Assembly (NCBI RefSeq): GCF_003611635.1
Contig: NZ_RAVZ01000042.1
Coordinates: 1-39,923 of the forward strand
Length of the DNA stretch: 39,923 bases
Direction: 5' to 3'
From: Corallococcus terminator
GTDB lineage: Bacteria > Myxococcota > Myxococcia > Myxococcales > Myxococcaceae
Positions 1 through 39,923 of this stretch are shown piece after piece; the first letter of the stretch is position 1, and each line of letters begins with the position of its first letter. A program made the position numbers and the translations under genes. The notes under the pieces are model-generated. The model had not been told where the DNA came from. It did no database searches and saw nothing but the letters and a program-made list of their open reading frames with translations.

Positions 1-26
1 CCCCGCCACGACGCCACTTCCCCGGG

Positions 27-47
27 CAGCGCGGGATTCGCGCTGTT
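27..47 (+). terminator. Small hairpin, possible terminator of a gene left of the window
   Basis: A perfect 7-bp inverted repeat, CAGCGCG (27-33) and CGCGCTG (39-45), encloses a 5-nt loop and is followed by only two T residues. It could end a transcript entering from the left. Without the upstream gene neither direction nor function can be decided. Confidence 0.25.
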
Positions 48-119
48 ACGGACCCTTCCGAGCGGGACGGAATGCAGCACGGGCCATCACGCCGACATGT
101 GGAGCGGACGGAGACGCCG

Positions 120-132
120 CCCCACAGTGGGG
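120..132. promoter_or_regulatory. 13-bp palindrome, possible operator upstream of prkA
   Basis: CCCCAC (120-125) and GTGGGG (127-132) form a perfect dyad around one central base. The compact form without an RNA-sized loop looks more like a DNA-binding site than a hairpin. It lies 120 bp upstream of the TATAAT hexamer. No regulator can be named, and in GC-rich DNA such a palindrome can arise by chance. Confidence 0.25.
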
Positions 133-251
133 GTTCCCTCGGACAGGGTGTCCTCCAGCAGGGGCCCAATCGTCGGGAAGTACGCGGTTGGGCGCGGTGG
201 GACCCGACATCTCGCACCGGGGGGGCTCCTCCCAGCGCGGGCCAGGGTCCT

Positions 252-257
252 TATAAT
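252..257 (+). promoter_or_regulatory. Candidate -10 element of the prkA operon
   Basis: TATAAT is an exact match to the consensus -10 hexamer of the housekeeping sigma factor and is very rare by chance in DNA of this composition. There is no good TTGACA-like hexamer 16-18 bp upstream (the stretch there is C/G-rich), so activator dependence or an alternative sigma factor would be needed. Transcription from here would give a leader of about 225 nt before the prkA start codon. Confidence 0.35.
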
Positions 258-268
258 CGAAGTGCCTT

Positions 269-299
269 TTCACCCCGTGAAGGAGAGCGCTTTCTCTCC
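269..299 (+). promoter_or_regulatory. Two adjacent hairpins at the predicted 5' end of the prkA leader
   Basis: TTCAC-ccc-GTGAA (269-281) is followed directly by GGAGAG-cgcttt-CTCTCC (282-299). If transcription starts about 7 nt after the TATAAT hexamer, both stems would lie at the extreme 5' end of the mRNA, where they could protect it or bind a protein. The first could equally be a DNA operator. Confidence 0.3.
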
Positions 300-393
300 G
301 ACACGAGCTGACGCGCGGTCCCACTCCGCGGCGGGGTCCCGAAGGGGCGAGAGCTTCAGATTGTCGTCGCCTGGGACCTCATCGGGGTGGGTG

Positions 394-408
394 TGGAATG
401 GCCTTCCA
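394..408. promoter_or_regulatory. 15-bp inverted repeat in the prkA leader
   Basis: TGGAA (394-398) and TTCCA (404-408) flank a 5-bp centre, 80 bp before the prkA start codon. The arms are A/T-containing in a GC-rich region, which favours an operator over a random dyad. No matching regulator is known to me. Confidence 0.25.
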
Positions 409-488
409 GCCCTCCAGGTTCACCATGCTGGCTTCTCCGAAAAGGGCGCGACCGTTCGCGCTCCACCGGGTGGCTTCGAGGGAGAGAC

Positions 489-2552
<2,064 letters not shown>

Positions 2553-2584
2553 CTCCGGACACCACACAGGGGAGACGTGCCGCC

Positions 2585-3694
2585 GTGACCTTGAAGATCC
2601 ACCAGGACCACTCCCGCTTCAAACAGATCGTCCGCGGGAAGATCAAAGCCAACCTGCGCAAGTACGTGCAGAAGGGCGAGATGCTGGGCAAGAAGGGCAA
2701 GGATGCCATCAGCATCCCCATCCCCTTCATCGACATCCCGCGCTTCAAGTACGGCCACAAGGAGCAGGGCGGCGTCGGACAGGGAGACGGCGAGGTGGGT
2801 CAGCAGCTCGGCCCCGGGGCGGTGGAGCCCGGGGACGGGCATCAGGCCGGCCAGGGCGAGGGAGACCACGCCCTGGAGGTGGACGTCACCCTGGAGGAGC
2901 TGGCGCAAATCCTGGGCGAAGAGCTCCAGCTTCCACGCATCGAGCGGCGGCAGAGCGAGCGCATCGTCACGCAGAAGGTGAAGTACACGGGCGTCAACAC
3001 CACCGGCCCGGAGTCGCTGCGGCACTTCAAGCGCACCTTCAAGCAGGCCCTGAAGCGGCAGATCGCCACCGGCACCTACAACCCGAAGATGCCGGTCATC
3101 ATCCCCACGCGCGAGGACCGGCGCTACCGCAGCTACAAGCTGCAGGAGCTGCCGGACACCAACGCGGTCATCATCTACATGATGGACGTGTCGGGTTCGA
3201 TGGGGGACGAGCAGAAGGAGATCGTCCGCATCGAGAGCTTCTGGCTCGATACGTGGCTCAAGCACCAGTACAAGGGCCTGGAGTCGCGCTACATCATCCA
3301 CGACGCGGTTGCCCGCGAAGTGGACCGCGACACGTTCTTCCACACCCGTGAATCCGGCGGGACGATGATCTCCAGCGCGTACAAGCTGTGCCGGGAGATC
3401 ATCCAGGCGGACTACCCGAAGAGCGCGTGGAACATCTACCCGTTCCACTTCAGCGACGGTGACAACTGGAGCGCGGACGACACGCGCCAGTGCATTGAAA
3501 TGCTGCGCAACGACATCCTCCCGCAGGTGAACCAGTTCGCCTACGGCCAGGTCGAGTCCCCCTACGGCAGCGGGCAGTTCATCAAGGACCTGCGCGAGGC
3601 GGTGGGTGACACGAACAACGTGTCGTTGAGCGAGATCGCGGACAAGGACGCCATCTACGCGTCCATCAAGGACTTCCTCGGCAAGGGCCGCTGA
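2585..3694 (+). CDS. yeaH: DUF444 / YeaH family protein with VWA-like fold
   Basis: This 369-residue protein is the usual partner of PrkA; E. coli YeaH is 427. The N-terminal stretch has the family's basic start and a Gly-rich low-complexity segment (about 58-95, [12 protein letters not shown] onward). The C-terminal half is a von Willebrand A-like domain with a complete MIDAS: DVSGS at 201-205, Thr 260 in ESGGTMISS and Asp 291 in FSDGDNW. Such domains bind a divalent metal and act as protein-interaction partners of AAA+ ATPases, so a complex with the preceding PrkA is likely (inference). The start is GTG, with GGGGAGA about 8 nt upstream. It follows prkA by 32 bp and precedes spoVR by 50 bp, so one operon is probable. 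Its biochemical activity is unknown. Confidence 0.95.
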
Positions 3695-3744
3695 AGCGGT
3701 CGTTCATTCCCAATCGGAGCAACCTTCAGCGGAGCACCCGTCCG

Positions 3745-5238
3745 ATGCCCAAGAGCCTGACACCCCGCCTCGCGTCGCTGCGGGACGAAATCCACGGCTA
3801 TGCCAAGGAATTCGGCCTGGATTTCTTCGACACCGTCTTCGAGATGGTCAGCTACGACGAGATGAACATGGTCGCCGCCTACGGCGGCTTCCCTACCCGC
3901 TATCCCCACTGGCGCTGGGGCATGGAGTACGAGCAGTTGGCGAAGGGGTACGAGTACGGGCTCTCCAAAATCTACGAGCTCGTCATCAACAACGACCCTT
4001 GCTACGCCTACTTGATGGAGAGCAACCCGGAGGTGGACCAGAAGCTGGTCATGTCCCACGTCTACGGGCACTGCGACTTCTTCAAGAACAACTTCTCCTT
4101 CCGGCACACCAACCGCCGGATGATTGACGACATGGCCAACCACGCCACCCGCGTCCGGCGCTGGGTGGACAAGATTGGCGTGGAGAAGGTGGAGGACTTC
4201 ATCGACCGGACGCTGTCGCTGGAGAACCTCATCGACCAGCACGCGCCGCACATCCGCCGCAATCCCGACCCGCAGCGCGCGGAAGAGGAGCTCAAGTCCA
4301 ACGAGCGCGTGGAGGGCTTCAAGGTCAACCGCGAGTACATGCGCGGCTACATCAACCCTTCGGAGTTCCTGGACTCGCAGCGCAAGCACTCCGAGGACGA
4401 GAAGGCGCAGCGCAAGCGCTTCCCGGAGCGCCCGCAGCGGGACGTGCTGTACTTCCTGCTGGAGCACGCGCCGCTGGAGCCGTGGGAGGTGGACATCCTC
4501 TCCATCCTGCGCGACGAGGCGTACTACTTCGCGCCGCAGGGCCAGACGAAGATCATGAACGAGGGGTGGGCCAGCTACTGGCACTCCACCATCATGACCC
4601 GCCGGGCGCTGCGCGATGATGAGATCATCGACTACGCGGACCACCACTCCGGCACCATGGGCGTGCGCCCCGGCGCCATCAACCCCTACAAGCTGGGCAT
4701 CGAGCTGTGGCGGGACATTGAAGACCGGTGGAACAAGGGCAAGTTCGGCAAGGAGTGGGACGAGTGCGACGACCTGCGCGCCCGCCAGTCCTGGGACAAG
4801 AAGCTGGGCGCGGGCCGTGAGAAGATTTTCGAGGTCCGCAAGCACTACAACGACATCACCTTCATCGACACATTCCTCACCGCCGAGTTCGCCATCCAGC
4901 AGAAGCTGTTCGTGTATGGCTTCAACGAGAAGCGCAACTCGTGGGAAATCCTCGACCGCGAGTTCCGCAAGGTGAAGAACAAGCTGCTCACGTCGCTCAC
5001 CAACTTCGGGCAGCCCATCATCGAAGTGGTGGACGGCAACTACGAGAACCGCTCGGAGCTGCTGCTCGCGCACAAGCACGACGGGCAGGACCTGAAGGGC
5101 GACTACGCGCGGGAGACGCTGCGCAACCTCCAGAGCCTCTGGCGCCGGCCGGTGAACATCGTCACCCGCTACGACGGCAAGGGCGCCCTCCTGCGCTTCG
5201 ACGGGCAGCACCATTCGGAGAAGAAGGTGGAACTGTAG
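3745..5238 (+). CDS. spoVR: SpoVR family protein
   Basis: The 497-residue product is a full-length SpoVR/YcgB protein (about 470-510 in the family). It is highly acidic/aromatic and cytoplasmic, without signal peptide or membrane segment. The family signature MNEGWASYWH sits at about 271-280 (Glu 273, His 280), followed by ADHHSG near 299. In Bacillus subtilis SpoVR is needed for normal spore cortex formation; in enterobacteria YcgB belongs to the sigma-S stress regulon beside YeaG/YeaH. The molecular function is not established. Here it closes the prkA-DUF444-spoVR cluster, 50 bp after the DUF444 stop, with GGAG about 10 nt before the ATG. In a myxobacterium, where spores form by rounding up of whole cells and loss of peptidoglycan, a sporulation or stress role is plausible but inferred. 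Confidence 0.95.
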   Translation: MPKSLTPRLASLRDEIHGYAKEFGLDFFDTVFEMVSYDEMNMVAAYGGFPTRYPHWRWGMEYEQLAKGYEYGLSKIYELVINNDPCYAYLMESNPEVDQKLVMSHVYGHCDFFKNNFSFRHTNRRMIDDMANHATRVRRWVDKIGVEKVEDFIDRTLSLENLIDQHAPHIRRNPDPQRAEEELKSNERVEGFKVNREYMRGYINPSEFLDSQRKHSEDEKAQRKRFPERPQRDVLYFLLEHAPLEPWEVDILSILRDEAYYFAPQGQTKIMNEGWASYWHSTIMTRRALRDDEIIDYADHHSGTMGVRPGAINPYKLGIELWRDIEDRWNKGKFGKEWDECDDLRARQSWDKKLGAGREKIFEVRKHYNDITFIDTFLTAEFAIQQKLFVYGFNEKRNSWEILDREFRKVKNKLLTSLTNFGQPIIEVVDGNYENRSELLLAHKHDGQDLKGDYARETLRNLQSLWRRPVNIVTRYDGKGALLRFDGQHHSEKKVEL

Positions 5239-5285
5239 GTCTGGGTGCACCAGCAGGCAGGCGGACAGGCGGGTGAAGCCGGAAG

Positions 5286-5315
5286 TTGGGCGGAGGTGCA
5301 ACAGTCCTCTACACT
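5286..5315 (+). promoter_or_regulatory. Candidate promoter of the M23 peptidase gene
   Basis: TTGGGC (5286-5291) and TACACT (5310-5315), 18 bp apart, resemble a housekeeping sigma promoter. A start about 7 nt after the -10 would fall only a few bases before the ATG at 5329, which fits the absence of any Shine-Dalgarno sequence there (a nearly leaderless mRNA). The assignment rests on pattern only. Confidence 0.3.
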
Positions 5316-5328
5316 CCTGTCCGCCCTC

Positions 5329-6519
5329 ATGAAGACCGCCTCCCTCCTGTGCCTCGCCGCCCTCGGGGTGGCTTCGACGTCGGAAGCCGCCACCCAGTTC
5401 GAAATCAAGAACCGCCGCATCGAGCCGCGTCAGACGCTGGCGGGTGCGCTGCACGAAGCGGCGCTGCCCGACGCGCAGGTGGAAGCGGTCATCGCGGCGC
5501 TGGAAGGCGTGTTCGACTTCCGCCGCTCCCGCGTGGGCGACCAGTTCCGGCTGGTGATGCGCAACGGTGAGCTGGACTTCTTCGACTACCGCCAGAGCAC
5601 CGTGGACGAGTGGCAGGTGCGCCGCGACGGGGAGAAGTACGTCGGCAGCAAGCGCTCCATCGAGGTGGAGAAGCAGGTGTCGCTCGTCTCCCTGGAGATC
5701 AGCACGTCCCTGTATGACGCGACGCTGGCGGCCGGCGAGGACCCGTCCATCGGCCTGGTGCTGTCGGACGTGTTCGCGTGGGACATCGACTTCTACCGGG
5801 ACGTGCGCAAGGGCGACAAGGCGAAGGCCCTGGTGGAGAAGTTCGTCTCCAAGGGCCGCGTGCTGCGCTACGGCGAGGTGCTGGCGGCGACGTACGAAGG
5901 CGGCCTTGTCGGCAACAAGCGCGTGTTCCGCTACGTGCTGCCCAACGGCGAGGCGAACTTCTTCCAGGAGGACGGCGCCAGCGCCAAGAAGACCTTCCTC
6001 AAGAGCCCGCTGAAGTACGCGCACGTCACCAGCAGCTTCGGGTCGCGCTTCCACCCGGTGCTCCAGTACGTGAAGAACCACAACGGCGTGGACTACGGCA
6101 CGCCCATTGGTACCCCGGTGTGGGCCGTCGCGGACGGCACCGTGGTGTCGGCGGGCAACGCGGGCGCCGCGGGCAACATGGTCGTGCTGCGCCACGCCAA
6201 CGGCATGGAGACGCAGTACATGCACCTGTCGCGCTTCGGGGACGGCGTTCGCTCCGGCACGCGCGTGCGGCAGAAGCAGGTGATTGCCTATTCGGGCAAC
6301 ACCGGCCGCTCCACCGGGCCGCACCTGCACTTCGGCCTGAAGCGCAGCGGCACCTACGCCAACCCGCTCACCCAGAAGTTCCCCCGCGCGGATCCGCTTC
6401 CCAAGGAGCTGACGGGCGACTTCCTCGCCAAGGCGCACGACATGGCCCAGCAGTTGGATGCCGTCTCCGTGGCCGCCGTCGCGGGCAAGGCGGCGCCTCC
6501 GGCGGGCGGCGCGAAGTAG
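5329..6519 (+). CDS. Exported M23 family metalloendopeptidase (MepM/ShyA type)
   Basis: A 396-residue exported peptidoglycan endopeptidase. It starts with a signal peptide (MKTASLLCLAALGVASTSEA, about 1-20). Residues about 25-225 resemble the OapA/Csd3-like N-terminal domains of Gram-negative D,D-endopeptidases such as MepM and ShyA. The LytM/M23 domain spans about 230-360: His 251 and Asp 255 (HNGVDYG) plus His 332 and His 334 (HLHFG) give the zinc site and catalytic His, and SGNTGRSTGPHLHFG is a textbook match. The tail KFPRADPL also resembles the end of E. coli MepM. The family cleaves cross-links to allow wall growth. An upstream in-frame ATG (5245) would bury the signal peptide, so 5329 was chosen. 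It lies 90 bp after spoVR, in the same orientation, with its own candidate promoter and a hairpin terminator. Confidence 0.93.
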   Translation: MKTASLLCLAALGVASTSEAATQFEIKNRRIEPRQTLAGALHEAALPDAQVEAVIAALEGVFDFRRSRVGDQFRLVMRNGELDFFDYRQSTVDEWQVRRDGEKYVGSKRSIEVEKQVSLVSLEISTSLYDATLAAGEDPSIGLVLSDVFAWDIDFYRDVRKGDKAKALVEKFVSKGRVLRYGEVLAATYEGGLVGNKRVFRYVLPNGEANFFQEDGASAKKTFLKSPLKYAHVTSSFGSRFHPVLQYVKNHNGVDYGTPIGTPVWAVADGTVVSAGNAGAAGNMVVLRHANGMETQYMHLSRFGDGVRSGTRVRQKQVIAYSGNTGRSTGPHLHFGLKRSGTYANPLTQKFPRADPLPKELTGDFLAKAHDMAQQLDAVSVAAVAGKAAPPAGGAK

Positions 6520-6546
6520 CCTCCGCGCGAAAGCCTCGCGTCACCC

Positions 6547-6590
6547 CGGGCCCCTCTTCCTTCACCGGAAGGGCGGGCCCGACGTGTTTC
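6547..6590 (+). terminator. Intrinsic terminator of the M23 peptidase gene
   Basis: CGGGCCC (6547-6553) pairs with GGGCCCG (6575-6581), with additional TTCC/GGAA pairing inside the loop. The stem is followed on the + strand by a short T-containing tail (GTTTCTC). It fills the gap between two convergent genes and may act in both directions. Confidence 0.55.
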
Positions 6591-7175
6591 TCAGTCCCAC
6601 TCGATGAGGTATTCGGATTCGCCCAGGGACAGCTCGGTGCCGCGCACCTGGCCCTCGCGCTGGACGGCGGTGAGGGCCCCGCCGAGGATGCCCTCGTGCA
6701 CCTGCACGGGCAGCAGGTCGTCCCGGAAGAGCAGCCGCACGCGCTTGTCGCCCAGGGGCTGGTACTCGCGCTGCCCGTAGCTCACCGCGGTGGCGTAGGA
6801 CGTGGGCGCGTTGCTGTAGATGCGCTTGGGGTCGTTGCCCAGGGTGAGGCGCAGGAGCGTCTGCCCCACCGTGGATTCGAAGAAGGTTCCGCAGATGGCG
6901 CCGCCACACGCGCGCAGGGCCGCGTCGTGCGTGCCGAACTCGGGCTGGAGCGCCTCCGCCGCGAAGGACAGCAGGCGCAGGAAGTCCACCGCCGGGTACG
7001 AGAAGAAGTCCACCGGGTTGCGCTGCAGCAGCGGCGCGCGCAGGCGCTCAGCAGTGTCGCGCCCCAGGTGCGTGCGCGTCAGGTGCAGCACCGCCGCGAA
7101 GCTCAGCCCCCGCACCGTGTCCCCTGGACGGGTCAGGGCGATGCGCTGCTCGAGATCAATCACGGGGGAAGCCAT
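6591..7175 (-). CDS. DUF2378 / TIGR02265 family protein (myxobacterial paralogue family)
   Basis: A 194-residue protein without signal peptide or membrane segment. Its layout matches the DUF2378/TIGR02265 family: an N-terminal part with MASPVIDLEQR and GDTVRGLSF, a central PVDFFSYPAVDFLRLL, and a C-terminal half with GTFFESTVGQTLLRL and LLPVQVHEGILGGALTA. This family is known almost only from Myxococcales, where genomes carry many paralogues; no function is established. The last part (a small-residue helix, a YxxG segment and a closing beta strand) is reminiscent of V4R/haem-NO-binding-like folds, but I would not rely on that. It is transcribed towards the M23 gene and away from glgP, and probably has its own promoter in 7176-7300. 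Confidence 0.8.
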   Translation of the reverse strand: MASPVIDLEQRIALTRPGDTVRGLSFAAVLHLTRTHLGRDTAERLRAPLLQRNPVDFFSYPAVDFLRLLSFAAEALQPEFGTHDAALRACGGAICGTFFESTVGQTLLRLTLGNDPKRIYSNAPTSYATAVSYGQREYQPLGDKRVRLLFRDDLLPVQVHEGILGGALTAVQREGQVRGTELSLGESEYLIEWD

Positions 7176-7379
7176 TCACTTCCGTTCTACCCCAACTTCC
7201 CGCGCTGACAGGCCCTTCGCGAGCATGGCTCGCACGGCCGCCCCTGCCTGGGTTCAGCCCGCATCACGGCGGGTCCCCGAGCACCTTCCCTCCCTGGAGG
7301 GGGGAGCGGCCAACCCGGGGGAGGGCTCCAGCTTTCCTGTCCCTGGGCGGGCCCGACGCGATACCCTCACGTCCGAATG

Positions 7380-7401
7380 CGCCATCGTCCCAACGATGGC
7401 G
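7380..7401. promoter_or_regulatory. 9-bp inverted repeat upstream of glgP
   Basis: CGCCATCGT (7380-7388) and ACGATGGCG (7393-7401) are perfect complements around CCCA, 43 bp before the glgP start and inside the 269-bp divergent region (7176-7444) shared with the DUF2378 gene. It could be an operator for glgP or a leader hairpin. The rest of the divergent region shows only GC-rich sequence with no convincing promoter hexamers. Confidence 0.4.
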
Positions 7402-7444
7402 TCAGAAGTACCCACCCCTTCGCGACCTCCGAGACGACCGACTC

Positions 7445-9952
<2,508 letters not shown>

Positions 9953-9970
9953 CGCCCTGAAGCACCGGGC

Positions 9971-9996
9971 GCGGGCGGCCTCCCTCGGCCGCCCGC
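9971..9996. terminator. Bidirectional terminator between glgP and the M3 peptidase gene
   Basis: GCGGGCGGCC (9971-9980) and GGCCGCCCGC (9987-9996) form a perfect 10-bp stem with a 6-nt loop in the 61-bp gap between two convergent genes. No T-run follows on either side, as is common in very GC-rich genomes. Confidence 0.65.
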
Positions 9997-10013
9997 CCCG
10001 TACAGCCTGCGGC

Positions 10014-11966
10014 TTACGCGGCCTTGTTGAGCCAGGCCTCGTAGGCGCGGAAGTCGTAATCGCGTCCCAGGAAGTGGTTCACCAGGTGCGCGGCGTCATC
10101 GGAGCCACCCGGCTCCAGCACCGCGCGCCGGTACGCCTGCGCGGGCGCGGGGTTGAGCAGGCCCTGCTCCTGGAACACCGTGAAGAGGTCCTTCGCGATG
10201 ACGAGCGACCACATGTACGTGTAGTAGTTGGACGAGTACCCATCCAGGTGCCCGAAGGTGAGGTGGAAGTACGTGCCCTCCAGGTATGGGAAGGGGATGT
10301 ACTGGCCCTGGAGTTCGCGCACGAGCGCGGTGGCGTCCAGGCCCTTCGGGTCGCGCCGGTACAGCTCCAGGCTGAGCGCCGCGTAGAACATCTGCTGGCG
10401 CACGAAGAGGCCCTTGCCGAACTCATCCGCGCGGAGCATGCGCTCTATCAGCTCCGCGGGCAGCGCTTCGCCCGTCTGGTAGTGCTTCGAGAAGGTCTGC
10501 AGGCACGTCACGTCGCGCGCCCACTCCTCCAGCATCTGCGACGGCGCCTCCACGAAGTCCCATTCGGTGCGCACGCCGGACAGGCCCGCCCAGCGCGTGT
10601 GGCCTCCGAAGATGTGGTGCAGCAGGTGGCCGAACTCGTGGAAGAAGGTCTCCACGTCACCGTGCTGCATCAGCGCGGGCTCCGCGCCGGGCTTGGGGAA
10701 GTTGCAGATGAGCGCGCCTTCCGGCAGGCGGTGCCCCGTCTTCCCGCTGGTCAGCGTGAACTGCGCCGCGTGCTTGTACTTGTCCGCGCGCGGATGCATG
10801 TCCAGGAAGAAGCGGCCCTTGAGCGTGGCGCCTTCGTAGACATCAAACACCTCCACGTCCGGGTGCCACACCGGCACGTCCTTCACCGGGCGGTAGGTGA
10901 CGCCGAAGAGGCGCGCGGTGAGATCCAACACGCCCTGCTTCACGCGCGTGTACTCGAAGTAGGGGCGCACCGTCTGCGAGTCGAAGGCGTACTGCTCCGC
11001 CTTCACGCGGTCATCCAGGTAGCCGGAGTCCCAGGGCTCCACCTGCGTGGCCTGGGGCTCGTCCTTCTTCTTGCGCTCCAGCAGCACCTGGTAGTCCGCA
11101 TTCATGCGGCTTTCCGCGGCGGTGGAGATCTTCTGGATGAAGTCCCGCGCGGCGTCCGCGGTGCGCACCATCTTGTCCTCGGTGGCGTAGGCGGCCCAGT
11201 GCGGATAGCCCAGCAGCGTCGCCAGCTCGTGGCGGCGGGCGACGAGCCGGCCCAGCACGTCCACGTTGGCGGGATGGCCGCGCTGGCGGTTGGCGCGCCA
11301 GAGCTGCTCGCGGGCCTTGCCGTCGCGCGCGTAGGTGAGGAAGGGCACCAGGTCCGGGTAGTCGGTGGAGATGCGCACCTGACCGTCCGGGCCCGGGGCA
11401 TGCGCGCGCGCGTAGTCCTCCGGCAGGCCGTCCAGCGCGGACGGGGGCAGCGACACCGTGCGGGTGTCCTGGCTGATGTTGCGGCTGAACTCCTGGCCGA
11501 TGCGGATGAGCTCCTCCTGGAGCGCCTTCACCTTCGCGCGGGTGGCCTCGTCGCGGTCCACGCCAGCGCGGCGGAAGTCGCGCAGCACCTTCTCCATCCA
11601 CTTGTGCGTGGACGCGTCCTCGCCGGACAGGTCCACGGCGGAGAGGACGTCGTAGACGCCCCGGTCCATGCGGATCTCGTTGGCGAGGTTCTCGATGGAC
11701 TGCTCGGCGGCCTCCGCCGCTTCCCGCAGGGCCGCTTCCGGATGGGTGTGGCGCACGACGCTGGCGCGCGCGGAGGCGTCGTCGAGCGCGGCGGAGGATT
11801 CGTCGTAAAGCTCCAGCACCTCGCGCGGAGGCGTCTTCGCGGGCAGGGACTTGAGGCGCGCGATGCCGGCGCGGGCGCGCGCCAGGGCGCCCTCACTCGC
11901 GCGGCGGAAATCCTCCGGCGGGCAGGTGACATGGCGGGCGGCGTCGGGGACCAGGGGCTCGGACAC
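10014..11966 (-). CDS. M3 family oligopeptidase (thimet-like zinc peptidase)
   Basis: This 650-residue cytoplasmic zinc peptidase degrades oligopeptides (family M3A, as E. coli Dcp/OpdA). The N-terminal half is helical, as in M3A enzymes. HEFGH at 443-447 gives the two zinc His and catalytic Glu; the third ligand Glu is likely in WDFVEAPSQMLEEW (about 475-488). GHLDGYSSNYYTYMW near the C-terminus is the Gly/Tyr-rich substrate loop of the family. I chose the GTG at 11966 because AGAGGAG lies 8 nt upstream; a TTG six codons earlier would overlap that site. Downstream it meets glgP across a hairpin; upstream lies a same-strand flavoprotein gene 184 bp away, so co-transcription is uncertain. Confidence 0.93.
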   Translation of the reverse strand: MSEPLVPDAARHVTCPPEDFRRASEGALARARAGIARLKSLPAKTPPREVLELYDESSAALDDASARASVVRHTHPEAALREAAEAAEQSIENLANEIRMDRGVYDVLSAVDLSGEDASTHKWMEKVLRDFRRAGVDRDEATRAKVKALQEELIRIGQEFSRNISQDTRTVSLPPSALDGLPEDYARAHAPGPDGQVRISTDYPDLVPFLTYARDGKAREQLWRANRQRGHPANVDVLGRLVARRHELATLLGYPHWAAYATEDKMVRTADAARDFIQKISTAAESRMNADYQVLLERKKKDEPQATQVEPWDSGYLDDRVKAEQYAFDSQTVRPYFEYTRVKQGVLDLTARLFGVTYRPVKDVPVWHPDVEVFDVYEGATLKGRFFLDMHPRADKYKHAAQFTLTSGKTGHRLPEGALICNFPKPGAEPALMQHGDVETFFHEFGHLLHHIFGGHTRWAGLSGVRTEWDFVEAPSQMLEEWARDVTCLQTFSKHYQTGEALPAELIERMLRADEFGKGLFVRQQMFYAALSLELYRRDPKGLDATALVRELQGQYIPFPYLEGTYFHLTFGHLDGYSSNYYTYMWSLVIAKDLFTVFQEQGLLNPAPAQAYRRAVLEPGGSDDAAHLVNHFLGRDYDFRAYEAWLNKAA

Positions 11967-12089
11967 GGGAAGGGCTCCTCTCAAGCCGTGGGTGGCGGAA
12001 AGGGCTCAAAGCTAATGCGCCCCGCACGCCCGGGCAGCATCCGTGTGAAGGCGGTGGGTCCTTTGTCGGGCACGGGTGGCCATCCCCTG

Positions 12090-12105
12090 CCCCGTTCCTT
12101 CGGGG
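12090..12105 (-). terminator. Weak hairpin downstream of the split-barrel flavoprotein gene
   Basis: CCCCG (12090-12094) and CGGGG (12101-12105) enclose a 6-nt loop; a 10-bp GC palindrome (12134-12143) lies just upstream on the - strand. One of these may end the flavoprotein transcript. Neither has a T-run. Confidence 0.25.
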
Positions 12106-12150
12106 ACCGGACAGTCGGACGGCCCGTGGAGCGGGGGCGCCCCACCCTTC

Positions 12151-13185
12151 TCAGTAGAGGTTCCGCTTGTAGTCCTGGGTCAGGGCCCAGCTCATCATCC
12201 GTTTGGTCGCGAGCGCGCGAAGGGTGGCCGCGGCGGCGCCACGCTGTGGGCTCTGTCTGACGTGGTCGATGAACACGTCGGCCATCCGTGGCAGTTGGTC
12301 CGCGGGAACATGGTGCGAGGCGTCCCAGAGTCCGGCATGGAGGACGGCCGGACTGGCGCGCAGGCGTGCTTCGTGGGGTTCGAGCAGCAGGGCGATCTTC
12401 GGCACCTTGGTCGCGACCTCCATCGAAGCGAGCAGCCCAGGGTCCGTGGTGAGGGAAGCGACCCCGGAGAGCTCCAGCTCGCGCGCCTCCCCGGGCACCA
12501 GGGCCAGGATCGCGACCCGGGGTTGTTCAAGCAGGTTGTGGAACGTGTCCGTGCGGCGGTTGCCCGGCCTGTCGGCCACCGCCACCCGGCCTCCGTCGAG
12601 CCGCAGGAAGCCCGGGGGATCGCCTTTCGGGCTCACATCCGCGTGGCCCTGCGCATCCCACGAGGCCACGACGACGAAGGGCACACGGGAGAGCCAGTCC
12701 CGCACGGAGGCATCGCTCAGGGGGCCCGGCGTCACGGGGCCAGGCGATGTCGGGGCGACGGGCACCGGCGGCTTCCAGAACGCCGAGCGCATCAGCGCCT
12801 TCGCGCAATGCACGAACGTCTCTTCCACGGTAACGAGCAGGGTGTTGCCTTCGAGCGTCGCGCATCCATTCACGCGAAGCGTCTCCCCCAGTCCGGGGAT
12901 GAGGAACAGGAGGCCGCACCCCACCGTGGGATTGAGCGAGATGGGTTCATGCAGCTCAAGTCGCAGGTGCGTGGAGTCCACCACCGTGGCGAAGCCCCTG
13001 GGCCCGCCCACGCTCGACAGCCGCGCCCTTCCCTCCTCGTCGATGAAGCCCAGGAGCGCGAACGAGGAGACCGAGAGCAGCCGGACGCAATGCGCATCCA
13101 GGGCCTCCAGCGACTTCATCATCACCCCGAACGGGCGCGAACCGACGAGCCGCTCCAACGCCTCGACCGACTGGACCTGGGACAT
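12151..13185 (-). CDS. Tandem pyridoxamine 5'-phosphate oxidase-like flavoprotein
   Basis: A 344-residue cytoplasmic protein with two split-barrel (PPOX-type) domains, about 5-140 and 155-300, joined by a Pro-rich linker (PPVPVAPTSPGPVTPGP). The second half carries ADVSPKGDPPGFLRL and ADRPGNRRTDTFHNLL, the phosphate- and FMN-binding signature of actinobacterial-type PPOX flavoproteins. The first half has FVHCAKALMRSAFW, which is usual in the C-terminal region of the MSMEG_1061-like group. It is probably an FMN- or F420-dependent reductase of unknown substrate rather than a true vitamin B6 enzyme. The start is not marked by a good ribosome-binding site; ATG 13185 was preferred to TTG 13191. 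The 50 bp upstream are unusually AT-rich (13196-13240), probably its promoter. Confidence 0.75.
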   Translation of the reverse strand: MSQVQSVEALERLVGSRPFGVMMKSLEALDAHCVRLLSVSSFALLGFIDEEGRARLSSVGGPRGFATVVDSTHLRLELHEPISLNPTVGCGLLFLIPGLGETLRVNGCATLEGNTLLVTVEETFVHCAKALMRSAFWKPPVPVAPTSPGPVTPGPLSDASVRDWLSRVPFVVVASWDAQGHADVSPKGDPPGFLRLDGGRVAVADRPGNRRTDTFHNLLEQPRVAILALVPGEARELELSGVASLTTDPGLLASMEVATKVPKIALLLEPHEARLRASPAVLHAGLWDASHHVPADQLPRMADVFIDHVRQSPQRGAAAATLRALATKRMMSWALTQDYKRNLY

Positions 13186-13282
13186 GACCAAAGCATGCCA
13201 TACTGATTTTGATTCGCAACTTCATCTAGACATAAGCTAGGCCTCCCGTCAGGACGAGTGCCGATGGGCGCATCGAAACGGC

Positions 13283-13318
13283 GGAGGCCGCCCCGGCGTG
13301 GTGCCGTGAGCGGCCTCC
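13283..13318 (-). terminator. Terminator of the giant lipoprotein gene
   Basis: GGAGGCCGC (13283-13291) and GCGGCCTCC (13310-13318) form a perfect 9-bp stem, with CGGC/GCCG pairing inside the loop. Read on the - strand, the stem follows the lipoprotein stop codon by 28 bp and is followed by GCCGTTTCG, a short T-run. Confidence 0.55.
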
Positions 13319-13345
13319 TGGGACTTCGGGGGTACGGCGGAGGTT

Positions 13346-16300
13346 TCAGTAGAACTCGAGCGGGCTCGCGGAGTTCTGCGGCTGCCGTGCCGCGCGGACC
13401 ACGAAGTCCACGGAGTTGTTGTCCGTGTCCTGCCCATTGCCGCGCGAAGCGTCCGCGCCGCCCACGGCCATCGTAGCGGAAGTGGACGAGGACACGGCCT
13501 TGCGCTCCAGGCTTCCACCCACCGCCGGATGGGACGGGGCGGCGGAGCCTTCCGGTTGATTGCCGGTGCCGTAGCCAAGCTTGTCCACGTCGACGAAGAC
13601 CGTGCCGGACAGACGCTGGAGACGGATGTGACCGCCAGCCGTCGTGGAGGCCGACGTGTCGGCGGCATACGTGGCGTCGGATGCGATGCCTCCCGAGAAG
13701 TTGGCGCCCGTCAGGAGGAAGTAGCCGTGGGCGCGCAGGACCTTGCCGGCCGCGAGGGTGGCGATGACGCTGTAGGAGGCCCCGGTGGCTGACTTGTAGC
13801 TCACCTGCCAACCCGACAGGTCCACGTCCGCGTTCGTCGGGTTGTAGAGCTCGACGAACTCATCCGTCGCCCCGGTGCCCGAACCGTTGCCCCCGCTGAA
13901 CTCGCTGATGACCACGTGGTTCGTCAGCGGCGGCTTCACCGTCACCGAGCCGTACGTTCCCAGCGGCGGCACGGTGGTGCCGTTCTGATCGCAGTACACC
14001 CACGGCGCGCCCGCGTCCGTGAACCGGTAGCGGAAGCCGTAACGGTAGGTGCCGGCCGTGGGGATGCTCAGTGACGCCTTCATCTCGTCGTTGTTGGAGC
14101 TCGACGGGGCGTAGCCCACGTTGGGGGTCGCAGACGTCCAGGTCCAGCCCGCCGGATTGGTCGCGTCCGTTCCGTAACCCAGTTGCGCCTCGATGCGCGG
14201 GTAGAAGTCGTTGCCCGTCTGGTTCCGGGTGGTGACGTCGAAGCTGTAGAACTGGCTGAAGATGTCGTAGGCGACGTTGGGGGCGATGCTCGCCGGGTAG
14301 TCGGTGCCGGACGGGAACGTCTTCGGGTACTGGATGGCGCAGTAGTTCAGCGGCTTCTCGACGCTCAGCCCGCAGTCGTCGTTGGGCTCATGCGGCGTTC
14401 CACGGTCACCGCCCGACAGGCTTCCGGTTGAATCACACCAGTACCAGGGCCGGGCGCTGCCCTCCGTGCCGATGATGCTGGACGCGAGGCTCATCGCTCG
14501 GCCGGTCGTCTGCGGGAAGGCGTTCGTGTAGCTCAGGCTCGTAACGGTCGTCGTCCCCTGCTGGAGGGTGATGGAGCCGGTGTTGTCCATGAACACATCC
14601 AAGCCGTACGAGTCGTTCGCGTACACGCCTCCGTTCCTCCCCGGGTGCGCGTCCTGCGCGAGCACCACCCGGTCGCCCGGAGCCACCAGCAGCCCGAGGC
14701 CATGCTGCACCGTGAAGCCAGAGGTCCCGCCCACGCTGTCCACGAAGGACACCACCATGGAGTGCAGGTTCAGCAGCTTCGCGCTGACGTTGGTCAGCTC
14801 CAGGTACTCGGTCGTCCCAACGGACGGCGAGTGCATCACCTCTGAAATGGCCAACTCCCCCGCGCCCGGAGGCGGCGCCGTGGCGCACGCCGCCGCGTAA
14901 CAGACGGCATTCGCGCCGGGGCAGGCCAGGAGTTCCATTTCGCCGTCCTGGCAGGTCGGCATGCCCGACACCACCACGCACACCGACGTGAAGATCTCCA
15001 GGGACGTGCCGTCCTCCGCGCAGTACGGAGGAAGAGGCGTGCATACGTGGCCGTCGCAAGGGTTGGTGGTGCTGGCGCTCGCGGTGGCGAGCGCGCTGCC
15101 GTTGCCCGCGCCGTCGAAGGTCTTCAGCGCGAAGAAGTACGTCGTCGCCGCATCCAGGCCGGAGACGGTGAAGGACTCCGCCGTGCCCGGAGCCTGGGGC
15201 GCGGACACGCCCGTCGCCGCCGTGGCCGCGTCGAAGTTCGCGTCGGTGATGGCCGCCTTGGCGTAGCGCACCTCGTAGCGCGTCGCCGTGCCCAGGTCGC
15301 CGTCGTCGCCCGGGGACGCCCAGTCCAGGCGGATGCTGGAGCCGGACGGCGCGCTCGCCGCGAAGCCCTGCGCGACCGCCGGGGCCACCGCGTCGGTGAT
15401 GACCAGGTCGTCGGACGTAGCGACCGCCAGGGCGTCCGCGTCAGCCTCGAATCGATACGTGCCGTCGTCGTTCACGATGAGGCCGGCGAAGGTCGCCACG
15501 CCATCCACGGTGGTGCTGGTGGGGTTCGCCTGGGAGAAGCTGCCGCCCGCGAGCGCCAGCGTCACGTCCGTCGGGATGTCGCTGACGGTGTTGCCATACG
15601 CATCCCGCAGCGCCACCTGCACGTCCGCCAGCGCCTGCCGCACCAAACCCGTGGTGGGCGCGGAGACGAACACCAGGGTGTCGATGTCCGCCGGCACGAT
15701 GGAATAGGTGTGCGTGCCCTTCAGCGCCGCATCCACCACGTCCTGCGCGACGACCTCCTGGGCTCCAGAGGTGAACAGCTCCACGCTGAACGTGTGCCGG
15801 CCCTCGTCCACCAGGGTGAACGTGTAGGCGCCGGGCAGCACCGCCTGACCATCCGAGGACGTGAACGTCACCGTGGAGGCGTAGTCCTTCGCGACGTTGC
15901 CGTAGGTGTCACGCGCCACCAGTTCGTAACTCAGCGCATGCCCCGCGACGAACGGGCCGGCCTCCGCGATGACCTGGAAGGACACGGCCGACGTGGAGCG
16001 CACGTCGGCGTCCACCGTGGCGGTGAGGGCCGGCGTGACGGTGTCCGTGGCGGTGAGCGACTGCGTCCCCGCCGTCTTGAACACCACGCCCGTCAGGTGC
16101 TTCTGCCCCCGGTCCGCCGCCGTGAAGGTCGTGTCCGGAGGCAGCACCGCCTGCGCATCCGAGGACGTGAAGTGCACCGTGCCGGTGTAGTCCAGCAGCA
16201 GGTTGCCGAACGCGTCCGTCAGCGCCACGCTCACCTCGACCGCGCTGCCCGCGTCGAGCGGATCATTGAAGGGCGACAGCACCAGCTCCGCCGCCGGTCC

Positions 16301-18274
16301 CGCGCGCACGGTGAAGGCGTTGCTCGTCTGGCTGAGCGACCCCGCCGTGGCGGTGAACTTGAACGTGTCCGCCGTGTCCACGCGCAGGTCCTGGAACGTG
16401 GCCACGCCGTTGACCGCCGCCACCGTCACCGCCGCGAAGGAGGGCTGCCCCACCAGCGTCAGCGTCACCATGGTGGTCGCCGTGGGGACGACATCCCCGC
16501 GCGCGTCCTGGAGCGCAACGCGCACGTCCGCGAGCGCCGTGCCCGCCGTGCCGTCAGTCGGCTGCATCACGAACACAAGCTGCGTCACCTGCGGATCCGC
16601 CGTGGACACCGCCAGGCTGTCCGACCGCGTGGCGTTGCCCCGCTTGTCCGTCGCCTTCAGCGCCACGTGGTACGTCGTGCCCGCCGCGAGCCCCGTCAGC
16701 GTCGCGGACTGCACCGAGCCCGGAGGCACCGGGCTGCCAGTGGTCACCAGCGTGCCCGCCTCGAAGTCCGCGTCCGTGGTGATGGGGGCCGTCGCGTAGC
16801 GCAGCTCCTGCGCCGTCAGCGTGCCCTGGGTGCCGTCATCGCCCACGCCCGTCCACTGCACGGTGAGGCCCGTCTCCGTCGCCGCCGTCTGCGTCAGCAC
16901 CGGCTTCGCGGGCGGCACGTCGTCCACCACCTCGATGTTGGCGCTGTTCGCATCCGACATCCCGTCCGCGAAGGCGACCAGGTGCGTGGTGCCATGGCCT
17001 GCCACGCTCAGCGTCGTGAACGTCGCGACACCCTCCACCGGCACCGCCTCCGGCGTGCCCGACAGCGTGAACCCCGCCTGCGGCAGCGACAGCTTCACCG
17101 TCGGCGCGCTCACCCTGGCCGGGTTGCCGAAAGCGTCCTTCAACTGGACCTCCACGGTGCCCAGGGGCTCGCGCGTCGATACGCGCGTGGGCTGCTGCGT
17201 GAAGACGAGCAGCGTGGGAGGCCCGGCAACCACGTCCACCGTCAGGGTGAACGCGATGGCGCTCGTGCCGTCGTCAATCATCAGCCGCTGGCTTCCGGCG
17301 GTCTGGAAGGTGACGCCCGCGAAGGTGTGCGTTCCCTCGTCCGCGGCCGTGTACACATGGCCAGCCGGCAGCGTCGCGGCGGCGTCCGTGGACGTCAGCG
17401 TCACCGTGCCCGTGTAGTCCGTCACCGTGTTGAAGTACGCGTCCTGCACCGTCACCTGGAGGTCCTGCCCCACGCCCGCCACCACGGACTCCAGCAGCGT
17501 GTTGTAGGCCAGGGCCGCCGGTACGTTGGGGACCACCTTGAAGAAGGTGCTCGCGGCCGGCTCGAAGCCGGGGGCGCTCGCGATGAAGTGGTAGTTGGCG
17601 CCCGCCCGCTTCAGCACCACGTCCGGGAAGGTGGCCACGCCGCTCACCGCCGTCACCGTCAGCAGGCCCTCCGGGAAGACGACACCCCCGGAGCCCAACG
17701 ACAGCGTCACCTCCGCCGTGGCGTCGGAGATGGGGTTCCCGTTGGCGTCCTGGAGGACGACCTCCAGGCCCGGAAGCGGTACGCCCGCCACGCCATCCGC
17801 CAGGGCCTGTCGGAACGCGAGCCGCGACGCCGTGGGATCGATGAACGCCACCGTGGCGGAGGCGGTGAGCGCCACCGTCTTCCCGTCCACGTCCTTCACC
17901 GACGCCGTCACCGTCTTCACGCCCGTCGCCGTCGACGTCACCCTCGCTTGCGTCTCGCCGGTGATGCCCGTCGGCTCCGGCTGCGCCACGACGGAGGCAC
18001 CGTCGCCCTCCACCGTCACCGTCACCGCGCGCCCGGACATCCGCGAGCCGTCCTTGCGCAGCACCGTCACCGTCACGGTGGCTGCGTCCTGGCCGTTCGC
18101 GAGCACCCCCGAGGGCCGGTCCACCGCCACCGTGGAGGCCGCCGCGTCCACCACGCCCTCCACCATGGGCGGAGGCTTCGGGGGCGTTCCAGGATCGCTA
18201 CAGCCCAGCGACAGACCCAGACACAGCACGCTCAAACCCAGACAGCGGGCGAGCAGTTCAATACGTGGGGACAT
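13346..18274 (-). CDS. Giant surface lipoprotein with Ig-like, FN3 and lamin-tail domains
   Basis: A 1642-residue exported lipoprotein. The signal peptide ends in lipobox LSLGC with acylated Cys 25. In order: an invasin-type Big_1 domain (about 46-145); Ig/filamin-like repeats (150-247, 252-350, 353-450); an FN3 domain (453-560); four more Ig-like repeats (563-657, 660-757, 764-860, 864-960); a second FN3 (963-1071); a Cys-rich linker (1073-1132); a lamin-tail domain (1138-1300); a beta-rich module with conserved Trp/Cys (about 1310-1447); and a second lamin-tail domain (1451-1642). No catalytic motif is visible. The architecture suggests an extended cell-surface adhesin or matrix-binding protein, which is inference. 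ATG 18274 has GGAG six bases upstream; an earlier ATG (18382) would lack a signal peptide at the N-terminus. Hairpins flank the gene on both sides, so it is probably monocistronic. Confidence 0.88.
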   Translation of the reverse strand: MSPRIELLARCLGLSVLCLGLSLGCSDPGTPPKPPPMVEGVVDAAASTVAVDRPSGVLANGQDAATVTVTVLRKDGSRMSGRAVTVTVEGDGASVVAQPEPTGITGETQARVTSTATGVKTVTASVKDVDGKTVALTASATVAFIDPTASRLAFRQALADGVAGVPLPGLEVVLQDANGNPISDATAEVTLSLGSGGVVFPEGLLTVTAVSGVATFPDVVLKRAGANYHFIASAPGFEPAASTFFKVVPNVPAALAYNTLLESVVAGVGQDLQVTVQDAYFNTVTDYTGTVTLTSTDAAATLPAGHVYTAADEGTHTFAGVTFQTAGSQRLMIDDGTSAIAFTLTVDVVAGPPTLLVFTQQPTRVSTREPLGTVEVQLKDAFGNPARVSAPTVKLSLPQAGFTLSGTPEAVPVEGVATFTTLSVAGHGTTHLVAFADGMSDANSANIEVVDDVPPAKPVLTQTAATETGLTVQWTGVGDDGTQGTLTAQELRYATAPITTDADFEAGTLVTTGSPVPPGSVQSATLTGLAAGTTYHVALKATDKRGNATRSDSLAVSTADPQVTQLVFVMQPTDGTAGTALADVRVALQDARGDVVPTATTMVTLTLVGQPSFAAVTVAAVNGVATFQDLRVDTADTFKFTATAGSLSQTSNAFTVRAGPAAELVLSPFNDPLDAGSAVEVSVALTDAFGNLLLDYTGTVHFTSSDAQAVLPPDTTFTAADRGQKHLTGVVFKTAGTQSLTATDTVTPALTATVDADVRSTSAVSFQVIAEAGPFVAGHALSYELVARDTYGNVAKDYASTVTFTSSDGQAVLPGAYTFTLVDEGRHTFSVELFTSGAQEVVAQDVVDAALKGTHTYSIVPADIDTLVFVSAPTTGLVRQALADVQVALRDAYGNTVSDIPTDVTLALAGGSFSQANPTSTTVDGVATFAGLIVNDDGTYRFEADADALAVATSDDLVITDAVAPAVAQGFAASAPSGSSIRLDWASPGDDGDLGTATRYEVRYAKAAITDANFDAATAATGVSAPQAPGTAESFTVSGLDAATTYFFALKTFDGAGNGSALATASASTTNPCDGHVCTPLPPYCAEDGTSLEIFTSVCVVVSGMPTCQDGEMELLACPGANAVCYAAACATAPPPGAGELAISEVMHSPSVGTTEYLELTNVSAKLLNLHSMVVSFVDSVGGTSGFTVQHGLGLLVAPGDRVVLAQDAHPGRNGGVYANDSYGLDVFMDNTGSITLQQGTTTVTSLSYTNAFPQTTGRAMSLASSIIGTEGSARPWYWCDSTGSLSGGDRGTPHEPNDDCGLSVEKPLNYCAIQYPKTFPSGTDYPASIAPNVAYDIFSQFYSFDVTTRNQTGNDFYPRIEAQLGYGTDATNPAGWTWTSATPNVGYAPSSSNNDEMKASLSIPTAGTYRYGFRYRFTDAGAPWVYCDQNGTTVPPLGTYGSVTVKPPLTNHVVISEFSGGNGSGTGATDEFVELYNPTNADVDLSGWQVSYKSATGASYSVIATLAAGKVLRAHGYFLLTGANFSGGIASDATYAADTSASTTAGGHIRLQRLSGTVFVDVDKLGYGTGNQPEGSAAPSHPAVGGSLERKAVSSSTSATMAVGGADASRGNGQDTDNNSVDFVVRAARQPQNSASPLEFY
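15395..17827 (-). repeat. Degenerate tandem Ig-like repeat region inside the lipoprotein gene
   Basis: Seven copies of a unit of about 95 codons, interrupted by one FN3 domain, share phrases such as VQDAYxNTVTDYTGTV, LTDAFGNLLLDYTGTV and ARDTYGNVAKDYASTV. The shared central segment reads D-A-x-G-N followed by DYTGTV, then SSDAQAVLP-like residues. At DNA level the copies remain similar in short blocks only, so they look old, though recombination between them could still change copy number. Confidence 0.75.
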
Positions 18275-18300
18275 GGAGGTCTCCGTCCAGCGGGACACCT

Positions 18301-18326
18301 CCGCGCGGCAGGAACTGCCTGCGCGG
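18301..18326 (-). promoter_or_regulatory. Leader hairpin of the giant lipoprotein mRNA
   Basis: CCGCGCGGCAG (18301-18311) pairs with CTGCC-T-GCGCGG (18315-18326), giving an 11-bp stem with one bulged T and a triloop. It lies 27 bp before the lipoprotein start codon and beyond the terminator of the preceding gene, so it would be in the 5' leader. It may stabilise the mRNA or act as a second part of the terminator. Confidence 0.4.
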
Positions 18327-18353
18327 GGTGCACCACTTTCTAGCAGACATCCC

Positions 18354-18377
18354 CCGGCCTCACGAAAGTGAGGCCGG
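18354..18377 (-). terminator. Terminator of the dnaE-SDR transcript
   Basis: CCGGCCTCAC (18354-18363) and GTGAGGCCGG (18368-18377) form a perfect 10-bp stem with a tetraloop, 24 bp after the stop of the dehydrogenase gene. No T-run follows. Together with the second hairpin at 18301-18326 it separates the dnaE-SDR unit from the lipoprotein gene. Confidence 0.6.
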
Positions 18378-18400
18378 AACATTGCAGCTCAACTGAATGA

Positions 18401-19204
18401 TCAGCCGTTCATCGCCTGGAGGAGCGCGGCGCCGCCCAGCAGGGACTGGCCGCCGTCACACACCATGATGGCGCCGGTGATGAAGGACGCCGCGTCCGAG
18501 GACAGGAACAGGGCCAGCCGGGAGATGTCCTCCGGGGTGCCGAAGCGCTGCAACGGCAGGGCCTCCGCAAGCTTTTGCCGCGAATCCACGGAAGGCGCGA
18601 GTCGGCTCATGCCTTCGGTCCCTTCGATGGGGCCGGGGGTGATGGCATTGACGCGCACGCCCGCGCCGCCCCACTCGATGGCGAGCACGCGGGTGAGCAT
18701 GTCCACGCCGGCCTTGGCGGCGCACACGTGGGCCTGCATGGCCATGGGCAGGTACGCCTGGGGCGCGGAGATGGTGATGACGGACGCGCCCGGCTTGCGC
18801 AGGTGTTCGAAGGCGGCGCGCGACACGTTGAACGTGCCCAGCACGTCGATGTCCATCACCGCCTTGAAGCCATTGGAGGACATGCCCAGCGCGGGCGCGG
18901 GGAAGTTGCCGGCGGCGCCGCACACCAGGATGTCGATCTCACCGAACGCGTCCCGCACCTGCTGGAGGGACTTCTCTACGGACGCGTAGTCGCGCACGTC
19001 GGCGGCCACGCCCATCGCGGCGCCGTGGGCCTGGAGGCCCTTCACCGCGCCCTCCAGCTTCTCCACGTTGCGGCCGTTGATGGCCACCTTCGCGCCCGCC
19101 TTCACGAACGCGGTGGCGATGCCGAGGTTGATGCCACTGCTGCCACCGGAGATGAAGGCCGTCTTGCCGTTGAGCAGCCCGTCCTTGAACACGCCATCCG
19201 CCAT
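18401..19204 (-). CDS. Short-chain dehydrogenase, 2,4-dienoyl-CoA reductase (DECR2) type
   Basis: A 267-residue NAD(P)H-dependent SDR with glycine motif SGGSSGINLG (19-28) and NxxxG-like VCGAAGN (94-100). The usual YxxxK active site is absent: the segment reads AMQAHVCAAKAGVD, with Lys 164 but His instead of Tyr. The same change, together with the motif VMDID (Asp 120) and PGPIEGTEGMSRL, is characteristic of peroxisomal-type 2,4-dienoyl-CoA reductase, where an Asp/Lys pair acts. The protein probably removes double bonds of unsaturated acyl-CoA during beta-oxidation; substrate remains inferred. AAGGAG is 8 nt before the ATG. It lies 21 bp after dnaE and is very likely co-transcribed with it, an unrelated function. 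A perfect hairpin follows its stop. Confidence 0.85.
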   Translation of the reverse strand: MADGVFKDGLLNGKTAFISGGSSGINLGIATAFVKAGAKVAINGRNVEKLEGAVKGLQAHGAAMGVAADVRDYASVEKSLQQVRDAFGEIDILVCGAAGNFPAPALGMSSNGFKAVMDIDVLGTFNVSRAAFEHLRKPGASVITISAPQAYLPMAMQAHVCAAKAGVDMLTRVLAIEWGGAGVRVNAITPGPIEGTEGMSRLAPSVDSRQKLAEALPLQRFGTPEDISRLALFLSSDAASFITGAIMVCDGGQSLLGGAALLQAMNG

Positions 19205-19225
19205 GGAGTCGCTCCTTCTTTCAAA

Positions 19226-22200
19226 TCAGCCGAACTCCACGACCTTCTGCCCGAAGAGCCGGTCCACCGCGAGCAGCAAGTCATCATTCACCTGCACCTT
19301 GAGCGTGGTGCCGGAGATGTGCGCTTCGGCCTCCCCGGGGAACAGGACGCTCACGGCCACTGGCGTCGCGCCGGCGTACTTCTTCGCCAGCTCGTTGAGC
19401 TTCGCCAGCCGCTCCTCGGTGACGACGTCCGCGGGCAGGCGCAGCTCCAGCCGCTTGGTGCGCTTCTCCCGCACGGACTTGAGGCTCTGGATGTCGTCGA
19501 CGATGAGCTCCGCGGTGGGCGTGTTCTCGTCGCGCTGGGAAATCTGCACGGTGCCCGTCACCAGGATGGGGTCGTCCGACTTGAGCAGGTGCTCCCACTG
19601 CTCATAGCCCGGCTTGGGGCCCTGCTTGGACCACTTGCCGTCCTTGCCCATCACGTTGCGCGTGCCGTCCTTGCCCGGGAAGCACACCAGCTCCGTGGAG
19701 CCGGACAGGTCTTCAATGGTCACCCACGCCATGCGCTTGCCCGTCTTGGTGGGGCGTTCGCGCAGCACGGTGATGATGCCCGCCACGGTGAGCTTCTCGT
19801 CGCGGCGCGCGCGCTGCACGGCGGTGATGGGCCGCGCGTAGCGCTTCAATTCCTTCTCGTACTGATACAGCGGGTGACCGGACACGTAGAAGCCGATGGA
19901 CTCCTTCTCGAAGGCCAGGCGCTCCTTCTCCGGCCACTCCTCCACCGCCGCGTAGTCGTCCTTGAGGCCGGTGCCAGCGGTGGCCGGTCCGGTGAGCATG
20001 CCGAACAGCGAACTCTGGCCGGCGGCCCGGTCCTTCTGGCTGGCGGAGCCGCGGTTCATCGCGCGCTCGATGGTCTCAAAGAGCTGCGCGCGGGGACGCT
20101 TCTCGAAGTCGAAGGAGCCCGCCTTCACCAGCGCCTCCAGCACCTTGCGGTTGACGCGGCGGCCGTCCACGCGCTCGCAGAAGTCGAAGAGGCTCTTGAA
20201 GGGGCCTTCCTTGCGCGCCTCCAGGATGGACTCGATGGCGCCCTCGCCCACGCCCTTGATGGCGCCCAGCCCGAAGCGGATCTTCCCCTCCACCGCACCG
20301 AAGGCCAGGTCTGACTGGTTCACGTCCGGCGGCAGCACCTGCGTGCCCGACTCGCGGGCCTCGCCGATGTGCTTCACCACCTTGTCGGTGTTGTCCTTCT
20401 CGCTGGTGAGAAGGGCGGCCATGAATTCGCACGGGTAGTGGGCCTTGAGCCACGCCGTGTGGATGGTGACCAGGCCGTACGCCGCGGAGTGGCTCTTGTT
20501 GAAGCCGTACTCGGCGAACTTCTCCATCAGGTCGAAGATTTCGCCCGCGACCTTCAGGTCTACGTTGTTGGTCTTGCAGCCCTCCATGAAGCCGGCGCGC
20601 TCGGCTTGCATGACCTCGGCCTTCTTCTTGCCCATGGCGCGGCGAAGCAGGTCCGCGCGGCCCAGGGTGTAGCCACCCAGGACCTGCGAAATCTGCATCA
20701 CCTGCTCCTGGTACACGATGACGCCGTAGGTGTCCTTGAGGACGGGCTCCAGGTTCGGGTGCGGATACGACACCTTCTCCCGGCCGTGCTTGCGGTTGAT
20801 GAAGACGTCCACCATGCCGGCGTCCAGCGGACCCGGGCGGTACAGCGCGCCCGCGGCGATGACGTCTTCGAAGCAGGACGGCTTGAGCTTCATCACCATT
20901 TCGGTGAAGCCGCTGGACTCCATCTGGAAGACGCCGGCCGTGTCGCCCTTGGCCATCAGCGCCCACATGCTTTCATCGGTGAGCGGGATCTCGTGCCGCT
21001 TGATGTCCTTGCCGTGGTTGCGGTTCACCAGGTCCAGCGCGTGCTGGATGACGGTGAGCGTCTTCAGGCCCAGGAAGTCGAACTTCACCAGGCCCGCGGC
21101 CTCCACCTCGTCCTTGGCGAACTGGGTGATGAGGATCTTCTCGCCCGGGGGCGAGTACACCGGCACGAACTCCCACAGCGGCTTGTCGGCGATGACGACG
21201 CCGGCCGCGTGCATGCCGGGCTGGCGGTGCAGGCCCTCCAGCGCGAGCGCGATTTCGAGCACGTCCTTCGTGGTGACGGGGTTGCCCTCCACCTCACCGA
21301 TGTTCGAAGGCTTCTCGATCATCTCCTTGAGGCGAGGCTCCATTTCGATGGCCTCCTTCAGGGAGATGTTGAGGACTTCCGGGACGAGCTTCGCGATGCG
21401 GTCGCCTTCGCTGAAGGGCAGGCCGAAGACGCGGCACACGTCGCGCAGCACGCTCTTGGCCTTGAGCGAACCGAACGTGATGATCTGCCCCACGTTCATC
21501 TCGCCGTACTTGCGGCCCACGTACTTGATGACCTCGTCGCGCCGGTCCTGGCAGAAGTCGATATCGAAGTCCGGCATCGACACGCGCTCCGGATTGAGGA
21601 AGCGCTCGAAGAGGAGGTTGTACGGGATGGGATCCAGGTCGGTGATGCGCAGCGCGTAGGCCACCAGCGACCCTGCGCCGGAGCCTCGGCCCGGGCCCAC
21701 CGGGATGTTCTGGGCCTTCGCCCAGTTGATGAAGTCCTGGACGATGAGGAAGTAGCCGCTGAAGCCCATGCGCTGGATGACGCCCAGCTCCAGGGTGAGG
21801 CGGTCTTTGTACTGCTGGTGGTCGATGGGGTACTGGTGCTTGAGCTCCTCGAAGCGCTGGCGCAGGCCCTCGTAGGACAGCTCCGCCATGTAGGAGTCCG
21901 GGGTGTGGCTGTCGGGCACCTTGAACGTGGGGAGCATGGGCTTGCCCAGCTTCAGCTCCACGTTGCACTGCTCGGCGATGCGCTGGGTGTTGTGGACGGC
22001 CTCGGGCGTGTCCTTGAAGAACTCCAGCATCTCCGTGGGGCTCGTCACGTAGAGCTTGTCGGTGGAGTGGCGCAGGCGCTTGCTGTCCGCGAGCGTCTTG
22101 CCGCTGGCGATGCACATGAGCAGTTCGTGCGCCCGGGCGTCCTCGCGCTTGATGTAGTGCGCGTCCGCGGTGGCGACGAGCGGGACGTCGATGTCGCGCG

Positions 22201-22771
22201 AGAGCTGCTTGAGGTTCTCGTTCGCCTTGTCCTGTTCGGGCATCCCGTTGGATTGGATCTCCAGGAAGAACTGCCCGGGCTCGAAGATGTTCTTGTACTC
22301 GGTGGCGGCGCGGCGGGCGTGGTCCATGTCGCCGCGGAAGCACGCGCTCGTGACTTCACCGCCCAGGCACGCGGTGAGCCCGAAGAGGCCCTTGCTGTGC
22401 TTGGCGAGCACTTCCTTGTCGATGCGCGGGTGGTAGTAGAACCCGTTCATGTACGCGGTGGAGGACAGGTAGCGCAGGTTCGCGTAGCCCTCCTCGTTCT
22501 TCGCCAGGAGGATGAGGTGGTGGGCCACCTTCTCCGAACGGTCCTCGCGTCCCTTGGGGCCGGCAACGTAGGCCTCCAGGCCGAGGATGGGCTTGATGCC
22601 GGCGTCCTTCGCCTTCTTGTAGAAGTCGATGGTGCCGAACATGTTGCCGTGGTCCGTGACGGCCACGCTCGACATGCCCTTTTCCTTCACCGTCTTGATG
22701 AGGTCCTTCATCCGGATCGCCCCATCGAGCAGCGAATAGAGGGTGTGCAGGTGAAGGTGGGTAAAGGACAT
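19226..22771 (-). CDS. dnaE: DNA polymerase III alpha subunit
   Basis: The replicative polymerase subunit, 1181 residues (E. coli 1160). The N-terminal PHP domain begins FTHLHLHTLYSLLDGAIR and keeps VTDHGNMFG. The family-C palm has the catalytic acidic cluster PDFDIDF with Asp 401 and Asp 403, and the third Asp in KFDFLGLKT (Asp 565). GPGRGSGAGSLVAYAL is the nucleotide-binding loop. QSSLF at 919-923 matches the internal beta-clamp-binding motif of E. coli (QADMF, 920-924). The C-terminus carries an OB fold (about residues 985-1075, TVAGIITVLRERPTKTG) and a tail domain. The start was set at the ATG just before the conserved HLHLH; the longer frame upstream has no homologous sequence. Shine-Dalgarno is weak. 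It leads a two-gene unit with the SDR gene. Confidence 0.98.
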   Translation of the reverse strand: MSFTHLHLHTLYSLLDGAIRMKDLIKTVKEKGMSSVAVTDHGNMFGTIDFYKKAKDAGIKPILGLEAYVAGPKGREDRSEKVAHHLILLAKNEEGYANLRYLSSTAYMNGFYYHPRIDKEVLAKHSKGLFGLTACLGGEVTSACFRGDMDHARRAATEYKNIFEPGQFFLEIQSNGMPEQDKANENLKQLSRDIDVPLVATADAHYIKREDARAHELLMCIASGKTLADSKRLRHSTDKLYVTSPTEMLEFFKDTPEAVHNTQRIAEQCNVELKLGKPMLPTFKVPDSHTPDSYMAELSYEGLRQRFEELKHQYPIDHQQYKDRLTLELGVIQRMGFSGYFLIVQDFINWAKAQNIPVGPGRGSGAGSLVAYALRITDLDPIPYNLLFERFLNPERVSMPDFDIDFCQDRRDEVIKYVGRKYGEMNVGQIITFGSLKAKSVLRDVCRVFGLPFSEGDRIAKLVPEVLNISLKEAIEMEPRLKEMIEKPSNIGEVEGNPVTTKDVLEIALALEGLHRQPGMHAAGVVIADKPLWEFVPVYSPPGEKILITQFAKDEVEAAGLVKFDFLGLKTLTVIQHALDLVNRNHGKDIKRHEIPLTDESMWALMAKGDTAGVFQMESSGFTEMVMKLKPSCFEDVIAAGALYRPGPLDAGMVDVFINRKHGREKVSYPHPNLEPVLKDTYGVIVYQEQVMQISQVLGGYTLGRADLLRRAMGKKKAEVMQAERAGFMEGCKTNNVDLKVAGEIFDLMEKFAEYGFNKSHSAAYGLVTIHTAWLKAHYPCEFMAALLTSEKDNTDKVVKHIGEARESGTQVLPPDVNQSDLAFGAVEGKIRFGLGAIKGVGEGAIESILEARKEGPFKSLFDFCERVDGRRVNRKVLEALVKAGSFDFEKRPRAQLFETIERAMNRGSASQKDRAAGQSSLFGMLTGPATAGTGLKDDYAAVEEWPEKERLAFEKESIGFYVSGHPLYQYEKELKRYARPITAVQRARRDEKLTVAGIITVLRERPTKTGKRMAWVTIEDLSGSTELVCFPGKDGTRNVMGKDGKWSKQGPKPGYEQWEHLLKSDDPILVTGTVQISQRDENTPTAELIVDDIQSLKSVREKRTKRLELRLPADVVTEERLAKLNELAKKYAGATPVAVSVLFPGEAEAHISGTTLKVQVNDDLLLAVDRLFGQKVVEFG

Positions 22772-22852
22772 AAGCGTCAGGTTCCCGGAGTGAAGAAGGA
22801 GGCGCCTGAACACTAGAGCCCGCACCCCCTGCTCGCCAGTCCAGTGACAGGG

Positions 22853-22869
22853 CCTCCGGCATTCGGAGG
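22853..22869. promoter_or_regulatory. Small hairpin in the dnaE / membrane-sulfatase divergent region
   Basis: CCTCCG (22853-22858) and CGGAGG (22864-22869) surround a 5-nt loop in the 248-bp gap (22772-23019) between two divergent starts. The gap also holds an AT-richer stretch near 22905-22925 (CTGGAAAACACC), the best place for promoters, but I cannot define hexamers with confidence. Confidence 0.3.
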
Positions 22870-23019
22870 ACCTCCCACGTCCAGGGGAGCGGATGTCCGG
22901 TCTGGAAAACACCCGGAGCGGAATCGAGGCTTCCTCGCCGTCCGGGCGTGTTGATTCCAACCCGCATCCCCTCCTCCCAGGGGTGCCGGGCGTGGGATTC
23001 GTGCCCACGCTGCCCCAGG

Positions 23020-25122
23020 ATGCCCGCCACCACCGCCCGTCCACCGACGCTCGCCCGTGCCCTCCTGCTGGGCTGCCGGGCAGGCCTGCTCGTCTTCCTG
23101 GCGCTCTACACGCTGTGTGCCCTGCTGAACATGCAACTGGGTTACCAGGGCAACGAGAGCAGCATCGTCACCACCTGGGTGTGGACCGAGTGGCGCGACG
23201 TGGTGCTCTGGCAGGTGGCCCGGCTGCTCGCGGCGTACTGCACGGTGGGCCTGGTGCTGGGGGCGCTGCTGGGGGCCGGGCTGTGGGCGGCCCAGCGCAG
23301 CCGGCGCGCGGTGTTCTGGGGCAGCGGCCTGGGGTGCCTGGTGGTGGAGGGGATGCTGGTGCTGGGCGACATGGCGCGGCATCCGCACGTGTACGCGGCG
23401 ACGCTGTATGCGCGCTCGGAGGTGACGGCGGCGCTGCTCCGGGGTGTGAGCGGGACACAGCCTTCGGGTTGGTACATGGCGGCGCTGGTGCTGCCGGTGT
23501 TGAGCGTGCTGGCGGTGGTGGCGCGGGGGCTGGCCGAGACGCCGCGCTGGCGCGGTGTGATGGGCGGGACCGCGGCGGCGGTCGTGGTGGCGGGCTTCAC
23601 CGGCCTGGGCCTGACGCGGGCGGGGAATGGCGCGGACGCTTCGACGCCAGCGCGGCCGAACCTGCTCATCCTGGCGTCGGATGGGCTGCGGCCCGACCAC
23701 CTGTCGGGCAACGGGTACTCGCGGGCCACGTCACCGAACATCGACCGGTTGATGGACGAGGGCACGCGCTTCGATGACACGGTGGTGCAGGTGCCGCGCA
23801 CCGCGCCGTCATGGACGACGCTGCTGACGTCGCAGTGGGCGGGCGAGCACCCGGTGACGCACACGCTGGTGGGCCGCGAGGCGCGCGAAGCGAAGCTCAC
23901 CACGCTGGCCACGGTGTTGAAGGCGCAGGGCTACCGCACGGCGGTGGTGGCGGACTACGCGGGTGACCACTTCTCCCGCTTCGATTACGGCTTCCATCAC
24001 GTGTCCGCGCCGGACTTCCGCTTCCCGGACCTCATCCGTCAGCGGATGCTCATCACCAACGTGGCGCTGCTGCCGTGGACGGCGCTGGCGCCGGGGCTGT
24101 TTCCGGAGCGGGGCCAGTTTCCAGAGCTGACCGACCCTGCCCCCTTGCGAGCGCGGGTGCGTCGCACGCTGGAGGGACTGCCGGAGGACAAGCCGTTCGC
24201 GTTGGTGGTCTTCGCGTCGTCCACGCACTTTCCCTACGCCGCGCCGTGGCCGCAGGAGGGCCGGTTCGTGGAGCGGGGCTACCGGGGGCCGTGGCGCTTC
24301 GGCGCGACACCCCGGATGGAGGTGGATCCGGAAGCGCCCGCGACCACGCCCGAGGACGTGACGGCGCTGGGCGCGAACTACGATGCGGGGGTGCGCACGT
24401 TCGACGGGTTCGTGGGGAGCCTGCGCAGGGACCTGGAGCGGCGCGGGCGGTGGGACGACACGCTTGTGGTGCTGCTGTCCGACCATGGCGAGCACCTGGA
24501 GGACGAGGGCCTGGGACAGGGCCATGGTGACCACCTGTGGGGACGCTCGGCGCTGCGCATCCCCTTCGTGGTGCGGCTGCCCGGACAGGTCGCGGCGGGG
24601 CGCACGGTGACGCAGCGGGCGCGTTCGCTGGATGTGGCGCCCACGTTGCTGGACCTGCTGGGCGTGAGCGCGCCGGAGTCCTTCCGGGGCCGCTCGCTCG
24701 CATCATTGGCTCGACCTGGACCGGAGCCTCGACCGCTGCCGGATGTGCCCGCGCTCATCGAGACGGACCTGTGGTTCAGCGACCGCGACGGGCAGCCGTA
24801 CCAGACCGTGCGCATCCCCTACCCGTGGATCTACGAGACGGCCACGGTGGAGCGGGACACGGGAGAGATTTCACTCAAGCCCGAGTGGGAAGGCACCGTG
24901 CTGCGCGCGCGGCACCGGGGGCTGTACCTGGGACGGTGGAAGCTCCTGGAGCTGCCCACGCCAGAAGGGGTGGTGGTGCAGCTCTTCGACGTGGTGGCGG
25001 ACCCCGAGGAGAAGCGTGATGTGGCGGAGGACTTCCCCAACGTGGTGACCGCGATGCGCGCGAAGCTCGCGGCGGAGCTGCCGGATCCGTTCGAAGCATC
25101 ACGGAACCCGGCGGTGCGTTGA
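23020..25122 (+). CDS. Membrane sulfatase-fold protein with Thr at the nucleophile position (LtaS/EptA-like layout)
   Basis: A 700-residue membrane protein with five hydrophobic segments in the first 205 residues (about 16-40, 64-90, 95-117, 145-168, 178-195), then an alkaline-phosphatase/sulfatase-fold domain (about 210-590) expected in the periplasm. Metal ligands are visible: Asp 221 in ASDGLRPDH and Asp 488/His 489 in LLSDHGEHLEDEG. The nucleophile motif reads RTAPSWTTLLTSQWAGEH, with Thr 261 where sulfatases have the formylglycine Cys/Ser. Thr is typical of LtaS and phosphoethanolamine transferases, which also have an N-terminal five-helix part. It may therefore transfer or hydrolyse a phospho-group on lipid or glycan rather than a sulfate ester (inference). 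The ATG lacks a clear Shine-Dalgarno sequence, so the start is uncertain. Its 3' end is only 15 bp from the convergent pirin gene. Confidence 0.82.
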   Translation: MPATTARPPTLARALLLGCRAGLLVFLALYTLCALLNMQLGYQGNESSIVTTWVWTEWRDVVLWQVARLLAAYCTVGLVLGALLGAGLWAAQRSRRAVFWGSGLGCLVVEGMLVLGDMARHPHVYAATLYARSEVTAALLRGVSGTQPSGWYMAALVLPVLSVLAVVARGLAETPRWRGVMGGTAAAVVVAGFTGLGLTRAGNGADASTPARPNLLILASDGLRPDHLSGNGYSRATSPNIDRLMDEGTRFDDTVVQVPRTAPSWTTLLTSQWAGEHPVTHTLVGREAREAKLTTLATVLKAQGYRTAVVADYAGDHFSRFDYGFHHVSAPDFRFPDLIRQRMLITNVALLPWTALAPGLFPERGQFPELTDPAPLRARVRRTLEGLPEDKPFALVVFASSTHFPYAAPWPQEGRFVERGYRGPWRFGATPRMEVDPEAPATTPEDVTALGANYDAGVRTFDGFVGSLRRDLERRGRWDDTLVVLLSDHGEHLEDEGLGQGHGDHLWGRSALRIPFVVRLPGQVAAGRTVTQRARSLDVAPTLLDLLGVSAPESFRGRSLASLARPGPEPRPLPDVPALIETDLWFSDRDGQPYQTVRIPYPWIYETATVERDTGEISLKPEWEGTVLRARHRGLYLGRWKLLELPTPEGVVVQLFDVVADPEEKRDVAEDFPNVVTAMRAKLAAELPDPFEASRNPAVR

Positions 25123-25137
25123 GGACCCAAGCGGACG

Positions 25138-26001
25138 CTATCTCGGAGGTGGGGCCGAGTAGCGGCCGGAGCGGTATTCGCCCATCACCCGCAGGATGTC
25201 CTCCCGGGTGTCTCCGATGAACGGACCGTGGCTGACCAGCGGATCCCCCTGGGGCTGTCCGGCGTACAGCAGCGCCCGTGCCCGGGTGGTTCCGGTGATG
25301 CGAATCGAGCTGTCCCCACCGGACTTCGGACGGTCCAGCCAGCCCACCTGTCCGGGCCGCAGCGCCCTGCCCTCCGGGCCCACCGCGACCTCTCCCTCCA
25401 GGACGTAGAAGAAGCCGTTGTACGAAGCGGGCAGGTCCTGCTCGATGCTCGCGCCGGGCTCCAGCAGGAACTCAGCGAGGGTGACGGGCACGTAGTTCTT
25501 CGTCTCCGACCGCACGGCGCCCGAGCTGCCGCTGTACAGCCGGACCTCCACCCCGGGCTCGCGCCGGACCGGGAGCGCGGCGTAGGGAAGGTCCTGGTAG
25601 CTGGCGGGGACCCAGCGCTGCGCCCTGGGCAGCGTCAGCCACAGTTGGAGGATCCGCCCTTCGCCCGCGGAGTCCAGCCCTTCGCCATGGATGACCCCGC
25701 TGCCGGCCGTCATCCACTGAGCATCACGCTCGCCCAGCCGCCCACTGTCGTGGGCCATCCCGCCCTTCTCCACGAGCGTCACCGTCTCGAAGCCGGCGTG
25801 CGGGTGCGGCCCGCCGATGGGCTTGCCGTTGATCCGGTCGTCCATCAACAGGATGAACGGATCCGACGAGGCGTAGTCCTCCGGCGAGATGACCGGCACC
25901 ACCGTGTGCGCGGGCCCGAACTGCCCCGGCATCGGAGCGGGCAGGTCGATGATCCGGCCCAGGCGACGCTCCACTGTCTGCTGTTGTTTCAGGTTCGTCA
26001 T
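25138..26001 (-). CDS. Pirin family protein
   Basis: A 287-residue bicupin of the pirin family. The N-terminal cupin keeps the metal site: His 66 and His 68 in GGPHPHAGFETVT, and His 105 with Glu 107 in SGVIHGEG; WMTAGSGVIHGEG is the family signature. The C-terminal cupin (about 170-270) closes the fold. The loop between the two metal motifs is shorter than in human pirin. Bacterial pirins such as YhhW can oxidise flavonols like quercetin; others have regulatory roles. The ATG at 26001 is set by a near-perfect AGGAGGT (26009-26015); a GTG three codons earlier overlaps that site. It is the second gene of an operon with the alkene reductase, 17 bp after its stop, hence probably translationally coupled. 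Confidence 0.92.
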   Translation of the reverse strand: MTNLKQQQTVERRLGRIIDLPAPMPGQFGPAHTVVPVISPEDYASSDPFILLMDDRINGKPIGGPHPHAGFETVTLVEKGGMAHDSGRLGERDAQWMTAGSGVIHGEGLDSAGEGRILQLWLTLPRAQRWVPASYQDLPYAALPVRREPGVEVRLYSGSSGAVRSETKNYVPVTLAEFLLEPGASIEQDLPASYNGFFYVLEGEVAVGPEGRALRPGQVGWLDRPKSGGDSSIRITGTTRARALLYAGQPQGDPLVSHGPFIGDTREDILRVMGEYRSGRYSAPPPR

Positions 26002-26008
26002 GACGTCC

Positions 26009-26015
26009 ACCTCCT
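26009..26015 (-). promoter_or_regulatory. Strong ribosome-binding site of the pirin gene
   Basis: AGGAGGT on the - strand sits 7 nt before the ATG at 26001 and 3 nt after the stop codon of the alkene reductase gene. It fixes the pirin start and is the best Shine-Dalgarno match seen in the window. Confidence 0.85.
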
Positions 26016-26018
26016 TCC

Positions 26019-27113
26019 TCAGTGCAACGCTGGGTAGTCCGTGTAGCCCTTCTCCTCGCCACCGTAGAGGGTGGCGACATCCGGAGGATTGAGCGGCGAA
26101 TCGTTCCGGTAGCGCTCCGGCAGGTCCGGATTGGAGAGGAACGGCATGCCGTAGGAGACGAGGTCCGCTTCTCCCCGGGCGAGCGCCGCTTCGCCGGTCC
26201 GGGCGTCGTAGCCGGCGTTGACGATGAGGGCGCCCTGATAGGCCTTGCGCAGCAGCGGTGTGATGCGCTGCTCCGGGGACGGCGCCGGCGCCATGTGGCC
26301 AGACACCGCCTCCGACACGTGCAGGTAGCCAATCCCCAGGCGGTCGAGCTCACGGGCCAGATAGGTGAACGTCTCGACGGGGTTGGAGTCCTTCATGCCC
26401 ACCATGGCGAACGACTGCGGCAGGATCCGGTAGCCCACCCGCTCCGCGCCCCAGACGCCCGCCACCGCGCGAGCCACCTCCAGCGGGAAGCGCGCCCGGT
26501 TCTCGATGCTGCCGCCGTAGGCATCGGTGCGCTGGTTGGAGCCATCCCGCAGGAACTGATCCAACAGGTAGCCGTTGGCGCCGTGCAGCTCGACCCCGTC
26601 GAAGCCCGCCTCCAGGGCGTTGCCCGCGCCGTGGCGGAACTGCTCCACGATGCCGGGAAGCTCCTCCAGTTCGAGCGCTCGCGGCGTCACCATGCGCGTG
26701 CGCCCCTTGGACGTGAAGACCTCTCCGTCATGCCCGATGGCGGAGGGCGCCACCGGCAACCGGCCGTCATGGAAGTCCGGGTGCGACACGCGCCCGACGT
26801 GCCACAACTGGGCGTAGATGCGCCCACCCGCCGCGTGGACGGCCTCCGTTACCCCCCTCCACCCCGCCACCTGTTCGGGCGAGTGGATGCCGGGCGTGCG
26901 GATGTACCCCACACCCTGGGGGCTGACCTGGGTGCCCTCGGAGATGATGAGTCCCGCCGAGGCCCGCTGCGCGTAATAGGTCGCCGCCAGGGGGTTGGGC
27001 ACGTTGCCGTCGACCTGCGCCCGGCTTCGCGTCATGGGCGCCATCACCATCCGGTTCTTCAGGTCGAGGCGGCCCAGGCGGAAGGAAGAAAAGAGTTTCG
27101 AGGTGTTTGCCAT
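26019..27113 (-). CDS. Alkene reductase, Old Yellow Enzyme family (NemA-like)
   Basis: A 364-residue FMN-dependent ene-reductase that reduces activated C=C bonds, quinones or nitro compounds with NAD(P)H. The (beta/alpha)8 barrel starts with LFSSFRLGRLDLKNRMVMAPMTR. The substrate-binding pair is His 177 and Asn 180 in ELHGANGY, with the proton donor Tyr 182; RTDAYGGSIENRARF (195-209) is the family signature. One variation is RILPQS where most relatives have RxSP. It heads the operon with pirin, and its start is only 34 bp from the divergent AraC-type regulator, so control by that regulator is likely. No Shine-Dalgarno sequence precedes the ATG. The pair probably serves detoxification of electrophiles or aromatic compounds. 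Confidence 0.94.
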   Translation of the reverse strand: MANTSKLFSSFRLGRLDLKNRMVMAPMTRSRAQVDGNVPNPLAATYYAQRASAGLIISEGTQVSPQGVGYIRTPGIHSPEQVAGWRGVTEAVHAAGGRIYAQLWHVGRVSHPDFHDGRLPVAPSAIGHDGEVFTSKGRTRMVTPRALELEELPGIVEQFRHGAGNALEAGFDGVELHGANGYLLDQFLRDGSNQRTDAYGGSIENRARFPLEVARAVAGVWGAERVGYRILPQSFAMVGMKDSNPVETFTYLARELDRLGIGYLHVSEAVSGHMAPAPSPEQRITPLLRKAYQGALIVNAGYDARTGEAALARGEADLVSYGMPFLSNPDLPERYRNDSPLNPPDVATLYGGEEKGYTDYPALH

Positions 27114-27137
27114 GGCCAGAGAATGCGAGGGCCGCTA

Positions 27138-27162
27138 TGGACGTGCCATGGCATCCAGTCCA
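27138..27162. promoter_or_regulatory. Nested palindrome at the araC-type regulator start, candidate operator
   Basis: A perfect 10-bp palindrome TGCCATGGCA (27144-27153) is centred on the regulator's start codon and is flanked by TGGAC (27138-27142) and GTCCA (27158-27162). On the - strand TTGGAC (27158-27163) could serve as a -35 element for the alkene reductase gene. Binding here would affect both divergent genes. Confidence 0.4.
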
Positions 27163-28128
27163 AAAGAATTGACCGATCGTCCAAGCGCACAGGACGAGCA
27201 GTTCGCGGACGTGCTTGCGGACGTGCTGGATTCCATGCGGCTGTCCACCGTCATGCACGGTCGTTTCGAGTTGCACGCGCCCTGGGGCATCCAGTTCCCC
27301 GCGAGCCCCGGGGCGCACATCGTCCTCATCGCGCGCGGCGGTGCTCGCCTGGAGGTCGAGGGCCTTGAGGAGGCAGTCTCCCTCTCGGCCGGCGACCTGG
27401 CCCTGCTCCCGCATGGTGGAGCGCACACGCTTCGCGATGCGGAAGGCAGCCCGATCCACATCATCGGGCAGGGTGACTGCAAGCGGACCGGGGGGATCGG
27501 CTCGCTCCGGATGGGGGGCGACGGAGCCCGGACGGCCCTGGTCGCGAGCTCCTTCCGGCATGAAGTCACGCCCAGCACGCGGCTGTTCGATTCACTTCCG
27601 CGCCTCATCCACATCGCCGCGGACGACACCGCGACCACCCCCTCGCTCGCGTCGACCGTGCAGTTGCTCATCGCGGAGAGTGCTTCCTCCAGCCCGGGCG
27701 CGACCGTCGTGATGAGCCGGCTCGCGGACATCCTGCTCGTGCAGGCGATCCGGGCGCACATCGCGGGAGGCCAGTGTCAGGAGCATGGGTTGCGCGCGCT
27801 CGTGGATCCGCCGATAGGCAAGGCCCTCTCGCTCATCCACGAAAGGCCCACGGAGCCCTGGACCGTCGAGCGCCTTGCGACGGCCGTCGCCCTGTCACGG
27901 TCCGGCTTCGCCGCGCGCTTCAGCGCGCTCGTGGGAGAGCCGCCCCTGGAGTACCTGGCGCGGTGGCGGATGACGAAGGCCGCGCAGCTCCTGCGGGAGA
28001 GCACGCTTCCGCTGAGCGACGTCGCGACGGCCAGCGGCTACCAGAGCGAGGCTTCGTTCAACCGGGCCTTCAAACGCTGGGGTGGGAGTGCGCCAGGCGC
28101 GTACCGGCGCGACCACCGCCGGGCCTGA
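27148..28128 (+). CDS. AraC family transcriptional regulator with N-terminal cupin
   Basis: A 326-residue regulator. Residues about 20-190 form a cupin-type ligand-binding domain (Cupin_6/AraC_binding_2 style: LHAPWGIQFP, GDLALLPHGGAHTL). The C-terminal AraC/XylS DNA-binding domain lies at about 225-325, with two helix-turn-helix segments: WTVERLATAVALSRSGFAARF and LPLSDVATASGYQSEASFNRAF, ending GGSAPGAYRR. The chosen start lacks a Shine-Dalgarno sequence; an in-frame ATG at 27112 would overlap the divergent start codon. Its placement back-to-back with the alkene reductase/pirin operon makes that operon its probable target, with autoregulation. Its last 59 bp overlap the convergent protease gene. 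Confidence 0.93.
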   Translation: MASSPKELTDRPSAQDEQFADVLADVLDSMRLSTVMHGRFELHAPWGIQFPASPGAHIVLIARGGARLEVEGLEEAVSLSAGDLALLPHGGAHTLRDAEGSPIHIIGQGDCKRTGGIGSLRMGGDGARTALVASSFRHEVTPSTRLFDSLPRLIHIAADDTATTPSLASTVQLLIAESASSSPGATVVMSRLADILLVQAIRAHIAGGQCQEHGLRALVDPPIGKALSLIHERPTEPWTVERLATAVALSRSGFAARFSALVGEPPLEYLARWRMTKAAQLLRESTLPLSDVATASGYQSEASFNRAFKRWGGSAPGAYRRDHRRA

Positions 28129-28996
28129 GCACCGCCACGGCACCCACCGTCAGCAGGGTGCACACGACCAGCAGCGCCACGTGCGTGGAGGTCGACAGCT
28201 CGGTGGCGGACGACGCGAAGCGGGTCAGGAGGAAGGACGTCGCGTTGTTGAGGATGTGGACGAACACGGGCAGGCGCACGCTGCCCGTGCGCTCCGCGAG
28301 CCAGCCCAGATACACGCCCAGCACCAGCGCCAGGGGGCTGTGGACCGGGTCCAGGTGCATGAAACCAAAGAGCGTCGCGGCCCCCATGATGCCGGCCTTC
28401 GGGCCCCAGCGCTGCACCAGCCGTGTCTGCACATAGCCCCGGAAGAACAGCTCCTCGCCCGTGCCAGCGACCAGCGTGCCGAAGAACATCAGCAGCGCGA
28501 ACGTCCCCAGCGAGGCCTGGCTGGTGGCCTGCAATCCCTTCAGCGACGACGTCCAATCCCATACACCCGCGAGCACGCTCAGGCTCTCCATCGCCTGCCC
28601 CAGCGCGAAGCAGCCCACCAGCGCGGCCCCCCAGAGCCAGACAGGCAGGGAGGCCCCCGGACTCAGCCGCAGCCGCTCGCGCAGCGGACGCGGGGACAGC
28701 CACCCGCCCAGCAGTGCGACGCCCAGCCCCGTGAGGCTCGACAGCATCACGCCCGCCACGTGCAGCCAGGGCAGCAGCTTGATCTGCTCCATCATGGCCG
28801 CGACGTCCGGGGACTTCTCGCCGGTCCGGGCCATCTCCATCGCCACCGCGATGCCGGCGAAGAGGGCCCCCCCGATGATGAGCGTCACCAACATGAGCAC
28901 GAACGCGAGGAACACCGTCCACACCCGCGGGCGTTCCGCGGTGGCGGGCAGCGGCGGAGGGACCTGGGTGACGGAAGGCTCGGACTGGGAATCCAT
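28070..28996 (-). CDS. CPBP family intramembrane metalloprotease
   Basis: A 308-residue polytopic membrane protein with about seven to eight hydrophobic segments, starting near residue 26. The CPBP/Abi motifs are all present: Glu 181, Glu 182 and Arg 186 in GTGEELFFRGYV, His 214 in FGFMHLDP, and His 247 with Asn 250/251 in FVHILNNATSF. Family members are glutamic/metallo-type intramembrane proteases related to eukaryotic Rce1, often linked to bacteriocin immunity or envelope protein processing. The start is uncertain: ATG 28996 is used, but ATG 29023 in the same frame is possible. Its 3' end overlaps the AraC-type gene by 59 bp in convergent orientation. The substrate is unknown. Confidence 0.9.
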   Translation of the reverse strand: MDSQSEPSVTQVPPPLPATAERPRVWTVFLAFVLMLVTLIIGGALFAGIAVAMEMARTGEKSPDVAAMMEQIKLLPWLHVAGVMLSSLTGLGVALLGGWLSPRPLRERLRLSPGASLPVWLWGAALVGCFALGQAMESLSVLAGVWDWTSSLKGLQATSQASLGTFALLMFFGTLVAGTGEELFFRGYVQTRLVQRWGPKAGIMGAATLFGFMHLDPVHSPLALVLGVYLGWLAERTGSVRLPVFVHILNNATSFLLTRFASSATELSTSTHVALLVVCTLLTVGAVAVLRPGGGRAGTRLAHSHPSV

Positions 28997-29106
28997 GTCG
29001 CCCGACGTTAGTGGCCACGCCATTCCAAGTCGAATCGGGCAGCGCGCTCCCTACACACTTCTTCACGCCCCGCTCAAACCCTCGCAATGGTCGGCTCGCA
29101 TATTGG

Positions 29107-29144
29107 CTCCAGTCAGGAAGCGGAAACAAACCCCACGACTGGAG
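29107..29144 (+). promoter_or_regulatory. Inverted repeat sequestering the ribosome-binding site of the LTxxQ gene
   Basis: CTCCAGTC (29107-29114) is perfectly complementary to GACTGGAG (29137-29144), separated by 22 nt. The right arm contains the Shine-Dalgarno GGAG, 9 nt before the ATG at 29154. If the transcript begins upstream of 29107, the RNA could fold and hide the ribosome-binding site. The 157-bp divergent gap (28997-29153) otherwise shows an AT-richer patch near 29095-29105 that may hold the promoter. Confidence 0.45.
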
Positions 29145-29153
29145 AATCACACC

Positions 29154-29603
29154 ATGAAGAAGACGCTCGTCATCGCCGGTACCGCCGTTGTCGCCGTCAC
29201 CCTGCTCACCGGCTTCGGCTTCGGCGGCCGCGGTCACCACGGCTCGCCCGACCCGGAGCGCATCAAGCAGATGGTGACGTGGAAGCTGGACGACAAGCTG
29301 GATGACCTGGACGCCACCCAGGCGCAGCGCTCGTCCATCCACGCCGTGAAGGACCGCCTGCTCGCGGACGGCCAGCAGCTCATGGAGGGACAGCAGGCCG
29401 TCCGCACGGAGGCCCTCGCCCAGCTCGAATCGCCGACGCCCGACGCCGCGAAGCTGCACGCGCTGGTGGACTCGCGCATCGACGCGTTCCGCGCCTTCGC
29501 CCACAAGGCGACGGACGCCGTGCTGGAGATGCATCGCACGCTGACGCCGGCCCAGCGCCAGGAGCTGGCCACCGAATACCGCGAGCGCACCGGCCAGAAG
29601 TAG
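29154..29603 (+). CDS. Periplasmic Spy/CpxP-like LTxxQ protein
   Basis: A small exported protein of 149 residues. A signal peptide (MKKTLVIAGTAVVAVTLLTG, about 1-22) is followed by a His/Gly patch (FGGRGHHGSPD) and a helical, charged body. LTPAQRQEL near the C-terminus is the LTxxQ motif of the Spy/CpxP/ZraP (heavy-metal sensor-like) superfamily, and an earlier related helix reads LDATQAQRSSIHAV. Such proteins act as periplasmic chaperones or stress and metal sensors. The His-rich N-terminus could bind metal. GGAG precedes the ATG by 9 nt and lies within an inverted repeat. A strong terminator follows, so it is monocistronic. The family link rests on length, motif and helical pattern and is moderately secure. 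Confidence 0.8.
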   Translation: MKKTLVIAGTAVVAVTLLTGFGFGGRGHHGSPDPERIKQMVTWKLDDKLDDLDATQAQRSSIHAVKDRLLADGQQLMEGQQAVRTEALAQLESPTPDAAKLHALVDSRIDAFRAFAHKATDAVLEMHRTLTPAQRQELATEYRERTGQK

Positions 29604-29613
29604 GCCCCTTCCC

Positions 29614-29649
29614 CGAGCGGCCCGTCCTCTTCCCGGGGCGGGCCGTTCG
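29614..29649 (+). terminator. Terminator after the LTxxQ gene
   Basis: CGAGCGGCCCG (29614-29624) pairs with CGGGCCGTTCG (29639-29649) over 11 positions including one G-U, with a 14-nt loop. It starts 11 bp after the stop codon. The T-run is minimal. Confidence 0.6.
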
Positions 29650-29730
29650 GGCTGCGCTCCGGCGGACAGATTCTTCACGACCGCGTGCTCCAGCGTGGGC
29701 AGGGCGTGCCCGCACGGATATGGTCGGACG

Positions 29731-30540
29731 GTGGATTACACCGACTACGCACGACGCATCCGTGCCCATGCCTCCCTGGGCGAACTCACCGAATACGGAC
29801 AGGTGCACGAAGGCGGGCGCGACTACCCGCTCTTCCGCCTCATCGTCCCTGGCGAACGCTGGCTCGTCATCACCTCCGGCTTCCACGGCGAGGAACCCGC
29901 CGGGCCCCTGACGCTCGCCCAGCACCTGCCCGACGTCGTCGCCTACGCGAAGTCAAAGGGCGTGGGCCTGCGCGTCTACCCGTGCATCAACCCCTCCGGC
30001 TTCGAGGACGGCACGCGCTACAACCGCAGCGGCGAACATCCCAACAACGACTTCATGCGCTATGAAATCGCTCCCGGCGAGTGGCGCGGTGAGCTCATCG
30101 GCGACCCGACCATCCTGCGCTGGGCCCTGTACGACGGCGGCCCCAAGGAGACGCGCGCGGTGAGGACCGACCTGGCGCGCTTCCCGCCTCCCGACGCCGC
30201 GCTCGACATCCACCAGGACAACTACCTGGGCGGCGTCGCGACGTACGCGTACACCTTCGGGGACAAGGCCGCCTACGTCCCGATGATGGAGGCCTGCGCC
30301 CCGCACGCCACCGTGGTGCGCAGCCGCAAGGTGGATGACAACAGCTTCGCCGACGAGAACGGCTTCGTCGTCTTCCACGATGGCAGCGTCACCGACTGGT
30401 ACACGCGCCAGGGCGTGCCGTACACCGCCGCGCTGGAGACCACCACGCCCACGCCGCGCGACGCGTGCGACGCCGTGAACCTCACCTGGATCCGCGGCTT
30501 CATCGACCTGGCCGCGCGTGGAGAAGGTCCCAAGCGATGA
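29731..30540 (+). CDS. M14-type zinc carboxypeptidase/deacylase
   Basis: A 269-residue protein of the M14 metallopeptidase superfamily. Zinc ligands are His 52 and Glu 55 in SGFHGEEPAGP and His 161 in LDIHQDNY. The NPSGFEDGTRYNRSG segment (88-101) matches the substrate-binding NPDG...RxNR element, and Glu 236 in YTAALETT is the likely catalytic Glu. No signal peptide is evident, so a cytoplasmic role in peptide or N-acyl amino acid hydrolysis is probable, closer to the small single-domain M14 members than to digestive carboxypeptidases. The GTG at 29731 was chosen because homologous sequence seems to begin at DYTDYARR; an in-frame GTG at 29695 is possible. It overlaps the aldo/keto reductase start by 4 bp (ATGA), so the two are translationally coupled. 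Confidence 0.85.
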   Translation: MDYTDYARRIRAHASLGELTEYGQVHEGGRDYPLFRLIVPGERWLVITSGFHGEEPAGPLTLAQHLPDVVAYAKSKGVGLRVYPCINPSGFEDGTRYNRSGEHPNNDFMRYEIAPGEWRGELIGDPTILRWALYDGGPKETRAVRTDLARFPPPDAALDIHQDNYLGGVATYAYTFGDKAAYVPMMEACAPHATVVRSRKVDDNSFADENGFVVFHDGSVTDWYTRQGVPYTAALETTTPTPRDACDAVNLTWIRGFIDLAARGEGPKR

Positions 30541-31421
30541 TGCAGCGCCCTCTTGGAAACAGTGGCCTCACCGTCTCCGCGCTCGGCTTCGGCGCGGGCC
30601 CGGTGGGCAGCGAAGCGCTCAGTGACTCCGACGCGGGCGCGCTGCTGCACGGCGTGCTGGACGCGGGCATCACCCTCATCGACACCGCGCCCAGCTACGG
30701 CGCGTCCGAGGAGCGCATCGGCCGGCACCTCGCGTCGCGGCGCCGGGAGTTCGTGCTGTCCACCAAGTGCGGCTACGGCGTGCCCGGCGTGGAGGACTGG
30801 ACGCCCGAATGCATCACGCGCGGCGTGGACCTGGCCCTCCAGCGCCTGCGCACCGACGTGCTGGACGTGCTGCACTTCCACTCGTGTCCCCCGGACGTGC
30901 TGCACCGCCCGGGCCTGCTGGACGCGCTCACCCGCGCGGTGCAGGCGGGCAAGGTGCGCGCCGCCGCCTATTCGGGCGACAACGCCGGACTGGACGCCGC
31001 GCTGGAGACAGGCGTGTTCGCGGTGGTGCAGACGTCCGTGAACCTCTTCGACCAGCGCTCGCTCGACCACGGCGTGGCGAAGGCCGTGTCGCGCGGCGTG
31101 GGCGTCATCGCCAAGCGGCCCCTGGCCAATGCCCCGTGGCGCTTCGCGGACGACCGGCCGGCCTCGCACGACGTGGGCGAGTACTGGGACCGGATGCGGC
31201 GCATGAACCTCCAGACGGACGGACTGTCCTGGCCGGAGCTGGCGCTGCGCTTCACCGCGTTCGCGCCCGGTGTCGCGACCTGCATCGTGGGCACCACGCA
31301 GTTGGAGAACCTACGCGCCAACGCGAGGACGCTGGAGAAGGGCGCGCTGCCCGAGCCCCTCGTCCACGCCATCCGGGACGCCTTCCGTCGGAATGATCAC
31401 GGTTGGGACGGCGTTATCTGA
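30537..31421 (+). CDS. Aldo/keto reductase
   Basis: A 294-residue NAD(P)H-dependent aldo/keto reductase barrel. The catalytic tetrad is visible: Asp 49 and Tyr 54 in IDTAPSYGASEERIG, Lys 77 in STKCGYG, and His 115 in LDVLHFHS. The C-terminal cofactor segment reads CIVGTTQLENLRAN. The family-typical opening RPLGNSGLTVSALGFG follows two adjacent ATG codons; GGAGAAGG lies upstream. The first ATG overlaps the preceding M14 gene's stop. Homologues include L-glyceraldehyde 3-phosphate reductase-like and oxidoreductase subfamilies; the substrate cannot be told. Coupling to an M14 enzyme suggests a short catabolic or metabolite-repair unit, which is inference. Confidence 0.92.
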   Translation: MMQRPLGNSGLTVSALGFGAGPVGSEALSDSDAGALLHGVLDAGITLIDTAPSYGASEERIGRHLASRRREFVLSTKCGYGVPGVEDWTPECITRGVDLALQRLRTDVLDVLHFHSCPPDVLHRPGLLDALTRAVQAGKVRAAAYSGDNAGLDAALETGVFAVVQTSVNLFDQRSLDHGVAKAVSRGVGVIAKRPLANAPWRFADDRPASHDVGEYWDRMRRMNLQTDGLSWPELALRFTAFAPGVATCIVGTTQLENLRANARTLEKGALPEPLVHAIRDAFRRNDHGWDGVI

Positions 31422-31549
31422 GCAGCCCCCCGGGCCCGCCCTGACGTCAAGCGGTACGAGCCCTCCCCTTCCAAGTGATGTGCTTTCAACACCGGCCTCG
31501 TCCAGGGGGGCCGGGTGCCTGCTCTTGGGTCCATGCCGACCATCCGGAC

Positions 31550-31831
31550 ATGAACGAGATGCCAGAGTTTGAGAAGCAGGGAGAGTCGTCGGAGATTCAC
31601 CCTTCGGAGCTGGACCTCCACATGGTGGAGCACACTCCGCAGGTGGCCTCCTGGCTGCGCATGCGGGCCAGCCAGTGGCTCGGCAACGCGCAGAAGGAGT
31701 TCAACGAGGCCGTCTTCTCGCGGGACGGTTCGGACGCGTCGCTGGACCGCTTCGCCGACGCCCGCTCGGAGCTGGACTCCGCCGAGGCCTGGGCCCTGCG
31801 CGTCGCGGACTTCCTGATGCGTCCGCAGTAG
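31550..31831 (+). CDS. Small acidic protein of unknown function
   Basis: A 93-residue product that I do not recognise. It is acidic and probably all-helical, with no signal peptide or Cys. The N-terminal third is Glu/Ser-rich (NEMPEFEKQGESSEIHPSE); the rest forms two predicted amphipathic helices (VASWLRMRASQWLGNAQKEF and DRFADARSELDSAEAWAL). Third-position GC bias is strong in this frame, which supports a real gene. Two starts nine bases apart (31550, 31559) are possible; an in-frame upstream ATG (31475) gives a low-quality extension. It stands alone between the aldo/keto reductase and the molybdoenzyme genes, about 128 and 102 bp away. Confidence 0.65.
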   Translation: MNEMPEFEKQGESSEIHPSELDLHMVEHTPQVASWLRMRASQWLGNAQKEFNEAVFSRDGSDASLDRFADARSELDSAEAWALRVADFLMRPQ

Positions 31832-31869
31832 CGGCCCACGCTGACGGCAGGTGGACGTTCACCGCCAAT

Positions 31870-31881
31870 GCCGGGCCCGGC
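31870..31881. promoter_or_regulatory. 12-bp palindrome upstream of the molybdoenzyme operon
   Basis: GCCGGGCCCGGC is a perfect palindrome in the 102-bp gap before the 2Fe-2S subunit gene, 53 bp before its ATG. A nearby AT-richer stretch (TTGATAGTTTTC, 31895-31906) may be part of the promoter. It could equally be the terminator stem of the small upstream gene. Confidence 0.3.
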
Positions 31882-31933
31882 GGGCGCCCCTGGCTTGATA
31901 GTTTTCGTGCCTCCCCAGGGAGGAGCCCCGCCG

Positions 31934-32410
31934 ATGGCCTTCACGCTGAACGTCAACGGAGCACCCCACGTCATCGAGCCAGGTGAGGGCGAGGAAGACA
32001 TTCCCCTCCTCTACGTGCTGCGTGACCACCTGCGCCTCAACGGAGCGAAGTACGGCTGCGGTGTGGGCCAGTGCGGCGCCTGCACCGTGCTGCGCGACGG
32101 CGCCCCGGTGCGCTCGTGCCTGGTGCCGGCAGCGTCCCTTCAAGGGCGGGAAGTCACCACGCTGGAGGGCCTGCGCGCGCCGGAGGGTACGCTGCACGCG
32201 CTCCAGAAGGCGTTCCTGGCCGAACAGGCCGGACAGTGCGCGTACTGCATCCCGGGGATGATCCTCTCGGCGGCGGGCCTGCTCCGACAGAAGCGCTCGC
32301 CCACCGAGGCCGACATCCGGACCGCGCTGGATGCGAACCTGTGCCGGTGTGGTTCACACAACCGCATCGTGCGCGCCGTCCAACGCGCGGCGGCGGAGCT
32401 GGCGGAATGA
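31934..32410 (+). CDS. 2Fe-2S subunit of a xanthine-oxidase-family oxidoreductase (IorA-like)
   Basis: A 158-residue iron-sulfur subunit of the isoquinoline 1-oxidoreductase/aldehyde oxidase type. The plant-type 2Fe-2S cluster uses Cys 42, 47, 50 (YGCGVGQCGACTV) and Cys 62; the second cluster uses Cys 102 and 105 (GQCAYC) and Cys 137 and 139 (LCRCGSHNRI). It has no signal peptide, so export would depend on the Tat signal of its partner. GGAGGAG lies 8 nt before the ATG. Its stop overlaps the next gene's start by 4 bp (ATGA), implying balanced synthesis of the two subunits. No FAD subunit is adjacent, as expected for the two-subunit IorAB type. Confidence 0.95.
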   Translation: MAFTLNVNGAPHVIEPGEGEEDIPLLYVLRDHLRLNGAKYGCGVGQCGACTVLRDGAPVRSCLVPAASLQGREVTTLEGLRAPEGTLHALQKAFLAEQAGQCAYCIPGMILSAAGLLRQKRSPTEADIRTALDANLCRCGSHNRIVRAVQRAAAELAE

Positions 32411-34623
32411 GCGCCCGCGTCTCCAGGCGTTCGGTGTTGCAGGGCTCGCTGGTGCTGGCCTTCTCGCTCGCGGGGCCCGCGCTCCTCGCGCAGACCTCGA
32501 AGCCGCGGTTGCCCGGCGACCTGGCGCGCACGCCCGGACTCGATGCGTGGTTGCGCATCGGCGCGGACGGTGTCGTCACGCTGATGACGGGCAAGGTGGA
32601 GTTGGGCCAGGGCATCCTCACCGCGCTGGGGCAGTTGTGCGCGGACGAACTGGACGTCGAACCTTCCCGGCTGCGCATCCTCTCCGGCGACACCCGCGTC
32701 TGTCCTCCCGAAGGCGTCACCGCCGGCAGCATGTCCATCCCCAACGCCGGCGCGGCCGTGCGTCAGGCGTCGGCGGAGGTGCGCGCGCTGCTCGTGTCCC
32801 TGGCCGCGGAGCGACTGCGCGTCCCGGCGAAGCGGCTGCGCGTCCAGGACGGCACCGTGAAGAACACCGGTGGCGGCGCGGTCACGTACTGGGCGCTCGT
32901 CGGTGGAAAGCGCTTGAACCGCGAGGCCACCGGCGCCGTCGCGCCCAAGCCCGCATCGCAGCGGCGCCACGCGGGCAAGCCCCTGCCCCGGGTGGACCTG
33001 CCCGCGAAGCTCACGGGCGAGCCCCGCTTCGTCCAGGACCTGCGTCCCGACACGCTGGTGCATGGGCGTGTCGTGCGCGCGCCCACGCCCGGCGCCTCCC
33101 TGACGGAGGTGGACACGGTGAAGGTGTCCGCGATGCCCGGCGTGCTCAAGGTGGTGCGGGACGGCGACTTCCTGGGCGTCATCGCCACGCGGGAATGGCA
33201 GGCCGTGAAGGCCGCCGCCGCCCTGGCCCTGGTCGCACGCTGGAAGGAAGGGCGGCCCCTGCCCGTGGATCCGCATGCGTGGTTGCTGTCACAGCCCACG
33301 CAGGACACGGTCATCCACCGCGTCGAGCGCCCCACCGACGTCGCCCCCGAGCGCATGCTGGAGGCCACCTACCGCCGGCCGTACCAGATGCATGCGTCCA
33401 TCGGTCCCTCCTGCGCGGTGGCGGCGTGGGACGGCAGCACGCTGACCGTGGACACCCACAGCCAGAGTGTCTTTGAAACCTCCGAAGCCATCGCGAAGCT
33501 GCTGGGGCTCTCCAAGGACCAGGTGCACGGCCGGCACGTGGAGGGCTCCGGCTGCTATGGCCATAACGGCGCGGACGACGTAGCAGCCGATGCTGCCTTG
33601 CTCGCCCGTGCTCTGCCCGGTCGCGCCGTGCGCGTGCAGTGGTCCCGCGAGGATGAACACACCCAGGAGCCGTACGGCGCCGCCATGGTGACGAAGGTGC
33701 GTGCGGGCGTGGATGTGAATGGGGACGTGCTCGACTGGGATTACGCGCTGTGGTCCACGTCGCATGGCACCCGCCCCGGCGGCGAGCCCGGCAACCTGCT
33801 CGCGGGCCGTTCGCTGGCGAAGCCGTTCCGGCAGCCGACGCCCAGGAATGGCGGACCGCCGAACTACTCCGCCGACCGCAATGCCATCCCTCTGTATGCC
33901 TTTCCCGGCCAGCAGGTGACGACGCACTTCGTGACGGCGATGCCCCTGCGGGTGTCCTCGATGCGCGGCCTGGGCGCGTACGCGAATGTCTTCTCCATCG
34001 AGTCCTTCATGGACGAGCTGGCGCACGCGGCGGGCGTGGACCCGGCGACGTACCGCTTGCGGCAGCTCCAGGACGCACGGGCGAAGGCAGTCATCGCCCG
34101 CGCGACGGAGCGGTTCGGCTGGAACCGCTTCGAGCGCCGGCCGCACCACGGCCGGGGTCTGGCCTTCGCCCGGTACAAGAACCTGGCGACGTACTGCGCC
34201 GTGTGCCTGGAGGTCTTCGTGGATCCGGCGACGCACGCGCCGCGCGTGGTGCGCGCCGTCATCGCCGCCGACGCGGGCGAGGTCGTCAATCCGGACGGGC
34301 TCGCCAACCAGTTGGAGGGGGGCCTCCTCCAGTCACTGAGCTGGAGCCTGAAGGAGGCCGTCCGCCACGACGCCCGGCGCATCCTGTCGCGCGACTGGGA
34401 GGGCTATCCCATCCTCACCTTCTCCGAAGCGCCGTCCGTGGACGTGCAGCTCATCGACCGGCCGGAGGAGCCGTTCCTCGGCGCGGGAGAGGCGAGCCAG
34501 GGGCCCACGCCCGCGGCGCTCGCCAACGCCGTGTTCGATGCGACGGGGCTGCGCGTGCGCGACCTGCCGGTGACGCCAGAGCGACTGGCGGCGCTGCGAC
34601 GGGCTCAGGGCGCCGGGCAGTAG
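32407..34623 (+). CDS. Molybdopterin-binding subunit of an exported oxidoreductase (IorB-like)
   Basis: The 738-residue catalytic subunit of a xanthine-dehydrogenase-family hydroxylase, closest in layout to the isoquinoline 1-oxidoreductase beta subunit. A Tat signal (SRRSVLQGSLVLAFSLAG, Arg 7-Arg 8) directs the folded enzyme to the periplasm. The molybdopterin-dinucleotide domain contains MTGKVELGQG, GSGCYGHNGADD and SMRGLGAYAN. The catalytic Glu is Glu 695 in GAGEASQGP. Such enzymes hydroxylate N-heteroaromatics or oxidise aldehydes and pass electrons out through the 2Fe-2S subunit to a cytochrome. The di-haem lipoprotein encoded convergently just downstream is a likely acceptor; their 3' ends overlap by 19 bp. 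The substrate is unknown. Molybdenum cofactor maturation genes are not in the window. Confidence 0.94.
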   Translation: MSARVSRRSVLQGSLVLAFSLAGPALLAQTSKPRLPGDLARTPGLDAWLRIGADGVVTLMTGKVELGQGILTALGQLCADELDVEPSRLRILSGDTRVCPPEGVTAGSMSIPNAGAAVRQASAEVRALLVSLAAERLRVPAKRLRVQDGTVKNTGGGAVTYWALVGGKRLNREATGAVAPKPASQRRHAGKPLPRVDLPAKLTGEPRFVQDLRPDTLVHGRVVRAPTPGASLTEVDTVKVSAMPGVLKVVRDGDFLGVIATREWQAVKAAAALALVARWKEGRPLPVDPHAWLLSQPTQDTVIHRVERPTDVAPERMLEATYRRPYQMHASIGPSCAVAAWDGSTLTVDTHSQSVFETSEAIAKLLGLSKDQVHGRHVEGSGCYGHNGADDVAADAALLARALPGRAVRVQWSREDEHTQEPYGAAMVTKVRAGVDVNGDVLDWDYALWSTSHGTRPGGEPGNLLAGRSLAKPFRQPTPRNGGPPNYSADRNAIPLYAFPGQQVTTHFVTAMPLRVSSMRGLGAYANVFSIESFMDELAHAAGVDPATYRLRQLQDARAKAVIARATERFGWNRFERRPHHGRGLAFARYKNLATYCAVCLEVFVDPATHAPRVVRAVIAADAGEVVNPDGLANQLEGGLLQSLSWSLKEAVRHDARRILSRDWEGYPILTFSEAPSVDVQLIDRPEEPFLGAGEASQGPTPAALANAVFDATGLRVRDLPVTPERLAALRRAQGAGQ

Positions 34624-35246
34624 GCCCCGGAGTCCACCCACGCCTGGAAGAGCTCACCGAACGCGGCCTGCGTGCCGGGCACCGGCTGGCGTCCTGGGCC
34701 CGGGTTCCAGCCCCAACCCACGAGCTCATCCTTCGCCATGTGGTGCTGGAGGGCCGCCAGGTCCTTGCCCCCGTTGCGCTTCGGATCCTTGAGCTGCTCG
34801 CAGATGGCGCCCAACGAGCGCCCCACCCACGCCATCTCCACGGGTGCCAGGGCCCACTTCGGGTTGCCCGGGATGCTGGCCACGGTGGTGCCCACCGTGG
34901 GCGTGTTCGTCGCCTGATGACAGGACGTGCAGGGCAGCCCCGGAGGACCGTGGCCGTCCGCTCCGCCCACCACCGCCGGGACGTGGGCGTGCTGCTGCAT
35001 CCCCTGCCGGGGCCGGCCGTCCGCCGGGTGGCAGTTGGTGCAGCGCGGATGGGCAATCACCCGGCCCGCTTCCAGGAAGAGCGCCACCGAGCGCGCCTCC
35101 TTGTTCTCGATGTTCGAGAAGGACGCCACGGGACGGAGCGCATCCGGGGACACGGGAGGCTCCGTGGGAGCCTGCGTCGAACTCCGGCAGCCCGTGAGCG
35201 CGACGACTCCACACGACAGCACGAGGATGAACCGGTGGCTTCGCAT
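34605..35246 (-). CDS. Di-haem c-type cytochrome lipoprotein
   Basis: A 213-residue exported lipoprotein: MRSHRFILVLSCGVVALTGC with lipobox LTGC and acylated Cys 20. Two c-type haem motifs are present, CTNCH (69-73) and CTSCH (106-110). The rest (PADGRPRQGMQQHAHVP, WAL, CEQLKD, AFGELFQAWVDSGAYCP) resembles the small cytochromes that accompany isoquinoline-oxidoreductase-like molybdoenzymes, as in rhizobial Mll3835-type proteins annotated as a third subunit (from memory). It probably takes electrons from the IorAB-like enzyme in the periplasm. It is convergent to, and overlaps by 19 bp, the molybdopterin subunit gene, so it is regulated from its own promoter in the divergent gap before the adenosine deaminase gene. 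An in-frame start at 35339 would bury the signal peptide. Confidence 0.88.
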   Translation of the reverse strand: MRSHRFILVLSCGVVALTGCRSSTQAPTEPPVSPDALRPVASFSNIENKEARSVALFLEAGRVIAHPRCTNCHPADGRPRQGMQQHAHVPAVVGGADGHGPPGLPCTSCHQATNTPTVGTTVASIPGNPKWALAPVEMAWVGRSLGAICEQLKDPKRNGGKDLAALQHHMAKDELVGWGWNPGPGRQPVPGTQAAFGELFQAWVDSGAYCPAP

Positions 35247-35405
35247 GCCCGTCGAGCGTGACACGGGCGAAGGCCGCCCGGCCATCCTCGAAGGCGCCCT
35301 CCCCGCATCCAAGTGTCCACCTTCCGCCGGCCCCTTCATCCCTGGGTCGCAGATGTGTCAGGCGCTCTCTGCCCTGGGTCCGTCTTGAATTCATTGCCAT
35401 ACACA

Positions 35406-35444
35406 TTCTCGTAAAACTGGATAGACGAGAAAAGTCCTTCTCGT
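35406..35444. promoter_or_regulatory. Three-copy TTCTCGT repeat, candidate operator
   Basis: TTCTCGT occurs at 35406-35412 and 35438-35444 and in inverted form (ACGAGAA) at 35425-35431; the last two make a perfect 7-bp dyad with a 6-bp centre. All lie in the only AT-rich stretch (about 35385-35445) of the 256-bp gap between the divergent cytochrome and adenosine deaminase genes. Repeated half-sites of this kind usually bind a dimeric regulator. Confidence 0.5.
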
Positions 35445-35502
35445 TCTCCTCTGGAGGCTGTACGGAGCGCCCCCTTCCCTCCACAAGGACTGCCCCACCG
35501 CC

Positions 35503-37089
35503 ATGATCAGATTCTCATCCTTCGCCATCGTCGCCGCGCTCGGCCTGAGTGCCTGCAATGAAGAGGATCCCGTCCCGCCGGTTGAGAAGACGCGAGAGGA
35601 GCGGGTCAACGAGCACATGGAGTCGCTGCGCAACGACTCCACGGCGCTCGGGAACTTCCTGTTCGCCATGCCCAAGGGTGGCGACCTGCACAGCCACACC
35701 TCCGGCGCCATCACCACGGAGAAGCTGATTGCCTGGGGTGCGGAGGACGGGGCGTGTGTGAACACGACGACCTACGTGGCCAGCAACCCGTGCGCGGCCG
35801 GCGCGGTGCCCCTGGCCCAGACGGAGACCGACCGTGCCTTCTATGACGCGGTGATGAGCGCCTGGTCCATGGAGGACCACCCGGGCCCCCTGCTGAGCGC
35901 GCACCAGCACTTCTTCGACGCCTTCGGCAAGTACGGCGCCGTGCAGCTCGATTCGCGCAATGACGACAGCTACGCGGACATCCTGTCGCGCGCGGGCCGG
36001 CACAACCAGGTCTACGTGGAGCTGATGCAAGGCTTTGGCGCGAGCACGGGCGGCCGGCTCGCCACGCCGCTGTTCACGTCCACGGATGTCTGGGACAAGG
36101 CGACCCTGCTGGCGAAGCGGCAGCAGCTCATCGCGCTGCCGGACTTCCAGAGCGCGCTGACGGCGCAGGTCACCAGCATCGCGAACACCCTGAAGGGGGC
36201 CCGCGAGCTGCTCCTGTGTGACACCGCCCAGGCGGACCCCGGCTGCACCGTGGACGTGCGCCTGCTCGTCTCCGCCAACCGCACGGCGGACCGGACGAAC
36301 GTCTTCGGGCAGTGGGTGTATGCCTATGAGCTGGCCCAGAAGGTCCCCGAAATCGTCGGCGTGAACCTCGTGTCGCCGGAGGAGAACGCCAACTCGCTCG
36401 CGTTCTACCAGGATGAGATGTTCGCCCTGGGCACGCTCGACGACTTCAACGACCAGGAGGTCGGCCGCAAGCTGGTGCATGTGTCGCTGCACGCCGGGGA
36501 GCTCATCCCGTCGGTGCTCGGCGCGCAGGACCAGTCGCACATGAACTTCCACATCCGCGAGGCCGTGGAGAAGGCCCACGCGGAGCGCATCGGCCATGGC
36601 GCGGACGTGCTGAGCGAGACGGCCGGCGACGGCGCCGAGGACCTGCTGCGCGACATGAGCGCCGCGGGCGTGATGGTCGAAATCTGCCTCACCTCCAACC
36701 GCGTCCTGCTGGGCATGTCCGGCGACGCGCACCCGCTGGCCGCGTACCTGAAGAACAACGTGCCGGTGGCCCTGGCGACGGACGACTCCGGCATCCTGCG
36801 CGGGGACATCACCCAGGAGTACGTGGCCGCCGCCACCGCCCAGGGGCTCGACTACAAGACGCTCAAGAAGATGGCGCGCGCCAGCCTGGAGCATGCCTTC
36901 GCGGAGGGCGACAGCCTCTGGGTCCGCCGCGATGACTTCACCACCGTCGCGACCGCCTGCGCCTCCGACACGCCGGAGGGCACCCTGTCGGGGGCTTGCA
37001 GCGGCTTCCTCACCAACAACAAGCGGGCCTGGATGCAGTGGAAGCTGGAAATGCAGCTCGCCACCTTCGAGCGCATCGTCGCCCCGTGA
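35503..37089 (+). CDS. Exported lipoprotein adenosine deaminase-family enzyme
   Basis: A 528-residue member of the adenosine/AMP deaminase superfamily with a lipoprotein signal (MIRFSSFAIVAALGLSAC, Cys 18). The metal site is complete: His 63 and His 65 in PKGGDLHSHTSG, His 330 in SLHAGE with catalytic Glu 333, His 365 in RIGHGADV, and Asp 427/428 in ATDDSG. The architecture resembles secreted ADGF/CECR1-type deaminases more than the 330-residue cytoplasmic enzyme, with inserts and several Cys that may form disulfides. It would deaminate extracellular adenosine or a related purine nucleoside at the cell surface. Residues 19-50 are a charged linker. No partner gene is adjacent; a strong hairpin follows. 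Substrate preference is inferred from the family only. Confidence 0.9.
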   Translation: MIRFSSFAIVAALGLSACNEEDPVPPVEKTREERVNEHMESLRNDSTALGNFLFAMPKGGDLHSHTSGAITTEKLIAWGAEDGACVNTTTYVASNPCAAGAVPLAQTETDRAFYDAVMSAWSMEDHPGPLLSAHQHFFDAFGKYGAVQLDSRNDDSYADILSRAGRHNQVYVELMQGFGASTGGRLATPLFTSTDVWDKATLLAKRQQLIALPDFQSALTAQVTSIANTLKGARELLLCDTAQADPGCTVDVRLLVSANRTADRTNVFGQWVYAYELAQKVPEIVGVNLVSPEENANSLAFYQDEMFALGTLDDFNDQEVGRKLVHVSLHAGELIPSVLGAQDQSHMNFHIREAVEKAHAERIGHGADVLSETAGDGAEDLLRDMSAAGVMVEICLTSNRVLLGMSGDAHPLAAYLKNNVPVALATDDSGILRGDITQEYVAAATAQGLDYKTLKKMARASLEHAFAEGDSLWVRRDDFTTVATACASDTPEGTLSGACSGFLTNNKRAWMQWKLEMQLATFERIVAP

Positions 37090-37095
37090 GTCGTC

Positions 37096-37128
37096 GCCTT
37101 CGCGCCTCCGTCACGGGGGCGCGAGGGC
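37096..37128. terminator. Long bidirectional terminator hairpin
   Basis: The two arms 37096-37110 and 37114-37128 pair over 15 positions (two G-U pairs) with a TCA triloop, in the 45-bp gap between the convergent adenosine deaminase and solute-binding protein genes. There is no T-run on either side. Confidence 0.65.
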
Positions 37129-37134
37129 AGCAGG

Positions 37135-38325
37135 TCAGCGCCCCACGCCGATGCGCGACCACAAATCCAACAGGGTGCGCAGCACGGCCGCGTCCGGCAC
37201 CTCCGCCGCGGGCGGCACGTCCACCCGGATGCCATGGGCCGCAAGCCGCGTGAAGGGGTTGTCCGCGTCCGGTGTCTTCAGCGGCACCGACGGGTCCGCC
37301 GGCCGGAAGCCGAACGCCAGGGCCCGCGACTGCACCGGTTTGCTGCGCAGGAAGCCCACCCACTCCAGCGCGGCCTCACGCTGCGCGGGCGTCACCCAGT
37401 CCGCCTGGAGCACCGCCGCTGGATGGTCGCTCCACAGCGTCACCGGCGGGTAGTCCACCTGGAGCTGTCCCCACCGCCCCTGCGCATGGCCCAGTTGCGA
37501 GATGACCAGGCTCTCGTACACCAGCGCCAGGTCGTAGCGGGACGGGCCGAAGCGCACCAGGTCCGTCATGAAGATGCCGGTGGAGGGCTCGAAGCGCGTC
37601 ACGCCCCGCTCCAGGCGCTTGAGCCATTCCTGGTAGCCCGGCGCCAGCAGGTCCTGCTGCTGAACTCCCGCGCGGCGCCCCAGGTACTCCAGCGTCGCGG
37701 ACAGGAGCGCCTGGAGGCCGGAGTTGGATTTCGTCGGGTCGGTGTGGCCCAGCTTCACGAAGCCCCACTCCGCGGGGCCGCCCACCGCGGGCCAGCCCTG
37801 GTCGCTCGCCACGGCGCGCTGGAGCGTCTTCCATGACAGCCCCCCGCCTCCGCCCGCCTTGCGCAGCACCTCCATCCGGTCCTGCCAGCCCACGAAGACC
37901 AGCGGGGTGATGACCAGCGGCTGCGGCGCGGCGTCCCCCTGCGTCGCGAACAGCGGCCCGTGCGAGGCGTCCGTCGCCCAGTCCGCCGCGAGCATGCGCA
38001 GGACAGCGCTGTCCGCCGGACTCCACACCGTGGGCTGCTCGCGGCCCTCCAGGATGGCCTGGGCCGCGTCCAGTGAACCCCGTCCCACCAGCGTCACCCG
38101 CACGTGCGGGTGCGTCGTCTGGAACTCCGCGAGCGCCGCCTCCACCCACTCGCGCTTCTCCGTGCTGTAGAGGAAGGTGATGTCCGTCACCTTCCGGCGC
38201 GACGGCGGACGCACGGACTCCGGCTCAGACGCCACCGTGCGAGGCGAGTCCGGGGCCGCCAGCAGGTAGAACACCCCGAACGCCGCGGCCAGCACGCCAA
38301 TGAGGAGAAGGACCCGGGGCTTCAT
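37135..38325 (-). CDS. Membrane-anchored extracellular solute-binding protein
   Basis: A 396-residue periplasmic binding protein (SBP_bac_11-like). It begins with an uncleaved-looking membrane anchor or signal (MKPRVLLLIGVLAAAFGVFYLLAA, about 1-24). The mature part opens with the type 2 binding-protein pattern ITFLYSTEKREWVEAALAEFQ, then RGSLDAAQAILEGREQPTVWSPADSAVL, reminiscent of molybdate- or iron-type binding proteins. No permease or ATPase gene is adjacent, so the ligand and transporter are unknown. In some genomes such proteins accompany VWA-domain proteins, but none is visible here. AGGCGGGAC precedes the ATG. Convergent with the adenosine deaminase gene, divergent from the following lipoprotein gene. 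Confidence 0.85.
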   Translation of the reverse strand: MKPRVLLLIGVLAAAFGVFYLLAAPDSPRTVASEPESVRPPSRRKVTDITFLYSTEKREWVEAALAEFQTTHPHVRVTLVGRGSLDAAQAILEGREQPTVWSPADSAVLRMLAADWATDASHGPLFATQGDAAPQPLVITPLVFVGWQDRMEVLRKAGGGGGLSWKTLQRAVASDQGWPAVGGPAEWGFVKLGHTDPTKSNSGLQALLSATLEYLGRRAGVQQQDLLAPGYQEWLKRLERGVTRFEPSTGIFMTDLVRFGPSRYDLALVYESLVISQLGHAQGRWGQLQVDYPPVTLWSDHPAAVLQADWVTPAQREAALEWVGFLRSKPVQSRALAFGFRPADPSVPLKTPDADNPFTRLAAHGIRVDVPPAAEVPDAAVLRTLLDLWSRIGVGR

Positions 38326-38493
38326 GTCCCGCCTCGTACCCCGGGTCGCACCGCCTGGGACTTCGGCGACGGCATTGTCACAACCATGTCACTCACGCCT
38401 TCTCCCCCTGGCCGGCCGCCCACCGGATAGGGAACCCTCCGGATGCCGTCCTGAACGTTTGTTTGTCCTCAAAGCGGATGGCAGACTGGAGCC

Positions 38494-39312
38494 ATGATGG
38501 CAATGGGTCGGCGAATCGCGCTCCTGGGACTGGGGGCGGTGTTGGGTGGATGCGCGGCGAAGCAGGCCCCTCCCATCCAGCACTACGCCCTGGGCATGTC
38601 GCGCGCGGAGTATCGGGACTACACGGGGGCGAAGGCGAGCCCTTGTGATTCGGAGCCGCGCTGGTTCTCCGACGAGCTGACGGCGGTGAACGGCCTGCTG
38701 GGGCGCTTCGTCCGGGAGACGGAGCACGCGCAGGACCCGAAGTCGCTGGACCAGCCCCAGCACCTGGCGCTGCTGGAAGAGGGGCTGCGCACGCTGCCCC
38801 CGGTGCTGAAGGTGCACGAAGGCAACCTCAAGGCCCTCCAGTCCTGCGACTTCCGGCGCACGGGGGCGTTCCCGGACCTGGCGAAGCTGGGCGCGGAGCG
38901 GGTGAAGGAGGCGCGCGGGCGACTGGCGATGGGTCCCCAGGTCCAGGCCGCCGCGGCGCTGCGCGAGGCCCAGCAGAAGTGGCGGGAGGAGGCCCCGGCG
39001 CGCGAGGAGAAGGCGCGCGGCACGTGGTGCTCCAAGTCTCCGCAGGTGGGCCAGCCGGACCTCTACTTCGCGCGGCAGTCGCCGGACGGGCACACCGAGT
39101 GGCTCTTCTGCGACGGGCACGTCGTGGACAAGACGGGCGACGGGGAGCCCACGCTCCTGAGCCCCCAGGGAATCTCCAAGGCGGAGCGGCGGCGGGTGCA
39201 GCCGAAGAAGTACCTGGACGCGGCGCGCGGCTACCCCACCGAGGAGATGGACCGCGAGCCCACCTCCGTCCCTGCCCCCGCTTCGGAGGCCGCGAGCGCC
39301 ACGGAGGGGTAG
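38494..39312 (+). CDS. Lipoprotein of unknown function
   Basis: A 272-residue exported lipoprotein (lipobox LGGC, Cys 20). The mature protein is mainly charged and helical (about 60-170, RFVRETEHAQD, LREAQQKWREEAPAREEKAR), followed by a small Cys-containing beta segment (WCSKSPQVGQPDLYF and WLFCDGHVVDKTG, about 176-215) and a Pro/Ala-rich tail. Four Cys beyond the lipid-modified one (51, 117, 177, 205, approximate) could form two disulfides. I recognise no family. Three ATG codons cluster at the start; GGAG lies only 2 nt before the first, so the second (38497) is an equally good start. Expression is probably from the 168-bp divergent gap with the solute-binding protein gene. Confidence 0.75.
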   Translation: MMAMGRRIALLGLGAVLGGCAAKQAPPIQHYALGMSRAEYRDYTGAKASPCDSEPRWFSDELTAVNGLLGRFVRETEHAQDPKSLDQPQHLALLEEGLRTLPPVLKVHEGNLKALQSCDFRRTGAFPDLAKLGAERVKEARGRLAMGPQVQAAAALREAQQKWREEAPAREEKARGTWCSKSPQVGQPDLYFARQSPDGHTEWLFCDGHVVDKTGDGEPTLLSPQGISKAERRRVQPKKYLDAARGYPTEEMDREPTSVPAPASEAASATEG

Positions 39313-39331
39313 CGCCAGGCCGCGCGTCCCG

Positions 39332-39923
39332 TCACGCCCCCAGCCGGGCGAGCCGCTTCGACAGGTGCGCGTCGCCACCGGCGTCCACCCCGCCGACGAA
39401 GGCCGCCAGCGAGCTGCCCGCGCCGCCCAGGTGGGCCTCCACGTGCGGCTTGAGGACGCTCCAGCGCTTCGCCCACGCGTCCTCGGAGCCGTCGCGCAGG
39501 TCCGGACGCTCCGCGAGGAGCGCCGTCACGCGCAGCGCCAGCTCCGGGTCGCCCAGCGTCCGCGCGGCCGCCACGCCCGTCGGCACGGAGCCCGCGGGCG
39601 CGGCCTTCCACATGTCCGTCGCACGCTGGAAGGCGGCCACGTCCACCGCGGACAGGAGCCCCAGCGCGTGGCGCACCGGCAACCGGCCCTCCGCCTTGGG
39701 GCCCACCACGTGCGCCATCAGCGCGGCGAAGGGCGCGGCCAGCGCGGGGTGCGCCGCCGGGTCCACGCCGCCCAGGGCCCGCAGCGCCCGCCGGGCCTTG
39801 CGCGCCAGCCGCGTCACCTTCCAACTGGGGCCCTTGAGGCGGGCCTGGAGCGAGCTCAGCGCGGCGCTCGCGGCGGCCACCAGCTCCGGGCCGGGCGTGG
39901 CGGGCGCGACGCGGCGGGGCCGC
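39332..39923 (-). CDS. Ala/Arg-rich protein of unknown function, partial
   Basis: The frame stays open to the right edge of the window, so the N-terminus lies beyond 39923; at least 196 residues are encoded here. The visible part is Ala-, Leu- and Arg-rich and predicted helical, resembling HEAT- or TPR-like repeats (PALAAPFAALMAHVVGPK, LGLLSAVDVAAFQRATD, LALRVTALLAERPDL) without a clear consensus. A GTG at 39880 could be a start, but the codon bias continues upstream of it. It is convergent with the preceding lipoprotein gene across 19 bp. No function can be given. Confidence 0.65.
   Translation of the reverse strand, partial: RPRRVAPATPGPELVAAASAALSSLQARLKGPSWKVTRLARKARRALRALGGVDPAAHPALAAPFAALMAHVVGPKAEGRLPVRHALGLLSAVDVAAFQRATDMWKAAPAGSVPTGVAAARTLGDPELALRVTALLAERPDLRDGSEDAWAKRWSVLKPHVEAHLGGAGSSLAAFVGGVDAGGDAHLSKRLARLGA

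Follow-up and report, generated by a model that had tools for sequence, protein, structure and literature searches.

The window analysed here is a whole 39,923-nt stretch of DNA from Corallococcus terminator, contig C366 of a 10.35-Mb genome assembled in 863 contigs. It contains a gene for a predicted lipoprotein of the adenosine deaminase superfamily, which lies between a small gene encoding two CxxCH motifs and a gene encoding a solute-binding protein, both on the opposite strand (Table 1). The gap upstream of the deaminase gene harbours an AT-rich, promoter-like block (GC content of 43% at 35400-35455 versus 68.5% for the window), within which the heptamer TTCTCGT occurs three times, once in inverted orientation. 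The stop codon is followed by an inverted repeat that falls between two convergent genes and resembles a terminator, but without a run of T.

Table 1. Features of the deaminase locus. Positions refer to the window unless another contig is named; invariance is given for the 13 aligned deaminase proteins or for the six Corallococcus orthologues, as indicated.
Feature	Position	Strand	Details
Small gene, two CxxCH motifs	34605-35339	-	Upstream neighbour of the deaminase gene
Relocatable unit	35309..37130	+	Deaminase gene, ~200 bp upstream and short 3' hairpin; defined by blastn
Left-end word TGTCCACCTTCCGCC	35314..35328	+	Left end of the unit
AT-rich promoter-like block	35385..35470	+	Alignable in six of six Corallococcus orthologues; no sigma-70 consensus by scan
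TTCTCGT copy 1	35406..35412	+	3/7 columns invariant in six orthologues
TTCTCGT copy 2, inverted	35425..35431	-	5/7 columns invariant in six orthologues
TTCTCGT copy 3	35438..35444	+	5/7 columns invariant in six orthologues
Deaminase gene	35503..37089	+	ORF, 528 aa, lipoprotein of the adenosine deaminase superfamily
Signal peptide and lipobox LSAC	35503..35556	+	Predicted lipidated Cys18; from sequence and orthologue N-termini
Metal-ligand motif H63-S-H65	35689..35697	+	Identical in 13/13
Cysteine-bounded loop C85-C97, after the HxH strand	35755..35793	+	C85 and C97 invariant in 13/13; putative bond
HAGE motif, H330 and catalytic E333	36490..36501	+	Identical in 13/13
Catalytic H365 (IGHG)	36595..36597	+	Identical in 13/13
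D427 D428 (TDD)	36781..36786	+	Identical in 13/13
Inverted repeat after the stop codon	37096..37128	+	16-nt arms, 88% complementary, 1 nt between
Solute-binding protein gene	37135-38325	-	Neighbour past the deaminase gene
Gutted unit copy	L094:2958-3153 (G072 C119:15957-16152)		84 bp (left end) fused to 113 bp (right end)

The initial annotation had described a complete deaminase active site on a lipoprotein and a TTCTCGT triple upstream of it, and both observations were upheld; a predicted lipid-anchored member of the superfamily in a predatory genus is supported. The residues H63, H65, H330, E333, H365, D427 and D428, located in the HxH, HAGE, IGHG and DD motifs that we take to supply the metal ligands and catalytic residues, are identical in all 13 aligned proteins (that of C. 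terminator included), and a lipobox accompanies a match to PF00962 of 82.2 bits against a gathering cut-off of 27. PF00962 is matched by 13/13 members of the deaminase family and is the sole Pfam family found in the 528-residue protein, even at an E-value of 1. The enzyme reading holds at the level of the superfamily; as a member of this known superfamily the gene is unremarkable, and its interest lies in where it is found.

Seven cysteines (C85, C97, C239, C248, C395, C486 and C499) are also invariant in the 13 proteins. Six of them could form three pairs (85/97, 239/248 and 486/499), as would be fitting in an oxidising environment, and C395 is located near the active site. The loop bounded by C85 and C97 bears some resemblance to the PRB insertion known from ADGF/ADA2 enzymes, in which a disulphide follows the first catalytic strand.

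The curated cut-offs of the more narrowly defined models TIGR01430 (adenosine deaminase equivalog; 84.4 of 216.55 bits) and TIGR01431 (ADGF; 43 of 315 bits) were both missed, so that AMP, a modified nucleoside or another compound is a possible substrate; at an E-value of 0.001 each model matches 13/13 members. A preference for AMP is on record for one enzyme of the ADGF family (PMC10358891). The nearest named relative at the deaminase gene is that of Corallococcus praedator (93% identical), and relatives with 52-93% identity include proteins of Polyangium, Hyalangium, Desulfobulbaceae, Electronema and Thiotrichaceae, the last three groups being represented by MAGs. A search of the open-licence literature found no study of the gene. 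A second deaminase lineage, 31-34% identical, is present in five genomes of the order including G028 (L022-L026), and the three N-termini read from it (L024-L026) all have a PKG-DLHxH start with a cysteine pair after it. The orthologue in genome G112 (L006, G112:C1:170974-172557, minus strand) contains one in-frame TAG near its N-terminus and may therefore be a pseudogene.

A permissive lipobox pattern was detected in 28 of 30 N-termini, two of the 30 rows repeating a genome already counted, and the positive rows include Desulfobulbaceae, Electronema and Polyangium. Of the two exceptions, the G058 protein has no lipobox and the Thiotrichaceae sequence ILGC is missed by the pattern. Sorting rules for Myxococcus xanthus, as given in passages of PMC3222651, assign lipoproteins with Lys at position +2 to the inner membrane and those with Ala at +7 to the extracellular matrix (ECM). 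The mature N-terminus of the C. terminator protein has Asn at +2 and Val at +7, and Ala never occupies +7 across the 28 lipobox rows, such that the M. xanthus-type matrix signature is absent from them. With neither +2 Lys nor +7 Ala, the same rules point by exclusion to the outer membrane (passages of PMC3222651); two Myxococcus orthologues have Lys at +2 and would by these rules reside in the inner membrane. The site of action would be either the periplasm or the cell surface, the latter being a prediction from the N-terminus.

An AlphaFold2 model of the deaminase built with 13 sequences (pLDDT 80, pTM 0.80) has pLDDT values below 50 at residues 1-26 and, near the active site, at residues 66-68, 335-340 and 345-347. 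Structural alignment with VIA-align gave Z 28.3 over 403 residues for the ADGF chain 9nti_B and Z 27.2 over 402 residues for human ADA2 (3lgd_A), although by Z the ADGF/ADA2, classical adenosine deaminase and Cad1 folds are tied against the model. The ADGF/ADA2 rows cover 402-408 residues at an rmsd of 4.4-4.8, the classical adenosine deaminase rows 308-341 residues at 3.2-3.6, and the Cad1 deaminase rows 313-358 residues at a lower rmsd than the ADGF/ADA2 rows. In the region where ADGF/ADA2 enzymes have their N-terminal dimerisation domain, the ADGF rows begin at model residue 10-20, within the segment 1-26 where pLDDT is below 50, and the Cad1 and Plasmodium adenosine deaminase rows begin at 25-32. 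The top Foldseek matches were Cad1 and classical adenosine deaminases, and no ADGF/ADA2 chain was present among the best 50 rows listed. A profile of the N-terminal part (219 positions) produced two matches in the PDB at E-values up to 10: ADA2, over the PKG-LHxH stretch, at a non-significant 0.14 that is barely better than the 0.19 of the other, an unrelated prepilin.

Several of these features resemble ADGF/ADA2 (CECR1). Both proteins have an export signal, here indicated by the lipobox pattern in 28/30 rows, both begin with PKG-x-x-LHxH, the alignment extends further than any classical adenosine deaminase row, and ADA2 is the only deaminase of the two N-terminal profile matches. Unlike ADGF/ADA2, however, the C. 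terminator protein has a predicted lipid anchor and reaches 43 of 315 bits with TIGR01431, and the family is missing from the best 50 Foldseek rows. On the model, the deaminase would be ADGF-like in architecture at most, and we do not call it a member. A secreted bacterial ADGF homologue of Skaldin et al. 2018 (Mol Biol Evol, msy193) has been proposed as an ADGF precursor (PMC10358891), and by its description our protein is likened to it as a bacterial exported deaminase. With classical adenosine deaminases (TIGR01430) the protein shares the catalytic core and its residues, but it differs from them in its export signal and in roughly 180-200 extra residues. The N6-methyl-AMP deaminases (MAPDA/ADAL) likewise share the core fold (Z 26.0-26.7 over 321-341 residues), but these alignments start at model residue 45-50 and leave the N-terminal part unmatched.

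The deaminase gene occupies three locations in six Corallococcus genomes, and a 1.8-kb unit is the only DNA found to be common to them. In C. terminator, G117, G118 and G028 the gene lies between the two-CxxCH gene and the solute-binding protein gene, whereas in G072 and G096 it is found at other places. Blastn comparison of C. terminator with G072 detected homology at 35309-37130, and with G096 at 35297-37089, and in both cases the flanks fetched were without homology. A tblastx search for common flanks at 18 loci of other genera returned only short pieces among the matches listed. G055 and G066 yielded no deaminase; in these genomes the two-CxxCH and solute-binding genes are adjacent and the DNA corresponding to C. 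terminator 35268-37134 is missing. The flanks of the G096 unit were not found side by side in any of 15 other genomes, many of them drafts. G072 also contains a gutted second unit, in which 84 bp from the left end (93% identical) directly abut 113 bp from the right end (96% identical). The gene and ~200 bp upstream are found together at different places, and this sets tight limits on the extent of the regulatory DNA. We read the interval between the two-CxxCH and solute-binding genes as the old site, followed by later losses and by moves whose direction we infer.

Site-specific insertion at TGTCCACC was considered because this sequence, located at the left end of the unit in 3/3 locations, is also present at the two junctions that lack the deaminase (G055 and G066). 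This is the less likely explanation: TGTCCACC was absent from the ~340-base counterparts of the G096 upstream flank in 4/4 genomes (G066, C. terminator, G072 and G028), the gutted G072 copy carries TGACCACC, and TGTCCACC with up to one mismatch gave 31 matches versus 24 for the control, consistent with no clear repeat family. No transposase was noticed by eye among the listed ORFs beside the units or the gutted copy.

The deaminase was found in 6 of 16 Corallococcus genomes (not in the other ten), in 23 of 96 genomes and 6 of 26 genera at the level of the family, and in 20 of 117 genomes at the level of the order, many of these genomes being drafts. On a tree of the neighbouring gene region, three changes of presence are needed for the 16 Corallococcus genomes, and two of these are forced by well-supported branches. 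The deaminase tree resolves the genus only in part and pairs C. terminator with G118 (92/93, weak), and the neighbour tree pairs G117 with G118 (83/79, weak). The best reading is that the unit has been patchily kept, with more than one loss or move during the history of Corallococcus.

Taken together, these results are consistent with a model, to which we assign a probability of about 0.6, in which an exported, lipid-anchored purine-nucleoside deaminase with a nutritional role is encoded on a relocatable unit whose TTCTCGT triple is not a conserved operator. The enzyme would be metal-dependent, and the conversion of adenosine to inosine and ammonia is the most likely reaction. Export would follow the lipoprotein route, and the protein would act outside the cytoplasm, probably at the outer membrane. 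The gene would travel together with its promoter region in an autonomous segment of 1.8 kb. Lysed prey and dead kin would supply the adenosine, which would be turned into inosine and ammonia for uptake, with a putative benefit to the cell; scavenging is the safe default role. In the open-licence literature, no paper was found that brings together adenosine, myxobacterial predation and extracellular nucleosides.

Signal quenching, in which the deaminase would remove excreted adenosine and so set a developmental threshold or jam neighbouring cells, appears unlikely beside the nutritional role, but it is a testable alternative because excreted adenosine has been reported as a density signal in Myxococcus. 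In favour of quenching, a deaminase predicted to act outside the cytoplasm is distributed patchily, in 6/16 genomes, within the fruiting genus Corallococcus. In 1981 Shimkets and Dworkin reportedly identified excreted adenosine as a cell-density signal for the initiation of fruiting bodies by Myxococcus xanthus. Against quenching weigh the relatives encoded by MAGs of Electronema, Desulfobulbaceae and Thiotrichaceae, groups that to our knowledge do not fruit, and no developmental link was found at the deaminase locus. Support for a quencher comes from the adenosine that starving M. xanthus releases to induce fruiting (passages of PMC5942856), and a parallel is offered by Dictyostelium development, in which extracellular deamination by ADGF provides ammonia for tip formation (passages of PMC12711200). 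The 1981 study is cited in the reference list of PMC8963815, and in the available passages of a 2025 Myxococcus review (PMC12288465) adenosine is mentioned three times, as cyclic AMP, as AMP and in the title of a reference.

A bolder extension, which we regard as decidedly improbable, is that this relocatable, patchily inherited one-gene unit encodes a surface enzyme that destroys the adenosine density signal of the community. If true, carriers would raise the fruiting threshold of their neighbours or profit from the adenosine released, and the deaminase would be a social-conflict gene in myxobacteria, parallel to extracellular ADGF deamination in Dictyostelium. If the enzyme is extracellular, the adenosine crowding signal in starving Myxococcus could be tested with one gene, and species with and without the deaminase within one genus constitute ready-made comparisons.

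In the nutritional deaminase reading, the TTCTCGT triple is a feature of the promoter region and not a conserved operator. Its existence is not in doubt: the three copies, one inverted, lie in the AT-rich gap at the coordinates first reported, and nowhere else in the window are three copies of a 7-mer, counted on either strand, found within 39 bp. When the 163-bp gap was shuffled with its dinucleotides preserved, a three-copy 7-mer cluster arose in 12 of 20,000 replicates, in a test that was chosen post hoc. The excess of TTCTCGT in the window (14 observed versus 2.75 expected) is attributed to codon use, with frames judged by GC rather than by annotation, because the other 11 occurrences all fall within long open frames whose third-position GC is at least 0.87, and in 9 of these 11 ACGAGAA is read as [Y/D/N]-E-[K/N] in the best frame.

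That the triple is a real operator, with a dimeric regulator bound to inverted pairs, or a leader-RNA attenuator whose middle arm switches partners, is improbable. The rarity of the cluster by chance speaks for such a site, as do arms 1:2 and 2:3, which form perfect 7-bp inverted pairs in C. terminator and G117 and still pair in G118 with one G-U. However, the exact triple is confined to 2/6 Corallococcus orthologues (C. terminator and G117); G118 retains copies 1 and 3 with ACGAGGA as copy 2, and G028, G072 and G096 have no exact copy, their arm pairing falling to 3-6 (1:2) and 4-5 (2:3) of 7. The copies are thus absent from three of the five other orthologues and in part from a fourth, and the three-copy operator proposed in the initial annotation did not hold up by the criterion of conservation in orthologous promoters that the annotation itself had set. 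A search of the 10.35-Mb genome also yielded no further cluster of this kind.

Conservation within the block gave a similar picture. Across the six orthologues 44 of 86 columns are invariant, 13/21 in the TTCTCGT copies versus 31/65 elsewhere in the block (Fisher p 0.32), and within the small numbers available copies 2 and 3 have 10/14 invariant columns versus 3/7 for copy 1. Because the neighbouring columns are similarly invariant (6/17 at 35368-35384, 15/32 at 35471-35502, and 30/60 over the opening 60 bases of the coding sequence, with partial gaps in one row), the block is not outstanding. Moreover, copies 2 and 3 vary at non-mirrored positions, unlike a symmetric operator. The exact arrangement is present once in the genome: a 26-bp pattern has one place without mismatch and, at up to two mismatches, 42 matches per strand versus 57 for the reversed control; ACGAGAA-N6-TTCTCGT at up to two mismatches gave 3 matches per strand versus 2 for the control; and the six-species block pattern at up to three mismatches has a single place, upstream of the deaminase gene. 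An operator with a regulon was rejected on these pattern counts. An attenuator RNA was rejected on the folding of the leader (z -0.42), with 63 of 200 shuffles folding at least as stably. Scans for sigma-70 promoters and terminators gave no match at the deaminase gene. The TTCTCGT triple belongs to the AT-rich promoter region of this lineage and is not a conserved operator; any regulator site should lie within the roughly 200 bp that accompany the gene, and TTCTCGT is not its signature. Upstream of the Hyalangium versicolor orthologue there is a different three-copy 7-mer, CTGACAC (L032:2777-2812).

Periplasmic purine catabolism, in which the deaminase would feed the neighbouring Fer2/molybdopterin dehydrogenase and c-type-cytochrome-like protein (31868-35339), is highly improbable: subunits of the xanthine dehydrogenase superfamily adjoin the deaminase here and likewise in G028 and G117, but they reach no xanthine dehydrogenase cut-off, the dehydrogenase of G055 and G066 has no deaminase beside it, none having been found in these genomes, and in G072 and G096 the deaminase lies elsewhere than beside it. 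In stretches of G046, G051, G081 and G083, the dehydrogenase block was not found beside the solute-binding protein gene. In C. terminator the neighbourhood at 31868-35339 encodes a 2Fe-2S subunit, the small two-CxxCH protein and a molybdopterin-binding dehydrogenase whose N-terminus is twin-arginine-like.
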